64,000 nucleotides of DNA, taken from NCBI RefSeq assembly GCF_013410405.1, contig NZ_JACCFK010000001.1, positions 4,154,001 to 4,218,000 of the forward strand. Direction: 5' to 3'. Position 1 is the first letter of the stretch, and each line of letters begins with the position of its first letter. This document shows positions 1 through 64,000 of this stretch, piece by piece. This stretch comes from Amycolatopsis endophytica. GTDB lineage: Bacteria; Actinomycetota; Actinomycetes; Mycobacteriales; Pseudonocardiaceae. Below the pieces are notes generated by a model. That model worked only from the letters and a program-made list of their open reading frames with translations, was not told where the DNA came from and did no database searches. Made by a program: the position numbers and the translations under genes.

Positions 1-328
1 ACAGCCGCGCCACCACCAGGACGCCGAACGAGGGCGCCAGCCCGGCCAGCAGCGAGGCGGCCCCGAAGAGCGAGGTCCCGGCCAGCAGCGCGCGACGGCG
101 GCCCAGCACGTCACCGAGCCGCCCGCCCAGCATGAGCAGGCCACCGCCGGTGACGCTGTAGGCGACGACCACCCAGGTCAGTTCCGGGGGCGCGACCCCG
201 AAATCGGCGCCGATCGAGGGCAGGGCCACGTTGACGACGGTCACGTCGACCGCGATCAGGAACTGCAGCAGTGACAGCGCGCCGAGAACCCACCAGCTCC
301 GCAGTGCGGTGTCCGCATGACCGTTCAT
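1..328 (-). CDS. MFS transporter, DHA2 (EmrB/QacA) type, N-terminal part
   Basis: This is the first 109 codons of a 14-helix drug/H+ antiporter; the rest lies beyond the window edge. Visible are a first membrane helix ending in VDVTVVNVALPSI, the typical DHA2 motif, a second helix (WVVVAYSVTGGGLLML) and the loop 2-3 MFS signature GGRLGDVLGRRR. The ATG overlaps the stop of the upstream ThiD-TenA gene in an ATGA, so it is translationally coupled and is the last visible gene of the dehydrogenase operon. The substrate cannot be told from this part. Confidence 0.85.
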   Translation of the reverse strand, partial: MNGHADTALRSWWVLGALSLLQFLIAVDVTVVNVALPSIGADFGVAPPELTWVVVAYSVTGGGLLMLGGRLGDVLGRRRALLAGTSLFGAASLLAGLAPSFGVLVVARL

Positions 329-1797
329 GCGGCGCTCGCCTGGGTCGGTGCGCGGAAGAAGGCCAGTTCGTGCTCGGCGGAGGTCCGGAAGACCGCTTGC
401 ATCGCCGTCCGTCGCGCATCGGAGGCGGAGGCGGCGTGTGTCGTGGCGATGTCGATGGCTTGCTCCGTCATCCGTTCGACTCCGGGGTCCTGGTAGGAGC
501 GGATCCAGTCCGCGAACGGGTTGCCCGCCACAGTGGACAGTCCCAGGCGGTGCCCGACGTCGTGGTAGATCCAAAGACACGGCAGCACGGCGGCGACGGC
601 CGTCGCGTAGTCCCCGCGCGTGGTCACCGCGAGCAGGTGGTCGGTGTAGCGCGTGGTGGCCGGCGCGGGCGCGGCCGTGAATCGGTGTCGCGGCTCGATC
701 CACCGCGTGTGCACCTCCGTCTCGCCGACGAGGGCGTCCCGGGAGCATCCGGCCCAGAAGACCTGTTCCTCCGGCGTGGGGGCCAGCGCGGCGGTCCGGG
801 ACAGCACCCGGGCGAACTCGCGGAGGTACACGAGGTCCTGCGCGAGGAACCACGCGAACGCCCGCGGGTCCAGCGTGCCCTGCCCGAGCCCGGTGACGAA
901 CGCGGTGTCGTGGATTCGCGCGCGCAGGTCCGCGATGCCGTTCCACCACGTCGTGCGGACGGTCGCGGGATCGGGGGCGTGCACCCCGCCGCGGTCCCAC
1001 AGGACGGCCAGAGGGGAGACCGGACCGCGCCCGGTGCCGACGTCGAGGTCCGCGCCCGCCGCGAGGCTCGCACTGAGCCACTGCTTGGCGCGCGGGATCG
1101 CCGCCTCCCAGCTGTCCGTCCTGGCGCGGTGGGTCGCCAGCGAAGCCGACAGCGAGCATCCGGTCCCGTGCGTGTGGACGGTGTCCACCCGTGGTGCGGA
1201 GAAGATCCGCACCTCGCCGCCGGGACCGGCGAGCGCGTCGCGGGCGTCGTCCGAGGCGAGGTGGCCGCCCTTGGCCAGCACCCGGACCCCGTGCCGCGCG
1301 GCCAGCCGTGTGGCCTGTCCGATCAGCTCGGGCCAGGACACCGCGGCCGGTTCGCCCAGCAGGATCCCGAGTTCGGCGACGTTGGGGGTGACCAGATCGG
1401 TCAGCGGGATCACCTCGGCGAGCGCGGATTCGAGACCGTCACCGGACAGGCGGTCGCCGCTGGTGGCGACCAGCACCGGGTCCAGTACGACGTGCGGCGG
1501 GCGGGTCGCGGCGAGCCAGTCCCGCACGGTGCGGGCGATCCCGGCGTCGAAGAGCATCCCGATCTTCACCGCGTCCAGCGTGACGTCGTCGCTCACCGCG
1601 TTCAGCTGGCCAGCCAGGAAACCGGTGTCCGGCCGGTGGATCGCCCGGACCCCGGTGGTGTTCTGCGCGACCAGCGCGGTGACGACGGCCATGCCGTACC
1701 CGCCGGCGGCCGCGATGCTCTTCAGATCGGCCTGAATCCCGGCGCCACCGGTCGGGTCGGTCCCGGCGACGCTGAGCACCCGGGGCACGGCGCCCAT
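325..1797 (-). CDS. ThiD-TenA fusion: HMP(-P) kinase plus thiaminase II-like domain
   Basis: A 490-residue fusion. Residues 1 to about 270 are ThiD (hydroxymethylpyrimidine and phosphomethylpyrimidine kinase, ribokinase fold): AGTDPTGGAGIQAD near the N-terminus and the anion-hole motif HGTGCSLSA with Cys214. Residues 280-490 are TenA, with the thiaminase II Cys in VLPCLWIYHDVG (about residue 407) and a C-terminal HELAFF helix. Family knowledge: TenA releases or salvages the pyrimidine from degraded thiamin and ThiD phosphorylates it for thiamin phosphate synthesis. It is cotranscribed with a TPP-dependent dehydrogenase, so the inferred job is cofactor salvage for that enzyme. The start overlaps the lipA stop (ATGA). 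No TPP riboswitch precedes it, as expected for an internal operon gene. Confidence 0.93.
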   Translation of the reverse strand: MGAVPRVLSVAGTDPTGGAGIQADLKSIAAAGGYGMAVVTALVAQNTTGVRAIHRPDTGFLAGQLNAVSDDVTLDAVKIGMLFDAGIARTVRDWLAATRPPHVVLDPVLVATSGDRLSGDGLESALAEVIPLTDLVTPNVAELGILLGEPAAVSWPELIGQATRLAARHGVRVLAKGGHLASDDARDALAGPGGEVRIFSAPRVDTVHTHGTGCSLSASLATHRARTDSWEAAIPRAKQWLSASLAAGADLDVGTGRGPVSPLAVLWDRGGVHAPDPATVRTTWWNGIADLRARIHDTAFVTGLGQGTLDPRAFAWFLAQDLVYLREFARVLSRTAALAPTPEEQVFWAGCSRDALVGETEVHTRWIEPRHRFTAAPAPATTRYTDHLLAVTTRGDYATAVAAVLPCLWIYHDVGHRLGLSTVAGNPFADWIRSYQDPGVERMTEQAIDIATTHAASASDARRTAMQAVFRTSAEHELAFFRAPTQASAA

Positions 1798-2729
1798 CAG
1801 GCGCCCTTCCCGGCGGTGCGGGCCAGCACGTCGGCGTAGAGGCGGCCCGCCCGGTAGGACGAGCGCACCAGCGGTCCGGCCAGGACTCCCGCGAACCCGA
1901 TCTCCTCGGCCGCCGCCGCGTGCTCGGCGAACTCGCCGGGCCTGACCCAGCGTTCGACCGGGTGGTGGCGCGCGGAGGGGCGCAGGTACTGGGACAGCGT
2001 GATGATCTCGCACCCGGCCTCGTGCAGATCGCGCAGCGCTGCGGTCACCTCGTCCGGGGTCTCGCCCATGCCGAGCATCAGGTTCGACTTCGTCACGAGC
2101 CCGGCCGCGCGCGCCTTGGTCAGGATCCCGAGTGAGGTGTCGTAGCGGAACGCGGGCCGGATCCGCCGGAACAACCGGGCGACGGTGTCCAGGTTGTGCG
2201 CCAGCACCTCGGGACGGGACCCGAACACCGGTGCGAGCAGGTCGTCGCGGGAATGGAAGTCCGGGATCAGCAGTTCGACGCCGGTGCCCGGGTTGAGGGC
2301 GTGGATCTGCCGGACGGTTTCGGCGTAGAGCCAGGAGCCGCCGTCGTCGAGGTCGTCGCGGGCGACACCGGTGACGGTCGAGTAACGCAAACCCATGGTG
2401 CGCACGGATTCCGCGACCCGGCGGGGCTCGCCGCGGTCCACCGCGGTGGGCCTGCCGGTGTCGATCTGGCAGAAGTCGCAGCGGCGGGTGCACTGCCCGC
2501 CGCCGATCAGGAAGGTGGCCTCGCGGTCCTCCCAGCACTCGTAGATGTTGGGACAGCCCGCTTCCTCGCACACGGTGTGCAGACCGCGTGAGCGGACCAG
2601 CGACTTGAGTTCGGTGTACTCCGGTCCGGTGTGGACCCGTGTGCGGATCCACGGCGGTTTGCGCTCGACCGGGGTTTCGCTGTTGCGGACTTCCAGGCGG
2701 AGCAGTTTGCGCCCGTCGGGTTCGATCAT
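1797..2729 (-). CDS. lipA: Lipoyl synthase LipA
   Basis: A radical-SAM enzyme of 310 residues that inserts two sulfurs into octanoyl groups on lipoyl domains. Both iron-sulfur clusters are visible: the auxiliary-cluster set C54, C59 and C65 ([15 protein letters not shown]) and the SAM-binding CxxxCxxC at C80, C84 and C87 ([15 protein letters not shown]). The C-terminal RSSY motif, whose serine ligates the auxiliary cluster, is present about 18 residues from the end. The start at MIEPDGRK is chosen over longer in-frame versions because homology begins there and a mini-ORF stop lies just upstream. Its place right after the E2 gene, which encodes a lipoyl domain, suggests dedicated lipoylation of this complex. 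LipB is not in the window, so this may be a second lipA. Confidence 0.95.
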
Positions 2730-2731
2730 GG

Positions 2732-2803
2732 TCAGGTGTGTCCTTCCCCGTGGTGGGTGGCGAGGTCGGCGCGTTCCAGCGGCGGGAAGGCCGTCCGTGG
2801 CAT
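2732..2803 (-). CDS. Possible 23-residue mini-gene between E2 and lipA
   Basis: A short reading frame ([20 protein letters not shown] and three more residues) starts 11 bases after the E2 stop. It has a GGAG ribosome-binding site about 7 bases upstream and ends TGA two bases before the lipA ATG. No protein family is recognised. The spacing is what a translationally coupled leader or a small subunit would show. The frame continues back into E2 in another register, so chance cannot be excluded. Confidence 0.4.
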
Positions 2804-2814
2804 GTCGGGCTCCT

Positions 2815-3957
2815 TCACGCGATGGCGCGCAGCGGGTGTTCGAGCAGGCCGGTGAGCGTGGCCAGGAACTGGCCGGCGAGCGCGCCGTCGATGATGCGGT
2901 GGTCGGCGGTGAGGGTGTACCGCATGCGGCGCGGCTCGCCGAGCGCGGCACCGACCGCGAGGATGGCACCCTGGGGCGGGTTGATGATCGCGGTGAACTG
3001 CTCGACCCCGAACATGCCGAGGTTGCTGACCGTGCACGTTCCGCCGGCCATGTCCGCCGGGCTCAGTGTCCGGTCGGCGGCCCGGCCGGCGAGTTCGCGG
3101 GTCCGCACCGCGATGGCCGTGACCGGGGACCGGTCGGCGTCGCGGACCACCGGCACCACCAGGCCGCTCGGCGACGACACGGCGATCCCGACATGGATCC
3201 CTTCGTGCAGCACGGTTGCGCCGCGGCCCTCGGGCGAGTACGAGGCGTTGATCCCCGGGTGCGCCCGCAGCGCGAGCGCGACGGCCCGGACGACGAGATC
3301 GTTGACGGTCACCTTCGCGGAGGCCGGCGCTTCGTTGATCTGCGCGCGCAGGGTGAGCAGGGCGTCCACGTCGGCGGAGGCGGTCGCGGTGAACGTCGGG
3401 ATGGTGGCGCTGTCGGCGAGCCGCGTCGCGACGGCGTGGCGGACGGCGTCGAAGGGCACCCGTGTCGCTCCTGCGGCGGCGGGTTCGGCGGGTTCGGCCG
3501 GCGCGGGATCGGTGCGAAGAGCGTCCTCGATGTCCGCCCGCACGATGCGGCCCCGCGGCCCGCTGCCGGTGATCCCGGCCAGGTCGATCCCGTGCTCGCG
3601 GGCGAGCCGCCGCACGAGGGGAGTGGCCGCCAGACGGCCGTTTCCCTCCTGTGGCAGGGGCGGTGCGGCGGGCACCGGTTCCGCCGCGGGAGCCTCACGC
3701 GCGGGCTCGGGAGCGTCGCCGCTGCCGTCGTCGAGGCGGGCGATCGGGGCGCCGATGGGCACCGCGCTGCCCGCGGGCACGAGGATCTCGGTGAGCGTGC
3801 CGTCCTGGTACGCCTCGAACTCCATGATCGCCTTGTCGGTTTCGATCTCGGCGAGGACCTGCCCGGTGGTGACGTGGTCGCCGGGCCCGAAGTGCCACGA
3901 GGAGATCACGCCCTCCTCCATGGTGTCGGACAGGCGCGGCATCAGGATGTCGATCAT
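2815..3957 (-). CDS. 2-oxoacid dehydrogenase E2 (dihydrolipoamide acyltransferase)
   Basis: A 380-residue E2 with one lipoyl domain (residues 1-76, lipoylated Lys42 in [12 protein letters not shown]), an Ala/Pro/Glu-rich linker, a peripheral subunit-binding domain (about 111-147, [14 protein letters not shown]) and a catalytic domain ending with the transferase motif DHRIIDG (His near 353) and [11 protein letters not shown]. It transfers the acyl group from the E1-bound TPP intermediate to CoA. With the heterotetrameric E1 encoded upstream it fits either a pyruvate or an acetoin dehydrogenase complex; sequence alone does not decide. No E3 gene is present here, so a housekeeping lipoamide dehydrogenase must be shared. 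Confidence 0.93.
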
Positions 3958-3967
3958 CGTGCTCCCG

Positions 3968-4960
3968 TCAGCGACGCCGGGCGACGGCGTCGAGGGTCTG
4001 GCGAATCGCCGTGGTGGCGTCGTCGATGCTGGGCAGGGCCGCGGTTTCCAGCGGCTTGGAGTAGGGCAGCGGGACCTCGGCCATCGCGACGCGCCGGACC
4101 GGGGCGTCGAGCCAGTCGAACGCGCCGTCGGAGATGCTGGCCGCGACCTCGGCGCCGATGCCGTAGGTGAGCCAGTCGTCTTCGAGAACGACGGCGCAGT
4201 TGGTCTTGCGCACCGAGGCGATCACCGTGTCCCGGTCCAGCGGCCGCAGGCTCCGCAGATCGACGACCTCCACGTCGATCCCTTCGCGCGCCAGCTCTTC
4301 GGCGGCCCGGAGCGCGACCGTGGCCATGCGCGAGTAGGCGATGACGGTGATGTCGGCCCCTTCGCGGGTGACGGACGCGACGCCGATCTCGGCGGGCACG
4401 TCGTCGTCGGGCACCTCGCCCTTGGTGTTGTAGAGAGCCAGGTTCTCCAGGACCAGCACCGGATCGTCGTCGCGGATCGCGGCCAGCATGAGCGCCTTCG
4501 CATCGGCCGGTGTGGACGGTGCCACCACCTTCATCCCTGGCACGAAGGCGTAGTACAGCTCGATGTTCTGCGAATGCGTCGCGCCCAGCTGCTGCCCGCC
4601 GCCACCGGGGGTCCGAATCACCATCGGCGCGCGCGCCTGCCCGCCGAACATCCCATAGATCTTCGCGGCGTGGTTGACGATCTGGTCCAGTGCCAGCAGC
4701 GAGAAGTTGATCGTCATGATCTCCACGACCGGCCGCAGGCCGAGCATCGCGGCACCGATCGCGGCGCCGGTGAACCCCTCCTCGGCGATCGGGGTGTCGC
4801 GGACCCGCCGTGCGCCGAACTCCTCCAGCAGCCCGGCGGTGATCTTGTAGGAGCCTTCGAAGCGGCCGATCTCCTCGCCGATCAGGAACACGTCCTCGTC
4901 GCGCAGCATCTCCGACCGCAGCGTGTCGTGCAGGGCCTGCCGGTAGCTGATCACGCTCAC
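3968..4960 (-). CDS. 2-oxoacid dehydrogenase E1 beta subunit
   Basis: A 330-residue transketolase-fold beta subunit (pyrimidine-binding half of the TPP site) with the expected motifs EEIGRFEGSYK, DTPIAEEGFTGAAIGAA and VVDLRSLRPLD. It pairs with the alpha subunit to decarboxylate a 2-oxoacid or acetoin. The GTG start overlaps the E1-alpha stop as GTGA, indicating coupled, probably 1:1 synthesis. A second in-frame GTG lies two codons downstream and could also be used. Ten bases separate its stop from the E2 start. Confidence 0.93.
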   Translation of the reverse strand: MSVISYRQALHDTLRSEMLRDEDVFLIGEEIGRFEGSYKITAGLLEEFGARRVRDTPIAEEGFTGAAIGAAMLGLRPVVEIMTINFSLLALDQIVNHAAKIYGMFGGQARAPMVIRTPGGGGQQLGATHSQNIELYYAFVPGMKVVAPSTPADAKALMLAAIRDDDPVLVLENLALYNTKGEVPDDDVPAEIGVASVTREGADITVIAYSRMATVALRAAEELAREGIDVEVVDLRSLRPLDRDTVIASVRKTNCAVVLEDDWLTYGIGAEVAASISDGAFDWLDAPVRRVAMAEVPLPYSKPLETAALPSIDDATTAIRQTLDAVARRR

Positions 4961-6018
4961 GCCGGAACACCGGCCTGCGCGAACAGCGGCTGTCCCGGCA
5001 GACGGCGCGAATCGTTGCGCACGGGGGTGGCGTAGGTGTGATCGAACAGCGTCGACACCTCCGGCAGCGGGCTCGCTTCGGCGAAGGCGGCGGCCGCCTC
5101 GACGGCGGCGGCGATTTCGGCCTCGATCCCGGCGGACAGGTCGTCGTTCAGGAGACCACGCTCGCGCAGGTGCGCGGCGAACCCGAGGACCGGATCGGCG
5201 GCACGGAGCGCCTCGATCTCGGCCTGGTCGCGGTACTTCGCCGGGTCGACCACGGAATGGCCCTTCAACCGCCCGGACACCGTTTCCAGCAGGTAGGGCT
5301 GTCCGGAACGGGCCGAGCGCAACGCTTCCAGCGCCGCTTCGTGAACGGCCGCGGGATCGTTGCCGTCGACCCGGCTCGACGGCATCCGGTAGGACGACGC
5401 GCGCCGGTACAGGTCGGGCTCGGCGGAGGACTCCTCGACGGTGGTGCCCATGCCGCGGCCGTTGTTGACCACGACGTACACGATCGGCAGGTGCCACAGC
5501 GCGGCCAGGTTGAGCGATTCGTGGAAGGCGCCGATGTTGGTCGTCCCGTCGCCCATCAGGCACATCACGGCCTCCTGCCCCGCCCGGTAGTCGATGGCCA
5601 GCGCCGCGCCGGTCGCGAGGGGGACCTGACCGCCGACGATGCCGTAGCCGCCCATCAGCCGGGACTCGACGTCGAACAGGTGCATCGACCCGCCCCAGCC
5701 ACGGGACACCCCGTCGCGGCGGCCGTACAGCTCGGCCATCACACGGCCGGGGTCGATGCCGCGGGCGATCGCGTAACCGTGTTCGCGGTAGTTGGTGAAC
5801 AGGTAGTCGGTGTCGGCGAGCGCGGCCATGAGGCCGGCGACGGTGGCTTCCTCACCGAGGTTGAGGTGGCAGTACCCGCCGACCTTCGCCTCGGTGTAGG
5901 CGCGGGCGGCGCGTTCCTCGAACCGGCGGATCAGCAGCATCTGCCGGTAGAACCGGAGCGCCTGCTCGTCGTCGAGGCAGCCGGTGGCCGGGGCTGCCGT
6001 CCCTGCGGGGCTGGGCAT
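4957..6018 (-). CDS. 2-oxoacid dehydrogenase E1 alpha subunit (TPP-binding)
   Basis: A 353-residue alpha subunit with the TPP motif GDGTTNIGAFHESLNLAALW, the LFTNYREHGYAIARG segment and GHSVVDPAKYRD, the region of the regulatory or phosphorylation loop in relatives. High-GC actinobacteria generally use the unrelated homodimeric AceE for central metabolism, so this heterotetrameric enzyme is probably a specialised or inducible one (pyruvate, branched-chain or acetoin type). The start at MPSPAG is chosen because GGAG lies 8 bases upstream. First gene of the operon; its promoter region is shared with a divergent TetR gene. Confidence 0.93.
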   Translation of the reverse strand: MPSPAGTAAPATGCLDDEQALRFYRQMLLIRRFEERAARAYTEAKVGGYCHLNLGEEATVAGLMAALADTDYLFTNYREHGYAIARGIDPGRVMAELYGRRDGVSRGWGGSMHLFDVESRLMGGYGIVGGQVPLATGAALAIDYRAGQEAVMCLMGDGTTNIGAFHESLNLAALWHLPIVYVVVNNGRGMGTTVEESSAEPDLYRRASSYRMPSSRVDGNDPAAVHEAALEALRSARSGQPYLLETVSGRLKGHSVVDPAKYRDQAEIEALRAADPVLGFAAHLRERGLLNDDLSAGIEAEIAAAVEAAAAFAEASPLPEVSTLFDHTYATPVRNDSRRLPGQPLFAQAGVPA

Positions 6019-6055
6019 TCGGGGGTCTCCTCTCGCCACGGGGTGTCCGCGGCTA

Positions 6056-6078
6056 AATGATACTAGATCAGTGTCATT
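6056..6078. promoter_or_regulatory. Probable TetR operator in the dehydrogenase/tetR divergent promoter
   Basis: An inverted repeat with 9-bp arms and a 5-bp centre: AATGATACT, AGATC, AGTGTCATT (one mismatch between the arms). It lies in the 83-bp space between the divergent E1-alpha and tetR starts and is unusually AT-rich for this genome. Position and form match a TetR-family operator controlling both directions. Confidence 0.7.
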
Positions 6079-6101
6079 AATGACGGTGAGAGGATGGGGC
6101 G

Positions 6102-6689
6102 ATGGACCAGCGGGCGGGGCGCAAGCGCGGCAGGCCGACCAGCGAGGAACGCGAGCGACGGCAGGAGGAGATCCTGGACGCGGCGGTCGGGTTGTTCGTG
6201 TCCCGCGGCTTCCGCGCCGTCGCGCTCGACGACATCGCCGCGGCGGCGCACGTCACGAAGCGCACGCTCTACACCTACTTCGGCGACAAGACCGAGATCT
6301 TCGTCGCCGCGGTCGCGCGGCTCCGGCGCCGGGCCCTCGAACTGACCGGCCGCCGCTGCGACACCCTGGCGCGGCTGTCGACCGAGATCGTGGCCGCGTT
6401 GCATTCGGACGAAGCGATCGGCCTGCACCGGTTGATGATCACGGAGGCGGCTTCGTTCCCCGACCTCGCCGACCGGTTCTACGCGGAGGGGCCGCGGGCC
6501 TACATCACGGCGCTCGGCCGGCTCCTGCCCGCACCGGAGCACGCCCGCGCGACGCAGCTGTTTTCCTTGCTGCTGGGCGAACCCCACCGGCGGCGGCTGC
6601 TGGGCCTGGACACCGCGCCGACCCGCGCCCAGGCCCGCGCACACGCGGCCGGGGCGCTGAGCGCGCTCGGACTGGCCGAGCCGGGGTGA
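6102..6689 (+). CDS. TetR/AcrR family regulator
   Basis: A 195-residue repressor with an N-terminal helix-turn-helix (about residues 20-62: ILDAAVGLFVSRGF, then ITKR-like HVTKRTLYTYFGDKTEIF) and a variable ligand-binding C-terminal half. It is divergent from the dehydrogenase/lipA/thiD-tenA operon and very likely controls it through the palindrome between them. The inducer is unknown; a substrate of the complex is a natural guess. Convergent with the phosphoesterase gene. Confidence 0.9.
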   Translation: MDQRAGRKRGRPTSEERERRQEEILDAAVGLFVSRGFRAVALDDIAAAAHVTKRTLYTYFGDKTEIFVAAVARLRRRALELTGRRCDTLARLSTEIVAALHSDEAIGLHRLMITEAASFPDLADRFYAEGPRAYITALGRLLPAPEHARATQLFSLLLGEPHRRRLLGLDTAPTRAQARAHAAGALSALGLAEPG

Positions 6690-6703
6690 GCTGAGGCGAG
6701 CCC

Positions 6704-6725
6704 CCCGTCCGGCGGGGCGGACGGG
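6704..6725. terminator. Bidirectional terminator hairpin
   Basis: CCCGTCC and GGACGGG arms separated by 8 bases sit between the convergent tetR and phosphoesterase genes. There is no U-tract, as is common in actinomycetes. Confidence 0.6.
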
Positions 6726-6740
6726 AGGGCCCGTGCGGAC

Positions 6741-8669
6741 TTACTCGCCGATCAGGAAGTCGCGGACGGGCAGCGCCCGGTCCACGATGCGGACGTCGCC
6801 GATCCAGCCGTGGAAGACCTGATCGAGACTGCCACCGTAGTCACGCCCGCCGAGCATCCAGGGCAGGCCGAGCGTGGTGATGCCGTTCGAGTTCGTCGAC
6901 GGGTTGTCGACCACCGGGCAGCCGTCGACGTAAAGCATCGTGTGCCTGCCGTCGTTGACCACCGCCAGGTGCCACCACGCGTCCTCCACCAGGCCGTGAC
7001 CCCAGTTCGTGGTCGGGTAGGTCTGGTTGAGCGGGTAGCAGTTGAACTGCGGCTCGCGGCCGTTGTTGGAGATCGCGAGCTGCATGACCGGTTCCCGCGG
7101 ATCGGTGTTGCGGTCGTGCTTGCCCGCCTTGCCTGCCTCGCCCCAGCGGCTGAGCGCGGCCATCCAGCCGTTGTTGGTGGCGTCCCAGTCCAGCGGCATC
7201 TTCACGAACGCCTCGATCGTGTAGCCACGCGGGAACGTCTCGGCGTTCAGCGGGGCCCGCGCACCGGTGGTCAGGTAGGCGCCGTGCAGCGGGTTCTTGC
7301 CGCCCGCGAACCGCAGGCTCGCGTGGCCCGGCTGGTCGGGGTGGTGGTCGTCGGACCAGGTGAGCGCGTCGGCCGCACTGCCCGGCACGGTGACCAGCGT
7401 GAGGTCGTTGCCGCGCCCGGACAGGTCGCGCACCGGCTCGGTGACCGGGGTGCCCGCCGCGCCGCCCCCGTCGAAGCGCCAGTAGGCCAGGGTGCCCGGC
7501 ACCAGCACCTTGTTCGCGGGCCGCGCCGGGCGGGTCGTCACCGGGATGAAGCCGGAGAATCGCTCCTCGAAGTCGATGGCCATGGAGAAGTTGTCGACCG
7601 GTGTCGTGAGCCGCGCTTCGAGTGCCGCCAGCCGGTTCCGCTTCTCCGGGTCCTGGGCCAGGATCCACGGCGACAACGTTTCGACGTCGATCGTGTTGCG
7701 CACCAGGTCGAAGTGGTAGAGCCGGAGCATGCCGGCGCCGCCGAAGTAGCGGTTCTGGTAGTTCGTGATGTGCAGGTGGACGTCGTGACCCGCGGCGTTG
7801 CGGCGCGTCGTGCGCCCCGGCGGCCAGAAGTGGCCGTTGAGAGTCAGGAAGATCTGGTCGTTGTCGTTGATCAGCTCGTCCCACACCTGCTGGCCGTACT
7901 CGGAGAAGGTGGCGTTGTTCTCCGGGTCGCCGGACTCGTACGGGTAGACGTTGTCGTCGTAGACCGAGCCGACGATGTCGTGCGCGGTGAGGATCACCGG
8001 CAGTTTCGGGTGGTCCCTGATGAACTGGTTGGCCCAGGCGAAACCCTGCGCCGAGGTGCGCCAGTCCATGGCCAGCAGCAGCCAGTCCCGGCCGGCGGCC
8101 TGGAAGATGTGCGCGGTGTTGTAGCCGCTGGGGTCGGAGCCGGCGAAGGTCTTCGAGCGCCGGAACCGCTGCGGGCCCATGGTCTGCAGGTACGGGGTGG
8201 AGCCGCGGGTGTCGTCGCCGCTGACGTCGTGGTTCCCGGCCAGCACGCTGTAGGCGACGCCGCGCGAGTCCAGCGTCTCGAACGCCCGGCCGACCTCCCG
8301 GAACGAGGACGCGTCACCGTCCTGCGTCAGATCGCCGAGGTGGGCCATGAAGACGATGTTGTCGTCGGAGGAGTCACCGCTGTTGTCGATGACGTAGCGG
8401 AACGACTCGATCACCGGTTCGGAGTTGATGCTGTTCTGGCTGCCCCAGTACAGGAACTGGGTGTCGGGCATGACGGCGAGGGTGAACTGGAGACCGGCCG
8501 GATCGGGCTGCCACCGGCCGGAGTTGCCGCCAGAATGCGCGGACGCGGGCGCGGCGCCGAGCGGGCCGAGCGTCGCCGCGCCCGCGCCGGCGAGTCCCGC
8601 GGTGAGCAGGAAGGATCTCCGGTTGTGACCGGATTCGACCGGTGTGTCGCGCTGGTGGTCAGGACACAT
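6741..8669 (-). CDS. Tat-exported calcineurin-type metallophosphoesterase with LamG domain
   Basis: A 642-residue secreted protein. A twin-arginine signal (HNRRSFLLTAGLAGAG, residues 15-30, cleavage near ASA-HS) is followed by a metallophosphoesterase domain (about 60-350) with the metal ligands MPDTQ (Asp69), HLGDLTQ, AGNHD (145-148) and a later LNGHFW histidine. After about residue 380 comes a concanavalin A-like/LamG domain (LAYWRFDGGG to LPVRDFL), a carbohydrate-binding fold. Likely an extracellular phosphoesterase anchored to a glycan or cell-wall substrate; the substrate is not known. AAAGGGG precedes the ATG as ribosome-binding site. Confidence 0.9.
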   Translation of the reverse strand: MCPDHQRDTPVESGHNRRSFLLTAGLAGAGAATLGPLGAAPASAHSGGNSGRWQPDPAGLQFTLAVMPDTQFLYWGSQNSINSEPVIESFRYVIDNSGDSSDDNIVFMAHLGDLTQDGDASSFREVGRAFETLDSRGVAYSVLAGNHDVSGDDTRGSTPYLQTMGPQRFRRSKTFAGSDPSGYNTAHIFQAAGRDWLLLAMDWRTSAQGFAWANQFIRDHPKLPVILTAHDIVGSVYDDNVYPYESGDPENNATFSEYGQQVWDELINDNDQIFLTLNGHFWPPGRTTRRNAAGHDVHLHITNYQNRYFGGAGMLRLYHFDLVRNTIDVETLSPWILAQDPEKRNRLAALEARLTTPVDNFSMAIDFEERFSGFIPVTTRPARPANKVLVPGTLAYWRFDGGGAAGTPVTEPVRDLSGRGNDLTLVTVPGSAADALTWSDDHHPDQPGHASLRFAGGKNPLHGAYLTTGARAPLNAETFPRGYTIEAFVKMPLDWDATNNGWMAALSRWGEAGKAGKHDRNTDPREPVMQLAISNNGREPQFNCYPLNQTYPTTNWGHGLVEDAWWHLAVVNDGRHTMLYVDGCPVVDNPSTNSNGITTLGLPWMLGGRDYGGSLDQVFHGWIGDVRIVDRALPVRDFLIGE

Positions 8670-8697
8670 GTTTTCCCCTTTTGGGATAACGGAAATC

Positions 8698-8711
8698 AGC
8701 GTCCGGACGCT
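8698..8711. promoter_or_regulatory. 14-bp perfect palindrome upstream of the phosphoesterase gene
   Basis: AGCGTCCGGACGCT reads the same on both strands, 29 bases before the phosphoesterase ATG and downstream of the small secreted-protein gene. It could be an operator or part of a terminator; the sequence does not decide. Confidence 0.35.
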
Positions 8712-8805
8712 ATCCGGGAACGATCAAGGCGACACGAACGTCAGATGACGGCCCGCGATCCAGTGCGTGACCGGTAGTGCCAGACCGCGGGCCGGCTCAC
8801 TCGGG

Positions 8806-9186
8806 TCAGTGGTCGTTGTACCACTGCGCGGTGTCCTGGTAGGCGTACGCGGTGCCGCTCTTGTAGAGGTAGATCCGGAAGTTGACGTAGGCGTTCTCCG
8901 GGATGTCGTGGGTGTTCGCGTCGGTCGACTTGCAGTTGCCGTTCCCGCCCGCCTTGAGGGTGTAGCTGCCTCCGTTCCAGTACACGTCGACGCCGACGGC
9001 CCACCCGTCGGCTTCGATGTCGCACACCTTGACCACGTCACCGTGCTCGGTGAAGTAGGCGACACCGCCCGGGTCGGCGTCGTTGGTCTTGACGCTGTGG
9101 TCGGCCGCGGCGGCTTCCGGGGCGCCCAGCAGTGCGACCGCGGTGAGGAGGCCGGCGATGCCGGTGAACTTGTGTGAGCGTTTCAT
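8806..9186 (-). CDS. Small secreted protein of unknown function
   Basis: 126 residues with a Sec signal peptide (MKRSHK, then a hydrophobic stretch GIAGLLTAVALLGA, cleavage near AAA-DH). The mature part of about 97 residues has two cysteines (VCDIEA and NCKST) that could form one disulfide, and alternating beta-strand-like segments. I recognise no family. AAGG lies 8 bases before the ATG. It precedes the secreted phosphoesterase in the same direction but 136 bases away. Confidence 0.75.
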   Translation of the reverse strand: MKRSHKFTGIAGLLTAVALLGAPEAAAADHSVKTNDADPGGVAYFTEHGDVVKVCDIEADGWAVGVDVYWNGGSYTLKAGGNGNCKSTDANTHDIPENAYVNFRIYLYKSGTAYAYQDTAQWYNDH

Positions 9187-9211
9187 CGCACCTTCAAGGT
9201 TGGTGGAGGGT

Positions 9212-9226
9212 GATCGTTGAACGATC
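9212..9226. promoter_or_regulatory. 15-bp palindrome in divergent promoter region
   Basis: GATCGTT, G, AACGATC is a perfect dyad between the divergent secreted-protein gene and a tetR gene, immediately before a TTGACA hexamer. A likely regulator binding site; which regulator is unknown. Confidence 0.45.
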
Positions 9227-9376
9227 TTGACATCCGGGGCGCGCGCGGAGCGGACGTTCCGCTGATGCCCGTGCAGGTCGTCCGGCCGCGTCGGCGGGCT
9301 GGGTGCGGTCGGGGTGCGGCTCCGGTACGGCGTTCGCCGCCGGATGTCCCACTGGGTCGTCGGTTAGGGTTGGGGG

Positions 9377-9955
9377 ATGCCTCGCTGGATACCCCGGGCG
9401 GAAGAGCGGCTCCGGGATGCCGCGGTGGAGCTGTTCGCCGAGCGCGGGTTCGAGAACGTGACAGTCGCCGACATCACCGAACGCGCGGGCCTGACCAGGC
9501 GCACGTTCTCCCGCTACTTCACCGACAAGCGGGACGTGCTCTTCGCCGGTTCCGAGCAGCTCGCGGATGCCGTTCGCGACGCGGTGGCCGGGGCCGACGA
9601 GGCCCTGCCCCCGTGGCAGGCCACGGCAACCGCCTTGCGGCACGTGGGCGATCAGCTGGTCCGGACCGTCCCCACGGCCGGTCCGCGCCGTGTGGTGATC
9701 CGGGCCAGTCCGGAGCTCCAGGAACGGGAGCGCACCAAGTTCGCGCTGGTCGCCTCCGCGATCGCGGACGCACTGCGCGAGCGGGGCGCGTCCGGGCCGG
9801 TGGCCGCGATGCTCGCCGAGGTCAGCGTGGCCGCGCTGCGGGCCGCGTTCGACCGCTGGCTCGACGACACCGCGGGGACGGCGTTCTCGTCCCTGTTCGA
9901 CGACGTCACCGCGGAACTTCTCGCGGAGCTGGAGCCCGCCCGGTCGGTGCGGTGA
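9377..9955 (+). CDS. TetR family regulator
   Basis: 192 residues; the helix-turn-helix spans about residues 10-55 (AAVELFAERGFENVTVADITERAG and LTRRTFSRYFTDKRDVL). The C-terminal part is variable. It runs convergent to, and only 4 bases from, the saccharopine-dehydrogenase-like gene, whose upstream inverted repeats are TetR-like (TGTC/GACA ends); I infer that this protein regulates that gene. Confidence 0.88.
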   Translation: MPRWIPRAEERLRDAAVELFAERGFENVTVADITERAGLTRRTFSRYFTDKRDVLFAGSEQLADAVRDAVAGADEALPPWQATATALRHVGDQLVRTVPTAGPRRVVIRASPELQERERTKFALVASAIADALRERGASGPVAAMLAEVSVAALRAAFDRWLDDTAGTAFSSLFDDVTAELLAELEPARSVR

Positions 9956-9959
9956 GTCC

Positions 9960-11030
9960 TCACAGGAGGAAGGTGCCACCGGCCGCGGTCGCGAGTTCGG
10001 GCCCGAGCGCGGCGGCCGGGGTGTGGGCGCCGGGTTTGCCTTCGCCCCGCGCGAGCCGGGCGGCGGCCTCGGCGGCGACGGCGGCGGTGTAGTCCATGCC
10101 GTCACCGGCGCGCAGCCAGCCTTCGCGCGTGGTGCCGTCCGGCCAGGTGACCACCGCGTGCCCCCAGGAATGCCGGCGCGGCCGCGGGGCGGCCTTCGTC
10201 CGTGCGGCGGCGAGCCGGCGAACGGCGAAGCGCCGCACCATGGGGACGGACAGCAGTCGCCCGGCCAGGGGTAGCAGGGCGCGCGCGACCGGTGAGGTGG
10301 GCGCCATCGCGGAGCCGACGGACACCTGGGGCGCGCCGCTGGCCTGCTGCGCCGCGAACAGCTCGCCCGACGGAACGGTCGCGGATTTCACGGTTTCGCC
10401 GTCGGGAAGGGCGAGTTCCCGCGGCTCGGCGCCGAGCCGCGCCGCGACCAGGCGGCCGTCGCGGTAGTGGCGCCCGCCGGTGGTCAGCACGTCGACGAGG
10501 GAGGCGGCGAGCGGTTCGCCCACCACGCCGTCGTCGGTGGACACGGACGCCAGCGCGTCGGCCCGCACCCGGTCCGGGGTGGGGCGGCCTTCGCACAGTT
10601 TCGCCACCACGGCTTCCGTGGCCAGGACACCGAAGCCGGCGCCGGTCACCAGGGTGCTGCCCGCCGCGGCCGCCTCGTCGTGCAGCGCGAGCAGCCCGCG
10701 CACGGCGGTCAGGTCGTTGGCCAGGTCCAGGTAGTGCCCGCCGGGCAGGCACGCCCGCGCCACCGGCCCGGCGGTCGTGGCGTACTGGCCGATGGTGTTG
10801 ACGACCACGGCGGGCCGCCGCCGGGCGATCTCGGCAGCGGTGCGATCCACCCCCTCGGCGACGATGACCCGCACGTCCGCGCCCAGGTCCGCGGCGGCCG
10901 CGCGCAGGCGTTCTTCATTGCGCCCCACCAGCACGGGCGCAATGCCGTCCGCCACCAGCCGCGACGCGACCGCGCGCCCGATCCGTCCGGTGGCCCCGAG
11001 GATCCACACCTCACCAAGCTGGGTCGTCAT
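9960..11030 (-). CDS. Saccharopine dehydrogenase-like NAD(P)-binding oxidoreductase
   Basis: 356 residues with an N-terminal Rossmann motif (VWILGATGRIGRAVASRLV, about residues 7-25) and the long C-terminal half typical of the saccharopine dehydrogenase-like/trans-acting enoyl reductase superfamily. In actinobacteria such proteins often act on lipid or secondary-metabolite substrates; the real substrate is unknown. AAAAGGAG precedes the ATG. Its promoter region contains a large inverted repeat. Confidence 0.82.
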   Translation of the reverse strand: MTTQLGEVWILGATGRIGRAVASRLVADGIAPVLVGRNEERLRAAAADLGADVRVIVAEGVDRTAAEIARRRPAVVVNTIGQYATTAGPVARACLPGGHYLDLANDLTAVRGLLALHDEAAAAGSTLVTGAGFGVLATEAVVAKLCEGRPTPDRVRADALASVSTDDGVVGEPLAASLVDVLTTGGRHYRDGRLVAARLGAEPRELALPDGETVKSATVPSGELFAAQQASGAPQVSVGSAMAPTSPVARALLPLAGRLLSVPMVRRFAVRRLAAARTKAAPRPRRHSWGHAVVTWPDGTTREGWLRAGDGMDYTAAVAAEAAARLARGEGKPGAHTPAAALGPELATAAGGTFLL

Positions 11031-11065
11031 CGCTGCTCCTTTTCCACTGAGGCGGACCGCCAGTG

Positions 11066-11117
11066 ATGTCTCATTGTGTCATCAGCCAGCGTAGCAGGTG
11101 ATGACACAGTGGGACAT
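11066..11117. promoter_or_regulatory. Large inverted repeat, candidate twin operator
   Basis: Two 19-base arms (left ATGTCTCATTGTGTCATCA, right TGATGACACAGTGGGACAT) match as inverted repeats with two mismatches around a 14-base spacer. Each arm is itself an imperfect dyad of TGTC/GACA type. It lies just upstream of the oxidoreductase start and 20 bases beyond the end of the PIN-like gene. Confidence 0.65.
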
Positions 11118-11136
11118 TGGGTGCTGGGGGGCGGGG

Positions 11137-11757
11137 TCAGCAATCACTCCAGAACTCGGCCGAGAGCAGATTTGTGTGGTCGATGGGCGGGAGTCCCTCG
11201 TCGAGGCCGCGGAGGCGTTGGTACAGCTCGCGCATCTCACCCCGATCCGCGACGAGACGGGTGCGGGCGGCTCGCTGGAGGACAGCGACCGTCCCTGCCA
11301 GGCGAAGGGTTCCCGCGGTGCGACCGGCCCCCCGCAACCGCAGGAGCCGTTCGATCTCCCCGGCCGCCGACCGCTGTCCCGCCCCGTCGTCGATCAGAAC
11401 GATCACGTCCGCACCGGCTTCGGCAGCGACGACCGCATGAGCGATCACCATGAGCTCGCCGAGGTCCCGGGGAGCTTGGCGGCGTTCGGGCAGGTATCTG
11501 CCGGTGAGGCGATGGACCACGGCACTGAGTTGGGGAGTGGTGTCGTCGGGGAGGATCTCCAGCAGTCTCGAGGGAAGTTTGTTCAGGACGGTTCGCGCGG
11601 AGGCGAAGCGCCTGTCGCTGCATGCTTTGCCGAGTATCTCCCGGTGCACGGTTTCGGGCATGCTCAACGGACCGAGAACGGTGAAGAGCAGACGCTCCTT
11701 GTTGATGGAGAAGAAGTTGAGGCCGGGACCGGCGTCGATGATGGGGCGATGGCTCAT
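11137..11757 (-). CDS. PIN-like nuclease domain protein (third gene of XRE-peptidase operon)
   Basis: 206 residues. The N-terminus (RPIIDAGPGLNFF) places Asp8 where PIN nucleases carry their first metal ligand; further acidic residues fit the PIN pattern at Glu40 (VHREIL), Glu101 (RDLGELMVIAHA) and Asp123/124 (VIVLIDDGAG). PIN proteins are metal-dependent RNases, often toxins. Its ATG overlaps the ImmA/IrrE stop (ATGA), so the three genes are coupled. Assignment rests on motifs and overall layout; a structure-based search would test it. Confidence 0.72.
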   Translation of the reverse strand: MSHRPIIDAGPGLNFFSINKERLLFTVLGPLSMPETVHREILGKACSDRRFASARTVLNKLPSRLLEILPDDTTPQLSAVVHRLTGRYLPERRQAPRDLGELMVIAHAVVAAEAGADVIVLIDDGAGQRSAAGEIERLLRLRGAGRTAGTLRLAGTVAVLQRAARTRLVADRGEMRELYQRLRGLDEGLPPIDHTNLLSAEFWSDC

Positions 11758-12596
11758 TCCCGGGCGGTCCCTGACCCGTCGGGAGGTCCCTCGTCCAGTT
11801 CGCCGAGGTCGACCGCCACGGTGGGCAGGTCGTCCGGATCCGCGAAGGTGACCGAGAGGGGTGCGGCGGTGATGCCGGCGTCCCGGAGTTCCTGCTCGAC
11901 CTCCGCGAGCGGGGCGCCGCGCAGAGTCGCGATGGTCTGGGCGGAGACCACGCCCGCCTGAAAGCCGCTGATCGCGCGGGCCAGCAGGCGTTGCGGTGCA
12001 CGCCTGCGCTGGGAGTCGGCCTGCAGGATCCGGTAGTGATCGCTCCACCCGTACCGGGTCGCGAGCTGGGGTGTCGACAGAGCCATCCACTGGTTCCGGA
12101 GACCGCGGTCGACGTATCCGTTCCGGTGCAACGCGACCGCGGCGACCGCCGGGGACACCACGAACCGCTGCACGATCGCGGACAGGTCCGCGAGGCCGGG
12201 GCCGGGCCGGGCCGCCATGAACTCGCGCAGGCCCTGATCCGGCACGAGCAAGTGCCGGGCGAACGCCCGCGCGCGCTCCTCCTGTGGCGTGGGCTCACTC
12301 CAGTCGCGGGGATGTGTGCCGGTCCAGTCGGCGAACACGACATGGCCCAGCTCGTGCCCGAGGGTGCTGCGCTGCCGCATGGGGTTCGGCGTGCGGGCCA
12401 CCCCGATGATCACCGAGCCACGCAGGGGGTCGTGCACCGTGAGACCGTGCTCGTCGGGGCCGGCATCGAGGACCGCGACGTCGTGACCGGTGCATTCTTC
12501 GATGATGGTGATCAGGTCCCCCAGCGGCTGTACACCGAGTTTGTGCTCTTCGCGGAACCGCTCGGCGGCGGCGCGGCCCTCGTCTTCGGGGTTCAT
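11754..12596 (-). CDS. ImmA/IrrE family Zn-metallopeptidase (COG2856)
   Basis: 280 residues with the gluzincin motif HELGH (His81, Glu82, His85) followed by EERARAFARHLLVP, which supplies the third ligand (Glu106 or Glu107). Relatives such as ImmA cleave an HTH repressor; others are toxins paired with an HTH antitoxin. Here the HTH partner is encoded directly upstream (overlap ATGA) and a PIN-like protein directly downstream. The C-terminal half (about 150-280) is not a recognised domain and may be the sensing part. Confidence 0.88.
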   Translation of the reverse strand: MNPEDEGRAAAERFREEHKLGVQPLGDLITIIEECTGHDVAVLDAGPDEHGLTVHDPLRGSVIIGVARTPNPMRQRSTLGHELGHVVFADWTGTHPRDWSEPTPQEERARAFARHLLVPDQGLREFMAARPGPGLADLSAIVQRFVVSPAVAAVALHRNGYVDRGLRNQWMALSTPQLATRYGWSDHYRILQADSQRRRAPQRLLARAISGFQAGVVSAQTIATLRGAPLAEVEQELRDAGITAAPLSVTFADPDDLPTVAVDLGELDEGPPDGSGTARE

Positions 12597-12949
12597 CCGG
12601 CCCTGGCGCTCGTCGTGGGGGCGGGAATGGCCTGGTCGTCGAGGTAGTCGTCGAGTTCCAGGAACCGCAGCAGCTTGTCCCGCATGACGGCCATGTCCGT
12701 GCCGTTGGTGGCACGCGCGGCATACCGCACTCGCTCGCCGACCGACGCGGTGCCGGTCAGTTGCGCCATCGTGTGGCCGGTCGCCCTGGCGATCGCGATC
12801 AGCTCCGGAACTTTCGCGGGTCGTTGACCGGTGATGATGCGCGACAACGTGGACTGCGAGACGCCACTGGCCTCGGCCAGGGCTCGCTGGCTCAGCGCCG
12901 CGTCCTCGCGAGCGCGTTCGATGCGCGCACCGACGTCGGCTGTGGTCAC
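12593..12949 (-). CDS. XRE family HTH regulator (antitoxin/repressor candidate)
   Basis: 118 residues with a Cro/CI-type helix-turn-helix in residues 5-60 (REDAALSQRALAEASGVSQS, then TLSRIITGQRP). GTG start with GAGGAGGG 7 bases upstream. First gene of the XRE/peptidase/PIN operon. The operator-like repeat CTGAATCA/TGATTCAG overlapping the -10 region suggests autoregulation, with relief if the ImmA-like peptidase cleaves it; that mechanism is by analogy with ImmR/ImmA. Confidence 0.88.
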   Translation of the reverse strand: MTTADVGARIERAREDAALSQRALAEASGVSQSTLSRIITGQRPAKVPELIAIARATGHTMAQLTGTASVGERVRYAARATNGTDMAVMRDKLLRFLELDDYLDDQAIPAPTTSARAG

Positions 12950-12969
12950 GGCAACCCTCCTCGAACTGG

Positions 12970-13002
12970 CTGAATCAGTGTTCCTCTAGGTGATTCAGTA
13001 TA
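12970..13002 (-). promoter_or_regulatory. Promoter and operator of the XRE operon
   Basis: A -10 hexamer TATACT (13002 to 12997 on the minus strand) overlaps the right arm of a perfect 8-bp inverted repeat, CTGAATCA and TGATTCAG, with 13 bases between the arms. A repressor bound here would cover -10 and the start of transcription. No convincing -35 is visible. Confidence 0.65.
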
Positions 13003-13060
13003 GGGGATCGCGCCACGATCCGCTGTGCCGGGGAGCCACGCGGTGCCGCAACGCGATGGC

Positions 13061-13975
13061 TCAGCCGGGGGCCGCCGGGCCGGGTGGGTCGTCGACGTGC
13101 ACGGCGTCCGGGATGTGCTGCAGCCATCCGGCGAAATCGTCGATCCAGCGCGAGATTGGGCCGGTGGCGTAGTGGCTCGGGTCCCAGCCGGCGTGCAGGG
13201 TGAGCCGGATCTGGGCCCCGTCGAGCATGATGCGCACCGCGTGCAGGCCGAAGGCCGGGGCGTTGGTCAGCACCGCGGCGCCGCGTCCGCCCGCGGCCAG
13301 GCCCTGCGCCATGAACGACGAACTCATCTCGATCGCCTCGGGCAGGTCGACGCCCGCCGTCGCCACCGCCTCGTCGAAGGCCAGCCGGGCCATGTTGGTG
13401 CGGTCCATCAGCACCAGCGGGTGCCGTGCCAGTTCGGTGATCTCCACGTCGGACCGGCCCGCCAGCGGGTGATCGCCGGACACGTGCGCGGTGATCCCGA
13501 CGTCGACGAGCCGCCGGGAGGCCCAGTCCGCGGGCGGCGCGACAGTGGAGATCCCCAGGTCGGCGTTCACCATCCGGGTGCGCTCGAACACCGCGACCGG
13601 CTCGCATTCGAGCGCGTCGATCACCGGGTGGTCCGCGCCGCGTTCGGCGGTGAACGGCGCCAGCGAACGGATGATCGTCGTGAACGGGGCCACCGCCGTC
13701 AGCCGCGTCCCGCGGATCCGGTCCAGGCCCACGGCGTTGCGCGCCATCTGCTCGCGCAGCACCAGATCCCGTGCCGCATCCAGAAACCGCCTGCCCGCGT
13801 GCGTCAGGCTCAGCGCGCCGTGGCCGCGCCGGAACAGGTCGACGCCGAGCTCCTGCTCCAGCGCGCGGAGCTGGCGCGACACCGACGGCTGGGTGACGTG
13901 CAGGCGCCGAGAGCCCTCCGTGATCGACCCCGCCTCCGCGACGGCGAGGAAGTACTTGAGCACCCGCATCTCCAT
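13061..13975 (-). CDS. LysR family regulator
   Basis: 304 residues: winged HTH in residues 1-62 (YFLAVAEAGSITEGSRRLHV and QPSVSRQLRALEQELG) and a periplasmic-binding-like effector domain to the end. Divergent from an MHS transporter/amidohydrolase pair, which it probably controls. Start at the ATG 8 bases after GGGAGG; an internal ATG two codons later is possible. Confidence 0.9.
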   Translation of the reverse strand: MEMRVLKYFLAVAEAGSITEGSRRLHVTQPSVSRQLRALEQELGVDLFRRGHGALSLTHAGRRFLDAARDLVLREQMARNAVGLDRIRGTRLTAVAPFTTIIRSLAPFTAERGADHPVIDALECEPVAVFERTRMVNADLGISTVAPPADWASRRLVDVGITAHVSGDHPLAGRSDVEITELARHPLVLMDRTNMARLAFDEAVATAGVDLPEAIEMSSSFMAQGLAAGGRGAAVLTNAPAFGLHAVRIMLDGAQIRLTLHAGWDPSHYATGPISRWIDDFAGWLQHIPDAVHVDDPPGPAAPG

Positions 13976-14006
13976 GGCGCATGCCTCCCGAGCATGAAGT
14001 TCGTGC

Positions 14007-14020
14007 CGAATCGGTATTCG
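14007..14020. promoter_or_regulatory. Dyad in LysR/MHS intergenic region
   Basis: CGAAT and ATTCG arms separated by CGGT lie between the divergent lysR and transporter genes, where a LysR activation site is expected. Short, so only suggestive. Confidence 0.35.
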
Positions 14021-14083
14021 ACAGCATGGCAGAGTGCCGCTGAGAATTCCTGACACGTTCACCCGCGGCACACCGGAGGCGCC

Positions 14084-15403
14084 ATGTCCACCAGCACCGG
14101 GCCTGACGACGAGACGGCCTCGCGGCAGGGGAGACGTGCCCGCATCGCCGCCTTCGTGGGGACGGCGGTCGAGTGGTACGACTTCTACATCTTCGGGACC
14201 GCCGCGGCGATCGCGTTCGGGCCCGTGTTCTTCCCGACCTTCGACACCTCCTCGGCGCTGCTGGCGTCGTTCGCGACGTTCTGGGCCGGGTTCCTCGCGC
14301 GGCCGGTGGGCGGCATCGTGTTCGGCCACCTCGGTGACCGGCTGGGGCGGAAGAACACCCTCGTCGCCACCCTGTTGATCATGGGGCTGGCCACCTTCGG
14401 CATCGGCGTGCTGCCGGGCTACTCCACGATCGGCGTCGCCGCGCCGGTCCTGCTCGTCCTGCTGCGGGCGCTGCAGGGTTTCGCCGTCGGCGGGGAGTGG
14501 GGCGGCGCCGTCCTGCTGGCGACCGAAAGCGGGCCTCGGGAACGCACCCTGCGGGGCGGGATGTTCGTGCAGCAGGGATCCCCGGCAGGCAACATCCTGG
14601 CGACCCTGGTCATGACGCTCGCCGCGCTGCTGCCGGACGACGACTTCGCGGCGTGGGGCTGGCGGATCCCGTTCCTGCTGTCGGCCGTGCTCGTCGTGAT
14701 CGGGCTGGTGACCCGCCTGAAACTCGAAGAGTCGCGGGAGTTCGCCCAGCGCGCCGCGACGGCCGCGCCGGTGAAGCTGCCGATCGCCGAACTGCTCGCC
14801 CACCACTGGCGGCGGGTGGTGGCGGCGGTCTTCGCGAGCGCGCTCGGCATCGGCATGGCCTACTTCGTCAGCACGTTCATGCTCGCCTACGCGACGGCGA
14901 ACCTCGGTGTCGGCCGTCAGGTGATGCTGAACCTGCTGCTCGTCAACGCCGTCCTGCAGTTCGTGTGGCAGCCCCTCGCCACGCGCCTCGCGGAGCGGTT
15001 CGGCGCGGTCCGGTTCATGATCGGCACGCTGACCGCCACCGCCGTGCTGGCGGTCCCGATGTTCCTCCTCGTCGGCACCGGCAACCCCGCGCTCATCCTG
15101 CTCGGCATCGGTCTCAGCACGATCGCGGGCGCCGGGTACTACGCGGTGCTCGCCGGGTTCCTGGCCCAGGCATTCCCCGTCGCGGTGCGCTACACCGGCA
15201 TCTCGTTCGCCTACCAGCTCTGCTCGACGGTCATCGGCGGCACGACCCCGTTGCTCGCCCAGCTCTTCCTCAACCTCGGCGGCGGGCACTGGGCCGGGGT
15301 GGCGGTGTTCTACGTCGTCCTCATCGGACTCACCGCCGGTGGCGTCGTCACGCTGGCCGCACTCACCAGGCGTTCCGCCGCGACCGCTCCCGTCACCGTC
15401 TGA
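14084..15403 (+). CDS. MHS family MFS transporter (metabolite:H+ symporter)
   Basis: 439 residues, 12 predicted membrane helices. The opening GTAVEWYDFYIFGTAAA, the loop GHLGDRLGRKNTLV and LRALQGFAVGGEWGGAVLL are signatures of the MHS group (ShiA, ProP, KgtP relatives), which import small organic acids, betaines or shikimate with protons. It is followed after 11 bases by an amidohydrolase, so I infer uptake of that enzyme's substrate. Confidence 0.9.
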   Translation: MSTSTGPDDETASRQGRRARIAAFVGTAVEWYDFYIFGTAAAIAFGPVFFPTFDTSSALLASFATFWAGFLARPVGGIVFGHLGDRLGRKNTLVATLLIMGLATFGIGVLPGYSTIGVAAPVLLVLLRALQGFAVGGEWGGAVLLATESGPRERTLRGGMFVQQGSPAGNILATLVMTLAALLPDDDFAAWGWRIPFLLSAVLVVIGLVTRLKLEESREFAQRAATAAPVKLPIAELLAHHWRRVVAAVFASALGIGMAYFVSTFMLAYATANLGVGRQVMLNLLLVNAVLQFVWQPLATRLAERFGAVRFMIGTLTATAVLAVPMFLLVGTGNPALILLGIGLSTIAGAGYYAVLAGFLAQAFPVAVRYTGISFAYQLCSTVIGGTTPLLAQLFLNLGGGHWAGVAVFYVVLIGLTAGGVVTLAALTRRSAATAPVTV

Positions 15404-15414
15404 AAAGGACCGTC

Positions 15415-17064
15415 ATGCGCATCGACACCATCCTCACCGGCGCCCGCGTCACCACGCTCGACCCGGCACGGCCGCGGGCGCACTCGATCGGCATCCTGCA
15501 CGGCAGGGTCGTCGGCTTCGACGAGGAACTCGACGGCGTCACCGCCGACGAGCGGCACGACCTCGGCGGCGCCCCGGTCGTGCCCGGGTTCAACGACGCC
15601 CACCTGCACTTCTCCATGCTGGGCAAGGAGATGACGCAGCTCGACCTGTCCGCCGAGGCCGCGCCGACGCTCGACGCGCTCTACCGCCGGGTCGAGGAGT
15701 GGGCCGCGGGCAAACCCGACGGCGCCTGGGTCATCGGCAACGGCTACGACCAGAACAAGATCGGGGAGCACCCGGACAGGCAGGTGCTCGACCGCATCGC
15801 CGGCGGCCGCCCGGTCTACCTGGTGCACACCTCCAACCACATGGCGGTCGCCAACACGGAGGCGTTCCGGCGCGCCGGGCACCCCGATCCGGACCGGGTG
15901 CAGGCGCCGCCCGGCGGCAGCGTCGTGTTCCGCGACGGCTCGAACACCGGTCTGCTGCAGGAACAGGCCGCGACCCTGGTCAGCCACGTGCTCAAACCGG
16001 TGCCGCAGGAAGACCTCGTGGCCGCGCTGGAGGCCGCGTCCGCGTGGGCGCTGCGCCACGGCCTGACCAGCGTGACCGAACCGGGGATCGGCGGACGGCT
16101 GGTCGGTCACGGACCGGCCGACGCCCGCGCCTTCCAGACCGCCTACGAGCGCGGCAACCTCCGGACGCGCGTCACGGCCATGCCGTACACCGACGCGCTG
16201 CACGAACTCGGCCCGGTCGACACCGGACTGGCGGGCTGGGGGCTGGACCTCGGGCTGCGCACCGGCATCGGGGACGAGTGGTTCCGGCTGGGACCGGTGA
16301 AGATCGTGTCCGACGGCTCGCTGATCGGCCGGACCGCGGCGATGTGCTGCGACTACCGTGACAGCCCCGGCAACCGCGGTTTCCTGCTCGCCGAGGCCGA
16401 AGCGCTGCGGGAGAACATTCTGCGCGGCCACGAAAACGGCTGGCAGATCGCGACGCACGCGATCGGCGACCACGCGCTCGACGTCGTGCTCGGCGCCTAC
16501 GAGGAGGCCCAGAAGCGCCTGCCGCGACCGGGCGTCCGGCACCGTATCGAACACGTGGGGATCTCCTCGGACGACCAGGTCGCCCGTATCGTGTCGGCGG
16601 GCGTGATCCCGGTGCCGCAGGGCAGGTTCCTCTCCGCGCTCGGGGACGGTTTCCTCGCGGCGCTGGGTTCCGAACGCGTGGAACACGCCTACCGGATGCG
16701 CAGTTTCGTCGACGCCGGTGTCGAACTGCCGGGCTCGACCGACGCGCCGGTCGTGCCGGGGGAGCCGCTGCTGAGCATCCACGACATGGTCAACCGCCGG
16801 TCCGCGTCGGGCGCGCCGATCGCGCCGGACGAAGCGCTCACCCCGGCGCAGGCCCTGCGGGCCTACACGATCGGCTCGGCCCACGCCGTGCACGAGGAGA
16901 CGCGGAAGGGCTCGCTGGGCAGGGGCAAGGTGGCCGACCTCACGGTGCTGTCCGACGATCTGCTGAGCGTGGCGCCGGAGCGGATCGGTGAGCTGGAGGT
17001 GCGGGCCACGATGGTGGGCGGCGTCTTCGGCTACGACGCGGAAGGCGTCCTGACCCTCGGTTGA
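15415..17064 (+). CDS. Amidohydrolase 3 family (YtcJ-like) metal hydrolase
   Basis: 549 residues of the amidohydrolase superfamily, subgroup YtcJ/N-substituted formamide deformylase. The metal-binding HxH is in FNDAHLHFSMLG; further ligands are likely in THAIGDHALD and RHRIEHVG, and the catalytic Asp in GSTDAPV. It hydrolyses an amide-, formamide- or ester-like bond in an unknown small molecule. AAAGGA lies 6 bases before the ATG, and it is in an operon with the MHS importer. Confidence 0.88.
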   Translation: MRIDTILTGARVTTLDPARPRAHSIGILHGRVVGFDEELDGVTADERHDLGGAPVVPGFNDAHLHFSMLGKEMTQLDLSAEAAPTLDALYRRVEEWAAGKPDGAWVIGNGYDQNKIGEHPDRQVLDRIAGGRPVYLVHTSNHMAVANTEAFRRAGHPDPDRVQAPPGGSVVFRDGSNTGLLQEQAATLVSHVLKPVPQEDLVAALEAASAWALRHGLTSVTEPGIGGRLVGHGPADARAFQTAYERGNLRTRVTAMPYTDALHELGPVDTGLAGWGLDLGLRTGIGDEWFRLGPVKIVSDGSLIGRTAAMCCDYRDSPGNRGFLLAEAEALRENILRGHENGWQIATHAIGDHALDVVLGAYEEAQKRLPRPGVRHRIEHVGISSDDQVARIVSAGVIPVPQGRFLSALGDGFLAALGSERVEHAYRMRSFVDAGVELPGSTDAPVVPGEPLLSIHDMVNRRSASGAPIAPDEALTPAQALRAYTIGSAHAVHEETRKGSLGRGKVADLTVLSDDLLSVAPERIGELEVRATMVGGVFGYDAEGVLTLG

Positions 17065-17108
17065 CAACCCGGTGTCCCGGCCGATATTCATGTCCCTAAC
17101 AGTTAGGG
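17061..17108 (+). promoter_or_regulatory. Promoter and palindromic operator of padR-ABC operon
   Basis: TTGACA begins in the stop codon of the amidohydrolase gene; TATTCA follows after 18 bases as a -10. A perfect 15-bp palindrome, CCCTAAC, A, GTTAGGG (17094-17108), covers the expected start of transcription just before padR. This arrangement indicates PadR autorepression. Confidence 0.7.
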
Positions 17109-17117
17109 GGTCGGTCG

Positions 17118-17620
17118 GTGCGGGACGTGGTGCTCGCCTTGCTGGCGAAGGAGCCCGCGCACGGCTACCAGCTGGACACGCGGCTGCGTGCGGCGCTCGG
17201 GCCGCTGGGCGAGTCGCTCAACGCCGGGCAGGTGTACGTGACGCTGGGCAGGCTGGAGAAGGCCGGTCTGGTCTCGGTGGAGAGCGCGCCGGACCGCAAG
17301 ACCTACGCGCTGACCCCGGCCGGGCAGCGTCGCGTCGCGGAGTGGGTGGCCGAGGTGAGCTGGCCCAGACCGGACCTGACGGAGTTCCACCTCAAGCTGG
17401 TGGCCGCCGCGGCGGCGCGGCTCGCGGACCCGCTCGCGGTGATCGACGCGCAGCGCCGCGAACTGCTGCGCCGCCTCGGGGACGCGCAACGAGCGGCGCT
17501 GGACGAGCCCGACGAGTCGGTCGCCGGGTTGCTGCTGGAGGGCGTCGTCCTGCGGCTGCGGGCCGATCTGGGCTGGCTGGAGGCGTGCGAACGGATGTGG
17601 ACGCCCCGGGGGAGGAACAC

Positions 17621-17624
<4 letters not shown>
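17118..17624 (+). CDS. PadR family regulator
   Basis: 168 residues. The N-terminal winged HTH (residues 1-75: VVLALLAKEPAHGYQLDTRL, VYVTLGRLEKAGLV, RKTYALTPAGQ) is diagnostic for PadR; the C-terminal helices (Vir_C-like) mediate dimerisation. GTG start. It overlaps the ABC ATPase start by GTGA and so heads the exporter operon, which it probably represses in response to an exported compound. Confidence 0.9.
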
Positions 17625-18355
<731 letters not shown>

Positions 18356-18358
18356 CCC

Positions 18359-20155
18359 GTGGGACAACTGCTGCTGGTGTGCCGTCTGATCCTCGCCGAC
18401 CTGCGCCGCCGCCCGGTGCAGGCGGCCGTCTTCCTGCTCACGGTCGGCACCGCCGCCACGGCGCTCGCGGTGGGCCTGTCCGTGGCCGGGGTGACCGACG
18501 CCCGCTACGGCGAGACCCGCGCGGCCACCGCGGGCCCGGATGTCGTGGCGCAGACGGAGGAAGACGACCCGTCCGCCCTCGAAGAACTCGAAGCCCTCGC
18601 GCACAGCCCGGACGTGAGCGTCCGGAGTGGACCGTATCCGATCCGGTACGCGTCGGTGACGGTTCGTGGGCAGCAGGCCAGGGTGGTGGTCGAAGGCCGC
18701 GATGCCGCCCCCGCGGCCCTCGACCGGCCGCTGGTGACTTCGGGAACCTGGCTCAGCGACGGCGCCGTGGTCGTCGAACGGGGCTTCGCCGAGGCGCTCG
18801 GCGTGCGTGCGGGCGACCGGATCACCGTCGCGGGCCGCGAGTTCCCGGTGTCCGGCATCGCCGTGACCGCCGCGCACAGCGCCTTCCCCGGCGCACAGGG
18901 GACCGGTCCGCACGGCGGCCCGAGCGACTACAGCGGTCTGGTGTGGCTGACCCAGACGGACACGCGCGCGCTGTCCGCCCCTCAGTCGGCGCCCGCGTAC
19001 ACGATGCACCTGCGGCTGGCCGATCCCGGCGGCGCACCGGAATTCACGCGCGACTTCCCGCACCACGACGACGTGCGGCTGCACCTCCACGCCTGGCAGG
19101 ACACCGCCACCCGGGACTCGAAGGTGTTCCGGGACACCGAACCGGCGCTCCTCGTCGGCGGCTGGCTGCTCGCGGTGTCCGCGGTCGCGGGGGCGGCCGT
19201 GCTGGCCGCGGTGCGGGCGGCCGAACAGACCCGCCGCGTCGGCCTGCTCAAGGCTGTCGGCGCGACACCCGGCATGGTCATGACGGTCCTGCTCGCGCAA
19301 TACCTGGTCCTCGCGCTGGCCGCGGCCGGCCTCGGGCTGGTCGCGGGGGTCCTCCTGACGCCCGTGCTGGCCGGGCCCAGTGCCAGCCTGCTGGACGCCG
19401 CCGTCCCGGTCACGGCCGGGGTGGTGCTGCCGGTGCTGGTGCTGGCCGTGCTGGTCGCGGTGGCGAGCACGGCTGGGCCGACCGTGCGCGCCGCGCGCAC
19501 CCCCACGGTGCCCGCACTGTCCACTGTGTCCGGTGCGGTGAGCCCGGTGGATCCGTCGGCCGGGCTCACCGCGCTGGCGGGGAAGTTGCCCGTGCCGTTG
19601 TTGCTCGGGCTGCGCCTGGTCGCCCGCAGGCCCTCCCGCGTCGTCGTCGGCGCCGCCGGTATCGCGACCGTCGGCGTCGCGGTCAGCGCGGCGCTCATGG
19701 TGCGGGCCCAGCCACCGCAGGTCTACGACCTCGGGGGGACCGTCCTGAGGAACCTGCGTGGTGAGCAGACCGACCGCACGATACTGGCCGTCACCGCGGC
19801 GCTGCTCGTGCTGGCCGTCGTCAACACGATCATCATCACCTGGTCCACGGCCCTGGACGCGCGGCGGACGCTGGCCGTGGCGCGGGCGTTCGGCGCGACC
19901 CCGGGCCAGGTCACCGCGGCGCTGGCGGTCGCCCAGCTCCCGTCCGCGCTGGGTGGTGCCGTCGCGGGCGTGCCACTCGGCCTCGGGCTGCTGCGGGTGC
20001 TCTCCGTCGGCCCGGGTGCGGCCCCGCCCCCGGCCGGATGGCTGACGGCCGCGGCGGCCGGCCTGGTGGTGCTGGTCGCCGCGATCGCCACGGTGCCCGC
20101 CGCCCTCGACGCGCGCCGCCCGGTCACGCCCGTGCTCAAGGCCGAGACCGCGTAA
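18359..20155 (+). CDS. FtsX-like ABC transporter permease
   Basis: 598 residues. One N-terminal membrane helix, an extracytoplasmic domain (about 50-255), then a group of three helices with the FtsX-type loop RVGLLKAVGATPGMVM, and a second triple-helix set near the C-terminus (RTLAVARAFGATPGQVTAAL). The duplicated FtsX domains are typical of MacB-like exporters for peptides, antibiotics or lipids. GTG start. Convergent with the DUF4097 gene. Confidence 0.9.
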   Translation: MGQLLLVCRLILADLRRRPVQAAVFLLTVGTAATALAVGLSVAGVTDARYGETRAATAGPDVVAQTEEDDPSALEELEALAHSPDVSVRSGPYPIRYASVTVRGQQARVVVEGRDAAPAALDRPLVTSGTWLSDGAVVVERGFAEALGVRAGDRITVAGREFPVSGIAVTAAHSAFPGAQGTGPHGGPSDYSGLVWLTQTDTRALSAPQSAPAYTMHLRLADPGGAPEFTRDFPHHDDVRLHLHAWQDTATRDSKVFRDTEPALLVGGWLLAVSAVAGAAVLAAVRAAEQTRRVGLLKAVGATPGMVMTVLLAQYLVLALAAAGLGLVAGVLLTPVLAGPSASLLDAAVPVTAGVVLPVLVLAVLVAVASTAGPTVRAARTPTVPALSTVSGAVSPVDPSAGLTALAGKLPVPLLLGLRLVARRPSRVVVGAAGIATVGVAVSAALMVRAQPPQVYDLGGTVLRNLRGEQTDRTILAVTAALLVLAVVNTIIITWSTALDARRTLAVARAFGATPGQVTAALAVAQLPSALGGAVAGVPLGLGLLRVLSVGPGAAPPPAGWLTAAAAGLVVLVAAIATVPAALDARRPVTPVLKAETA

Positions 20156-20163
20156 CGGGGCGG

Positions 20164-20811
20164 TCAGCGGGCGCTGATGTCGCCGTGGCCGGTGGTGGCC
20201 CGGATGGCGAGGCCGGCGCTGCCGGTGTTGGTGAGTGCGTTGCGGATGCGGCCGGTGCCGGTGCCGGCGTCGAGCGTGGCCGAAACCTCCGCCGCGGTGC
20301 CGATCTCGATGTCGCCGTACTGGGTGTGCAGGACGACCTTGCCGCTCATCGCCTCGGTGACGCGGATGTCGCCGCGGGCGGTGCTGATGTCGGCGTCGCC
20401 GTGGAGGCGCCGGACCCGGATGTCGCCGTCGGTGGCGGTGAGGTGGACGGTGTCGGCCTCGTCGATCTCGACGTGGCGGTAGGCGCCCTCGAAGGTGAGG
20501 TCGCCCAGGTGGCCGGTGGTGCGGAGCTCGGCGGCGGCGGTCCTGGCCGTCACCCGGGAACCGGCGGGCAGCCCGACGGCGATGTCGAGGGACCCGGTGC
20601 CGCGGGTGGGTTCGGGAGCGGTGATCCGCAGGACACCGTCGGCGAAGGTGACCGTGGTCTCCTCGGCGGTACGGACGTCGCGGCCCTTGGCGGGGTTGGC
20701 GGGCAGCACCTCGACGGTGGTGTCCGCGTGCTCGGTGGCGGCGAGGTGGACGCGCCCGGCGGGGACGGCCAGTGCGACGGTGACCGGGGCGGTGGTGGCG
20801 AAGGTGCGCAT
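20164..20811 (-). CDS. DUF4097 family beta-solenoid-like protein
   Basis: 215 residues without signal peptide. Repeating units such as HLTATDGDIRVRRLHG, ADISTARGDIRV and VVLHTQYGDIEIG form the right-handed beta repeat of DUF4097 ('putative adhesin'). Relatives are commonly found beside ABC or PadR genes in actinobacteria, of unknown function; here it is convergent with the padR/ABC operon. GGGAG precedes the ATG. Confidence 0.85.
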   Translation of the reverse strand: MRTFATTAPVTVALAVPAGRVHLAATEHADTTVEVLPANPAKGRDVRTAEETTVTFADGVLRITAPEPTRGTGSLDIAVGLPAGSRVTARTAAAELRTTGHLGDLTFEGAYRHVEIDEADTVHLTATDGDIRVRRLHGDADISTARGDIRVTEAMSGKVVLHTQYGDIEIGTAAEVSATLDAGTGTGRIRNALTNTGSAGLAIRATTGHGDISAR

Positions 20812-20825
20812 CGTGTTCTCCCTGT

Positions 20826-20872
20826 TGTGGTGTCTGACGGGAACCACGATCGCCCGCCCGGCTGACACCACA
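20826..20872. promoter_or_regulatory. Inverted repeat upstream of the DUF4097 gene
   Basis: TGTGGTGTC and GACACCACA are perfect 9-bp arms with 29 bases between them, directly before the DUF4097 start. They could be two half-operators or a looping site. Confidence 0.4.
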
Positions 20873-20908
20873 CCGCCATCGCGCTGACACGTCCCCTGCC
20901 AGGGCGGG

Positions 20909-21943
20909 TCACGCCGCCCGGCGGTCCTCCACGGGGCGACGGCGCAGTGCCGGGTCTTCGAGCGCAGGGGGCACGTAGGCCACGTCGAGCGGGCCGAGGT
21001 CCGTTCCGGGCGCGACGATGTCGTCGATCCGGTCGAGCACGTCGTCGCCGAGCGTGACCGGGGCGCCGGCCAGCAGGTCGTCGAGATGGGACAGGGTGCG
21101 CGGGCCGATGATGGCCGACGTGACACCGGGGTGGGCGACGGCGAAGGCCATCGCCAGGTGCGTCAGCGGAAGACCCGCCTCCGCCGCCACCGCGAGCAGC
21201 GCCTCCACCGCGTCGAGTTTGCGCTCGTCGGTCATGTGCGCGGGGACCCAGCGCATCCGCCGTGGGTTGTCCACGGCCGCGCCCTTGCGGTAGCGGCCGG
21301 TGAGCAGGCCCATCGACAGCGGGCTCCAGACCAGGACGCCCATGCCGTAGTGCCGGCACACGGGCAGGACCTCGCGTTCGATACCACGGTTGAGGATCGA
21401 GTACGTGGGCTGCTCGGTGCGGAATCGCTGCAGCCCGGCCCTCTCGGCGGTCCACTGCGCCTCGACGATCTCCGCCGCCGGGAGGTTGGAGGTGCCGATG
21501 GCGCGGACCTTGCCGGCGCGGACGAGATCGGTCAGCGCGGACAGGGTTTCCTCGATGTCGGTGTGCGGATCGGGGTGGTGGACCTGGTAGAGATCGATGT
21601 GGTCGGTGCGCAGCCGCCGCAGCGAGTCCTCGACCGCGGTGACGATCCAGCGTCGCGAACCGCCGCGGCGGTTGGGGTCCTCGCCCATCGGGCCGGTGAA
21701 TTTGGTGGCCAGCACCACGTCGTCGCGACGGCCGGCGAGCGCGGCGCCCACGAACTCCTCCGACATGCCGTGCGGTCCGTAGACGTCGGCGGTGTCGATG
21801 AAGTTGATCCCGGCGTCCAGTGCGCGGTGGACGATCCGGGCGCAGTCGTCGCGGTCGGGGTTCCCCGCCTGGCCGAACATCATGGTGCCGAGGCAGTAGG
21901 GGCTGACCCGGATTCCGGTGCGGCCGAGTGGGCGCATCCTCAT
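20909..21943 (-). CDS. Aldo/keto reductase
   Basis: A TIM-barrel NADPH-dependent oxidoreductase of 344 residues. The catalytic tetrad is visible as FIDTADVYG (Asp, Tyr), LATKFTGP (Lys) and YQVHHPD (His). The C-terminal AIIGPRTLSHLDDLL is the NADP-binding part. Closest in style to the YajO/Tas group. ATG chosen 11 bases after a GGA; an upstream TTG would add five residues. Confidence 0.9.
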   Translation of the reverse strand: MRMRPLGRTGIRVSPYCLGTMMFGQAGNPDRDDCARIVHRALDAGINFIDTADVYGPHGMSEEFVGAALAGRRDDVVLATKFTGPMGEDPNRRGGSRRWIVTAVEDSLRRLRTDHIDLYQVHHPDPHTDIEETLSALTDLVRAGKVRAIGTSNLPAAEIVEAQWTAERAGLQRFRTEQPTYSILNRGIEREVLPVCRHYGMGVLVWSPLSMGLLTGRYRKGAAVDNPRRMRWVPAHMTDERKLDAVEALLAVAAEAGLPLTHLAMAFAVAHPGVTSAIIGPRTLSHLDDLLAGAPVTLGDDVLDRIDDIVAPGTDLGPLDVAYVPPALEDPALRRRPVEDRRAA

Positions 21944-22002
21944 CGTGCGTATGTCCAATCAGGAGGGTGGGGCGGGAACGCGTCCCGCCCCCACGGGGGT
22001 TC

Positions 22003-22425
22003 TCAGGCGCTGTGCCCGCTGACGACGTCGAGGACCCAGACGACACCGAAGCGGTCGCGCAGCATCCCGTAGGCCGCGGCCCAGCCCGCCGGGCCGAGCG
22101 GGACCACGACGGCCGATCCCTTGGTGAGCTTCTCCCAGTAGCCGGTGATCTCCTCGACGGTCTCGCCGCGCACGGAGACGAAGAACGAGTTCTCACCCTG
22201 CTGGTAGCCCAGGCTCGCGGGCACGTCGTAGGCCATCACGTGGAAGCCGCCGGCGGCGAGCACCTGGCCCCACATCACCTGGCCGGCTTCGGACTCCTCC
22301 TGGACGGCCCCGGCGTCTTCGTACGTGACGACGGCGAGGTCGCCGCCGAACACGGACTGGTAGAACTCCAGCGCCGCACGGGCATCGCCGCGGAAGTTCA
22401 GGTGGGTCGTGGTGGTGACGGACAA
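22003..22425 (-). CDS. VOC (PhnB-like) protein
   Basis: 140 residues of the glyoxalase/bleomycin-resistance fold, PhnB subgroup: THLNFRGDARAALEFYQSVF at the N-terminus and a C-terminal FGVVWVLDV strand. Substrate unknown. A TTG start after GAGGAGCGACC is preferred; a GTG 36 bases upstream is possible. It is divergent from a WYL regulator that commonly pairs with such genes. Confidence 0.82.
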   Translation of the reverse strand: MSVTTTTHLNFRGDARAALEFYQSVFGGDLAVVTYEDAGAVQEESEAGQVMWGQVLAAGGFHVMAYDVPASLGYQQGENSFFVSVRGETVEEITGYWEKLTKGSAVVVPLGPAGWAAAYGMLRDRFGVVWVLDVVSGHSA

Positions 22426-22467
22426 GGTCGCTCCTCGGTGTCGTGGTGACTGTGCGTCCACGGTCGC

Positions 22468-22494
22468 AGAGGAAGTGGCCAGGTTGTGTCCTCT
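22468..22494. promoter_or_regulatory. Candidate WYL-regulator operator
   Basis: AGAGGA and TCCTCT, perfect 6-bp arms with a 15-bp spacer, lie between the VOC gene and the WYL regulator, ending 21 bases before its ATG. Confidence 0.45.
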
Positions 22495-22515
22495 ACTTCG
22501 GGCAGGATGGGAACC

Positions 22516-23451
22516 ATGCCGAAAACTTCCGCCCGGCTGCTCGCACTGCTGTCACTGCTGCAGGCACGCCGCGACTGGCCGGGGGCGCTGCTGGCCGAAC
22601 GCCTGGAGGTCAGTCCGCGCACCGTGCGCCGCGACGTCGACCGCCTGCGTGAGCTCGGCTACCCCATCGAGACCACCAAGGGCCCGGACGGCGGTTACCG
22701 GCTCGGCGCGGGCACGCAACTGCCGCCGCTGCTGTTCGACGACGAGCAGGCCGTCGCACTGGCCGTCGCGCTGCGGATCGCGACCACGTCCGGCGCCGGT
22801 ATCGCGGAAGCCGCGGTGCGTGCGCTGAACACGGTCCGGCAGGTCATGCCCGCGCGGCTGCGTCACCGCATCGACACCGTCCGGATCACCGCCGTCGAGC
22901 GGCCCGGGGCGCCCGCGGCCGACTCTGCCGTGCTGACGGCGATCAGTGGTGCCGTCCACGCCCGCGAAGTGCTGCGCTTCGACTACGCCGGCACGGGCCC
23001 GCCGCGCCGGGTGGAGCCGCACCACCTCGTCGTCAGGGGTGGCCGCTGGTACCTCGTCGCGTGGGACCTCGATCGCCGCGACTGGCGCACCTTCCGCGCC
23101 GACCGGATCAGCCCGCGCACCCCTGCCGGCCCGCGTTTCACCCCACGTGACCTGCCCGGCGGCGACGTGGCCGCGTTCGTCGCGGACAGGTTCTCCGGCG
23201 GCGCGCCCTGCCGTGGCGAGGTGATCCTCCACCTGCCCGCGGCCGAGGTGTCACCGTTCGTGGCGGACGGGATCGTCGAGGAACTCGGCCCGGACCGCTG
23301 CCTGCTCGTTCTGACCTCGTGGTCCTGGACGGCACTGGCCGCCGCACTCGGCCGGTTCGACACCGACATCGAGGTCGTCGGACCGGCCGAGCTGCGGGAC
23401 GCCTTCGCGGTGCTGGCGCGGCGCTACGCCAGGACCGCCCGGGGTCAGTGA
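22516..23451 (+). CDS. HTH/WYL-domain (YafY-type) regulator
   Basis: 311 residues. An N-terminal DeoR-like winged HTH (RLLALLSLLQARRDWPGALL, VSPRTVRRDVDRLRELG, residues 5-60) and a WYL domain (about 140-210, with GGRWYLVAWD) plus WCX-like C-terminal part. These proteins sense nucleotides or other small ligands. The start at MPKTSAR fits conservation better than a longer in-frame version. Its last 7 bases overlap the convergent hydrolase gene. Confidence 0.88.
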   Translation: MPKTSARLLALLSLLQARRDWPGALLAERLEVSPRTVRRDVDRLRELGYPIETTKGPDGGYRLGAGTQLPPLLFDDEQAVALAVALRIATTSGAGIAEAAVRALNTVRQVMPARLRHRIDTVRITAVERPGAPAADSAVLTAISGAVHAREVLRFDYAGTGPPRRVEPHHLVVRGGRWYLVAWDLDRRDWRTFRADRISPRTPAGPRFTPRDLPGGDVAAFVADRFSGGAPCRGEVILHLPAAEVSPFVADGIVEELGPDRCLLVLTSWSWTALAAALGRFDTDIEVVGPAELRDAFAVLARRYARTARGQ

Positions 23452-25121
23452 CCGGATGTGGGCAGGGTGAACGACGGCGGTCCGATGGGCAGCTCCGACG
23501 TGGAGAACTGGCGGTAGAGGTCCAGGTAGGGGGCCGCCCCGCCATCCGTGGGGAGGTCGTCGGCCGGATCGTCCAGGGCCAGGTTCAGCGCGGCGTCGGT
23601 GATCTCCATCGTCTCGCCCGACGGGGTGTCGATCCAGTCGCTGAGCGGGCCCGCCTGGATGGTGCCGATCTCGACGACCAGGCGGTGTCCCGCGGCGAGG
23701 GTCCATTCGGCCGACTTGAGGTCGAGTGCCGTGGCGCCCGGGCGCAGCAACGCGACCTGCTCGTCGAAGGCGACGGCGGTCCCGTCGGGGGCAACGTCGT
23801 GCAGTTCGACCATCACGTTGCCGTGCGCGGCACTGGTCAGGGCGAGCCGGGGAGTTCCCGTCACGCGGATGTCCCGGTCGACCGGCGCGGAACACCGCAG
23901 GAAACTCGCGGCCGTAGCCGACTCGCCGCCGTGGTCCACATAGGACCCGCTGCCGAGGTCGACGGTCGTGGGCGCGCCCGCCTCGGGCCAGGTGTCCTGG
24001 GCACGCCAGGTGCCGGTGTTGTCCTGCACCGCGTAGGCCGGGTAGGCCGTCCGCGGACCGATGCCCTTGAGGTACTGGTCGTAGAAGGACAGGGTCTCGG
24101 CGAACCAGCCCGCACGGCCCATCTCGAGGCGCCCGTCCTCGGTGCGGTCGTTGCCGCGCACGTGGTCCCACGGGCCGATCCAGCCCCGCTCCGGTCCCTG
24201 GTGGTTGTCGAGGAACTCCTGCATCGCCTCGGGTTCGGTGTTCCATTCGAGCGTGCCCTGGGTGAAGAACAACGGCGTGCCGGTGCCCTTGGCCTGCGCG
24301 GCGTAGTCGCGATCGGCCCAGAACTCCGTGCGCGGATCGGTGGTCTGGTAGGCGAGTGTGTTCGCCAGCGGGCATTCCGGGTGCGCCTTCTCGTATTCCG
24401 CGTTGGCCCGGTACCGGGCGTCGTCGTCCGGCAGCTGCGGCAGCGTGGCGATGAGGTTGTAGGTGTTGGGGACGTTGACGATCGTCGAGCGCGGCACGCC
24501 GTCAGACCGGGTGTTGCGGTAGTAGTCCCAGACCGGTTCCTGCGCGACCACGGCCCTGAGCGCGTCGTGGCCGAGGTTGTTCCCGATCAGGCCGGTGATG
24601 GCGTCGAACGATTTGCCGTACATGCCGACCGCGCCGGTGGACCACGGCTGGCTCGCGGCCCAGTCGAGCGCGGCCTTCACGTCGGCGCGGTCACCGGCAC
24701 CGCCGGCGTCCAGACAGCCGGTGGAACCGCCGAAACCGCGCAGGTCCACCATGACGAACGCGTAGCCGCGCTCGAACAGGTCCGTGCCCTCGATGAAGTC
24801 GTCGAAGCGGTCCGACGGGCCGGTGCGCTGCCTGCCCTCCAGGTTCATCTGGCCGGAATGCCCGAAGTACGGGCCCACGGACAGGATCACCGGCACCTGC
24901 TCGCCCTCGGCCAGTCCCTCCGGCAGCAGCACGTCGGCGTGCAGCTCCACACCGGACCCGTCCGAGGACGGGAAGTAGTGCTGTGTCCAGGCCGCACCGG
25001 CCGGAACGTGGTCGTTCTCCTCGTGCGTGACCGGATCGGCGGCCGCCGGTGAGGTCAGGGCGGTGAGCGTTCCGGCGAGGACGACGGTGGCGGCTGTGAC
25101 GGCCGTGCGGATGCGGTTCAC
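23445..25121 (-). CDS. Secreted CocE/NonD family X-Pro dipeptidyl-peptidase-like hydrolase
   Basis: 558 residues with a Sec signal (about 1-29, ending SPAAA-DP). The alpha/beta-hydrolase core has the nucleophile Ser in GMYGKSFDAITG and a likely catalytic His in GPWDHVRG; the C-terminal jelly-roll of the X-Pro peptidase family follows (about 370-540). It probably hydrolyses peptides or ester/amide substrates outside the cell. GTG start after GGAGGAAACC. The upstream exporter gene ends 17 bases before. Confidence 0.9.
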   Translation of the reverse strand: MNRIRTAVTAATVVLAGTLTALTSPAAADPVTHEENDHVPAGAAWTQHYFPSSDGSGVELHADVLLPEGLAEGEQVPVILSVGPYFGHSGQMNLEGRQRTGPSDRFDDFIEGTDLFERGYAFVMVDLRGFGGSTGCLDAGGAGDRADVKAALDWAASQPWSTGAVGMYGKSFDAITGLIGNNLGHDALRAVVAQEPVWDYYRNTRSDGVPRSTIVNVPNTYNLIATLPQLPDDDARYRANAEYEKAHPECPLANTLAYQTTDPRTEFWADRDYAAQAKGTGTPLFFTQGTLEWNTEPEAMQEFLDNHQGPERGWIGPWDHVRGNDRTEDGRLEMGRAGWFAETLSFYDQYLKGIGPRTAYPAYAVQDNTGTWRAQDTWPEAGAPTTVDLGSGSYVDHGGESATAASFLRCSAPVDRDIRVTGTPRLALTSAAHGNVMVELHDVAPDGTAVAFDEQVALLRPGATALDLKSAEWTLAAGHRLVVEIGTIQAGPLSDWIDTPSGETMEITDAALNLALDDPADDLPTDGGAAPYLDLYRQFSTSELPIGPPSFTLPTSGH

Positions 25122-25138
25122 GGTTTCCTCCGGTGTTT

Positions 25139-25858
25139 TCAGCGGCGCGGTTCCCAGCGGAAGAGCCGCGCCGCCAGCGACACGGCGACGACGACCCACG
25201 CCAGGGTGGGGGCGAGCAGGAGCAGCGAATCGGTGAGCGCGACGCCGCCGTTCCAGGCGCCGACGACGAGTTCGGTGGCCGCCCCGCCCGGGAGCAGGCG
25301 CTTGAGCAGGGCGAGGTCCCCGGTGCCGGTGATGCCGACCCAGCTGGCGACGGCGATGACGCCGAGACTGACCGGCAGCGTGGTGACCTGGGCGTGCTCG
25401 GGCGAGTTGGTCAGCCCGGCGGTGGCCAGGCCCAGGCCGATCATCATGGCGACGGTGGCCAGCACGGCGACCACCAGCAGCCCGAGGTCGCCCGGCGCGC
25501 CGGTGACGACCCCGAGCACGGTCAGGATCGCCGCCACCTGCACCAGCGCGATCACGGTGACCGGCAGCACCAGCCCGGCCAGGATCCGGGAGTCGCCCGC
25601 CGCCGTGGAGCGCAGCCGCTTGAGGAACAGGTTCTGCCTGCGCGAGGCCAGTGTGGTCACCGCGCTGGCGTAGAGCCCGAACCCGCACACGGTGAACATC
25701 ACGATCGCCGCGATGTAGCCGAGGCTGCCGATCTCGGCGAACAGTTCGTGCCGGTAGAGGAAGAACGCGCTGACCGCCAGTGGCATCACGAAACTGGTGA
25801 CCAGCACGGCCCGGTTGCGGAAGATCTGGATCAGCTCGCTGCGAGCGAGGGCGAACAT
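25139..25858 (-). CDS. ABC-2 type exporter permease
   Basis: 239 residues with six predicted helices, including FRNRAVLVTSFVMPLAVSAF at the N-terminus and the conserved amphipathic RRQNLFLKRLRSTA loop of ABC-2 permeases. It forms an exporter with the ATPase encoded 22 bases upstream and is likely involved in drug or antimicrobial-peptide resistance, as judged by the neighbouring two-component system. Confidence 0.88.
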   Translation of the reverse strand: MFALARSELIQIFRNRAVLVTSFVMPLAVSAFFLYRHELFAEIGSLGYIAAIVMFTVCGFGLYASAVTTLASRRQNLFLKRLRSTAAGDSRILAGLVLPVTVIALVQVAAILTVLGVVTGAPGDLGLLVVAVLATVAMMIGLGLATAGLTNSPEHAQVTTLPVSLGVIAVASWVGITGTGDLALLKRLLPGGAATELVVGAWNGGVALTDSLLLLAPTLAWVVVAVSLAARLFRWEPRR

Positions 25859-25880
25859 GGGGGGTCCTTTCTGGACTCGG

Positions 25881-26756
25881 TCAGTCTTGGATGGCGCGGA
25901 ACACGTCGTCGAGGCGGGTGGGCCCGGCTTCGAGGTCCATGAGTTCCACCGCGTGCTCCTCGGCCCACCGCAGCAGGGTGAACAGGTCCTTCTGCAGCTG
26001 GTGGGTCTCGACGAGGAACTTCGCGTCGCTCTCCCGTGTGCCGCGCAACGGCAGCGCGGGCGCCGACGGCGGCAGGCCGAAGCGGATGACAGCGGGCAGG
26101 GTACGGGTCAGCTCGGCGACCGTGCCCTCGCGGTGGAACGTGCCGCGGTGCATCAGGCCGATGCGGTCGGCGCGCTGCTGCGCCTCCTCCAGGTAGTGCG
26201 TGGTGAGCACGACCGTGGAGCCGTTCTCCCGCAGCTCGTCGACCGCGTCCCACAGCGCGTCCCTGGACTGGATGTCGAGGCCGGTCGTCGGCTCGTCCAG
26301 GAACACCAGCTCGGGGCCGCCGTAGACCGCGGTGGCGAAGTCCAGCCGCCGCTTCTCGCCGCCGGAGAGCTGCGAGACCTTGGTGCCCGCCTTGCGGGTG
26401 AGGTCCACGACGCCCAGCACCCGCTCCACGCGGTCTTCGCGCCGCGTGAGCGTGCCGAGCAGCCGCACCGTCTCGCGCACCGTCAGGTCCGGGGAGAATC
26501 CGCTCTCCTGCAACATCACGCCCATGCGCGGCCGCACCGCGGCGCGGTCGGCCGGGTCGTGCCCGAGCACCCGCACGGTGCCCGAGGTGGGCGGCCGGTG
26601 TCCCTCGACGGTCTCCAGAGTCGAGGTCTTGCCCGCCCCGTTCGTGCCGAGCAGCGCGTACAGCTCCCCGCGCCGCACCTGGAAGGACAGGTCCCGCACG
26701 GCGTGGAAACCGCCGTAGCTGACGTTGAGGCCGTCGACTTCGATCACTGGTGTCAT
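25881..26756 (-). CDS. ABC-2 exporter ATP-binding protein
   Basis: 291 residues with Walker A GTNGAGKTST, signature QLSGGEKRRLDFA, Walker B ELVFLDEPTTGLD and H-loop TTHYLEEAQ. The C-terminal extension of about 80 residues is usual for DrrA/CcmA-like drug exporters. Divergent from the histidine kinase gene; the shared region has repeated ATGACA-type sites. Confidence 0.92.
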   Translation of the reverse strand: MTPVIEVDGLNVSYGGFHAVRDLSFQVRRGELYALLGTNGAGKTSTLETVEGHRPPTSGTVRVLGHDPADRAAVRPRMGVMLQESGFSPDLTVRETVRLLGTLTRREDRVERVLGVVDLTRKAGTKVSQLSGGEKRRLDFATAVYGGPELVFLDEPTTGLDIQSRDALWDAVDELRENGSTVVLTTHYLEEAQQRADRIGLMHRGTFHREGTVAELTRTLPAVIRFGLPPSAPALPLRGTRESDAKFLVETHQLQKDLFTLLRWAEEHAVELMDLEAGPTRLDDVFRAIQD

Positions 26757-26800
26757 GGCTTCGATTCCACCGGCCGGGGCGGGTGCGCGGCAGTGTGCTC

Positions 26801-26852
26801 GTGTCACCGGTGGGCCATGACATTTTCCCGGTGCGGACATGACACGGTGTCA
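26801..26852. promoter_or_regulatory. Repeated GTGTCAC/ATGACAY sites in exporter/kinase promoter region
   Basis: Four related heptamers occur within 53 bases: GTGTCAC (26801), ATGACAT (26817), ATGACAC (26839) and GTGTCAC (26847). The last two form a perfect 13-bp palindrome, TGACAC, G, GTGTCA (26840-26852). This suits binding by a dimeric NarL-type response regulator. Confidence 0.6.
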
Positions 26853-26912
26853 CTGTCGGACCCGCGCCGCGCGAGGCGATACTGGGGGGGCGAGGTCGTG
26901 GGGAGGCACGCA

Positions 26913-28028
26913 TTGTCCGAGGAAATGGAGCCGGCGCGGGAACGGCTGCGCAGGCTCAACATCACCATGTTCCTCCCCGTGCTGGCGATCGCCGGGACGA
27001 TGGCGGTGGCCAAGGACGCGCGGACCTGGTGGGCGGCCATCGTGCTGAGCGCCGGGGTGATCGCGTCCATGGTGGCGTTCACGCGGTGGGCCGCGGGCGA
27101 GGTGCTGCGGGTCGCGGTGCCCTGCCTGGCCGTCACCGCGCTGGTGTGGCCCTTCGGGGTGGCGGTCGGCAGCAGCACGGCGTTCTTCGGCATCATGAGC
27201 GTGGGCTCGCACGTCGTCCCGCAGCTGCCGCGTCACCGGGTCGTGGCGGCGATCGGGCTCGTCGTGTTCGTCGCGTTGGCGGGGGCGTCGCGGCTGCTGC
27301 TGTCCGGTGAGGACGTCGGCGACGTGCTGTTCCGGTGGGTCCTCGTCCCCGCGGGCACCACCGTGGTGCTGACCGGGCTCATGTTCCCCAACAAGCGGTT
27401 CTACGACCTCGTCGCCGAGCTGGAGGAGGCGCGGGAGCGGGCGGCGGAGCTGGCGGTGATCCGCGAGCGGGTCCGGTTCGCCGGCGACCTGCACGACATC
27501 CAGGGCCACACCCTGCACGTGGTGAAGTTGAAGGCCGCGCTCGCCCGGAAACTGGTGGACAGCGACACCGAACGCGCCAAGCAGGAACTGGGGGAGATCC
27601 ACGCGCTCGTGGCCGACACCATCACCCAGACCAAGGAGCTGGCCTACGCGCAGCGGCGGCTGAACCTTTCCGCGGAGCTGGAGAACGCGCGGAACCTGTT
27701 CGAGGCCGCGGACATCCGGGTGCGCGTCAACCGCGAAGCCGATGTCGACCCGGGCGCGGGTGAACTGCTCGGCCAGGTGCTGCGCGAGACGACGACCAAC
27801 ATCCTGCGTCACGCCCAGGCGACGCGGGTGCGGATCACACTGGGGGAGACGAGCATCAGCATCGTCAACGACGGCGCGGCGGGCGGGCCGCTGCCGCGGC
27901 TGCGTGGTCTGGCGGCCCTCGAACAGCGCGTCACCGCAGGGGGTGGTGCACTGGAGGTCGGCCAGGACGACGGACAGTTCCGGACGGCGGCGGTGTTCCC
28001 GCTCCCCGGACGGCAGGAGGCCCGATGA
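26913..28028 (+). CDS. DesK-type sensor histidine kinase
   Basis: About 371 residues: several membrane helices in the first 160 residues, a HisKA_3 dimerisation domain (DLHDIQGHTLHVVKLKAALA, with the phosphorylated His in DLHD) and a HATPase_c domain (LRETTTNILRHAQATRVRI; IVNDGAAGG). TTG start 6 bases after GGGGAGG is preferred; a GTG 15 bases upstream is an alternative. The stop overlaps the response-regulator ATG. Likely senses membrane or antibiotic stress and controls the divergent ABC-2 exporter. Confidence 0.88.
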   Translation: MSEEMEPARERLRRLNITMFLPVLAIAGTMAVAKDARTWWAAIVLSAGVIASMVAFTRWAAGEVLRVAVPCLAVTALVWPFGVAVGSSTAFFGIMSVGSHVVPQLPRHRVVAAIGLVVFVALAGASRLLLSGEDVGDVLFRWVLVPAGTTVVLTGLMFPNKRFYDLVAELEEARERAAELAVIRERVRFAGDLHDIQGHTLHVVKLKAALARKLVDSDTERAKQELGEIHALVADTITQTKELAYAQRRLNLSAELENARNLFEAADIRVRVNREADVDPGAGELLGQVLRETTTNILRHAQATRVRITLGETSISIVNDGAAGGPLPRLRGLAALEQRVTAGGGALEVGQDDGQFRTAAVFPLPGRQEAR

Positions 28029-28627
28029 CCACCGTGGTGCTCGCCGACGACGAGGCATTGCTGCGCAAGGCGATGGCCGCGCTGCTGCCGATGGAGGGCG
28101 AGATCATCGTCCTCGCCGAAGCGGGTGACGGCGCGGAAGCCGTGCGGGCCACGCTGGAGCACGAGCCCGACGTGCTCGTCATCGACCTCGAAATGCCCGG
28201 CGTCGACGGTCTGGGCGCCGTCGCCGAGGTCCGCCGGGCGCGGCCGAACCAGGTGACGCTGATGCTGACGCGTCACGCCAGGCCGGGCGTGCTCCGCAAA
28301 GCGCTCAAGCTCGGTGTGCAGGGTTTCGTGAGCAAGTCGGCCGAACCGGCCCACATCGCCTCGGTCATCACCACCCTGCACGAGGGCAGGCGCTGGATCG
28401 ACCCGGATGTCTCGGCGCTCGCCGTCGTCGACGACTGCCCCCTGACCGACCGCGAGATCGACGTCCTGCGCGCGACCGGCCACGGCTACTCGGTGGCCGA
28501 CATCGCCGGGCAGCTCCACCTGGCCGAGGGCACGGTGCGCAACTACCTCTCCAACGCCATGCAGAAGACCCAGACGCAAACCCGCCACGCGGCGGCCCGA
28601 TACGCCCGCGAACACGACTGGCTGTAG
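28025..28627 (+). CDS. NarL/DesR-type response regulator
   Basis: 200 residues: receiver domain with acidic pair ADDE (residues 7-10), phospho-acceptor Asp54 (VLVIDLEMPGVDG) and Lys104, then a LuxR-type HTH (about 138-195: LTDREIDVLRATGHGYSVAD, GTVRNYLSNAM). ATGA overlap with the kinase. Cognate target is probably the exporter promoter with the ATGACA-type repeats. Confidence 0.93.
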   Translation: MTTVVLADDEALLRKAMAALLPMEGEIIVLAEAGDGAEAVRATLEHEPDVLVIDLEMPGVDGLGAVAEVRRARPNQVTLMLTRHARPGVLRKALKLGVQGFVSKSAEPAHIASVITTLHEGRRWIDPDVSALAVVDDCPLTDREIDVLRATGHGYSVADIAGQLHLAEGTVRNYLSNAMQKTQTQTRHAAARYAREHDWL

Positions 28628-28632
28628 GGCGC

Positions 28633-30177
28633 TCAGGTGGCGGCGGCGTGGCGCTGGACGAGGTCGTGCAGGGCGTAGCGGCCCGTCAGGTCCTGCTCGA
28701 TCAGCGAGGCGTGCACCAGCGCGCGGAGCCCGGGACCGCGGATCTCGGCGACGAGCGCCGCCAGCGTCGCCGTGGGCCGGGTCAGTGCGTGTCCCGCGAC
28801 GACACCCAGCGCGAGGGGGAAACCGCCGCACAACCGGACGAACTCACCGACGGCCTCCGGTTCGGCGCCGGTGCGTGCCCGGCCGAGTTTGCCGGTCAGC
28901 AGAACGCGGGCGTCGGCGTCGTCGAGCACGTGCACCGGAATGTGCCGCGCCGCGTGCCCGGCGAGCAGGCCGGGAAGCACGTTGCGGCTCGTCACGACGA
29001 CCGTGCACGACCCGCTGCCCGGAAGTAGCGGGACCACCTGGGCGGTGTCGGCGGCGTCGTCCAGCAGGAGCAGCACGCGGTGGCCCGCGACCAGGCTGCG
29101 GAACAGCACGGCCCGGGCGTGCAGATCGGACGGGACCTGGTCGTGTTCGACGCCGAGTGCGTCCAGGACACCACGCAGCGCCGCGCTGGGTTCCATGGCG
29201 GCGCCGGGTCCCGAACCACGGAGGTCGACGAACAGCTGGCCGTCCGGGAAGCGGTCGATCCGCTGGTGTGCCCAGTGCAGGGCCAGTGCCGTCTTGCCGA
29301 TTCCGCCCGCCCCGGCCACGGCGGACACCGTCGTGCTCGTGGCGTCCAGCTCGTCCAGCAGCTCGCCGCGGCCCACGAAGGGTGCGGGTGCGGCGGGCAG
29401 CTGCCGTGGAGTCACGACGCGCCGGGCGGCCCGGGGCCGGACGGTGAGCGCGGGGCCGGGCGTGAGGATCCGCCGGTGCAGGTCCTGCAGAGCCGCGCCC
29501 GGATCGGTACCGAGGTCGTCCACGAGCCGGTCGCGCACCAGCCGGAAGTGGGCGAGCGCGTCGGCGGTGCGGCCGGCGCGGTGCAGCGCCAGCATGTACT
29601 GGCCCGCGGCCCGCTCGTCCAGCGGATGCCCCGCCGCCCGCACGGCGAGTCCGGCGACCAGGTCCTCACCGTGTCCGAGGTCGAGCAACGCGTCCGTGAG
29701 GTCCCATTCGGCGTCCTGCCGCTCCTGGTGCAGCTGGTCGCGTTCGGTCGTGGCCCAGTCGCCGGTCAGACCGGTCAGTGCTTCGCCGTGCCACAGCGCG
29801 GTCGCCTGCTCCAGCAGACCGGCCGCGGTCCGGCCGGTCTCCGCGCGGGCCCGCGAACACAGCCGGCGGAAGCGGTGGATGTCGACGGCCAACGGGTCGG
29901 CCCGCAGCGCGTAGGCGCCAGGGCGCCGCGCGATGGTGGCACCGCCCGCGGCGAGCACCCGGCGCAGCCGCGAGACGTAGTTGACGAGCGTCTCCCTGGC
30001 CCGCAGCGGGGGATCGCCGCCCCACACGCGCTGGATCAACCGGTCACGGGAGACGTCCTGGTCGACGTCGACGGCGAGCGCGGCGAGCACACACCGCTGC
30101 CGCGCCGGCCCCGGATCGGCGACGACGCCGTCCACGACCAGAGCGACCGTGCCCAGGAAACGGAACTCCACCACCAC
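28633..30177 (-). CDS. AfsR/SARP-type regulator, shortened
   Basis: 514 residues. An OmpR-like DNA-binding domain (residues 1-90: VWGGDPPLRARETLVNYVSR), a BTAD domain (about 95-240) and an NB-ARC ATPase (P-loop AGAGGIGKTALALHW; LLLLDDAADTAQV). AfsR-type proteins normally continue through a full ARC/winged-helix part into TPR repeats (900 residues or more). Here ARC runs straight from LAALVAEIRG into LRALVHASLIEQ and the protein stops after RYALHDLVQRHAA, so about 45 residues seem missing inside and the TPR domain is absent. It may be a degraded or constitutive activator. GTG start behind GGGAGGGGG. Confidence 0.82.
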   Translation of the reverse strand: MVVEFRFLGTVALVVDGVVADPGPARQRCVLAALAVDVDQDVSRDRLIQRVWGGDPPLRARETLVNYVSRLRRVLAAGGATIARRPGAYALRADPLAVDIHRFRRLCSRARAETGRTAAGLLEQATALWHGEALTGLTGDWATTERDQLHQERQDAEWDLTDALLDLGHGEDLVAGLAVRAAGHPLDERAAGQYMLALHRAGRTADALAHFRLVRDRLVDDLGTDPGAALQDLHRRILTPGPALTVRPRAARRVVTPRQLPAAPAPFVGRGELLDELDATSTTVSAVAGAGGIGKTALALHWAHQRIDRFPDGQLFVDLRGSGPGAAMEPSAALRGVLDALGVEHDQVPSDLHARAVLFRSLVAGHRVLLLLDDAADTAQVVPLLPGSGSCTVVVTSRNVLPGLLAGHAARHIPVHVLDDADARVLLTGKLGRARTGAEPEAVGEFVRLCGGFPLALGVVAGHALTRPTATLAALVAEIRGPGLRALVHASLIEQDLTGRYALHDLVQRHAAAT

Positions 30178-30284
30178 ACCGGCCCCCTCCCGATGGTCCC
30201 CGGGCCTGGATACCGCCGCGGGCATCATGATCGGGCGGAAACGCGGGAAGTTGGGCCGAACGGGCGCCGGGGTGGTGGCGGAAC

Positions 30285-30313
30285 GGCCCCTGCACCGCGC
30301 CGGTGCAGGGGCC
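30285..30313 (-). terminator. Strong terminator hairpin
   Basis: GGCCCCTGCACC and GGTGCAGGGGCC form a perfect 12-bp stem with a 5-base loop, 8 bases after the stop of the small secreted-protein gene. Confidence 0.8.
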
Positions 30314-30321
30314 GGTCCAGG

Positions 30322-30708
30322 TCAGTTGTAGGCGGTGCAGCCGATGGAGCCGGTGCTGATGTCCTTGCCGCAGGCGCGCCACGGCGAACCGTAGGTTCCG
30401 ACCGTGCCGCTGTTCATCGACGTCGCGCCGGTCGGTACGGTGCGCCAGCCGGTGACCCGGCCCGAGGCGTTGGTCACCCAGATCTCGTCACCGGGGGTGG
30501 CGCCGGTGATCTGACCGTGCCAGCCGTTGTCGCAGCGGAAGAGGTGGATCGTGGTCGCTCCGGCGCGGACCGGGTTCACCGGCTGGACACAGGCGAGCGG
30601 GACGGCGGGCGCGGCCTGCGACGCGGTCGCCGGCGCCGCGACGCCCAGCAGGCCCGCGGCCACCGCGCCGGTCACCACGGCGACGTGACGGATTCTCGAT
30701 GTGTGCAT
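30322..30708 (-). CDS. Small secreted four-cysteine protein
   Basis: 128 residues with a Sec signal (hydrophobic VAVVTGAVAAGLLGVAAPA, cleavage near ATA-SQ). The mature part has four cysteines (ACVQ, RCDN, ACGK, GCTAY), suggesting two disulfides. No recognised family; it is likely an extracellular protein of beta-structure. GGGAG lies 8 bases before the ATG, and a strong terminator follows, so it is a single-gene unit. Confidence 0.78.
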   Translation of the reverse strand: MHTSRIRHVAVVTGAVAAGLLGVAAPATASQAAPAVPLACVQPVNPVRAGATTIHLFRCDNGWHGQITGATPGDEIWVTNASGRVTGWRTVPTGATSMNSGTVGTYGSPWRACGKDISTGSIGCTAYN

Positions 30709-30755
30709 GGGTCAGCTCCCTTGACAGTGGTAGCGCCGGACGCGACCCATCGTGG

Positions 30756-30780
30756 GCGGCTCGCTGTACGAAAGAGCCGC
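30756..30780 (-). terminator. Terminator hairpin after the alkylation-repair gene
   Basis: GCGGCTC and GAGCCGC arms with an 11-base loop lie 20 bases downstream of the alkylation repair gene on its strand. Confidence 0.55.
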
Positions 30781-30800
30781 GCAATTCCACAACGCACAGG

Positions 30801-31469
30801 TCAGGCGTGCTGCCGCCGCACCATCTCGGTGATCCACACGGGCGCGAACGGCGACGTGCAGCCCGGGGGAGCCGGGTAGTCCTTGAGCACCTGCAGACGC
30901 TCCCCGATGTCCAGCGCGCGCTCGCGGTGCCCGGCGTGGTCGATGCCGATCTGGGCCAGGCAGTGGTTCATCGCCCACTGCAGGCGCTCCGGGGCGTCCT
31001 TCATCCGCGCCTCGACGATGTCCAGCAGCCCCGCGAGGTCCAGGCCCTCGGGCTTCTTCGCCACGCGTTCGGTGGTCAGCGCCCAGCCCGCGCTCGCGAC
31101 CACCGGGTCCGGATCGGCGAACCACGCCTGACGCAGCTCTTCGGCGTGCGGGCTCTTCTTGACCACGTAGTTCACGAGCCAGTCGTGCACCTTCGGGGTG
31201 CGGGCTTCGCGCAGCATGACGTCCAGCTCGTCCCGCTCGAAGGTCTTCGGACGGCAGATCAGCAGCGCCAGCAGCTTCGCCGCGGTGTCGCCGGTCGCCC
31301 ACAGCTCCCGCGCGAGGTCCTGCTGCGTCTTCAACCGCTTCGCGATCGCCCGCAGCTTGCCGAGGTTCACCCCGTGGTCGTCACCGTGCCGCTCGTTCAC
31401 CGCACGCGCCTTCGGATCCTCGAGCGCGGCCAGTTCGGCCATCAGTTCGGCTACCGTCGTCTCGGGCAT
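30801..31469 (-). CDS. DNA alkylation repair protein (AlkD-like HEAT-repeat family)
   Basis: 222 residues, all-helical, matching the AlkD/AlkC-like HEAT-repeat DNA glycosylase superfamily: N-terminal MAELAALEDPKARAVNERHG, LRAIAKRLKTQQDLARELWA and the later QWAMNHCLAQIGIDH. Family members remove 3- or 7-alkylated purines without base flipping; some members are only DNA-binding. AGGAGG precedes the ATG. It stands alone, with a repeat-rich region upstream. Confidence 0.85.
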   Translation of the reverse strand: MPETTVAELMAELAALEDPKARAVNERHGDDHGVNLGKLRAIAKRLKTQQDLARELWATGDTAAKLLALLICRPKTFERDELDVMLREARTPKVHDWLVNYVVKKSPHAEELRQAWFADPDPVVASAGWALTTERVAKKPEGLDLAGLLDIVEARMKDAPERLQWAMNHCLAQIGIDHAGHRERALDIGERLQVLKDYPAPPGCTSPFAPVWITEMVRRQHA

Positions 31470-31524
31470 CTCGGCCTCCTTCGCTGCCGTGAGGCTCCAG
31501 CCTACGGGCCGTCCGCAGGGGTTC

Positions 31525-31735
31525 CGCTACGCGTGTTTTGCGTGGGCCGTTACGGGGGTTCTTGCGCTGCGCGGGCTGTGCGCTGCGCGCGGCTGCAGGC
31601 GCCGGCTTCGCTTCGCTACGCCCCGGCGCCTGGGCGCTGGCGCGCCCGGCGGTGTGGCCCTCCCGTACCCGATCTTTCAGTGTCTTTGGCGTCCGAGCAG
31701 GCGGGGGATCGGGTTGCGGGACAGGTCTGGTTCGG
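31525..31735 (+). repeat. Dispersed repeat copy A1 (tail type B)
   Basis: Starts with GCTACGCG, passes through GCGCTGCGCGCGGCTG and GCGCCGGCTTCGC and ends with the tail CCCGATCTTTCAGTGTCTT and ATCGGGTTGCGGGA. The same succession occurs inverted at 54880-55030 and, more diverged, at 45665-45768. Its head points to the 5' side of the alkylation repair gene. Non-coding as far as I can see. Confidence 0.75.
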
Positions 31736-31790
31736 GAGGAGGGTTGCGTCCCGTTGCCGGGCGCCGGTTCGCGAGCGTGACGTGGACGTC

Positions 31791-31878
31791 CCGGAGCGGC
31801 CAACACGGCGCCGACGCGGCGTGTTGGCCGCTCCGGTTGGCGTGTTGGCCGTTCCGGGCAGCGTGTTTGCTCCTCCGG
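31791..31878 (+). repeat. 17-bp perfect hairpin plus 21-bp tandem repeat
   Basis: CCGGAGCGGCCAACACG (31791) pairs perfectly with CGTGTTGGCCGCTCCGG (31820) around a 12-base loop. The right arm is then repeated with a period of exactly 21 bases at 31841 (one change) and 31862 (four changes). It lies inside the long non-coding spacer between repeats A1 and A2. Confidence 0.85.
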
Positions 31879-31981
31879 GACGCCACCACACCCACACAAC
31901 CGGCGCCCGGCGGACGTGAACCAGCCACCAGCCGCCCAGCCCTCCCCCGCACCCGACACACAGCCCAGTTCTGCGGACGAT

Positions 31982-32123
31982 CAGGCGGGGTCAAGGTACT
32001 CTTTCCCGCCTTGACGCCGCCTGCTCGGCCGTAGAAACAATCAAAAATCGGGGCGGCCACAATCCGGGCGTAGCGAAGCGAAGCCGACGCTTTCAGCCGC
32101 GCGCAGCGCGAAAATCCGCGTAG
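31982..32123 (-). repeat. Dispersed repeat copy A2 (tail type A) with strong hairpin
   Basis: Read on the minus strand it begins GCTACGCGGATTTTCGCGC, continues through the CGCTGCGCGCGGCTG and CTTCGCTTCGCTACGCC core and ends with the tail CCGATTTTTGATTGTTTCT. A hairpin follows (GGCGGGGTCAAGG and CCTTGACGCCGCC, one mismatch, 12-base loop; 31984-32021), which could terminate the dehydrogenase transcript. Copy B1 at 45478 shares head and tail. The whole stretch 31470-32145 holds no gene I can support. Confidence 0.75.
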
Positions 32124-32145
32124 CGGCCACGCGAACCAACCACGA

Positions 32146-33162
32146 TCAGAACTCGACGACAGCGCGGTACCGGGCGTTGCCCCGCCGCACCCGCTCCACC
32201 GCGGCCTCGATCTCGGCGGCCGGGAACAGCTCCACTTCCGGCCGGATCCCGTGATGGGCGGCGAAGTCGAGCATCTGCCGGGTCTGCGTGGCCGAGCCCG
32301 CGATGCCGCCGGTGATCGTCTTCGCTCCGGGGACCAGGCTCAGCGGTCCGAACGTGACGGGCCGCGCCGGGACACCGGCCAGGCACAGCCGGCCCTGCGG
32401 ACGCAGGATGGCAAGGTAATCGTCCCACGGCAGGTCCGCGGGCACGGTCGACAGGACGAAGTCGAACGAACCCGCGGCCTCGCGCAGCACCCCGGGCTCA
32501 CCGGAGGCGATGAAGCCGGTGGCGCCGAAGCGCTCGGCGTCGGCCCGTTTGGCCGACGTGGTCGAGATCGCGGTGACCGCGCAGCCCCACTTCGCGAGGA
32601 ACTGAATGGCCAGGTGCCCCAGACCGCCGATCCCGACCACCGCGACCCGGTGCGTCGGCAGGACCTGGTTGTCCAGCATGGGCGAGAACACCGTCGTGCC
32701 GGCGCAGAGCAACGGGGCCGCGTGCTCGGACCGCATCCCGTCGGGGATCGGCTGGACGTGCCGCCAGTCGCCCGCCCGCACGTGACCGGCGAACCCGCCG
32801 CGGTCACCGCGCAGGACCGGCCAGTCCTGGTGGGGGCACAGGTTGGTCCGGCCGCTGAGGCACCATTCGCAGCGGAAACAGGATCCCGCGATCGCGCCGA
32901 CGCCGACCCGTCGCCCCACCGGCAGCACGCTCGCGTCCACCGCGTCGCCGACGGCCGCCACCACACCGATCGCCTCGTGCCCGGCCACCACGGGGTACCG
33001 GGAGAGCCCCCACGCGTCGTCGATCACGTCGATGTCGGTGTGGCAGATCCCGCCGTGTGTGACGCGCACCTCGACCTCGTGCGGTCCCAGCGGCCCCGCC
33101 TCGTACTCGTGCGGCCGCAGCGGCCCGCCCGGCTCGTGCGCCGCATACGCCTGGACCTTCAC
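32146..33162 (-). CDS. Zinc-dependent alcohol dehydrogenase (cinnamyl/YahK-type)
   Basis: 338 residues of the medium-chain dehydrogenase family. Catalytic zinc ligands are in GGICHTDID (Cys, with HxE in GHEAIG); the structural zinc set is CFRCEWCLSGRTNLC; the nucleotide-binding motif is VVGIGGLGHLAIQF. It reduces aldehydes with NADPH or oxidises alcohols. GTG start after GGAGGG. Divergent from a TetR gene with two matching operators in between, so expression is probably aldehyde- or alcohol-inducible. Confidence 0.92.
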   Translation of the reverse strand: MKVQAYAAHEPGGPLRPHEYEAGPLGPHEVEVRVTHGGICHTDIDVIDDAWGLSRYPVVAGHEAIGVVAAVGDAVDASVLPVGRRVGVGAIAGSCFRCEWCLSGRTNLCPHQDWPVLRGDRGGFAGHVRAGDWRHVQPIPDGMRSEHAAPLLCAGTTVFSPMLDNQVLPTHRVAVVGIGGLGHLAIQFLAKWGCAVTAISTTSAKRADAERFGATGFIASGEPGVLREAAGSFDFVLSTVPADLPWDDYLAILRPQGRLCLAGVPARPVTFGPLSLVPGAKTITGGIAGSATQTRQMLDFAAHHGIRPEVELFPAAEIEAAVERVRRGNARYRAVVEF

Positions 33163-33183
33163 GCGCTCACGTCCCTCCGGTAA

Positions 33184-33199
33184 AACAAACTAGTTAGTT
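33184..33199. promoter_or_regulatory. TetR operator, adh-proximal site
   Basis: AACAAACTAGTTAGTT is a near-perfect dyad matching the second site at 33241 in the pattern AACnAACtrGTTnGTT. It lies 22 bases before the dehydrogenase start. Confidence 0.75.
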
Positions 33200-33240
33200 A
33201 CTTCCCGGTCCACCGTAGGCACGCGGCGGCCTGGCTGTCA

Positions 33241-33256
33241 AACCAACTGGTTGGTT
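33241..33256. promoter_or_regulatory. TetR operator, tetR-proximal site
   Basis: AACCAAC, TG, GTTGGTT is a perfect dyad lying between a CTGTCA -35-like and a TACACT -10-like hexamer of the tetR promoter, 57 bases centre to centre from the first site. Confidence 0.8.
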
Positions 33257-33267
33257 ACACTGCTGAG

Positions 33268-33846
33268 GTGGTGAAGGACGGACAAGCGACGCGACGCCGC
33301 CTGCTCGACGCGGCGGCCGCCGAGTTCGCGGCGTACGGCATCGCGGGCGCCCGCGTCGACCGGATCTCGGCCAGCGCCAAGGCCAACAAGGCGCAGCTCT
33401 ACGCCTACTTCGGCGACAAGGAACGCCTGTTCGACGCGGTATTCCAGGAGCATGCCGCCGCGATCGGCGATTCGGTGCCGCTGACCGCCGAAGACCTGCC
33501 CGCCTACGCCCTCGGCATCTACGACGCCTGCCTCGCCAAGCCCGAGCTGATCCGGCTGGCCACCTGGGCCCGGCTGGAGCGCATCCCGGCGGGCGGGCTG
33601 ATCACCGGCATGACCGAGGAGCACGACCGGAAGCTGACGGCCATCGCCGAGGCCCAGCGCGCGGGCCACATCGACCCGGAACTCGCGCCGGACGACGTCC
33701 TGGCGATGGTGTCGATGATGGCGCTCACCTGGTCGCCGGCGAGCCTGTTCCACGCGGCGAGCGGCACCGATCCGAAGGCCGACCACGACCGCAGGCGCCG
33801 TGCCCTCGCCGCGACGGTCCGCCGCGCGTTCAAGCCGTCCGCGTAG
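33268..33846 (+). CDS. TetR family regulator
   Basis: 192 residues: HTH in about residues 8-54 (LLDAAAAEFAAYGIAGARVD, AKANKAQLYAYFGDKERLF) and a TetR_C domain with LATWARLERIPAGG. GTG start. Divergent from the zinc alcohol dehydrogenase; both promoters carry the same dyad, so it is almost certainly the repressor of both genes. Confidence 0.92.
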   Translation: MVKDGQATRRRLLDAAAAEFAAYGIAGARVDRISASAKANKAQLYAYFGDKERLFDAVFQEHAAAIGDSVPLTAEDLPAYALGIYDACLAKPELIRLATWARLERIPAGGLITGMTEEHDRKLTAIAEAQRAGHIDPELAPDDVLAMVSMMALTWSPASLFHAASGTDPKADHDRRRRALAATVRRAFKPSA

Positions 33847-33889
33847 GTCGTCCACTTCGGACACGACGGCCACCTCCTCCGGGGCGGTG

Positions 33890-34049
33890 TTGCGGTCCGA
33901 GGCGTCCGTGCGCTACCTTGTGCGTGAACCTCGTGGATGTCGGCCCTGCCGCCCCGAGGTCTCTTCCCGGGACCCGTCAGTCGGCCCGTCTCGTTTCCCG
34001 GCGATCCGCCCGTCGCGTCGATCGCCCATTCCCGCACAGGAGTACACCC
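33890..34049 (+). promoter_or_regulatory. Promoter and C-rich leader of the Rho paralogue
   Basis: TTGCGG (33890), an 18-base spacer and TACCTT (33914) form a promoter; the expected transcript then has a leader of about 125 bases. Its sense strand has roughly twice as many C as G with little self-pairing, resembling a Rho-utilisation (rut) region. rho genes are often autoregulated by termination in their leaders. Confidence 0.5.
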
Positions 34050-35117
34050 ATGCTACAAACAGGAATTCTCGATGTTCACGGCAAAACCGCCTCGCTCGGC
34101 TACGGTCCCGGCGGCCCGTCCGTCCCGATTGGACTCCTCCGCGCGCACGGCTTGCGCCGGGGCGACGAAATCGTGATCGAGGACGGTGAACTGGTCGCCG
34201 TCAACGGCGCGTTCCCGGCGGCGCACCGCCCGGAGTTCGAACGGCTCACGCCCGTGCACCCCGACCAGCGGCTGGTCCTCGAAACCGGACGGCACCAGCT
34301 CACCACGCGCGTGCTCGACCTCGTCGCCCCGCTGGGCAAGGGGCAGCGCGCGCTGATCGTCGCGCCGCCGCGTACGGGGAAAACCTCGGTGCTGGAGGCG
34401 ATCGCGCACGCGGTGGCGGTCAACCACCCCGAAGCGCACCTCATGGTGCTGCTCGCCGACGAACGCCCGGAGGAGGTGACCGCGATCCGCCGCACCGTGC
34501 GCGGCGAGGTGGTGGCGTCCACTTTCGACCGTCAACCCGCCGAGCACACCGCCGTCGCCGAACTCGCCGTGGAACGCGCGAAACGGCTCGTGGAAACCGG
34601 TCGCGACGTGGTGCTGCTGCTGGATTCGCTGACCCGTCTCGGCCGCGCCTACAATCTCGCCGCGCGCCCGTCGGGCCGCGTGCTGTCCGGTGGCGTCGAC
34701 GCCGGCGCGCTGATGCCGATGAAGCGAATCCTCGGCGCCGCACGCAACATCGAAGACGGCGGTTCACTGACCATCGTCGCGACGGCCCTGGTCGGCACCG
34801 GTTCCCTGGCGGACACGGTGTTCTTCGAAGAGCTCAAGAGCACCGGCAACTCCGAACTCCGCCTCGACCGCACCCTCGCCGACAACCGCGTGTTCCCGGC
34901 CGTGGACCTCTCGGGCTCCGGCACCCGCCGCGACGAACTGCTGGTGCCCGCCACCGAACTGGCCGTGATGACCGAAGTCCGCCGCGCACTGGCCGGGCAG
35001 GAGCCGCGCCGCGCCGCGGAGCAGTTCCTGGAGCAGGTGCGCACCACGGCCTCCAACGCGGAGTTCGTCGCCCGTGTCAACGCTTCCCTCGCGGTGCCCG
35101 CCGCGCGAGCGGCTTGA
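34050..35117 (+). CDS. Rho-type transcription termination factor, short paralogue
   Basis: 355 residues that align with the RNA-binding ([20 protein letters not shown]) and ATPase domains of Rho: P-loop APPRTGKTS (standard Rho has APPKAGKT), [12 protein letters not shown], Walker [19 protein letters not shown]-loop [19 protein letters not shown]-loop [20 protein letters not shown] and SGTRRDELL. Housekeeping Rho of actinobacteria is much longer (over 600 residues, with an N-terminal insertion), so this is a second, compact Rho-like RNA helicase. Start at the ATG after CAGGAGTACACCC. It may give tolerance to Rho inhibitors or act on selected transcripts; unknown. Confidence 0.88.
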
Positions 35118-35126
35118 CGACCACGA

Positions 35127-36029
35127 TCAGTCGGTCGAAGCGCCCAGCGTGTCCTCGCTCGCGGAGTGCCGTGGGGTACGCGTCAGGAGGTGCCGCAGCG
35201 CGGCGAGCACCGGCTCCGGCGCGTCCTCCATCACGAAGTGCCCGGCGTCGTCGATCAGGGTGAGTTCGGCGCCGGGGATCGCGGAGGCCAGTTCCCTGGC
35301 GATGGTGGTGCGGAGGTAGACGTCCGTGGTGCCCCAGACGATCGCCGTGGGGCAGCCGATCGTGCCCAGGCCCGCGCCGAGTTCCGGGCGCGCCGGGACG
35401 CGGTATTCGCTGAAGTAGTGCAGCACCCAGCGCGCACCCTCCGTCGTGGACATCCAGCCGACGTAGTCGTCGAGGATTTCCCGGTCGATGACGCCCGCGT
35501 GCAGCGCTCCGCGCAGGCCGGCCCGGTTGATGCCCGCCAGTGGCAGCACCTTGGCCAGCGCACCGGCGAACCGGCTGCGGCCGAGGATTCCCACGAGCGA
35601 GAAGACGGCGTACCAGGCGGGAACGAACGTCCGGTGGGCCCGGCTGTTCAGGATCGCCAGCCGTCGCACACGATCGGGATGCCGCTGGGCGAGACCGAGT
35701 GCGAGGAAACCGCCGTAGTCGTGCCCGAACAGGTTGCACTCGCCGACGTCCAGCGCGTCCAGCACCCTGGCGAGGCGGTCGACCTCGGTGTCGTAGTCGA
35801 ACCGCAGATCGGTGCGCCGCTCCGAGGCGCCCCAGCCGGGCAGGTCCGGCGCGAGGACGCGGTGGTTCTCCGCGAGCGCCGCGGCCTGGTGACGCCACGA
35901 CCGGTGGTTGGCCGGGTAGCCGTGCAGCAGCACGACCGGTTCGGCGGACGGGTCGCCGGACTCCCGGTAGGCCAGCCGGGCGCCGTCGACGCGCACCTCG
36001 CGCATCGCGCCCGGTTCAGGCTGTGGCAT
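35127..36029 (-). CDS. Alpha/beta hydrolase (haloalkane dehalogenase/epoxide hydrolase-like)
   Basis: 300 residues with oxyanion motif [23 protein letters not shown] and nucleophile elbow FGHDYGG, where Asp replaces Ser. An Asp nucleophile is the mark of epoxide hydrolases and haloalkane dehalogenases. The catalytic His is in DDAGHFVME. Its start overlaps the amine oxidase stop by 14 bases, with GAGGAAACCC upstream; an ATG 24 bases later is also possible. Confidence 0.87.
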
Positions 36030-37398
36030 GGGTTTCCTCCTGTGCGGTCGGTGCCTCGCGGGGCAGCCGGGCCAGTACTTCGTCCGCGGCGCGCTCGCCG
36101 GCGCGCACCGCTCCGTCCATGGTGGCCTGGGATGTGGTCGCGGTCTCGGTGCCGGCCCAGTGCAGCCGTCCGGCCGGTTCCCTGAGCACGGCGCCGAAAT
36201 CGGTCCAGCCGCCGGGGCCGAAGTAGCCGGCGTAGCAGCCGCGGGTCCACGGTTCGCTCGCCCAGTCCTGTTCGACGAACTGCCGCGGCCGGGCGGCGCG
36301 GGGCCCGAACAGGGCGCCGAGCCTGCCGAGCACGGCGGCGGTCCGCTCGTCTTCCGGACGCCCCGCGAGCCGCCGCGCGTCGCGGGCGAGGACGAAGGCG
36401 ACCAGCGCGCCGAACGCGCCGTCGGGCGGCGAGTTGTCGAAGACGACCTTCACCGGGCCGTCCAGTGACGTCGCGTGACCGGACAACCCGGCGGCCCGCC
36501 AGAACGGCTCGTCGTAGATCGCGGTGCACTTGACGACGGTCCCGGCCGGCATGCGCTGCGCGAGCTGCTGCCGCGCGCCCGGCAGGGGCGGATCGAACTC
36601 GATCGCGGCGGTGAGTGCCGGCGGGATCGCGAGCACGGCGAGCGCCGCGTCGACGACACCGGTGTCCGTGGTCAGCCGCACCCGGTCGCCGTGCTGGTCG
36701 ATCCGCCGCACCGGCGAACCCGGCCGCACGTCGAGCTCGGCGGCGACCCGGACCGCGATCTCCTGCGAACCGCCGGTGAACCGGTCCTGCTGGTACCCGC
36801 CCCGCGTGCGGATCAGCGGATCCAGTCCGCCCGCCGCGCGGATGTAGAAAACCCAGTGCAGCAACGAGATTTCGGCGGCGTCGACCGCGAGCACGGCTTC
36901 CAGCGACAGCCGCATCAGCTCCCGTCCGGCGCGGGTGCGCATGCGGCGGGAGATCCACGATTCGAGGGTTTCGGCGTCCCAGCGGGCCGCGCGCGGATCG
37001 CGGGCGGGCTGGTCCAGGTCGACCAGGCGCGCCATCCGTTCCAGGCGGAACTGCGCGAGCCGGAAGTCGGCGAATCCGGCGAGGTCGCGGTTCGGGACGT
37101 CGGAGCGGTAGCGGGTCACGCGGTCGCGCCGCGAGTAGAGGTGCTCCCCGGTGATGTGGGTGGGGAAGGTGCCGACGCCGACCTCGGCCGCCAGCGCCTT
37201 GACGCGGTCGTGCGACGGGCCGACCCACTGCCCGCCGATCTCGACGACCCCGCCTCCGACCGGTTCGTTGAGCGTGCGGCCGCCGACCCGGTCGCGGGCC
37301 TCCAGCACCGCGACACGCGTCCCGGCCCGCGTCAGCCGCCGGGCGCAGGCGAGGCCGGAGAGGCCGGCACCGACGACGGCCACGTCGACGCTCGTCAT
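36016..37398 (-). CDS. Flavin monoamine oxidase family protein
   Basis: 460 residues. FAD-binding dinucleotide fold VVGAGLSGLACARRL (residues 7-21), GG-doublet DRVGGRT, GGQWVGP and the C-terminal FAD motif HWAGTETATTSQATMDGAV, all typical of amine oxidases. It oxidises an amine or amino acid side chain, releasing H2O2. Starts in an ATGA overlap with the SnoaL-like gene. Together with the hydrolase it forms a three-gene catabolic or modifying operon. Confidence 0.92.
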   Translation of the reverse strand: MTSVDVAVVGAGLSGLACARRLTRAGTRVAVLEARDRVGGRTLNEPVGGGVVEIGGQWVGPSHDRVKALAAEVGVGTFPTHITGEHLYSRRDRVTRYRSDVPNRDLAGFADFRLAQFRLERMARLVDLDQPARDPRAARWDAETLESWISRRMRTRAGRELMRLSLEAVLAVDAAEISLLHWVFYIRAAGGLDPLIRTRGGYQQDRFTGGSQEIAVRVAAELDVRPGSPVRRIDQHGDRVRLTTDTGVVDAALAVLAIPPALTAAIEFDPPLPGARQQLAQRMPAGTVVKCTAIYDEPFWRAAGLSGHATSLDGPVKVVFDNSPPDGAFGALVAFVLARDARRLAGRPEDERTAAVLGRLGALFGPRAARPRQFVEQDWASEPWTRGCYAGYFGPGGWTDFGAVLREPAGRLHWAGTETATTSQATMDGAVRAGERAADEVLARLPREAPTAQEETHATA

Positions 37399-37832
37399 GG
37401 CCGCCCCGCCGTGAGCATGCGGTGCATCGCCAGCGTGTCCAGGTAGGTGTCCTTGGTGCGCACCAGCCCGTCGACGACGGTGATCACGTCGACGCCGTCG
37501 ACCACGACCCGGCCGCCGGGGTCGACCGCCTCGCCGTGCAGGGGGAAGGGCTGCACGAGGGTGGCGTGGAACCGGTACTGGTTGATGAACAACTCGTCGC
37601 CGACGCTCAGTTCGGTCGTCTCGAAGTGCATGTCCGCCCAAGCCCTGAAGAAGTAGGCGAACTGCCAGCGGACGGCCTCGGCGCCCACGGCGGGTTCGAA
37701 ACCCGCGGCGTGCAGCCGGAACACCATGTCCGTGCCCTGCAGCGCCATGATCGCGTCGAGGTCGTGGGCGTTCCAGGCGGCGCCGTAGCGTTCCGCGACG
37801 GTTGCGGTGCCGGGAATCTCCGTTGATTCCAT
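37395..37832 (-). CDS. SnoaL-like (NTF2-fold) protein
   Basis: 145 residues, single NTF2-like domain (VAERYGAAWNAHDLDAIMAL, later FRFH-type strands). SnoaL-like proteins are polyketide cyclases, hydroxylases or isomerases; the substrate here is unknown. Start at the ATG 6 bases after GGGAG; a longer in-frame start has no good ribosome-binding site. First full gene of the amine oxidase operon, preceded by a 14-codon mini-ORF. Confidence 0.8.
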   Translation of the reverse strand: MESTEIPGTATVAERYGAAWNAHDLDAIMALQGTDMVFRLHAAGFEPAVGAEAVRWQFAYFFRAWADMHFETTELSVGDELFINQYRFHATLVQPFPLHGEAVDPGGRVVVDGVDVITVVDGLVRTKDTYLDTLAMHRMLTAGRP

Positions 37833-37843
37833 GTGTGTCTCCC

Positions 37844-37888
37844 TCAGCCGAGCTTCCACGAAATGTCTCGCGTCGAAGCGGTCGTCAC
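37844..37888 (-). CDS. Possible 14-residue leader peptide
   Basis: GTG start behind an excellent ribosome-binding site (GGAGGTGAAC), reading MTTASTRDISWKLG and stopping 11 bases before the SnoaL-like ATG. It may be a translated leader that couples or tunes expression. It is too short to be sure. Confidence 0.4.
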   Translation of the reverse strand: MTTASTRDISWKLG

Positions 37889-37907
37889 GCGTTCACCTCC
37901 GGAGTTC

Positions 37908-37922
37908 TTGTAACCGTTGCAA
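37908..37922. promoter_or_regulatory. TetR operator site 1
   Basis: TTGTAAC, C, GTTGCAA is a dyad with one mismatch, between the SnoaL operon and the divergent tetR. Confidence 0.75.
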
Positions 37923-37955
37923 CAGTGACCCGACCGTAGCAGGAGGCGGAGTTTC

Positions 37956-37970
37956 TTACAACGGATGCAG
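37956..37970. promoter_or_regulatory. TetR operator site 2 (degenerate)
   Basis: TTACAACGGATGCAG matches the inverted complement of site 1 at 11 of 15 positions and lies 20 bases before the tetR ATG. On the minus strand its TTGTAA stands 17 bases from TACGGT, a plausible promoter of the SnoaL operon. Confidence 0.5.
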
Positions 37971-37989
37971 GAGTAGGTAGGGTGACCCC

Positions 37990-38622
37990 ATGGCCACTGG
38001 TGACGCGAAGGCACTCGATCCGCGGAAGCAGCGGACGATCGACGCCCTGCTCAAGGCTGCCGAGAAGGTCTTCGCGCGCCGTCCGGTGGAAGAGGTGACG
38101 GTCGAGGAGATCGCCGAACGGGCGGGTGTGGCGGTCGGCTCGATCTACAACAACTTCGGCTCGAAGGCGGGCCTGCACGCGGCGGTCGTCGACCGGGCGC
38201 TCGACGTCGACCGCGAGTACATGGACCGCGCGTACACGCCGGATCGCTCGCCGATCGAGCAGCTGGAGGCCGCGGCGGAGCAGTACCTGCGGTTCTACCT
38301 CGAACAGCCCGAGTTCTTCCGGATGCTCGCCTTCCCCGCGCCGCTGGGCGGTTACTCCGCGGCCGCCGAAACCGCCGCGCGGCTGGCGCGGCGGGTGGAC
38401 GAGCAGAACGCCCGGATGATCGACGCGCTCGAACGGGGCATCGCCGACGGCACGATCCGCCCCGTGGACGCCCGCAAGGCCGCGAAGGTCCTGTGGTCGG
38501 GCTGGAACGGAGTGATCAGCCTCGCCTGGCGGCCCGACGAGCTGCGCGAGGACGAGCGCGGCCTGGCCGAGCTCCTGTCACTCGCCGGGAACCTGGTGAG
38601 CTGGGGGCTGCGGCGGGTGTGA
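37990..38622 (+). CDS. TetR family regulator
   Basis: 210 residues with HTH in about 15-65 (LLKAAEKVFARRPVEEVTVE, VAVGSIYNNFGSKAGLHAA) and a long C-terminal domain. Divergent from the SnoaL/amine oxidase/hydrolase operon. The same TTGCAA-type dyad also stands before the membrane-protein gene at 39.0 kb, so this regulator probably controls both flanks. Its last 45 bases overlap the end of that convergent gene. Confidence 0.9.
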   Translation: MATGDAKALDPRKQRTIDALLKAAEKVFARRPVEEVTVEEIAERAGVAVGSIYNNFGSKAGLHAAVVDRALDVDREYMDRAYTPDRSPIEQLEAAAEQYLRFYLEQPEFFRMLAFPAPLGGYSAAAETAARLARRVDEQNARMIDALERGIADGTIRPVDARKAAKVLWSGWNGVISLAWRPDELREDERGLAELLSLAGNLVSWGLRRV

Positions 38623-39000
38623 GCCGGCCCGGGCGCTGAGCCGGGCGAGCGCGACGAGAACCACCGTCAGCACGACGAGCGCGGCGGCTTCGAGCGGGCC
38701 GACCAGCGCCGGATCGGAGTTCGCGATGTCGGCGACGTGGGACAGCGCGTGCAGGCCGGTCCACAGCGCGGTCGTCACCAGCACCGGTGTCCGCCAGGCG
38801 GGCCGTCCGGCGGCGATCACCAGCCCGGTGCCGAAGGTGGCCGCGCATGCCGCGAAGTCGCGGACGAGGTGGGCGTCGTAGGGCCCGAAGTCGGCCAGCA
38901 CGGCGTGGAAGGACCGTGGGCTCACCGCGGCCCACGCGGCGAGCACGAGGTGTGCGACGCCGAGAACGCCGAGGGTCGATCGCCAGCGCCGCTCGGTCAT
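38578..39000 (-). CDS. Four-helix integral membrane protein (DUF4267-like)
   Basis: 140 residues with about four membrane helices (LGVLGVAHLVLAAWAAVSP, ACAATFGTGLVIAA, LVTTALWTGLHALSHVADI, AAALVVLTVVLVALARL). The fold resembles DoxX/DUF4267-type small membrane proteins of unknown function. Start at the ATG after GGGGAGCTGAC. The 3' end overlaps the convergent tetR. A TTGCAA dyad lies 67 bases upstream. Confidence 0.75.
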   Translation of the reverse strand: MTERRWRSTLGVLGVAHLVLAAWAAVSPRSFHAVLADFGPYDAHLVRDFAACAATFGTGLVIAAGRPAWRTPVLVTTALWTGLHALSHVADIANSDPALVGPLEAAALVVLTVVLVALARLSARAGSHPPQPPAHQVPGE

Positions 39001-39066
39001 GTCAGCTCCCCGGATTTCGTGCAAGGCGGGCAAGAGGTGGCCCGAAGGTAGCGTGGGCGGCGATTT

Positions 39067-39083
39067 CTTGCAAGCATTGCAAG
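39067..39083. promoter_or_regulatory. TetR operator site 3
   Basis: CTTGCAA, GCA, TTGCAAG is a perfect dyad upstream of the membrane-protein gene and just after the MmcQ/YjbR stop. It matches site 1 at 37908 in its TTGCAA half-sites. Confidence 0.7.
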
Positions 39084-39089
39084 AGAGCG

Positions 39090-39524
39090 TCAGCGGTCCT
39101 CAGTGGACGGGAGCCCGTGCGCGGCGAGCCACGCCGCGGCCCGGCGGTGCGACGCGCGCGCCAGCCACGCGTCCTGCACGACCTCGGCCAGCTCGTCGCG
39201 GTCCAGCTCGCCGATGTGCGCCTCGCGCAGCAGCACCGACGGATGCCCGTCGAAGTGGGCCGTGGTGAAGAACGGCGACCGCTCGTCGGTGACCAGCGCC
39301 TGCTTGTCGGCGTCCGAACCCACCCAGAACACGATCACGTCCGGATACCGTTCGCCGGTCTCCGGGTCCGCCGCGTCCGGGCGCGGATTGCGGAAGAACA
39401 CGAACGAGCGGCCCCCGACCTGGTAGACGGGCCTGCCCCGCGAACCCGGCACCCGCTCGACGTGGGGCATCGCCAGCGCCAGGTCGTGCACGTCCTGGAC
39501 GCGGGCCTTCCGGCTTGGCGTCAT
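39090..39524 (-). CDS. MmcQ/YjbR family protein
   Basis: 144 residues with the CyaY-like YjbR fold (DVHDLALAMPHVERVPGSRG, SFVFFRNPR, ELAEVVQDAWLARASHR). Family members are small cytosolic proteins, possibly DNA-binding, without firm function. ATG chosen at MTPSRK; 29 bases separate it from the VOC stop upstream. Confidence 0.85.
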   Translation of the reverse strand: MTPSRKARVQDVHDLALAMPHVERVPGSRGRPVYQVGGRSFVFFRNPRPDAADPETGERYPDVIVFWVGSDADKQALVTDERSPFFTTAHFDGHPSVLLREAHIGELDRDELAEVVQDAWLARASHRRAAAWLAAHGLPSTEDR

Positions 39525-39553
39525 CACCCCAGCGTAGGTCCGCGCAGGTGGTG

Positions 39554-39943
39554 TCAGCCCCGCGGCAGGTTCTCCCACAGACCCATGACATTGCCCTCGG
39601 TGTCGGTGAAATAAGCGTAGAACCCCATCTGCGGGATTTCCGTGCGGCCGACCAGCTTCGCCCCGCCGTGCTGTTCGATCTTCTCCAGCGCCGCGTCGAT
39701 GCTCGCCACGTCGACCGTGATCACCGGGCCCTTCGGCGCGGCGTCCGAGCGGTCGAACATGCCGCCGTTGATGAAGCCCGGCTCGGCCGGCATGCCCTGC
39801 TCCGACGTCGGACCGGTGGTCACGCCCGTGTAGTTCATCCCGGGAATCGCGGTGAGGTTCCAGCCGAACGCCTCGCGGTAGAAACCGCGGGCCCGCTCAC
39901 CGTCGTCGAAGGGGATCTCGAAGTGGACAATCCTGCCGCTCAT
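39554..39943 (-). CDS. VOC family (glyoxalase-like) protein
   Basis: 129 residues, single VOC domain (VHFEIPFDDGERARGFYREA at the start, FYAYFTDTEGNVMGLWEN at the end, the latter with a metal-ligand Glu position). Common 'YdcJ/CFP32-like' stand-alone member; substrate unknown. Good ATG start; monocistronic or cotranscribed with the MmcQ/YjbR gene. Confidence 0.87.
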   Translation of the reverse strand: MSGRIVHFEIPFDDGERARGFYREAFGWNLTAIPGMNYTGVTTGPTSEQGMPAEPGFINGGMFDRSDAAPKGPVITVDVASIDAALEKIEQHGGAKLVGRTEIPQMGFYAYFTDTEGNVMGLWENLPRG

Positions 39944-40020
39944 CGTCGTCTCCTGCCGCCGGATGCTGTCGAGGGCACCGACGTTAGGCGGAGCACTTCA
40001 CGGCGAACAGGGCACTTGGT

Positions 40021-40252
40021 CCCTACCGGACCTCACCCAGCCTCGCCGGCAGCGCGCCCCTGTTCTTCACCTACTCCGGCCTCAACACCGACTTCGGCCT
40101 GCTGGTGCTGCTGTTCGCGGTGGGCGCGATCGCGGGCAAGTTCGGAGCCTGCCGGGTCGCCGCACGCTTGGCGGGCGAACCGAACGGCATCGCCCTGCGC
40201 GTCGGGACGCTCATGAACGCACGCGGGCTGATGCAGCTGATCGCGATCCGTC
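40021..40252 (+). pseudogene. Remnant of a CPA2-type cation:proton antiporter
   Basis: One frame reads SAPLFFTYSGLNTDFGLLVL, then VGAIAGKFGACRVAARLAGE and LRVGTLMNARGLMQLIAI. These are consecutive conserved helices of KefB/NapA-type Na+/H+ antiporters (SGL-T-LG, KF-GA, G-LMN-RGL-E-I). Only about 65 of roughly 400 residues remain, with no start codon or upstream part; the downstream part is replaced by the lysR 3' end. A truncated gene. Confidence 0.72.
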
Positions 40253-41147
40253 AGGCGAGTGCTTCGCGGATCGTGTCGCGGAGCCAGCGTTGCGCGGGGT
40301 CGGCGTCGAGGCGGGCGTGCCACTGCAGGCGGACTTCGAGTTCCGGCAGGGGCGCCGCGATGGGGAACCAGCGGATGCCGAGCGCCGGGCCGTGTTGCTC
40401 GGCCAGCCGCTGCGGGAGCAGCCCGACGTAGTGGCTCGTGGAGACCAGCAGCGCGGCGACGGCGAAGGTGGGCACGACGGCGGCGACGTGGCGTCGTAGC
40501 CCGGCCTCGTCGAGGGCGTCGTCGAGCGGGCCGCGGGCGCGCCCGCGGCGGGAGGCCGACACGTGCGGGTGCTGGCACAGCTGCGCCAGCGTCGGACGGC
40601 GGTGACGGCCCAGCGGGCTGTCCGCGCGAACGATGCCGACCAGCCGTTCCCGGTACAGCGCGGCGGAGAAGATGTCCGGCGCGGCGGGCGCGCCCGCGCC
40701 GATGTCCAAATCGACCGAGCCGTCGCGGAGGGCTTCGGGGTTTTCGCTGCCCTCCGCGACGAACCGCAGGACCACACCCGGCGCGGCGGCGGCCGTTGCT
40801 TCTACCGCCGCCGTCGCCAGCGTCGCCGCGACACCGTCGTTGATGCGGATCGTGAAGATGCGTTCCAGTTCGGCGACCGTGATCTCGCGGTCGGCGCTGA
40901 TCAGGGCCGACGCCTCGTCGAGCAGCGACCGCACCCGCGGCGCGGTCCGCAGCGCGAACGGCGTGGGAGCCAGGCCGCGCCCGGCACGGACCAGGATCGG
41001 ATCGCCCATCGCCCGGCGCAGCCGCGCCAGCGCGCGGCTGGTCGCCGGGATGGACAGGTGCAGCCGTTCGGACGCCGCGGTGACACTGCCGTCCCGCATC
41101 AGGGCGTCGAACACGCGCAGGAGGTTCAGGTCGAGCTGGTCGGACAC
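40251..41147 (-). CDS. LysR family regulator
   Basis: 298 residues: winged HTH in 1-62 (LLRVFDALMRDGSVTAASER, LHLSIPATSRALARLRRAMG) and an effector-binding domain. GTG start. Divergent from an MFS exporter 75 bases away, which it presumably regulates. Its 3' end abuts the antiporter remnant. Confidence 0.9.
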   Translation of the reverse strand: MSDQLDLNLLRVFDALMRDGSVTAASERLHLSIPATSRALARLRRAMGDPILVRAGRGLAPTPFALRTAPRVRSLLDEASALISADREITVAELERIFTIRINDGVAATLATAAVEATAAAAPGVVLRFVAEGSENPEALRDGSVDLDIGAGAPAAPDIFSAALYRERLVGIVRADSPLGRHRRPTLAQLCQHPHVSASRRGRARGPLDDALDEAGLRRHVAAVVPTFAVAALLVSTSHYVGLLPQRLAEQHGPALGIRWFPIAAPLPELEVRLQWHARLDADPAQRWLRDTIREALA

Positions 41148-41222
41148 GGTTGCATCGTACGCAAATATGTGTTGTGAAAGTTGCGTGGCACGAGCATCCC
41201 CGCTCTTCCTACGGTCGGTGCC

Positions 41223-42701
41223 ATGCCTTCTGATGTTCTGATCCGCACGCAGCGGCCGGTGTCGCAACGCGGTCTGCTCGCGGTCATGTGCGCCTGCGTC
41301 GTGCTGGTCGTGGGGATGGTCGCCGCGATCAACCTCGCCGTCCCGATGCTCGCCGCGAGCGCGCTGCACCCGTCCGCGTCGGCGCTCGTCTGGATCGTCG
41401 ACACCTACGTCGTCTTCTTCGCCTGCCTGGTGATCCCCGGCGGCGCCGCGGGCGATCGCTTCGGCCGGAAGGGCGTTCTGCTGGCCGGGCTTGCGTTGTT
41501 CGCGGCGGGCGCGCTGGTGTCGGCGGTCGCGCCGGACGTGGCCGTGCTCCTCGCCGGTCGCGCGGTCACCGGCATCGGCGCCGCCGCCGTGCTGCCCAAC
41601 ACCCTCGCCGTCCTGCTGCACGCGGTCCCCGCCGAACGCCGGGGCGCGACGATCGCGACCTGGGCGTCGATGACGGGGATCGGCGGGGTCATCGGCAACG
41701 TCGGTGGCGGCGCGGTGCTCTCCGGCGGGTCGTGGCGCTGGCTGTTCGCCGTCGGGGTGCCGCTCGCGCTGGTCCTCGCGGCGGTCGTGGCCAGGGTCGC
41801 GCCGGTGTCGCCGCGGCACGACCGCCGTCTCGATCCCCTGGGCGCGGTGTTGTTCGTCGGCGCGTCGGTGGCGTTGCTGCTCGGCATCGTGCAGGGCCCG
41901 GAGGCGGGCTGGGGCAGTCCGGTCGTGGTCGCCGGGTTCGCCTGCGCCGCCGTGTTGTTCGCGGTGTGGGTGTTCGCCGAGCTGAGGGTCGGGCACCCGC
42001 TGCTGGATCCCCGCCTGTTCCGCATCGCCGGCCTGCGCAGCGCCTGCCTCGGCATGACAGCGGTCTTCATCGGGATGTTCGCGCTGTTCTACGTCAACGC
42101 GTCCGTCCTGCAGTACGGCATGGGGTTCGGCGTGCTGCTGACCGGGCTCGGGGTCATCCCGCTGACGGTGCCGCTCATCCTCGGCGGCCGGTACGTCGGC
42201 GACCTCGTCCGGCGCATCGGTCTCGACGCGACCCTCGCGCTCGCGTTCGTGTTCGTCGGCGGCGGGCTGCTCGGACTGTCCACCACCGGCACGCACACCT
42301 CCTACGCGTGGTACGCGATCTGGCTGGTCGTGACCGGCATCGGCGTGACGCTGGCACTGCCGACGCTGTCCGGCGTCATCGCGGGTTCGCTGCCGCACGC
42401 GCAGGCCGGGGTCGGCACCGGGCTGCAGGCCACCACCCGCGAGTTCGGCAGCGCACTCGGTGTCGCCGTGGTCGGGACGGTGCTCACCGGGCAGTTCGTC
42501 AGCGCGCTGCCCGCGGATCTGCGGTCCGGCGATCCGCACACGGTGGCCCAGGCGCTCGCCGCCGCCCCGCCCGGCCGCGCCGACGACGTGATCACCGCGT
42601 TCGTTTCCGGCGCCGACGCCGGATTGCGCGTGATCGGCGTGATCGTGCTCGTCCTCGGCGCCTTGGTGGTGCTGGAGTCCCGGCTGTCCCGGCGACGCTG
42701 A
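41223..42701 (+). CDS. MFS transporter, DHA2 (14-helix) type
   Basis: 492 residues, about 14 helices; AINLAVPMLAASALHPSASA, WIVDTYVVFFACLVIPGGAA, GDRFGRKGVLLAG and the antiporter motif C region (TGIGGVIGNVGGGAVLSGG) mark a drug:H+ antiporter of the EmrB/QacA group (SmvA-like). Substrates unknown. ATG at MPSDVL; LysR-regulated by position. Confidence 0.9.
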   Translation: MPSDVLIRTQRPVSQRGLLAVMCACVVLVVGMVAAINLAVPMLAASALHPSASALVWIVDTYVVFFACLVIPGGAAGDRFGRKGVLLAGLALFAAGALVSAVAPDVAVLLAGRAVTGIGAAAVLPNTLAVLLHAVPAERRGATIATWASMTGIGGVIGNVGGGAVLSGGSWRWLFAVGVPLALVLAAVVARVAPVSPRHDRRLDPLGAVLFVGASVALLLGIVQGPEAGWGSPVVVAGFACAAVLFAVWVFAELRVGHPLLDPRLFRIAGLRSACLGMTAVFIGMFALFYVNASVLQYGMGFGVLLTGLGVIPLTVPLILGGRYVGDLVRRIGLDATLALAFVFVGGGLLGLSTTGTHTSYAWYAIWLVVTGIGVTLALPTLSGVIAGSLPHAQAGVGTGLQATTREFGSALGVAVVGTVLTGQFVSALPADLRSGDPHTVAQALAAAPPGRADDVITAFVSGADAGLRVIGVIVLVLGALVVLESRLSRRR

Positions 42702-42705
42702 TCGT

Positions 42706-43788
42706 CTACGCGGTCGGTTGATCGTCCCCGCCGGAGAGGAACGCCGTCAGTTTCCGCTCCTCTCCGGCGACGGCTGCTTCTTCGGCGCGGGTGAACTTCC
42801 GCAGCGGAGTGGTGGCCACGACGCCGTCCCGGACGGTCCAGGTCGCGGACACCCGCCCGTCGACCAGCACGACGCGCTCACCGGCGACCGACAGGCCGCG
42901 GTGTTCGTCGTCGATGATCCGGCCGCGGTCGTGGTAGCCGAGGATCGCGTTGTCGAACGCGGGCAGGAACCGCACCGGTGCCGGAGTGTCCGGGTCCGGG
43001 CGGGGCGCGCCGGGGAGGTCGAGCAGTTCACGGCCGCGCTCGTCGCGGAAGGAGACCAGCTCGTCGCGGATCGCGGCGACCGCGGCGGGCAACCCGGCCA
43101 GCCCGCTCCAGGCACGCAGATCGGCCGTGGCCGCGGGCCCGTACGCCGCCAGGTAGCGGCGCACCAGCGTCTCGCCGACCGGGTCACCGTCCGGGGCAGG
43201 CGGGTCGGGTTCCCGGCCCAGCCACGACGAGACCGGGACGTTGCGCACGCCCGCCTTCACGCGCCACACCCCGCGCGGGGGCAGCTGCACCATCGGGATC
43301 AGGGCCGCGACCAGCATCTCGCCCAGCGCCCGGACGCCCGGTTCCGGCCATCGCCCGGCGACGGCCCGCGCCAGCTCCGGCATCGAACGCGGTTCCCCGT
43401 CGGCCATCACGGCCCGGCCCGCCGCCGCCAGTTCGCCGAGATCGACGCCGTCGAGTTCGGTGCGGTAAACCCCGAGCACGCGCTGCCGCAGCATCGCGTC
43501 GTGGCGGGTGCGCCAGGCGAGCAGGTCGTCGCTGGTGACCAGGTGCACGGTGCGGCGCATGAGATGCGTTCGCACGACGCGCCGCCCGGTCAGCAGGTCC
43601 GACAGCGCCGCCGGATCGAACGCGCGCAGCCGCGACCAGAGTCCGACGAACGGTTCCTGGGGTTCCTGTGCCTGCAACCCGCACAGGTGGGTGACGGCGT
43701 CGAGGACCGGCAGATCGGCGCGGTCGAGGAGCAGCTGGCGGGCGAGGGTGGCGCGGTTGAGCGCGCGGGCGTCGAGAACTTCGGGCAC
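42706..43788 (-). CDS. Winged-helix DNA-binding protein (HTH_42/DUF1006 family)
   Basis: 360 residues of the AlkZ-like family: HLCGLQAQEPQEPFVGLWSR at the N-terminus, RTHLMRRTVHLVTSDDLLAW, and WRVKAGVRNVPVSSWLG. Family members include the AlkZ/YcaQ DNA glycosylases that act on interstrand crosslinks, but the QxQ/QxD catalytic motif (here AYGPAATADLRAWSGL) is altered, so glycosylase activity is uncertain. GTG start; convergent with the MFS gene (4-base gap). Confidence 0.82.
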   Translation of the reverse strand: MPEVLDARALNRATLARQLLLDRADLPVLDAVTHLCGLQAQEPQEPFVGLWSRLRAFDPAALSDLLTGRRVVRTHLMRRTVHLVTSDDLLAWRTRHDAMLRQRVLGVYRTELDGVDLGELAAAGRAVMADGEPRSMPELARAVAGRWPEPGVRALGEMLVAALIPMVQLPPRGVWRVKAGVRNVPVSSWLGREPDPPAPDGDPVGETLVRRYLAAYGPAATADLRAWSGLAGLPAAVAAIRDELVSFRDERGRELLDLPGAPRPDPDTPAPVRFLPAFDNAILGYHDRGRIIDDEHRGLSVAGERVVLVDGRVSATWTVRDGVVATTPLRKFTRAEEAAVAGEERKLTAFLSGGDDQPTA

Positions 43789-43829
43789 GGGGTGACGATC
43801 TCAGGAGAAGCGGCCAGGAAGTGACCGCT

Positions 43830-44363
43830 TCATTCCCATTCGCCCCCGGCGGGGCAGGGCGCGGGGGCTTCGGTGCCGTAGCTCGGCGGAAGGCCGGCCA
43901 GCACCTCGGACCTGATCATCGGGCGCACCGAGGTGGCCTCGGGAAACGTCGCGGTCAGCTCGGCTGCCCAGGCATGCAGATCGACGTCACCGGCCGCGGT
44001 CACGGTCACCGAGAAGGGCAGCGCCTCCGCCCTCGCGTGCGCGAGCAAGTCGGGCTGGTCCTTGAAGAGGTCCTTGAACCGCGCGAACGCCTCGTCCCGG
44101 GTTTCGGTGTAGACCTTGCGCGCGCGGGGATCGGCGCGCACCGCGTTCGCGATCCGGGACATCTCCGCGTCGGTGTCCGTGTTGATCATGATGTTGTCGG
44201 CGCAGACCTGGTGCCCGGTGCGCGGAATGACCGGGGCCGGGCCCAGGACGGGCTTTTCGTCGCCCGGCCAGAGCAGGACTGCCGCGACGGCGATGGCGGC
44301 CAGCACCACGGCGAGGAGTGCGAGCGGCAGGACAACGCGGCGCCCGCTGGTTTCAGGTCTCAT
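43830..44363 (-). CDS. Membrane-anchored protein with stand-alone FtsX extracellular-domain fold
   Basis: 177 residues: short cytoplasmic start, one membrane helix (VVLPLALLAVVLAAIAVAAV, residues 10-29), then an extracytoplasmic domain with RADPRARKVYTETRDEAFAR, FKDLFKDQPDLL and ALPFSVTVT, close to the extracellular loop of cell-division protein FtsX, but with no permease helices after it. Two cysteines (VCADN, PCPAG) may pair. In FtsX this loop contacts peptidoglycan hydrolases; a free version could compete for or recruit them. Confidence 0.75.
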   Translation of the reverse strand: MRPETSGRRVVLPLALLAVVLAAIAVAAVLLWPGDEKPVLGPAPVIPRTGHQVCADNIMINTDTDAEMSRIANAVRADPRARKVYTETRDEAFARFKDLFKDQPDLLAHARAEALPFSVTVTAAGDVDLHAWAAELTATFPEATSVRPMIRSEVLAGLPPSYGTEAPAPCPAGGEWE

Positions 44364-44565
44364 CGGTCAGCGCCTTCCGCTCGTGGGTGCGACGGCATCG
44401 GTCGCGCACGAGGTGGAGCCTAGCGCCGGGGACCGGCACGATCCGTAGCGGTGCACGGAAAAGTGGCCCCGCGTGGGCGGTGCGTGCGCCCCTGTCGTGG
44501 CGGTTGCCGCGGCGGGACGCGGGCATCCGGTTCCCGTCCTGCCCGTCGACGAAGGGAACCGTCTC

Positions 44566-44892
44566 GTGTCCACGATCCGCCGAATGGTGGTCACCGGTGC
44601 GCTCGCCGTGCCGCTCGTGCTGGGGGCCGCCGGAGTGGCCTCCGCCGACACCTACCACCACGGCCTGATGAGCAGCGCCGACGAGAACGGCGTCTCCTAC
44701 TACGAACACACCGACAGCACCGGAGAAGACGGCGCGGTCAGCGACACGGTGTCCGCGCACGCCAGACCGGGCGAGGCCGGGTACTACCGCGTGACAGCCG
44801 CCGCCGGTGACGAGGGCGCCAGCTTCACGGTGACCGGCGCCGAAGCGGGGCGCTCGCACACCGGACTGCTGGGCGGCCTGCTCGGCTGGTGA
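44566..44892 (+). CDS. Small secreted protein
   Basis: 108 residues with a Sec signal (MVVTGALAVPLVLGAAGVASA, cleavage before DTYHH). The mature part is polar, with no cysteines, and ends GLLGGLLGW. No family recognised. GTG start 7 bases after GAAGGG. Confidence 0.68.
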   Translation: MSTIRRMVVTGALAVPLVLGAAGVASADTYHHGLMSSADENGVSYYEHTDSTGEDGAVSDTVSAHARPGEAGYYRVTAAAGDEGASFTVTGAEAGRSHTGLLGGLLGW

Positions 44893-44937
44893 CCGGGGTG
44901 GGGTGCGGGGTGTGGTCGAGGGGCGGCACCCCGCACT

Positions 44938-45058
44938 TCCGTCGAGACCGGAGGCCAGTGCCTCTTCCGGTGCCGCCCCGGTGTATCGCCGTACTCGGCG
45001 CTGAACGCGGCCACGGAGGACGATGGTGAGGAGTACCCGACCTGGTGCACCGGAGGAA
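44938..45058 (-). pseudogene. C-terminal remnant of an AraC-family regulator
   Basis: On the minus strand the frame reads VHQVGYSSPSSSVAAFSAEY then GDTPGRHRKRHW, matching the second helix-turn-helix of AraC proteins (VGYSSPSAFVAAFR...GTTPGRYR). Nothing of the upstream domain is left, and it joins directly to a siderophore-permease remnant on the other strand. Confidence 0.7.
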
Positions 45059-45059
45059 A

Positions 45060-45422
45060 CTGCAGCAGAGCAGGCGCCGCCCTGTCGCGCGATGCCCACC
45101 AGGCGGCGCTGGGCGACGAGGTGGCGGTGACGACCGGGGTGCGGCTCGGGCGGTTGCAGCTGCTGCTGGTGCTGGCGGGAACGGGCGGCACGGCGACGGT
45201 CACCGCGACGACCGGCCCGATCGCCTTCATCGCGCTGACGGCCCGTACATCGGGCGTCGCCTGCCTCGTTCCGGCGGAGCCGGTCTGCTGCCCGCGGCCC
45301 TGACCGGCGGCGCGGCGCTGCTGCTCGCGGCGGGCCTCGCGCTACCCGTGGGCGTGGTGACGACAGCCGTCGGGGGCGGCCACCTGCTGTGGCTGCTGGC
45401 CCGCGAGGTGCGCCGCTCCTGA
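45060..45422 (+). pseudogene. Remnant of a FecCD-type siderophore ABC permease
   Basis: Two frames together reproduce the permease C-terminus: first ALGDEVAVTTGVRLGRLQLL and TATTGPIAFIALTAR, then, after a frameshift near 45250-45285, LLPAALTGGAALLLAAG, LALPVGVVTTAVGGG and HLLWLLAREVRRS. The N-terminal two-thirds are gone. Usual FecCD proteins have about 330 residues. Confidence 0.78.
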
Positions 45423-45477
45423 GCCCGCTTTCCCTCATGTGGCGTTGACCGCAGTGCTTTGCTCGGGCTGGGTGGGC

Positions 45478-45585
45478 GCTACGCGGGGTTCTGCGCTGCG
45501 CGCGCTGATAGCGCCGGGCTCGCAAGCTCGCAATGGATTGGGCCGCCCCGATTTCTCATTGTTTCTCCGGCCGATCAGGCGGGGG
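45478..45585 (+). repeat. Dispersed repeat copy B1 (tail type A)
   Basis: Begins GCTACGCGGGGTTCTGCGC, continues CGCTGCGCGCGCTGATAGCG and ends GCCGCCCCGATTTCTCATTG, TTTCTCCGGCCGATCAGGCG. The 42-base tail differs from that of copy A2 at about five positions. It follows the FecCD remnant. Confidence 0.75.
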
Positions 45586-45664
45586 AGGTCTGGGCGGCTT
45601 TCGTGCCGCGAGTTCCACGTTCGCGGCCGGCATCCGGCAACGGAAGGTGACCCCGGCACGTCGT

Positions 45665-45768
45665 CTACCGGACTTTCTCTCCCGTAGCCGATCGCCAAAA
45701 CACTGAAGGATCGGGTCCGGGAGGGGCGATCGGTTGCGAGCTTGCGAGCCCGGCGCAGCCGCGCAAGC
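45665..45768 (-). repeat. Dispersed repeat copy B2 (tail type B)
   Basis: Read on the minus strand: CGCGGCTGCGCCGGGCTCGC, AAGCTCGCAACCGATCG, then the tail CCCGATCCTTCAGTGTTTTG. It faces copy B1 tail to tail, as A1 faces A2. The 45423-45994 spacer otherwise holds only the palindromic promoter below. Confidence 0.65.
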
Positions 45769-45891
45769 CCCAGGCCCAGCCCCGGCCGGGCTCAGCCCCG
45801 AGGCGGTCTCGGCGCGAGTCGATCGAACTGAGCCGGGCTCGGACTGCGCCGAACCCACCCGAACAGCCCCCAGCCTGCTCCACCGGCACCC

Positions 45892-45944
45892 GTCAATATT
45901 AATTACTAATTAATATTGACAGCGTCCCTCGCCCGGGCAACACT
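45892..45944 (+). promoter_or_regulatory. Perfect 29-bp palindromic operator and promoter of the sugar operon
   Basis: Arms of 14 bases, GTCAATATTAATTA and TAATTAATATTGAC, flank a single C (45892-45920) without mismatch and are strikingly AT-rich in this genome. The right arm contains most of TTGACA (45916-45921); 17 bases later AACACT can serve as -10. A protein bound here would block the -35. The FadR-type regulator encoded in the operon is the obvious candidate. Confidence 0.8.
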
Positions 45945-45994
45945 GTCTCCATCCGGCCAGCGGGCGCCGGCGCAAGCGCAGAGGGAGAACGTGA

Positions 45995-46975
45995 ATGGGC
46001 GCAACGGCGCGTCGGAGCTGGCTGACGCTCGTGGTGGTCGCCGTACTGGGGCTCATCACCGCTTGCAGCGGAAAGGTCGGCGAGAACGGGCGCTTCGGGG
46101 TCGTCTACATGGACGCGCAGGGCTTCTACGCCGGGGTCAAGGCCGGTATGCGGCAGGAGTCGGAGGCGCTCGGGCGTGCCCCGCAGTTGCTGCAGCTCAA
46201 CGCGCAGGGTGACGCGTCGAAGGAGAGCACGTTCGTCGACCAGGTCAGCGCCGCCAAGGTGGACGCGCTGATCCTGTCACCCGCCTCCGCCACGGCCTCG
46301 GTCCCGGCGATCAAGCTCGCCCACGACAGCGGCATCCCGGTCATTTGCTACAACACCTGCATCGCCGAGGACAAGGCCCGCGAGTACGTCTCGGCCTACG
46401 TCCTGGGTGACCCGGTCAAGTTCGGCGCGCTGCTGGGCGATCAGGCGGGCGACTACTTCCGTTCCATCGACAACTCCGCACCGACGATCGCCGTCGTCAA
46501 CTGTGAGTTCGTCGAGGTGTGCATCCAGCGCAGGCAGGGTTTCGAGCAGGCTCTCAAGGCCAAGGTGCCCGACGCCACGATCGTCGCGAACCAGGAAGGC
46601 GCCACGATCGACGAGGCGATCGACGTCGCCGAGCGCATCCTCACCGCGCACCCCGACGTGGACGCCTTCTACGGCGAGGCCGGTGGCGCCACCATGGGCG
46701 CCGTCCGCGCGGTGCAGGCCCGCGGCAAGAAGACCGTCGTGTTCGGCAGCGATATGTCGACCGAAGCCGCGCAGGCGCTGGCGGACAACACGATCCTCAA
46801 GGGCGTCGTCGACATCTCCGGTATCGCGGTGGGCAAGCTCGCCGCCCGCGCCGCCGACCAGGTCCGCCGCGGCGAGCTGACGACCTACACCGTCGTGCCC
46901 GCCCCGATCGATCTCTACGGCAAGCCGGAGCAGGGCCGGGAATGGCTGACCATGCACCCGGACGGCGTCCCGTGA
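45995..46975 (+). CDS. Sugar ABC transporter substrate-binding lipoprotein
   Basis: 326 residues: lipoprotein signal with lipobox LITAC (Cys24) and a RbsB-type periplasmic-binding fold (FGVVYMDAQGFYAGVKAGMR, DALILSPASATASVPAI, VFGSDMSTEAAQAL, LKGVVDISG). It captures a monosaccharide or related polyol at the membrane surface. GAGGGAGAAC precedes the ATG. First gene of the operon. Confidence 0.92.
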   Translation: MGATARRSWLTLVVVAVLGLITACSGKVGENGRFGVVYMDAQGFYAGVKAGMRQESEALGRAPQLLQLNAQGDASKESTFVDQVSAAKVDALILSPASATASVPAIKLAHDSGIPVICYNTCIAEDKAREYVSAYVLGDPVKFGALLGDQAGDYFRSIDNSAPTIAVVNCEFVEVCIQRRQGFEQALKAKVPDATIVANQEGATIDEAIDVAERILTAHPDVDAFYGEAGGATMGAVRAVQARGKKTVVFGSDMSTEAAQALADNTILKGVVDISGIAVGKLAARAADQVRRGELTTYTVVPAPIDLYGKPEQGREWLTMHPDGVP

Positions 46976-47016
46976 CCGCACCCGCATCGACGAACCCCTG
47001 CGACGAAGGAGGAACC

Positions 47017-48498
47017 GTGATCGCGGTCGAGGGCCTCACCAAGCATTACCCCGGTGTGCGGGCGATGACCGGCGCGAGCCTGGAGATCGGCAAGGGCGAG
47101 GTCCGTGCCCTGCTGGGCCGCAACGGCGCGGGCAAGTCGACGCTGATCCGCGTACTGTCCGGAGTGGAGCGTGCCGACGCCGGAACCGTGACCGTCGCCG
47201 GTGAGCAGCTCGGCGACGGTGGTGTGCGCCGCGCGGCCGAACTCGGCATCAGCACCGTGCACCAGGAGCTGAGCCTGGTGGCCGAGCTCAGCGTGGCCGA
47301 GAACCTCTACTTGGGACGGTGGCCGCGCCGCGGCGGCGGGATCGACTACGCCGCCATGCGTGACGGGGCGGCGAAGGTCTTCGCGCGGCTCGGCCTGGAC
47401 ATCGATCCGTCGGCGCCGGTCGGTGCGCTGTCCCTGGCGCACCGGCAGCTCGTCGAGATCTGCCGCGCCGTACGGGAACAGCCGCGCCTCCTGATTCTGG
47501 ACGAGCCGACCAGCGCGCTGGCCGCCGCCGAGGTCGACATCGTGCTGGACACGGTCACCCGGATCGCGGCGGACGGCGTCGCGGTGCTCTACGTCAGCCA
47601 CCGGCTCGAAGAGATCCGCCGCATCGCGCACACCGCCACCGTGATGCGCGACGGCCTCGTCGTGGAGACGGTCGATATCGCCGAGGCCGACACCTCGCGC
47701 ATCGTGTCGCTGATGCTCGGCGAGACCACCGAGGCGGCCCGGAAACCGCAGTCACGCCAAGTGGACACCTCGGAAACACCGCTGCTGTCCGTGCGCGGGC
47801 TTTCGGTCCCGCCCAAGGTCACCGACGTGTCGTTCGACGTCCACGCCGGCGAGGTCGTGGGACTCGGCGGGCTCATGGGCTCGGGACGCACCGAGGTGCT
47901 GCGCGCCATCGCCGGATTCGACCCGGCGGCCGCCGGAACCATCGTCGTCGAGGGCCGGGAGATCGCCCGTCCCACCGCCGCGGCGATGAAACGGCTCGGC
48001 GTCGGCATGACCCCGGAGGACCGCAAGGACGAGGGCGTCGTCCCGCTGCTCGGTGTCGACGAGAACCTGGTGCTGTCCAAGTGGGACAGTGTCAGTTCGG
48101 GCGCGACCGTCCGGCCTGGACTGGTCCGGCGCGCCGCGACCCGGCTCATCGAGCGGCTGTCCATCGCGACCGCCGCGCCGCGCACCCCGATCGTCAACCT
48201 CAGTGGCGGCAACCAGCAGAAGGCGGTCATCGGCCGCTGGCTGCACGCGGGCAGCCGCATCCTGCTGCTGGACGAGCCGACGCGGGGCGTCGACGTGCAC
48301 GCCAAGGCCGAGATCTACCGCCTGGTGCGGGAACTGGCCGGCACCGGCGCCGCCATCGTGTTCGTCTCCGGCGAGCTGGAGGAGCTGCCGCTGGTGTGCG
48401 ACCGGGTGCTGGCCCTGCGCGAGGGCCGCATCGCCGGTGAACTCTCCGGCGCGCAGCTGACCACCGAATCCGTGCTCTCCGCCGCCATGGCGGCCTGA
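47017..48498 (+). CDS. Sugar ABC transporter ATP-binding protein (RbsA type, two ATPase domains)
   Basis: 493 residues with two ABC domains. Domain 1: Walker A GRNGAGKST, signature-like LSLAHRQLVEICRA, Walker B LLILDEPTSAL. Domain 2: degenerate Walker A LMGSGRTEVL, PEDRKDEGVVPLL, signature NLSGGNQQKAVIGRWL, Walker B LLLDEPTRGVD. This is the RbsA/XylG architecture. GTG start directly after AAGGAGGAACC; a GTG 45 bases upstream overlapping the preceding stop would add a poorly conserved N-terminus. Confidence 0.92.
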   Translation: MIAVEGLTKHYPGVRAMTGASLEIGKGEVRALLGRNGAGKSTLIRVLSGVERADAGTVTVAGEQLGDGGVRRAAELGISTVHQELSLVAELSVAENLYLGRWPRRGGGIDYAAMRDGAAKVFARLGLDIDPSAPVGALSLAHRQLVEICRAVREQPRLLILDEPTSALAAAEVDIVLDTVTRIAADGVAVLYVSHRLEEIRRIAHTATVMRDGLVVETVDIAEADTSRIVSLMLGETTEAARKPQSRQVDTSETPLLSVRGLSVPPKVTDVSFDVHAGEVVGLGGLMGSGRTEVLRAIAGFDPAAAGTIVVEGREIARPTAAAMKRLGVGMTPEDRKDEGVVPLLGVDENLVLSKWDSVSSGATVRPGLVRRAATRLIERLSIATAAPRTPIVNLSGGNQQKAVIGRWLHAGSRILLLDEPTRGVDVHAKAEIYRLVRELAGTGAAIVFVSGELEELPLVCDRVLALREGRIAGELSGAQLTTESVLSAAMAA

Positions 48499-48515
48499 GA
48501 AGACCGAGGATGACA

Positions 48516-49514
48516 ATGACCGTTTTGGACACCACGCCGGAGCAGCGTCGCGGCAGCGTGGGCAGGATCTTCCGCGGGCGTTCGCTCAACGAGATCGGCC
48601 TGGTCGCCGCTATCGTGGTGCTCTACATCGCGCTCGGCAGCACCGCGGCCGGGTTCCTGAGCCTGGACAACCAGCTCGGCATGCTGCGCGACGCCGCGAC
48701 GGTCGGCATCGCCGCGTGGGGCGTCACGCTGGTGATCATCGCGGGTGAGATCGACATCAGCATCGGGCCCGCCGTGGCGTTCTCCTCCGTGCTCGCCGCG
48801 AAGTTCGCGACCGGGATGGGCTTGGTGCCCGCGATCCTGCTGACCCTGGTCGCCGGTGCGGCCTGGGGTGCGCTCGCCGGCTGGCTGCGGGCGCGGTTCG
48901 ACGTGCCGTCGTTCATCGCCACCCTCGGGGTGTGGAGCGCGCTGGGCGGCCTCGGGCTCTACCTGACCGACGCGCTGCCGGTGGTCCTGCCGGAAAGCGG
49001 TCTCGCGACCGTGCTCGGCGGGTCGGTGCTCGGCATCCCGACACCGGTGATCGTGATGGTGGTGCTGTTCTTCGTGTTCGCCTACGTCGCCCGCTACACC
49101 GCCTACGGCCGCTCGGTCTACGCGGTCGGCGGCAACGCGCCCGCCGCGCGCATGGCGGGAATCAACCTGTCCCGCATCCGGGTGCTGCTGTTCCTCACCA
49201 CCGGCGTGCTGTCGGCCATCACCGGAGTGCTGCTGGCCGCGCGCCTGGGTTCGGGCAACGGCGGGGCGGCCTCCGGGCTGGAGTTCGACGTGATCGCCGC
49301 CGTCGTGATCGGCGGCACGGCGCTCGCCGGCGGCCGGGGGACGATGCTCGGCACCCTGCTCGGGGTCGTGTTCATCACCGTGATCAGCAACGGCCTGGTG
49401 CTGCTCGGGGTGGACTCGTTCCTGCAGAACGTGGTGCGGGGCGTGATCATCGTGGTGGCGGTGCTGGTCAACGTCGTCATCACCAAGCGAGCACGAGCGA
49501 CGAGGGAGAGCTGA
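48516..49514 (+). CDS. Sugar ABC transporter permease (RbsC type)
   Basis: About 332 residues and 8-10 helices; GEIDISIGPAVAFSSVLAAK, YAVGGNAPAARMAGINLSRI and GGTALAGGRGTMLGTLLGVV are signatures of the RbsC/XylH family. The ATG preceded by GAGG with 6-base spacing is preferred to one two codons earlier. Stop overlaps the next start by one base (TGATG). Confidence 0.92.
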   Translation: MTVLDTTPEQRRGSVGRIFRGRSLNEIGLVAAIVVLYIALGSTAAGFLSLDNQLGMLRDAATVGIAAWGVTLVIIAGEIDISIGPAVAFSSVLAAKFATGMGLVPAILLTLVAGAAWGALAGWLRARFDVPSFIATLGVWSALGGLGLYLTDALPVVLPESGLATVLGGSVLGIPTPVIVMVVLFFVFAYVARYTAYGRSVYAVGGNAPAARMAGINLSRIRVLLFLTTGVLSAITGVLLAARLGSGNGGAASGLEFDVIAAVVIGGTALAGGRGTMLGTLLGVVFITVISNGLVLLGVDSFLQNVVRGVIIVVAVLVNVVITKRARATRES

Positions 49515-50557
49515 TGAGCGCGACGATGGCCGGGGTGTACCTGCCCGGCGATTCGACGGCGGTACTGCGGGAGCTGGCGGTGCCCGCACCGGGACCGGGT
49601 CAGGTGCTCGTCGAGGTCGGCGCGTCCGGCATCTGCGGCTCCGACATCGGCTACATCTACCACGAGCACAAGGGGCACCGCGGTGTCGACGGCCCCGCCT
49701 ACCGCGGTGTCGTCGCCGGGCACGAGCCCTCCGGGCGGATCGTCGCGGTGGGGCCGGGATGTCGCCGCTTCGGCGAGGGCGACCGCGTGATCGTCTACCA
49801 CATCGCCGGGTGCGGGCTGTGCGACAACTGCCGCCGCGGCTACTTCATCAGCTGCATCGCTCCGGAGCGGCAGGCCTACGGCTGGCAGCGTGACGGCGGG
49901 CACGCGCACTACGTGCTCGCCGAGGAGTCCACGTGTGTGCCGCTGCCCGCCGAACTGTCCTACGTGGACGGTGCGTTGATCGCGTGCGGCTTCGGCACCG
50001 CCTACGAGGGTCTGCGCCGGATCGGCGTGAACGGTGACGGCGACCTGCTGGTGGTCGGGCTCGGTCCGGTGGGCCTCGCGGCCGGGATGATCGGCCGCGG
50101 CATGGGTGCCCGCCGGGTTGTCGGGGTCGAACCGTCGCCGCGGCGCCGGGAATGGGCCGACGAGCTGGGTGTCTTCGACGCGACGATGGGCCCCGACGAG
50201 GAGATCGCGCCGGAGTTCGCGACCACGATCGACTGTTCGGGTTCGCGGGCCGGTCGCGCCACCGCGATCGGCGGTGCGGCCGAATGGGGCCGGGTCTCGC
50301 TGGTCGGCGAGGGCGGCACGCTGGAGACCGAGGTGTCGGACGCGTTGCTGCACAAGCAGTTGACGCTCTACGCCTCCTGGGTCACCTCCCTGACGGCGAT
50401 GACCGAGCTGGCCGTGAACCTCGTTCGCTGGGGCCTGCGACCGGAGCTGGTGGTCAGCGACCGGTTCCCGATCGAGGAGGCGGGCAAGGCCTACGAGCTG
50501 GCCGCGGGCGCGAGCCGGGGCAAGGTGGTCCTGCTGCCGTCACCGGAGCTGACGTGA
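49514..50557 (+). CDS. Zinc-binding sugar/polyol dehydrogenase (medium-chain family)
   Basis: 347 residues. Catalytic zinc: ASGICGSDIGY (Cys) and GHEPSG (His, Glu). Structural zinc: CGLCDNCRRGYFISC. NAD-binding motif VVGLGPVGLAAGMIG. It belongs to the threonine/sorbitol/galactitol dehydrogenase branch. In this operon it may oxidise the imported sugar or a polyol form; the exact substrate is not shown. ATG follows GGGAGAGCTG. Confidence 0.9.
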   Translation: MSATMAGVYLPGDSTAVLRELAVPAPGPGQVLVEVGASGICGSDIGYIYHEHKGHRGVDGPAYRGVVAGHEPSGRIVAVGPGCRRFGEGDRVIVYHIAGCGLCDNCRRGYFISCIAPERQAYGWQRDGGHAHYVLAEESTCVPLPAELSYVDGALIACGFGTAYEGLRRIGVNGDGDLLVVGLGPVGLAAGMIGRGMGARRVVGVEPSPRRREWADELGVFDATMGPDEEIAPEFATTIDCSGSRAGRATAIGGAAEWGRVSLVGEGGTLETEVSDALLHKQLTLYASWVTSLTAMTELAVNLVRWGLRPELVVSDRFPIEEAGKAYELAAGASRGKVVLLPSPELT

Positions 50558-51441
50558 CCGAGGTCGTGTGGCTGGACAACGGCCTGCTCCGCCTCGGGCT
50601 GGTGCCCGCGCTCGGCGGACGGCTGCTGTCACTGTCCGGAGCGGATGGACGAGAAGTGCTGTGGCGCAACGACAAGCTGCTGACCGATGAGTTGCAGCTG
50701 CGCCGGGAACACCGCCCGGTGTCCGGGAGCCTCGGCGACTGGGTGAACTACGGCGGTGACAAGACCTGGCCCGCGCCGCAGGGCTGGGACCACGACGGGC
50801 AGTGGGCGGGACCGCCGGATCCGGTCCTGGACTCCGGCCCGTACTCGGCCGAGGTGTCCGCTGAGGTGGCCACGCTGACCAGCGGCGACGATCCGCGAAC
50901 CGGCCTGCGGCTGACCCGCCGGTTCGAGCTGCGCCCGGGCCGCGGCGCCTACCGGTTGAGGCTGACCGCGCGGAACACGAGTGACCGCACCGTGCGGTGG
51001 GCGCTGTGGAACGTCACGCAGCTCGCGGCCGACGGTGACGGCGGCACCTACGTCGGCGGTCCGCCGGAGGTCACGGAGTTGCTCTCCGGTACCGGTTTCC
51101 CGCGCTGGGAAGCGAACCGCGGCGTGTACATCCCGCACCAGGACGTCGTCGGCAAGCTCGGTTTCCCCGCGGCCACCGGCTGGCTGGCACATACCGGTGG
51201 CGGCGTCACCTACACCCAGCGGTTCACTGTCGACGCCGACGCCGAATACCCCGACGAGGGGTCCCGCGTGGAGGTGTGGATGGAGTACCCGCTGCCGTCG
51301 CCGTTGGCGGAACTGGGCGATCTCGACCCGCCCGCCCGCATCGTCGAGATCGAGGTGCTGGGGCCGCTGACCACGCTCGAACCGGGTGCGACGGCCACAC
51401 TGGAACTCGACTGCACGGTCACCGCGGAGGAGGTCTCATGA
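50554..51441 (+). CDS. DUF4380 family protein (aldose-epimerase-like fold)
   Basis: 295 residues, beta-rich: LVPALGGRLLSLSGADGREV, WVNYGGDKTWPAPQGW, then PPDPVLDSGPYSAEV. This is DUF4380, whose fold resembles galactose mutarotases. A mutarotase-like step on the imported sugar would fit the pathway. GTG start overlaps the dehydrogenase stop; the end overlaps the SDR start (ATGA). Confidence 0.82.
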   Translation: MTEVVWLDNGLLRLGLVPALGGRLLSLSGADGREVLWRNDKLLTDELQLRREHRPVSGSLGDWVNYGGDKTWPAPQGWDHDGQWAGPPDPVLDSGPYSAEVSAEVATLTSGDDPRTGLRLTRRFELRPGRGAYRLRLTARNTSDRTVRWALWNVTQLAADGDGGTYVGGPPEVTELLSGTGFPRWEANRGVYIPHQDVVGKLGFPAATGWLAHTGGGVTYTQRFTVDADAEYPDEGSRVEVWMEYPLPSPLAELGDLDPPARIVEIEVLGPLTTLEPGATATLELDCTVTAEEVS

Positions 51442-52157
51442 AGGTCGCGGTGGTGACGGGAGCTGCGCAGGGCATCGGTGCGGCGACCGCGCGGCGGCTG
51501 GCCGCCGACGGCGCCGCGGTGGCACTGCTGGACATCGACGACAGCAGCGAGGTCGCGGCGGGCACCGGCGGTCTCGCGATCCGGTGTGACGTCAGCTCGG
51601 AGGAGAGCTGGGCGGAGGCGATCGCCCGCGTGCACGCGGAACTCGGGCCGGTCGACGTGCTGGTCAGCAACGCCTACACCGTCGAGGTCAAGGCCGCGCA
51701 CGAAACCACGCTGGAGTCGTGGAACCGGCAGCTGTCGGTCAACCTCACCGGCACGTTCCTCGGGTTCCGCGCCTGTCTGGACGACCTGTCCCGCAACGGC
51801 ACCGGCGCGGTGGTGCTGACCTCGTCGGTGCACGCGCTGGTCGGCCTGCCCGGTCGTCCCGCCTACGCCGCGACCAAGGCGGCGCTGACCGGTCTGGCGC
51901 GGCAGCTCGCCGTCGAGTACGGCACGGTGCTGCGGGTCAACGCGGTGCTGCCCGGTCCGGTGCTGACCGCCGCGTGGGACGGTATCGGCGAGGACGACAG
52001 GCGGCGCAGTGCCGAGGAGACCGCCGTGAAAAGGTTGGGCAGGCCGGAGGAAGTCGCCGCGGCGATCGCGTTCCTGGCCGGCGAGGACGCCTCGTTCGTC
52101 ACCGGCGCCGCGCTGACCGTCGACGGCGGCTGGAGCGTCTACAAGATGTCGTCGTGA
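51438..52157 (+). CDS. Short-chain dehydrogenase/reductase (SDR)
   Basis: 239 residues, classical SDR: VVTGAAQGIGAATARRLAAD, LVSNAYTVE (NNAG position replaced by SNAY), catalytic Ser in LTSSVHA and YAATK as YxxxK, RVNAVLPGPV. It probably oxidises the sugar C1 hydroxyl to the lactone, or a later intermediate. ATG after GGAGGAGGTCTC. Confidence 0.9.
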   Translation: MKVAVVTGAAQGIGAATARRLAADGAAVALLDIDDSSEVAAGTGGLAIRCDVSSEESWAEAIARVHAELGPVDVLVSNAYTVEVKAAHETTLESWNRQLSVNLTGTFLGFRACLDDLSRNGTGAVVLTSSVHALVGLPGRPAYAATKAALTGLARQLAVEYGTVLRVNAVLPGPVLTAAWDGIGEDDRRRSAEETAVKRLGRPEEVAAAIAFLAGEDASFVTGAALTVDGGWSVYKMSS

Positions 52158-52173
52158 GGGGGAGGAACGACAC

Positions 52174-52887
52174 ATGAGTGCCTACAGCGGCCGCGGCGTG
52201 CACGGCCAGACGGTGGCCACGCTCGGCGCGCGCATCGTGTCGGGGGAGATCCCCCAGGGGGCGGTGATCGACCTCGGTGATCTGGGCCGGGACCTCGACG
52301 TCAGCCTGACCGCGCTGCGGGAGGCGCTGAAGGTGCTGGCGGCCAAGGGACTGGTCGAGGCGCGCCAGAAGCGGGGCACGTCGGTGCGGGCGCGCGAACA
52401 CTGGAACCTGCTCGACAGCGACGTCATCCGCTGGCGCAGCGAAGCGGGGGACACCGCGGCGGTGTTGCGTGATCTCGCCGAAGTGCGGTCCGTGGTGGAG
52501 CCCTCCGCCGCGTCGATGGCCGCGCTGCGCCGTACCGAGGAGGACCTCGCCGAGCTGGACGCGGCGCTCGCGGAGATGCGCGCGGCGCGCGGCGCGGCCG
52601 CCGAGGTCGCGGCCGACCTACGCTGGCACCGTGCGCTGTTGCAGGCCACGCACAACGAAATGCTCGCCCGGATGGACGTGTTCATCGAACCGGCACTGAG
52701 CCTGCGCGACGCGCTCGTGCACGAAACGCACGCCGACGATCCGGTGCCCAGCCACGCCGTCGTGGTGGAGGCGATCCGCCGCGGTGACCCGGAGGCCGCC
52801 GCGTCCGCGGTGACCTCCTTGCTGGACAAAGCTTCCGAAGACGTCGCCGCTGTCGCGGGTGTCCTCGGGGATGGGAACAACGCGTGA
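52174..52887 (+). CDS. GntR/FadR-subfamily regulator of the sugar operon
   Basis: 237 residues: winged HTH in about 10-75 (ATLGARIVSGEIPQGAVIDL, VSLTALREALKVLAAKGLVE) and an all-helical FCD domain (from residue 85), which in relatives binds metal and sugar acids. Similar in place and type to DgoR, the galactonate-responsive repressor. The HTH start is a little divergent (DLGRDLDV). The gene lies inside the operon it likely controls; the 29-bp palindrome is the candidate site. ATG after GGGGAGGAACGAC. Confidence 0.88.
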   Translation: MSAYSGRGVHGQTVATLGARIVSGEIPQGAVIDLGDLGRDLDVSLTALREALKVLAAKGLVEARQKRGTSVRAREHWNLLDSDVIRWRSEAGDTAAVLRDLAEVRSVVEPSAASMAALRRTEEDLAELDAALAEMRAARGAAAEVAADLRWHRALLQATHNEMLARMDVFIEPALSLRDALVHETHADDPVPSHAVVVEAIRRGDPEAAASAVTSLLDKASEDVAAVAGVLGDGNNA

Positions 52888-54029
52888 AGATCATTTCCGT
52901 CGAGACTTTCCTCGTGCCGCCGCGGTGGTTGTTCTGCCGGGTGGCGACCGACGAGGGGATCGTCGGCTGGGGTGAGCCGGTCGTCGAGGGGCGGGCGGAG
53001 ACGGTCCGGGCGGCGGTCGACGAGTTGTCCGACCTGCTGGTCGGCCGCGATCCGCGCCGGGTCGAGGACCTGTGGCAGCTCATGACGAAGGCCGCGTTCT
53101 ACCGCGGCGGGCCGGTGTTGTCGAGCGCGGTCGCCGGGCTGGACCAGGCGCTGTGGGACATCCTCGGCAAATCGCTCGGCGCGCCGGTGCACCAGCTGCT
53201 GGGCGGTGCGGTCCGGGACGAGGTCCGGGTGTACGGCTGGATCGGCGGTGACGAGCCGTCGCAGGTCGCCGAGGCCGCGGCCGCGCAGATGGCGGCCGGG
53301 CTGACCGCGGTGAAGATGAACGCCTCGGGGCGGACCGGCCGGATGCCCAGCCGCGCCGAGGTGGGTGAGGTGGTGTCGCGCGTGGCCGCGGTGCGGGAGG
53401 TGGTCGGCGACGCGCGGGACATCGCGGTGGACTTCCACGGCCGGTTCGGGGTCGCCGCGGCCCGCCGGGTGATCCCGGAGCTGGCCCCGCTGCACCCGTT
53501 GTTCGTCGAGGAGCCGGTGCTGCCGGAGTTTTCGCACCGGCTGGGGGACGTGGTGTCGGCGTCTGTCGTTCCGGTGGCGTGTGGCGAGCGGTTGTACTCG
53601 CGGACGGATTTCCTGCCCGCGTTGCAGGCCGGGATCGCGGTGGCGCAACCGGACCTGGCGCACGCGGGCGGGATCTCGGAGGTGCGGCGGATCGCGTCGC
53701 TGGCCGAGACGTTCGACGCGCTGCTGGCCCCGCACTGCCCGCTGGGCCCGCTCGCGCTGGCGGCGAGCCTGCAGGTCGCGCTCGCGACGCCCAATTTCCT
53801 GATCCAGGAGCAGAGCATCGGTATCCATTACAACAAGGACGCCGAGCTGCTGGACTACGTGCTCGACCGCGCGCCGTTCGCCTTCCCCGGCGGCGCGATC
53901 CGCCGGTGGGACGCGCCGGGGCTGGGCATCGAGATCGACGAGGACGCGGTACGGTCGGCGGACCGGACGGGGCACCGGTGGCGGAACCCGGTGTGGCGGC
54001 ACGAGGACGGATCGTTCGCGGAATGGTGA
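52884..54029 (+). CDS. dgoD: D-galactonate dehydratase-like enolase-superfamily enzyme
   Basis: 381 residues of the mandelate racemase/muconate lactonizing superfamily, DgoD type: EGIVGWGEPVVEGRAETV at the N-terminus, the acid/base and metal ligands in VDFHGRFG, LFVEEPVLPE, ACGERLYSRTDF, HAGGISEVRR and the His of APHCPLGPLA. DgoD dehydrates D-galactonate to 2-keto-3-deoxy-D-galactonate. Closely related members use gluconate or other aldonates, so the exact acid is inferred. GTG start overlaps the gntR stop. Confidence 0.88.
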   Translation: MKIISVETFLVPPRWLFCRVATDEGIVGWGEPVVEGRAETVRAAVDELSDLLVGRDPRRVEDLWQLMTKAAFYRGGPVLSSAVAGLDQALWDILGKSLGAPVHQLLGGAVRDEVRVYGWIGGDEPSQVAEAAAAQMAAGLTAVKMNASGRTGRMPSRAEVGEVVSRVAAVREVVGDARDIAVDFHGRFGVAAARRVIPELAPLHPLFVEEPVLPEFSHRLGDVVSASVVPVACGERLYSRTDFLPALQAGIAVAQPDLAHAGGISEVRRIASLAETFDALLAPHCPLGPLALAASLQVALATPNFLIQEQSIGIHYNKDAELLDYVLDRAPFAFPGGAIRRWDAPGLGIEIDEDAVRSADRTGHRWRNPVWRHEDGSFAEW

Positions 54030-54838
54030 CGTGGAGCGCGTGGCCGGGGGAGAGGTTCGAGCTCGGCGAGGGCCTGCGGAGTGTCGGTGGCCGCCTGGTG
54101 ATGGTGGACATCCTGACCGGCCGCCTGCTTGACTTGCCCGACGGCGAGCCGCCCCGTGTCTTGGCCACCGTGGACGGTCCACTGGGGGCGGTCGCACCGC
54201 TGGGTTCCGGTTGGATCGCGGCGGCGGGCGAGGGGATCTCGGTGCTGGGCGGCCGGGTGCTGGCCAGGTTGCTCGACGGCCGGATGCGCATGAACGACGG
54301 CGTGGCGGATCCGCGGGGCCGGTTCTGGGCGGGCTCGATGGCCTACGACAACACCCCCGGTGCCGGTTCGGTCTACCGGGTGGACACGGATGGCACGGTC
54401 ACCGAGGTGCTGCGCGGTTACACGGTCCCCAACGGCCCTGCTTTCGATGCCACGGGTTCGACGATGTACCTGGCGGACAGCGCGGCGGGCGAGATCCACC
54501 GCTACTCCATGTCGCCGGACGGCGATCCGGGTCCCCGATCGTCGTTCGCGCGAGTGCACGAAGGCAGTCCCGACGGCATGACCGTCGACGACGAGGGCCA
54601 CCTGTGGTCGGCGATCTGGGGCGCGGGCGAGATCCGCCGCTACGCCCCCGACGGCAGCCTGACCCAGGTCCTCGAAGTACCCGCCCGGCAACCGACGAGC
54701 GTCTGCCTCCATCGTGGTCGGTTGATCGTCACCACCGCCACACACGGCTTACCCACCCCAGGCCCACTGGACGGCGCGGTCCTTGCCACCCCGATCGACG
54801 TGACGGCCCCACCGGCCCGATCCGCACACCTCACCTGA
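54023..54838 (+). CDS. SMP-30/gluconolactonase family lactonase
   Basis: 271 residues, six-bladed propeller. Metal ligands are where expected: Glu in FELGEGLR, Asn in RMNDGVADPRGRFWAGSM, Asn in YTVPNGPAFD and Asp in GSPDGMTVDDEGHLW. It hydrolyses an aldonolactone to the acid, supplying the dehydratase encoded just upstream (7-base overlap). Last gene of the sugar operon. Confidence 0.92.
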   Translation: MVTWSAWPGERFELGEGLRSVGGRLVMVDILTGRLLDLPDGEPPRVLATVDGPLGAVAPLGSGWIAAAGEGISVLGGRVLARLLDGRMRMNDGVADPRGRFWAGSMAYDNTPGAGSVYRVDTDGTVTEVLRGYTVPNGPAFDATGSTMYLADSAAGEIHRYSMSPDGDPGPRSSFARVHEGSPDGMTVDDEGHLWSAIWGAGEIRRYAPDGSLTQVLEVPARQPTSVCLHRGRLIVTTATHGLPTPGPLDGAVLATPIDVTAPPARSAHLT

Positions 54839-54879
54839 CGCCGCCCGCGAAACTCACGCACGGGAACGCAGAACTGCCG

Positions 54880-55030
54880 AACCAGCCCTCTCCCGCAACC
54901 CGATCCGCCAAGACACTGAAAGATCGGGTTCGGCAGGGCCAATCCGCCGGGCGCGCCAGCGCCCAGGCGCCGGGGCGTCGCTTGCGAAGCCGGCGCCCCG
55001 AGCCGCGCGCAGCGCAACCACCCGCGTAGC
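54880..55030 (-). repeat. Dispersed repeat copy C (tail type B)
   Basis: Inverted relative to copy A1 and closely similar over about 150 bases: on the minus strand GCTACGCGGGTGGTTGCGC, CGCGCGGCTCGGGGCGCCGG, CCCCGGCGCCTGGGCGCTGG, CGCGCCCGGCGG, CCCGATCTTTCAGTGTCTTG, ATCGGGTTGCGGGA. It lies between the sugar operon and the AraC gene. Two similar 18-mers, AACTCACGCACGGGAACG (54851) and AACTCGCGCGCGGGAACG (55045), flank it. The 54839-55174 spacer holds nothing else I can name. Confidence 0.75.
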
Positions 55031-55174
55031 ACCCCCGACGCAGAACTCGCGCGCGGGAACGTGGGACCCGCGCGCGGACAACGGATCGCGTGCATCCGTT
55101 CACCACCCGTCACCGCCATCTCCCATCCGGTAGCGGTTTCCCCGAACAGCGCCCGGCATGGCACGATTTCGTAC

Positions 55175-55615
55175 GTGACCGGCAGAACCGATCCCACCCA
55201 ACGTCTCCAGGACCTGGCGCGGCTGCGCAAAGTCCGCGACCGCATCGACCGCGAGTACCAGCAGCCGCTGGACGTGGAGGCGCTCGCGCGGGGGGTGCAC
55301 ATGTCGGCAGGGCATCTCAGCCGGGCCTTCAAGGCCGCCTATGGGGAGTCGCCCTACGGGTATCTGATGACGCGGCGCATCGAGCGTGCGATGGCCCTGC
55401 TGCGCCGGGGTGATCTGAGCGTCACCGAGGTGTGCTTCGAGGTCGGCTGCTCGTCGCTGGGCACGTTCAGCACCCGGTTCACCGAGCTGGTCGGGGTGCC
55501 GCCCAGCGTGTACCGGCGGGACCCGGAGGCCACCGACGGTATGCCGTCGTGCGTGTCCAGGCAGGTGACGCGACCGATCAGGAATCGAGAAGCGCAGGCG
55601 AGCGCGGCTGGCTAG
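55175..55615 (+). CDS. AraC family regulator, DNA-binding domain only
   Basis: 146 residues, essentially the double HTH of AraC (DVEALARGVHMSAGHLSRAF, KAAYGESPYGYLMTRRIERA, VCFEVGCSSLGTFSTRFTEL) with a short N-terminus. Stand-alone AraC domains of this type often sit directly before a VOC protein gene, as here (10 bases). GTG chosen where homology begins; a longer start is possible but would run into the repeat spacer. Confidence 0.85.
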   Translation: MTGRTDPTQRLQDLARLRKVRDRIDREYQQPLDVEALARGVHMSAGHLSRAFKAAYGESPYGYLMTRRIERAMALLRRGDLSVTEVCFEVGCSSLGTFSTRFTELVGVPPSVYRRDPEATDGMPSCVSRQVTRPIRNREAQASAAG

Positions 55616-55625
55616 CGTCTTCGCC

Positions 55626-56033
55626 ATGGACATCATCATTCAGCAGGCCTACCTGCCGCAGGACGATCCGGACGCGGCGATCGCCTTCTACCGGGACATC
55701 CTCGGCTTCGAGGTGCGCAACGACGTCGGCTACAACGGTCTGCACTGGATCACGGTCGGGCCTCCGGGCCAGCCCGTCTCCCTCGTGCTGCACCCGCCCG
55801 CGGTCGACCCGGGCATCACCGACGACGAGCGCCGTGTCATCACCGAGATGATGGCCAAGGGCACCTACGCCGCCATCAACCTCGGCACCAAGGACCTTGA
55901 CGGCACGTTCGAGAAACTGCAGGCCAAGGGTGCCGACATCGTGCAGGAACCCACCGACCAGCCCTACGGCGTGCGTGACGCCGCCGTGCGTGACCCGGCG
56001 GGCAACCTCATCCGCATCGCGCAGATGCAGTGA
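55626..56033 (+). CDS. VOC family (glyoxalase-like) protein
   Basis: 135 residues, one VOC domain (DDPDAAIAFYRDILGFEVRN; AAVRDPAGNLIRIAQ). It is the presumed target of the AraC-type regulator immediately upstream. Substrate unknown; resistance to a small molecule or an isomerase role is possible. A GC-rich hairpin follows as terminator. Confidence 0.88.
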   Translation: MDIIIQQAYLPQDDPDAAIAFYRDILGFEVRNDVGYNGLHWITVGPPGQPVSLVLHPPAVDPGITDDERRVITEMMAKGTYAAINLGTKDLDGTFEKLQAKGADIVQEPTDQPYGVRDAAVRDPAGNLIRIAQMQ

Positions 56034-56038
56034 GACGA

Positions 56039-56075
56039 CGGCCGCGCGGCTGGACAGGCTCCGGCCGCGCGGCCG
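56039..56075 (+). terminator. GC-rich terminator hairpin
   Basis: CGGCCGCGCGG and CCGCGCGGCCG, perfect 11-bp arms with a 15-base loop, six bases after the VOC stop. Confidence 0.65.
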
Positions 56076-56085
56076 CTCTGTGCCG

Positions 56086-56257
56086 ATGACGTCGACCCGA
56101 GTTTCCGGTTTCGTTCGGGCACCACGCGAGCGGGTCTACCAGGCGTTCATCGATGCCGACGCGATCGCCGCCTGGCGGGTGCCCGCACCGACACCTACCC
56201 CGCATGGCGCTCGCCAAACTGGCCCGGCTCGTCGACGGGCGTCAGATCACGTACTGA
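56086..56257 (+). pseudogene. Internally deleted SRPBCC/AHSA1 gene
   Basis: It starts MTSTRVSGFVRAPRERVYQA then FIDADAIAAWRVP, the usual N-terminus of an AHSA1-type (START-like) protein. After a jump of frame near 56180-56204 it reads MALAKLARLVDGRQITY and stops, which is the typical C-terminus (GWRMALAKLAALVE). About 90 middle residues are missing. It overlaps the msrA 3' end by 16 bases. Confidence 0.75.
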
Positions 56258-56763
56258 GCGAAGGACTTGCGCACCTTGTTGACCTTCGGCACCGCCACCG
56301 CCATGCAGTAGCCCTGCCCGGGGTTCTTGGCGAAGAAGTCCTGGTGGTACTCCTCGGCGTCGAAGAACTCGCCGAGTGGTTCCAGCGTCGTCACGATCTC
56401 GCCGTCCCACCAGTCGCTCGCGCGCTTGATGGCCGCCTCGAACTCGGCCCGCTGCGCGTCGTCGGCGTAGAACATCGCCGACCGGTACTGGGTGCCGACG
56501 TCGGCGCCCTGCCGGTTGAGCTGGCGCGGGTCGTGCAGCGTGAAGAAGACGTCGAGGATGACCTCCGCCGGGATGACCGACTCGTCGAACGTCACCGCGA
56601 CCGCCTCCGCGTGCCCGGTCCGGCCCGTGCACACCTGCTCGTAGGTGGGCCCGGCCGTGTCGCCACCGGTGTAGCCGGACACGACGTCCTGCACGCCGCG
56701 CAGCGTCCGGTAGACCGCGTCCAGGCACCAGAAGCACCCGCCGGCCAGCACGAACGTCCGCAT
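56242..56763 (-). CDS. msrA: Peptide-methionine (S)-S-oxide reductase MsrA
   Basis: 173 residues with the catalytic GCFWC (residues 9-13) near the N-terminus, GYTGGDTAGPTYEQVCTGRT, HAEAVAVTFD, TQYRSAMFY and HQDFFAKNPGQGYC near the end. It repairs oxidised methionine using thioredoxin. Only one gene is present here; MsrB lies elsewhere. ATG agrees with the family start. Confidence 0.95.
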   Translation of the reverse strand: MRTFVLAGGCFWCLDAVYRTLRGVQDVVSGYTGGDTAGPTYEQVCTGRTGHAEAVAVTFDESVIPAEVILDVFFTLHDPRQLNRQGADVGTQYRSAMFYADDAQRAEFEAAIKRASDWWDGEIVTTLEPLGEFFDAEEYHQDFFAKNPGQGYCMAVAVPKVNKVRKSFAQYVI

Positions 56764-57228
56764 CTCACATCACCTCACACCGAGTGGACTGTTGCATCCG
56801 GGCCAACCCCGGGCACGTCCCCAGTATTCCTGGTCCATGGCTACCCGAACCCGGGCAGAAGCTCACCAGGGCAATGTCGTCGCGGTTTCGCCAGCTGGTT
56901 GCCCAGCCGCGCCGGGGTGGGCGAGCAGTTGCAGCACGGTCAGCCGGATCGGCGGGTCAGCTCGCGCGCCAGGCCGGTCACGGTCACCACCACCGGGTGC
57001 TCGGTGCTGGTCCATCCGAAGCGGTACTGACGCGAGCAGATCCCTCCGAAAGGCCCCTTTCGGGTGACGGCGATGGGTGTGCTCGTCACCAGGGCTGTCC
57101 GGGCCGGTCGTCGGCGTCGGTTTGACGGCCGCCGGGGGAGCGGCCTGCTCGCGGCGACACCGGTGGGCCGCTCGCCGACCGTGGCGGCGGCGGTCCGCAC
57201 CCGGGTCACCAGCGCGCTTGTCCACGAC
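56764..57228. other. 465-base spacer between msrA and the steroid operon
   Basis: No convincing gene. It holds a short peptide segment VFLVHGYPNPG at 56824 that recalls the oxyanion motif of alpha/beta hydrolases, and a 56-codon frame at 57073-57243 ending inside the operator; both are too weak to call genes. Decayed DNA is likely. Confidence 0.5.
57046..57063. terminator. Hairpin CCGAAAGG/CCTTTCGG
   Basis: Perfect 8-bp arms with a 2-base loop, a form frequent among actinomycete terminators. The gene it once served is not evident. Confidence 0.5.
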
Positions 57229-57246
57229 GAGAACATGTTCTAGTTT
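57218..57246 (+). promoter_or_regulatory. KstR-like operator inside a leaderless promoter
   Basis: -35 TTGTCC (57218) and -10 TAGTTT (57241) are 17 bases apart; the transcription start would fall at or next to the GTG at 57253, giving a leaderless mRNA. The perfect palindrome AGAACATGTTCT (57230-57241) fills the spacer. The 14-mer 57229-57242 fits the KstR consensus TNNAACNNGTTNNA except for its first base. Confidence 0.65.
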
Positions 57247-57252
57247 TGAGGC

Positions 57253-58020
57253 GTGACGGATCTGGGCCTGACCGGTGCGGTGGTGCTGGTGACCGGTGGT
57301 GTGCGTGGCGTGGGCCGCGGGATCAGCCGGGTGTTCCTCGACCACGGTGCCCGCGTGATCACCTGCGCGCGGCACGAGCCGGAGGTCTCGACGGGCACCT
57401 TCGTGCGCTGCGACGTGCGGGACGCCGACCAGGTCGAGGCGATGACCGGCCGGATCGTGGACGAGCACGGCCGCCTGGACGTGGTGGTCAACAACGCCGG
57501 CGGCAGTCCGTTCGTGCCCGCGGCGGAGGCGTCGCCGAACTTCTCCGCCAAGATCGTGCAGCTCAACCTGCTGGCCCCGCTCCTGGTCGCGCAACACGCC
57601 AACGCCGTGATGCAGCGGCAGGACGGCGGCGGGTCGATCGTGATGATCTCCAGCGTGAGCGGGACCCGTCCGTCGCCCGGCACCGCGGCCTACGGGGCGG
57701 CGAAGGCCGGGCTGGACAACCTCACCGCGAGCCTCGCGGTCGAGTGGGCGCCGCGGGTACGGGTCAACGCGCTGGACGTCGGCATGGTCCGCACCGAGCA
57801 GGCGCACCTGCACTACGGCAGCGAGGCGGCGGTGGCGGCGGTGGGCAAGACGGTACCGCTGGGACGGCTGGCCGAGCCGGAGGAAGTCGGCGCGTGCGCG
57901 GCTTTCCTGGCGTCGGGCCTGGCTTCCTACGTGTCGGGGGCGACGTTGCGCGTGCACGGCGGCGGGGAGCTGCCCGCCTTCCACGCCTCGGCTGATGTCA
58001 ACTACCGGGAGGGTCAGTGA
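57253..58020 (+). CDS. SDR oxidoreductase of the steroid ring-degradation cluster (Rv3549c-like)
   Basis: 255 residues, classical SDR: VLVTGGVRGVGRGISRVFLD, VVNNAGGSP, ISSVSG, YGAAK and VRVNALDVGMVRTEQ. In mycobacteria a homologue of this kind sits among the KstR2-controlled C/D-ring genes; the exact step is not established. Probably translated from a leaderless GTG. GTGA overlap with the next gene. Confidence 0.82.
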   Translation: MTDLGLTGAVVLVTGGVRGVGRGISRVFLDHGARVITCARHEPEVSTGTFVRCDVRDADQVEAMTGRIVDEHGRLDVVVNNAGGSPFVPAAEASPNFSAKIVQLNLLAPLLVAQHANAVMQRQDGGGSIVMISSVSGTRPSPGTAAYGAAKAGLDNLTASLAVEWAPRVRVNALDVGMVRTEQAHLHYGSEAAVAAVGKTVPLGRLAEPEEVGACAAFLASGLASYVSGATLRVHGGGELPAFHASADVNYREGQ

Positions 58021-58925
58021 GCAGGTTGTGCCAGGACCGCGTGGTCGTCGTGACCGGGGCGGGGCGCGGCATCGGGCGGGCGCACGCGCTGGCGTTCGCG
58101 GCGGAGGGCGCGCGCGTCGTCGTCAATGACGTGGGTGTGGCGCTCGACGGCTCGTCCACCGGCGACGGTCCGGCCGCGCAGGTCGTCGCGGAAATCGAGG
58201 CGCTGGGCGGGAAAGCGGTCGCGAACACCGACGACGTCGCCGACTGGGCCGGTGCGCGCACCCTCGTGCACACCGCCATCGAGAACTTCGGCCGGCTGGA
58301 CGTGCTGGTCAACAACGCCGGATTCGTGCGGGACCGGATGCTGGTCAACCTCGCCGAGGACGAGTGGGACGCGGTGATCCGCGTGCACCTCAAGGGGCAT
58401 TTCGCGCCGTTGCGGCACGCCGCGGAGTACTGGCGGGCCGAGTCGAAGGCCGGGCGGACGCCGAGTGCGCGGGTGATCAACACCAGCTCGGGCGCGGGCC
58501 TGCTGGGCAGTGTCGGGCAGTCCAACTATTCCGCGGCGAAGGCGGGAATCGCCGGGCTGACGGTGGTGGCGGCGGCCGAGCTTCGGCGCTACGGGGTGAC
58601 GGTCAACGCGATCGCCCCGTCGGCGCGGACCCGGATGACCGAGGACGTGTTCGCCGGGATGATGGCCCGGCCCGACGAGGGTTTCGACGCGATGGCGCCG
58701 GAGAACGTGTCGCCGCTGGTGGTGTGGCTGGGCAGCACCGAGTCCGCCCAGGTCACCGGCCGCGTGTTCGAAGTGGAGGGTGGCCGGGTGTCGCTGGCGC
58801 AGGCGTGGCGGCACGGGCCGGAGGCGCACAAGAGCGGCCGCTGGGAGCCGGGCGAGCTGGGGCCCGTGATGGAGAAACTGATCGCCGAAGCGCCCGCGCC
58901 CGAACCCGTGTACGGAGCGAGCTGA
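58017..58925 (+). CDS. SDR oxidoreductase of the steroid ring-degradation cluster (Rv3548c-like)
   Basis: 302 residues; TGAGRGIGRAHALAFAAEGA, NDVGVALDG (long insertion typical of HSD17B4-like SDRs), VNNAGFVRDRMLVNLAEDEW, NTSSGAGLLGSVGQSNYSAA and a C-terminal extension beyond 250. Likely a beta-hydroxyacyl-CoA dehydrogenase type activity in ring or side-chain oxidation. GTG start overlaps the previous stop. Confidence 0.83.
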   Translation: MSRLCQDRVVVVTGAGRGIGRAHALAFAAEGARVVVNDVGVALDGSSTGDGPAAQVVAEIEALGGKAVANTDDVADWAGARTLVHTAIENFGRLDVLVNNAGFVRDRMLVNLAEDEWDAVIRVHLKGHFAPLRHAAEYWRAESKAGRTPSARVINTSSGAGLLGSVGQSNYSAAKAGIAGLTVVAAAELRRYGVTVNAIAPSARTRMTEDVFAGMMARPDEGFDAMAPENVSPLVVWLGSTESAQVTGRVFEVEGGRVSLAQAWRHGPEAHKSGRWEPGELGPVMEKLIAEAPAPEPVYGAS

Positions 58926-59665
58926 TGAGCATCACGACCAAACGCGACAGTCACATCGAGACGGTCACGGTGGATTTCCCGCCGGTGAACGCGGTGCCGG
59001 TGCAGGGCTGGTTCGACCTCGCCACCGCGATCCGCGAGGCGGGCGAGGACCCGGACGTGCACGTGGTGGTGCTGCGCGCGGAGGGCCGCGGGTTCAACGC
59101 CGGGGTGGACATCAAGGAGATCCAGCGCAGCAGCGGTTACGACGCCCTGGTGGGTGCGAACAAGGGCTGTTATGCGGCGTTCGGCGCGGTCTACGACTGC
59201 GCGGTGCCGGTGGTGGCCGCGGTGCACGGGTTCTGCCTGGGCGGCGGGATCGGCCTCGTGGGCAATGCCGACGTGGTGGTGGCGTCGGAGGACGCCACGT
59301 TCGGCGTGCCCGAAGTGGAGCGCGGTGCGCTGGGCGCGGCCACGCACCTGGCTCGGCTGGTGCCGCAGCACCTGATGCGCACCCTGTACTTCACCGCCCG
59401 CACGATCACCGCCGCCGAGCTGCACCAGCACGGGTCGGTGTACCAGGTGGTGCCGCGCGCAGAGCTGGACGAGGCCGCATTGGCGGTGGCGCGGGATATC
59501 GCCGCCAAGGACCCTCGCGTGATCCGGGCGGCCAAGGAAGCGTTGAACGGCATCGACACCCAGCACGTGCACCGCAGCTACCGGTTCGAGCAGGGTTTCA
59601 CCTTCGAGCTGAACCTGCTGGGTGCGTCCGACGAGGCCCGCGAGGAGTTCCTGAATGGCCGATAA
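58925..59665 (+). CDS. echA20: Enoyl-CoA hydratase/isomerase family, EchA20-like ring hydrolase
   Basis: 246 residues of the crotonase fold: oxyanion-hole segments AEGRGFNAGVDIKEI and VHGFCLGGGIGLVGNADVVV. In M. tuberculosis EchA20 opens the last cyclopentane ring (ring D) of the steroid remnant as the CoA thioester. Gene order next to ipdA, ipdB and ipdC supports the assignment. Start in TGATG overlap; 11-base overlap with ipdA. Confidence 0.85.
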   Translation: MSITTKRDSHIETVTVDFPPVNAVPVQGWFDLATAIREAGEDPDVHVVVLRAEGRGFNAGVDIKEIQRSSGYDALVGANKGCYAAFGAVYDCAVPVVAAVHGFCLGGGIGLVGNADVVVASEDATFGVPEVERGALGAATHLARLVPQHLMRTLYFTARTITAAELHQHGSVYQVVPRAELDEAALAVARDIAAKDPRVIRAAKEALNGIDTQHVHRSYRFEQGFTFELNLLGASDEAREEFLNGR

Positions 59666-60512
59666 GCGCATGACCGCCGACGAGGTGGCCGCCGAGGTCC
59701 GCGACGGCATGACGGTCGGCATCGGCGGATGGGGTTCCCGGCGCAAGCCGATGGCCCTGGTGCGGGCCCTGCTGCGGACGCCGGTGAAGGACCTGACGGT
59801 GGTGTCCTACGGCGGCCCGGACGTCGGTCTGCTGTGCGCGGCGGGCAAGGTCAAGCGCGTCGTCTTCGGGTTCGTCACGCTCGATTCGATCCCGTTCGAC
59901 CCGTGGTTCGGGCGCGCGCGGGAAACCGGCGCGATCGAGGTGACCGAGTACGACGAGGGCATGTTCGGTGCGGCCCTGTCCGCCGCGGCGCAACGGCTGC
60001 CGTTCCTGCCGTCGCGGGCCGGGCTGGGCTCGGAGGTCATGCGGGCCAACCCGGAACTGCGCACGGTCCGGTCGCCCTACGCCGACGGTGAGGAGCTGGT
60101 CGCGGTCCCGGCGCGGGAGCTGGATGTGGCGCTGGTGCACCTCAACCGTGCCGATGCCCGGGGCAACGCCCAGTACCTCGGGCCGGACCCGTACTTCGAC
60201 GACGTGTTCTGCCTGGCTGCGAAGAAGCGGTTCGTCTCGGTCGAAAAGGTGGTGGGGACGGCGGACCTGACCGGGCCGGTGCAGTCGTTGCTGCTCAACC
60301 GCGGTTCGGTCGACGGGGTGGTGGAAGCGCCGCGGGGCGCGCACTTCACGACGGCGGTCCCCGACTACGGCCGCGACGAGCGGTTCCAGAAGCACTACGC
60401 GGCCTGCGCAAAGGATCTGGACGCGTGGCCCGGGTTCGTCGACCGGTTCCTCTCCGGCGACGAGTCGCGGTATCTGTCCGAAGTGGATCGTTTCGAGGCG
60501 GAGGCGGCATGA
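59655..60512 (+). CDS. ipdA: IpdA, alpha subunit of ring-opening CoA-transferase-like hydrolase
   Basis: 285 residues of the CoA-transferase family I alpha type: MTADEVAAEVRDGMTVGIGG, LTVVSYGGPDVGLLCAAGKV, NAQYLGPDPYFDDVF. IpdAB is a COCHEA-CoA hydrolase that opens the final carbon ring in cholesterol catabolism, although it looks like a CoA transferase. Coupled to ipdB by ATGA. Confidence 0.92.
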   Translation: MADKRMTADEVAAEVRDGMTVGIGGWGSRRKPMALVRALLRTPVKDLTVVSYGGPDVGLLCAAGKVKRVVFGFVTLDSIPFDPWFGRARETGAIEVTEYDEGMFGAALSAAAQRLPFLPSRAGLGSEVMRANPELRTVRSPYADGEELVAVPARELDVALVHLNRADARGNAQYLGPDPYFDDVFCLAAKKRFVSVEKVVGTADLTGPVQSLLLNRGSVDGVVEAPRGAHFTTAVPDYGRDERFQKHYAACAKDLDAWPGFVDRFLSGDESRYLSEVDRFEAEAA

Positions 60513-61231
60513 GCGCGACCAGGGCCGAGATCGCCGTCGTGGCGGTGGCCGAGCTGTTCCGTGGCGACGGGGAGATCGTGGCCAGCCCGATGGGCCTCAT
60601 CCCGTCGATCGGGGCGAAGCTCGCGCGGCTGACGTTCGAACCGGACCTGCTGCTCTCCGACGGCGAGGCGTATCTCGTGAACACCGACGGCGTCGTGGAG
60701 GGCTGGCAGCCGTTCCGCAAGATGCTCGACACGATCGTCCCGCACGGACGCCGCCACGTCGTGATGGGCGCCAACCAGGTCGACAAGTTCGGCAACCAGA
60801 ACATCTCCGCGATCGGCGACCACGCCCGCCCGACGAAGCAACTGCTCGGGGTGCGGGGCGCGCCGGGCAACACGGCCAACCACCGCACCAGCTACTGGGT
60901 TCCCCGGCACAGCAAGCGGGTCTTCGTCGACGCCGTCGACATCGTGTCCGGCGTGGGGTACGACAACGCCGCCAAGGCGGGATTGAAGTTCCACGACGTG
61001 CACCGCGTGGTGACGAACCTGGGCGTGTTCGACTTCGCGACCCCGGACCACTCGATGCGCGCGCTCTCGCTGCACCCCGGGGTGACCCCCGAGGAAGTCG
61101 CGGAGGCCACGTCGTTCGACCTCGACTGCACCGCCGGGGACGCATCCCGTGAGCCGACCGAGGAGGAGCTGCGGCTGATCCGAGAGGTGCTGGACCCGAA
61201 GGGCCTGCGGGACAAGGAAGTGCCGTCATGA
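60509..61231 (+). CDS. ipdB: IpdB, beta subunit of ring-opening hydrolase
   Basis: 240 residues of the CoA-transferase beta type: GDGEIVASPMGLIPSIGAKL, LLLSDGEAYLVN, VVMGANQVDKFGNQNISAIG, GNTANHRTSYWVPRHSKRVF. Forms the heterotetramer with IpdA. Overlaps ipdA and ipdC by four bases each, so equal synthesis is likely. Confidence 0.92.
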   Translation: MSATRAEIAVVAVAELFRGDGEIVASPMGLIPSIGAKLARLTFEPDLLLSDGEAYLVNTDGVVEGWQPFRKMLDTIVPHGRRHVVMGANQVDKFGNQNISAIGDHARPTKQLLGVRGAPGNTANHRTSYWVPRHSKRVFVDAVDIVSGVGYDNAAKAGLKFHDVHRVVTNLGVFDFATPDHSMRALSLHPGVTPEEVAEATSFDLDCTAGDASREPTEEELRLIREVLDPKGLRDKEVPS

Positions 61232-62280
61232 CGCTGGACACCGCGCTGACCCGGCTCGTCGGGGTCCGGCATCCCGTGGTGCAGACGGGGATGGGCTGGG
61301 TCGCCGGGCCGCGGCTGGTGTCGGCCACCGCCGAAGCCGGCGGACTCGGCATTCTCGCTTCGGCCACCATGACCTACCCCGAGCTGGAATCGGCTATCGC
61401 GGAGGTCAAGAAACGCACCGACCAGCCCTTCGGGGTCAACCTGCGTGCCGACGCGGCGGACGCGGGCGAGCGGGTCGACCTGCTGGTCCGGGAGGGCGTC
61501 AAGGTTGCCTCCTTCGCGCTGGCGCCGCGCAAGGAGATGATCGCCAAGCTGCGTGATCACGGGATCGTGGTGATCCCGTCGATCGGCGCGGCCCGGCACG
61601 CGGAGAAGGTCGCCTCCTGGGGCGCGGACGCGGTGATCGTGCAGGGCGGTGAAGGCGGCGGGCACACCGGGGGAGTGGCCACGACGCTGCTGCTGCCCTC
61701 GGTCCTGGACGCCGTCGACATCCCCGTGGTCGCGGCCGGTGGCTTCTTCGACGGCCGTGGCCTGGCCGCGGCACTGGCCTACGGCGCGGCGGGGGTGGCG
61801 ATGGGGACGCGGTTCCTGCTGAGCAAGGAAAGCACGGTGCCGGAGGAGGTCAAGCGCGTCTACCTGACGCAGGGATTGACCGGGACCGTCGTGACGAAGC
61901 GCGTGGACGGCATGCCGCACCGGGTGCTGCGGACCGAACTGGTGGACAAGCTGGAGTCGACGGGCCGGGTGCGCGGGGTCGTGCAGGCCGCGCGCAACGC
62001 CCTGCGGTTCCGGCGCATCACGGGGCTTTCGCTGCCCGCCGTGGTGCGTGAGGGCCTGGCGATGAAGCACGGCAACGACCTGACGTGGAGCCAGATCGTG
62101 ATGGCGGCCAACACGCCGATGCTCCTGCGCGCCGGCTTGGTCGAGGGCCGCACCGACGCGGGCGTCCTGGCCTCCGGCCAGGTCGTCGGCATGATCGAGG
62201 ACCTGCCGACGGTGGCCGAGATCGTCGACGGCACGGTCGCCCGGGCGGAGGAGATTCTCCGCCGCCTGGGCGGGGTGTGA
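61228..62280 (+). CDS. ipdC: IpdC-like flavin-dependent reductase (nitronate monooxygenase family)
   Basis: 350 residues, TIM barrel of the 2-nitropropane dioxygenase family: VVQTGMGWVAGPRLVSATAE, VIVQGGEGGGHTGG, VVAAGGFFDGRGLAAALAYG, GVAMGTRFL. In cholesterol degraders IpdC reduces an unsaturated intermediate before ring opening. Its stop lies directly next to the convergent fadA6 stop, with no base between. Confidence 0.9.
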   Translation: MTLDTALTRLVGVRHPVVQTGMGWVAGPRLVSATAEAGGLGILASATMTYPELESAIAEVKKRTDQPFGVNLRADAADAGERVDLLVREGVKVASFALAPRKEMIAKLRDHGIVVIPSIGAARHAEKVASWGADAVIVQGGEGGGHTGGVATTLLLPSVLDAVDIPVVAAGGFFDGRGLAAALAYGAAGVAMGTRFLLSKESTVPEEVKRVYLTQGLTGTVVTKRVDGMPHRVLRTELVDKLESTGRVRGVVQAARNALRFRRITGLSLPAVVREGLAMKHGNDLTWSQIVMAANTPMLLRAGLVEGRTDAGVLASGQVVGMIEDLPTVAEIVDGTVARAEEILRRLGGV

Positions 62281-63432
62281 TCAGAGACGTTCGATGATGG
62301 TGACGTTGGCGGTGCCGCCGCCTTCGCACATCGTCTGCAGGCCGTAGCGGCCGCCGCGGCGCTCCAGTTCGTGCAGGAGCGTCGCGAACAGCTTGGTGCC
62401 GGTGGCGCCGATCGGGTGGCCGAGGGCGATTCCGCCGCCGTTGACGTTGACCCGCGCGGGGTCGGCGCCCGTTTCGTCGAGCCAGGCCAGTACGACGCTC
62501 GCGAACGCCTCGTTGACCTCGAACAGGTCGATGTCGTCCACGGTGAGGCCGGTTTTCTTGAGCGCGTGCGCGGTCGCGGGGATCGGTCCGGTCAGCATCC
62601 ACACCGGATCGGCCGCGCGGACGGAGACGTGGTGGATGCGGGCTCGGGGGGTGAGTTCGTGCTCGCGCACGAAGGGCTCCGAGGCGATCAGCGTGGCGCT
62701 GGCGCCGTCGGAGATCTGGCTCGCCACCGCCGCCGTCAGCCGGGAGCCCTCGCTGAGTGGCTTCAGACCCCGCATGCGCTCCAGGCTGGTGTCGCGGCGC
62801 GGGCCTTCATCCACGGAGAAGCCCTCCACCGGCGCGATTTCCGCCGAGAACCGGCCGGAGTCGATGGCCGCGAGCGCGCGCTGGTGGCTGCTCAGCGCGT
62901 AGGCCTCCATCGCCTCGCGGGTGAGGTCCCAGTGCTCGGCGATCATGTCGGCGCTGCGGAACTGTGACACCTCCACCCTGCCGTAGCGGTCCTGCCAGCC
63001 CTGCGAACCGGAGAACGGGTCGTCGAAGCCGTACTCGCGGCCGGCGAGCATCGCGGCGCTGATCGGGATGCGGCTCATGTTCTGCACCCCGCCCGCCAGC
63101 ACCAGGTCCTGCGTCCCGGACAGCACCGCCTGCGCCGCGAAGTGCACCGCCTGCTGGCTCGATCCGCACTGCCGGTCGATCGTCACGCCGGGCACGTGAT
63201 CGGGAAGCCCCGCCGCGAGCCACGCGGTGCGGGCGAGGTTGCCGGACTGCGGGCCGAGGGTGTCGGTGCAGCCCAGGATCACGTCGTCGACCAGGGCCGG
63301 GTCCACCCCGCACCGCCGGATCAGCGCGGCGATCACGTGCGCGCCCAGATCGGCGGAGTGCCACCCGGACAAGGCGCCACCACGGCGGCCGACCGGCGTG
63401 CGCACGGCGTCGAGGACAAATGCTTCGGGCAC
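62281..63432 (-). CDS. fadA6: Thiolase FadA6-like acetyl-CoA acetyltransferase
   Basis: 383 residues with nucleophile Cys in DRQCGSSQQAVHFAAQAV (about residue 88), AGGVQNMSRIP, VNEAFASVVLAW, NVNGGGIALGHPIGATG and the C-terminal second Cys in TMCEGGGTAN. It cleaves 3-oxoacyl-CoA products of the opened steroid rings. GTG start after AGGAGTCCCT. Neighbour of ipdF and convergent with ipdABC, as in other steroid-degradation loci. Confidence 0.9.
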   Translation of the reverse strand: MPEAFVLDAVRTPVGRRGGALSGWHSADLGAHVIAALIRRCGVDPALVDDVILGCTDTLGPQSGNLARTAWLAAGLPDHVPGVTIDRQCGSSQQAVHFAAQAVLSGTQDLVLAGGVQNMSRIPISAAMLAGREYGFDDPFSGSQGWQDRYGRVEVSQFRSADMIAEHWDLTREAMEAYALSSHQRALAAIDSGRFSAEIAPVEGFSVDEGPRRDTSLERMRGLKPLSEGSRLTAAVASQISDGASATLIASEPFVREHELTPRARIHHVSVRAADPVWMLTGPIPATAHALKKTGLTVDDIDLFEVNEAFASVVLAWLDETGADPARVNVNGGGIALGHPIGATGTKLFATLLHELERRGGRYGLQTMCEGGGTANVTIIERL

Positions 63433-63456
63433 AGGGACTCCTAGGTTCTGTTACGT

Positions 63457-63473
63457 AAGCGGCGGAGCCGCTT
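63457..63473 (-). terminator. Hairpin between ipdF and fadA6
   Basis: AAGCGGC, GGA, GCCGCTT: a perfect 7-bp stem with a 3-base loop in the 115-base gap after ipdF. It may end or attenuate the ipdF transcript before fadA6. Confidence 0.45.
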
Positions 63474-63547
63474 GCTGTGGGCCGTGCGCTGGCACCGCCT
63501 CAGGTTCCGCCACCCGCACCGCCACGCAAGCCAATTCGAAACGCTCC

Positions 63548-64000
63548 TTAAGGATGCTGGCTGGACACGGAAACGACTTCACCGGTCAGATACGACGCGT
63601 AGTCGCTGGCGAGGAAGACCATCACGTTGGCGACCTCCCACGGTTCGGCCGCGCGGCCGAACGCTTCCCGGCCCTCCAGTTCGCGCAGCAGCTCGTCGCT
63701 GGTGACCTTGGCGAGGAACGGGTGCATGGCCAGGCTCGGGGCGACGGCGTTGATCCGCACGCCGTGGTCGGCGGCATCCAGCGCGGAGCAGCGGGTCAGC
63801 GCCATCACCCCGGCCTTCGCGGCGGCGTAGTGCGCCTGTCCCTTTTGGGCGCGCCACCCGATCACCGACGCGTTGTTCACGATCGCGCCCCCGCCGCCCT
63901 GCTCGACGAACCGCCGCAGCGCCGCGCGGGTGCAGCGGAACGTGCCGGTCAGGGTGATGTCCAGGACGCGGGACCATTCGTCGTCGGTCATCTCCAGCAC
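63548..64000 (-). CDS. ipdF: IpdF-like SDR, C-terminal part
   Basis: The last 150 residues of an SDR whose N-terminus lies beyond the window: LDITLTGTFRCTRAALRRF, NNASVIGW, YAAAKAGVMALTR, RINAVAPS and the end ASYLTGEVVSVSSQHP, which is characteristic of the Rv3559c/IpdF group. IpdF oxidises the hydroxyl on the remaining steroid ring at the CoA-ester stage. Confidence 0.82.
   Translation of the reverse strand: MLEMTDDEWSRVLDITLTGTFRCTRAALRRFVEQGGGGAIVNNASVIGWRAQKGQAHYAAAKAGVMALTRCSALDAADHGVRINAVAPSLAMHPFLAKVTSDELLRELEGREAFGRAAEPWEVANVMVFLASDYASYLTGEVVSVSSQHP

Follow-up and report, generated by a model that had tools for sequence, protein, structure and literature searches.

An XRE, M78 peptidase and PIN nuclease operon of Amycolatopsis endophytica: a candidate toxin–antitoxin unit with a putative antitoxin domain at the end of its peptidase

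The CapH+CapP and PprI-DdrO pairs control CBASS, other immune operons or DNA repair, and single-stranded DNA has been reported as the activating signal for CapP and PprI. Three-component toxin–antitoxin systems (TAS) combining COG2856-Xre with PIN or RelE were described by Makarova et al. (2009, PMC2701414), who proposed that the protease cuts the XRE repressor; in the same paper, COG2886, which corresponds to UPF0175, is predicted to be an HTH antitoxin acting on PIN toxins. UPF0175 also lies beside a DUF3368 PIN in Geobacillus (PMC6929052), and the ImmA/Rosmer zone of NetFlax includes an ImmA-protease antitoxin node, D25, that is linked to PIN-like domains (PMC10440598). Here, we analysed an operon of three genes located in a stretch of 64,000 nucleotides from the Amycolatopsis endophytica genome, hereafter the window, and compared it with these systems.

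Gene content and order of the operon

The features of the operon, given in its reading direction, are the following:

12997..13002, minus strand: candidate -10 element TATACT, found by reading, with two bases common to the operator
12970..12998, no strand assigned: putative palindromic operator CTGAATCA-N13-TGATTCAG, an exact 8-bp inverted repeat recognised from sequence only
12593..12949, minus strand: XRE/Cro-C1 HTH repressor, 118 aa, GTG start (HTH_3 48.6 bits, HTH_31 48.8 bits)
11754..12596, minus strand: M78 (ImmA/IrrE-type) metallopeptidase, 280 aa, with a C-terminal UPF0175-like domain (Peptidase_M78 38.8 bits, cut-off 22)
12342..12356, minus strand: HELGH zinc-binding motif of the peptidase, residues 81-85, with Glu106 as candidate third ligand
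11865..11987, minus strand: UPF0175-like (COG2886-type) putative antitoxin domain of the peptidase, residues 204-244 (Pfam 16.2 bits, cut-off 27.9)
11790..11846, minus strand: acidic C-terminal tail of the peptidase, W/F..LP.V.VDL..LD[DE], a putative toxin-binding peptide
11137..11757, minus strand: predicted PIN-fold nuclease, putative RNase toxin, 206 aa

The original prediction had read three genes each overlapping by 4 bases, and both junctions were confirmed on the minus strand, at 12593-12596 (XRE/peptidase) and 11754-11757 (peptidase/third gene). Its pairing of an HTH protein with a COG2856-type Zn-peptidase is likewise borne out by the HTH_3/HTH_31 and Peptidase_M78 matches together with the HELGH motif. 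An XRE HTH, an HExxH M78 (COG2856) Zn-peptidase and a PIN gene are joined in one operon, and this is the gene content of the COG2856-Xre-PIN three-component TAS (PMC2701414). About 5 kb past the downstream end of the operon, two minus-strand frames (window 3968-6039) have, by eye, the appearance of 2-oxoacid dehydrogenase E1 subunits.

A genome scan yielded 100 stretches with a PIN relative, the best 80 of which were used as the locus set. XRE and peptidase genes adjoin the PIN gene in 77 of these best 80 of 100 stretches, with the gene order kept, as had been expected for genes found together in other genomes. Of the three exceptions, L076 and L079 are truncated by contig ends and L032 carries neither XRE nor peptidase within about 6 kb. 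The L032 PIN gene (6001-6615, Marinactinospora thermotolerans) looks intact and could be either an orphan toxin or a relic. The 4-base overlap between peptidase and PIN recurs in 61 of 76 measurable loci, and 18 of 77 have the one that joins XRE to the peptidase; in four loci (L003, L045, L072 and L077) these last two genes form a single open frame. These one-frame loci resemble single-chain IrrE/RmrA proteins, and two of the four (L072, L077) have a frameshifted toxin. At L050, where gene 3 occupies 3901-4515, the operon is succeeded by two small predicted ORFs of like strand that overlap by 4 bases (4655-5313).

For the third protein, previously called a PIN-like nuclease by eye, comparison with Pfam, NCBIfam and PHROG gave no hit at E<=1. 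Nothing significant was returned by PDB sequence searches with the protein or its alignment, and plain Foldseek gave no hit under E 0.001, the best (0.017) belonging to a list in which PIN proteins were mixed with tryptophanyl-tRNA synthetases and others. The VIA-align structural ranking of the predicted fold, on which the PIN verdict rests, returned PIN nucleases and so agrees with the first reading. Among 68 intact PIN copies, E40, D98 and E101 are present in all 68, D8 in 67 (the position is uncovered in the remaining one) and D123 in 67. The protein is thus predicted to adopt a PIN fold in which acidic residues are conserved, as in the PIN toxins of VapBC-like type II systems. Comparison of the PIN profile with PINs paired with UPF0175, a set including L134 (above the DUF3368 cut-off) and L136 (below), gave 94.8% (P 4.8e-8), and comparison with two distant PINs alone (L139, L140) gave 2.6%, which is no match. 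A PF11848 (DUF3368) source label is attached to 14 of 120 relatives among the matches listed, and none of 30 scanned relatives matches DUF3368.

Operator, distribution and decay

An 8-bp inverted repeat had been described as covering the -10 element. The repeat CTGAATCA/TGATTCAG is indeed exact, with arms at 12970-12977 and 12991-12998, but it overlaps the -10 by two bases only. We collected 78 upstream regions, from the window and 77 loci, and found TGAATCA-N11-13-TGATTCA exactly in 74 and with at most one mismatch in all 78 (L025, L061, L063 and L066 carry the mismatch); none of 1,560 mononucleotide-shuffled regions (20 per region) came within one mismatch. In the 74 exact regions the operator starts 30-75 bases upstream of the XRE start, the spacing is 13 in 55, 12 in 17 and 11 in 2 regions, and a TAnACT runs into the first T of TGAATCA in 45. 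The pattern occurs once in the 7.2-Mb host genome and the backward control pattern zero times; because of this single operator site, and no control site, XRE appears to control its own operon only. Across the family, the pattern was found in 19 of 249 genomes, with 18 of 19 examined loci adjoining XRE and peptidase, and the backward control pattern in 9 of 249; the lone operator site in G307 was taken as chance because the control occurs in those 9 genomes. The use of the operator as a regulon marker was dropped, there being one site in the host and family sites nearly all at XRE and peptidase genes. We regard the promoter repeat as a putative autoregulatory operator, a VapBC-like trait.

With the host counted, the operon is present in 2 of 296 genomes of the phylum and in 22 of 249 genomes of the family, several of the latter being fragments only; two of 15 other genomes of the same genus are positive, one with a fragment. 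Nine of 72,556 plasmid records match (Rhodococcus 7, Pseudonocardia 2), seven of them at a coverage of at least 80%, together with one viral contig and none of 50,697 phage records. On the Rhodococcus plasmid pYLC1 (L180), the next annotated gene after the operon is trpS (9145-10185), encoding tryptophanyl-tRNA synthetase, a position that possibly hints at a tRNA target or is due to chance. No neighbour gene is constant among 69 loci, the largest cluster, with a gene that is ABC-transporter-like by eye at its head, reaching 7. Distant relatives of the gene to the left of the operon occur in 3 of 18 other genomes of the genus, so that no empty site was found for comparison. Gene distances in 68 sets correlate at 0.89 between PIN and the M78 part of the peptidase and at 0.82 between PIN and XRE. 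The operon is a self-contained travelling unit, patchy in occurrence and sometimes plasmid-borne.

Decay of the operon is one-sided. Among 78 loci free of contig-end truncation, 67 are intact, 9 have only the toxin broken and none has only XRE or only the peptidase broken; the remaining two are L078, with peptidase and toxin broken, and L032, the toxin without XRE and peptidase. The nine toxin lesions comprise six frameshifts (some of which may be sequencing errors, since most loci are drafts), one stop, one deletion of 35 residues and one N-terminal loss. About 34% of lesions would be expected in the toxin by coding length, so that nine of nine has a probability of 6e-5 (L078 and L032 left out); since the loci were found through PIN, a broken XRE or peptidase beside an intact PIN would have been as easy to find. 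Outside these 78 loci, broken PIN genes also occur in L098 and L102 (L099 being a repeat of L070), and L122 (G491) and L143 (G050) retain the operator, XRE and peptidase while their genomes contain no PIN match. The peptidases of L122 and L143 both end early, the one in L122 stopping immediately behind its UPF0175-like domain. The tail motif is about equally frequent whether or not the toxin is broken, being present in 7 of 9 toxin-broken and 59 of 67 intact loci. Such toxin-only decay fits what would be a costly toxin behind a protective partner.

The peptidase and its C-terminal domain

Residues H81, E82, H85 and E106 are identical in 76 of 76 intact peptidase relatives, and the nearest solved fold is that of CapP, the comparison covering residues 5-177. 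RosmerTA, to which the original prediction pointed, is not clearly nearest: models of RmrA hit both the peptidase (best 2.2e-9) and XRE (5.6e-8), here encoded by separate genes, but the capP model scores better on the peptidase (8.8e-16) and the CapP fold is also ahead. The third protein matches PDC-S70 only, and no Rosmer model matches it or 29 relatives in a library that may hold no RmrT models. The RosmerTA toxin tested in PMC10440598 depolarises membranes, whereas the window operon encodes a predicted PIN nuclease and has XRE and peptidase mostly as separate genes. RosmerTA was not adopted as the family of the operon, the capP score (8.8e-16) lying ahead of that of RmrA (2.2e-9).

The domain near the end of the peptidase is called UPF0175-like, and not a member of UPF0175 (PF03683), because its 16.2 bits fall under the cut-off of 27.9. 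At E<=1 the UPF0175 model matches 39 of 57 relatives, the window included (best 1.3e-4); as for other models in these 57, HTH_23 and AbiEi_4 match one member each and eCIS_core matches 29. The domain is followed by a variable stretch and then by the conserved acidic motif, in which P is kept in 66, D in 65, L in 66 and W in 51 of 68 sets. The model finds one of three M78 genes in the host, the one of the operon itself, and PIN profiles gave no match in the 3.3 kb examined around the other two (n=2).

Searched against 149 genomes of the phylum, the UPF0175 model returned 27 rows in 24 genomes, 7 genomes being above the cut-off. Eight of the 27 rows fall at the ends of M78 peptidases: L135, L136 (truncated by the contig start), L139, L140, L143, L146, L154 (the host's own) and L155. 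L135 exceeds both Pfam cut-offs (M78 53.8, UPF0175 30.6 bits), and L139, L140 and L146 stay below that of UPF0175. Profile-profile comparison of the window-family tail gave 96.2% (P 2.8e-9) with the tails of L135, L136, L139 and L140 and 81.9% (P 1.1e-5) directly with standalone UPF0175; XRE HTH controls gave 0.6% and 3.0%. The distant M78 tails matched standalone UPF0175 at 96.3%, a value partly due to choice because these tails were picked with the UPF0175 model. An hmmsearch at E<=1 with small profiles, built either from the distant tails or from standalone UPF0175, missed the window peptidase. By profile comparison, the C terminus of the peptidase appears to be homologous to UPF0175. PIN distances track the M78 part (partial r 0.746) more than the C-terminal domain (0.397).

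A search with the L135 peptidase gave matches in 15 of 346 genomes, and 12 loci were examined. The next gene matches the PIN profile in 10 of these 12 loci, or in 6 of 8 among those outside profile building, and does not in L186 and L192. UPF0175 is weakly detected at the C terminus in five of the eight independent loci (L184, L186, L187, L191 and L192; 12.8-19.6 bits, all below the cut-off), and a small tail profile adds L193. Tail and PIN show no association among these eight, PIN being present in 4 of the 6 loci that give a tail signal and in 2 of the 2 that do not; L189 and L190 have a PIN gene although no UPF0175-like tail was detected on their M78 genes. A downstream ORF of L146 is PIN-like by eye, does not match the profiles and was excluded from the count, and no PIN match was found at L155.

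Proposed mechanism, alternatives and known systems

We propose, with a probability of roughly 55%, that this is a toxin–antitoxin operon in which XRE represses, the tail of the peptidase restrains the PIN RNase and the activated peptidase cuts XRE. An XRE dimer bound to the two operator half-sites would keep the operon repressed, and the C-terminal part of the peptidase, its UPF0175-like domain plus tail, would bind and restrain the PIN RNase, so that the peptidase would also be an antitoxin. The peptidase would be activated by a signal, for which single-stranded DNA arising during damage or phage replication is the most likely candidate, and would then cut XRE and cause a burst of transcription. 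This burst, combined with the peptidase-antitoxin being released or turned over, would free the PIN RNase, which would cut RNA and stop growth. As to how activation leads to toxin release, our guess is that the tail lets go on XRE binding, is cut in trans or is turned over. Sequence and models show the anatomy of the operon, its co-inheritance and the preferential loss of PIN, and the functional steps are proposed from these. Points that speak against the proposal are the UPF0175 score below the cut-off, the 81.9% direct comparison and the hmmsearch that missed the peptidase, the absent association of tail and PIN in the eight distant loci, PIN distances that track the M78 part more than the C-terminal domain, the intact-looking toxin of L032, the tail motif retained in toxin-broken loci and the distant PINs of L139 and L140 that do not match. 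Compared with the original prediction, the PIN match, the co-occurrence and the toxin-like decay stand, and the likely antitoxin shifts to the UPF0175-like tail of the peptidase: judging from the sequence comparisons, it is probably this tail, and not, or not only, XRE.

It could instead be that XRE is the real antitoxin and that its cleavage frees the PIN RNase, the C-terminal HTH-like domain of the peptidase sensing nucleic acid or positioning XRE. Such a role was proposed for COG2856-Xre with PIN/RelE (Makarova et al. 2009, PMC2701414), XRE co-varies with PIN (0.82), the two regulators share one frame in L003, L045, L072 and L077, and L189 and L190 pair PIN with M78 genes in which no UPF0175-like tail was detected. 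We nevertheless consider it unlikely, given that the family matched by the peptidase tail has PIN toxins as its partners and that the UPF0175-positive M78 gene is the only one of three in the host with a PIN nearby (none by the other two; 3.3 kb, n=2). Still less probable is the view that there is no toxin at all and that an ImmR/ImmA-like stress switch turns on a PIN RNase whose role in RNA turnover is regulatory. One conserved operator and an IrrE/CapP-type peptidase would make a complete switch, and PIN is well conserved, with 58-64% identity for nearly all of at least 120 relatives among the matches listed; however, patchy occurrence, plasmid copies, the lack of a constant neighbour and toxin-only decay suit a toxin–antitoxin unit better.

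There is an appreciable chance, short of even, that the operon is dedicated to anti-phage defence by abortive infection, with control of the CapH/CapP type and the PIN nuclease as killing effector. This reading concerns purpose and is compatible with our preferred explanation. In PADLOC, 94 models matched among 134 neighbour genes taken from 37 of 69 usable loci and 25 among 134 random genes; as these counts are per model and models of one system overlap, they do not set the neighbours apart from random genes. Against a dedicated anti-phage role, the surroundings of the operon in the host look metabolic by eye and no phage record (0 of 50,697) carries it. Returning to the toxin–antitoxin reading, we tentatively suggest a broader form of it, in which the sensor-protease is itself the antitoxin: an M78-UPF0175 fusion would hold the PIN RNase by its tail, and the damage signal for XRE cutting would also release the RNase. 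Such a system would parallel VapKSC, with a protease as its sensor, and would perhaps exist in several deeply separated Actinomycetota peptidase lineages with XRE either separate or fused.

The window operon resembles CapH+CapP in that a CapP-like peptidase adjoins a CapH-like HTH. However, alignments of CapH+CapP and PprI-DdrO proteins to the peptidase reach only residue ~175-183, short of the UPF0175-like domain, and control of CBASS or a known immune operon is absent, the third gene encoding a predicted PIN nuclease and the next genes looking metabolic by eye. In the COG2856-Xre-PIN system, XRE is the supposed antitoxin and COG2886 and COG2856 appear as separate PIN partners, the passages concerned making no mention of a COG2886 domain on the peptidase (PMC2701414). 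The COG2886 (UPF0175)-PIN pairs (PMC2701414, PMC6929052) share a related PIN and a UPF0175-like domain with our operon, but are described there with small standalone antitoxins, whereas here the domain is a peptidase tail that scores below the Pfam cut-off. In a search that covered passages of PMC2701414 and PMC4963859 and the UPF0175/DUF3368 passage of PMC6929052, and that most subscription papers and preprints lay outside, no description of a UPF0175 domain on a peptidase was found.

The nearest known system in logic, as far as its published outline goes, is VapKSC (2026, PMC13373217), which also consists of three genes, for a DNA-damage-type sensor, an antitoxin and a VapC-like PIN toxin, and places a Cap-type regulator in a toxin–antitoxin operon. 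Its sensor is a kinase and its separate STAS antitoxin is released by phosphorylation, whereas in the window the sensor peptidase and the putative antitoxin domain form one chain; the GHKL kinase and STAS antitoxin of VapKSC are absent, the corresponding genes being XRE and the M78 peptidase. Should the antitoxin reside on the peptidase, a single protein would unite sensing, de-repression and toxin release, and the DNA-damage controllers (CapW, CapHP, CapKS) that may turn up in toxin–antitoxin operons would gain a protease branch. The protease-controlled three-component system predicted in 2009 would become a concrete, testable machine with a single operator, a named domain and a toxin that is lost first. 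The general kind was thus predicted in outline at that time, whereas the antidote-on-protease layout looks new, as does the near-invariant control site.
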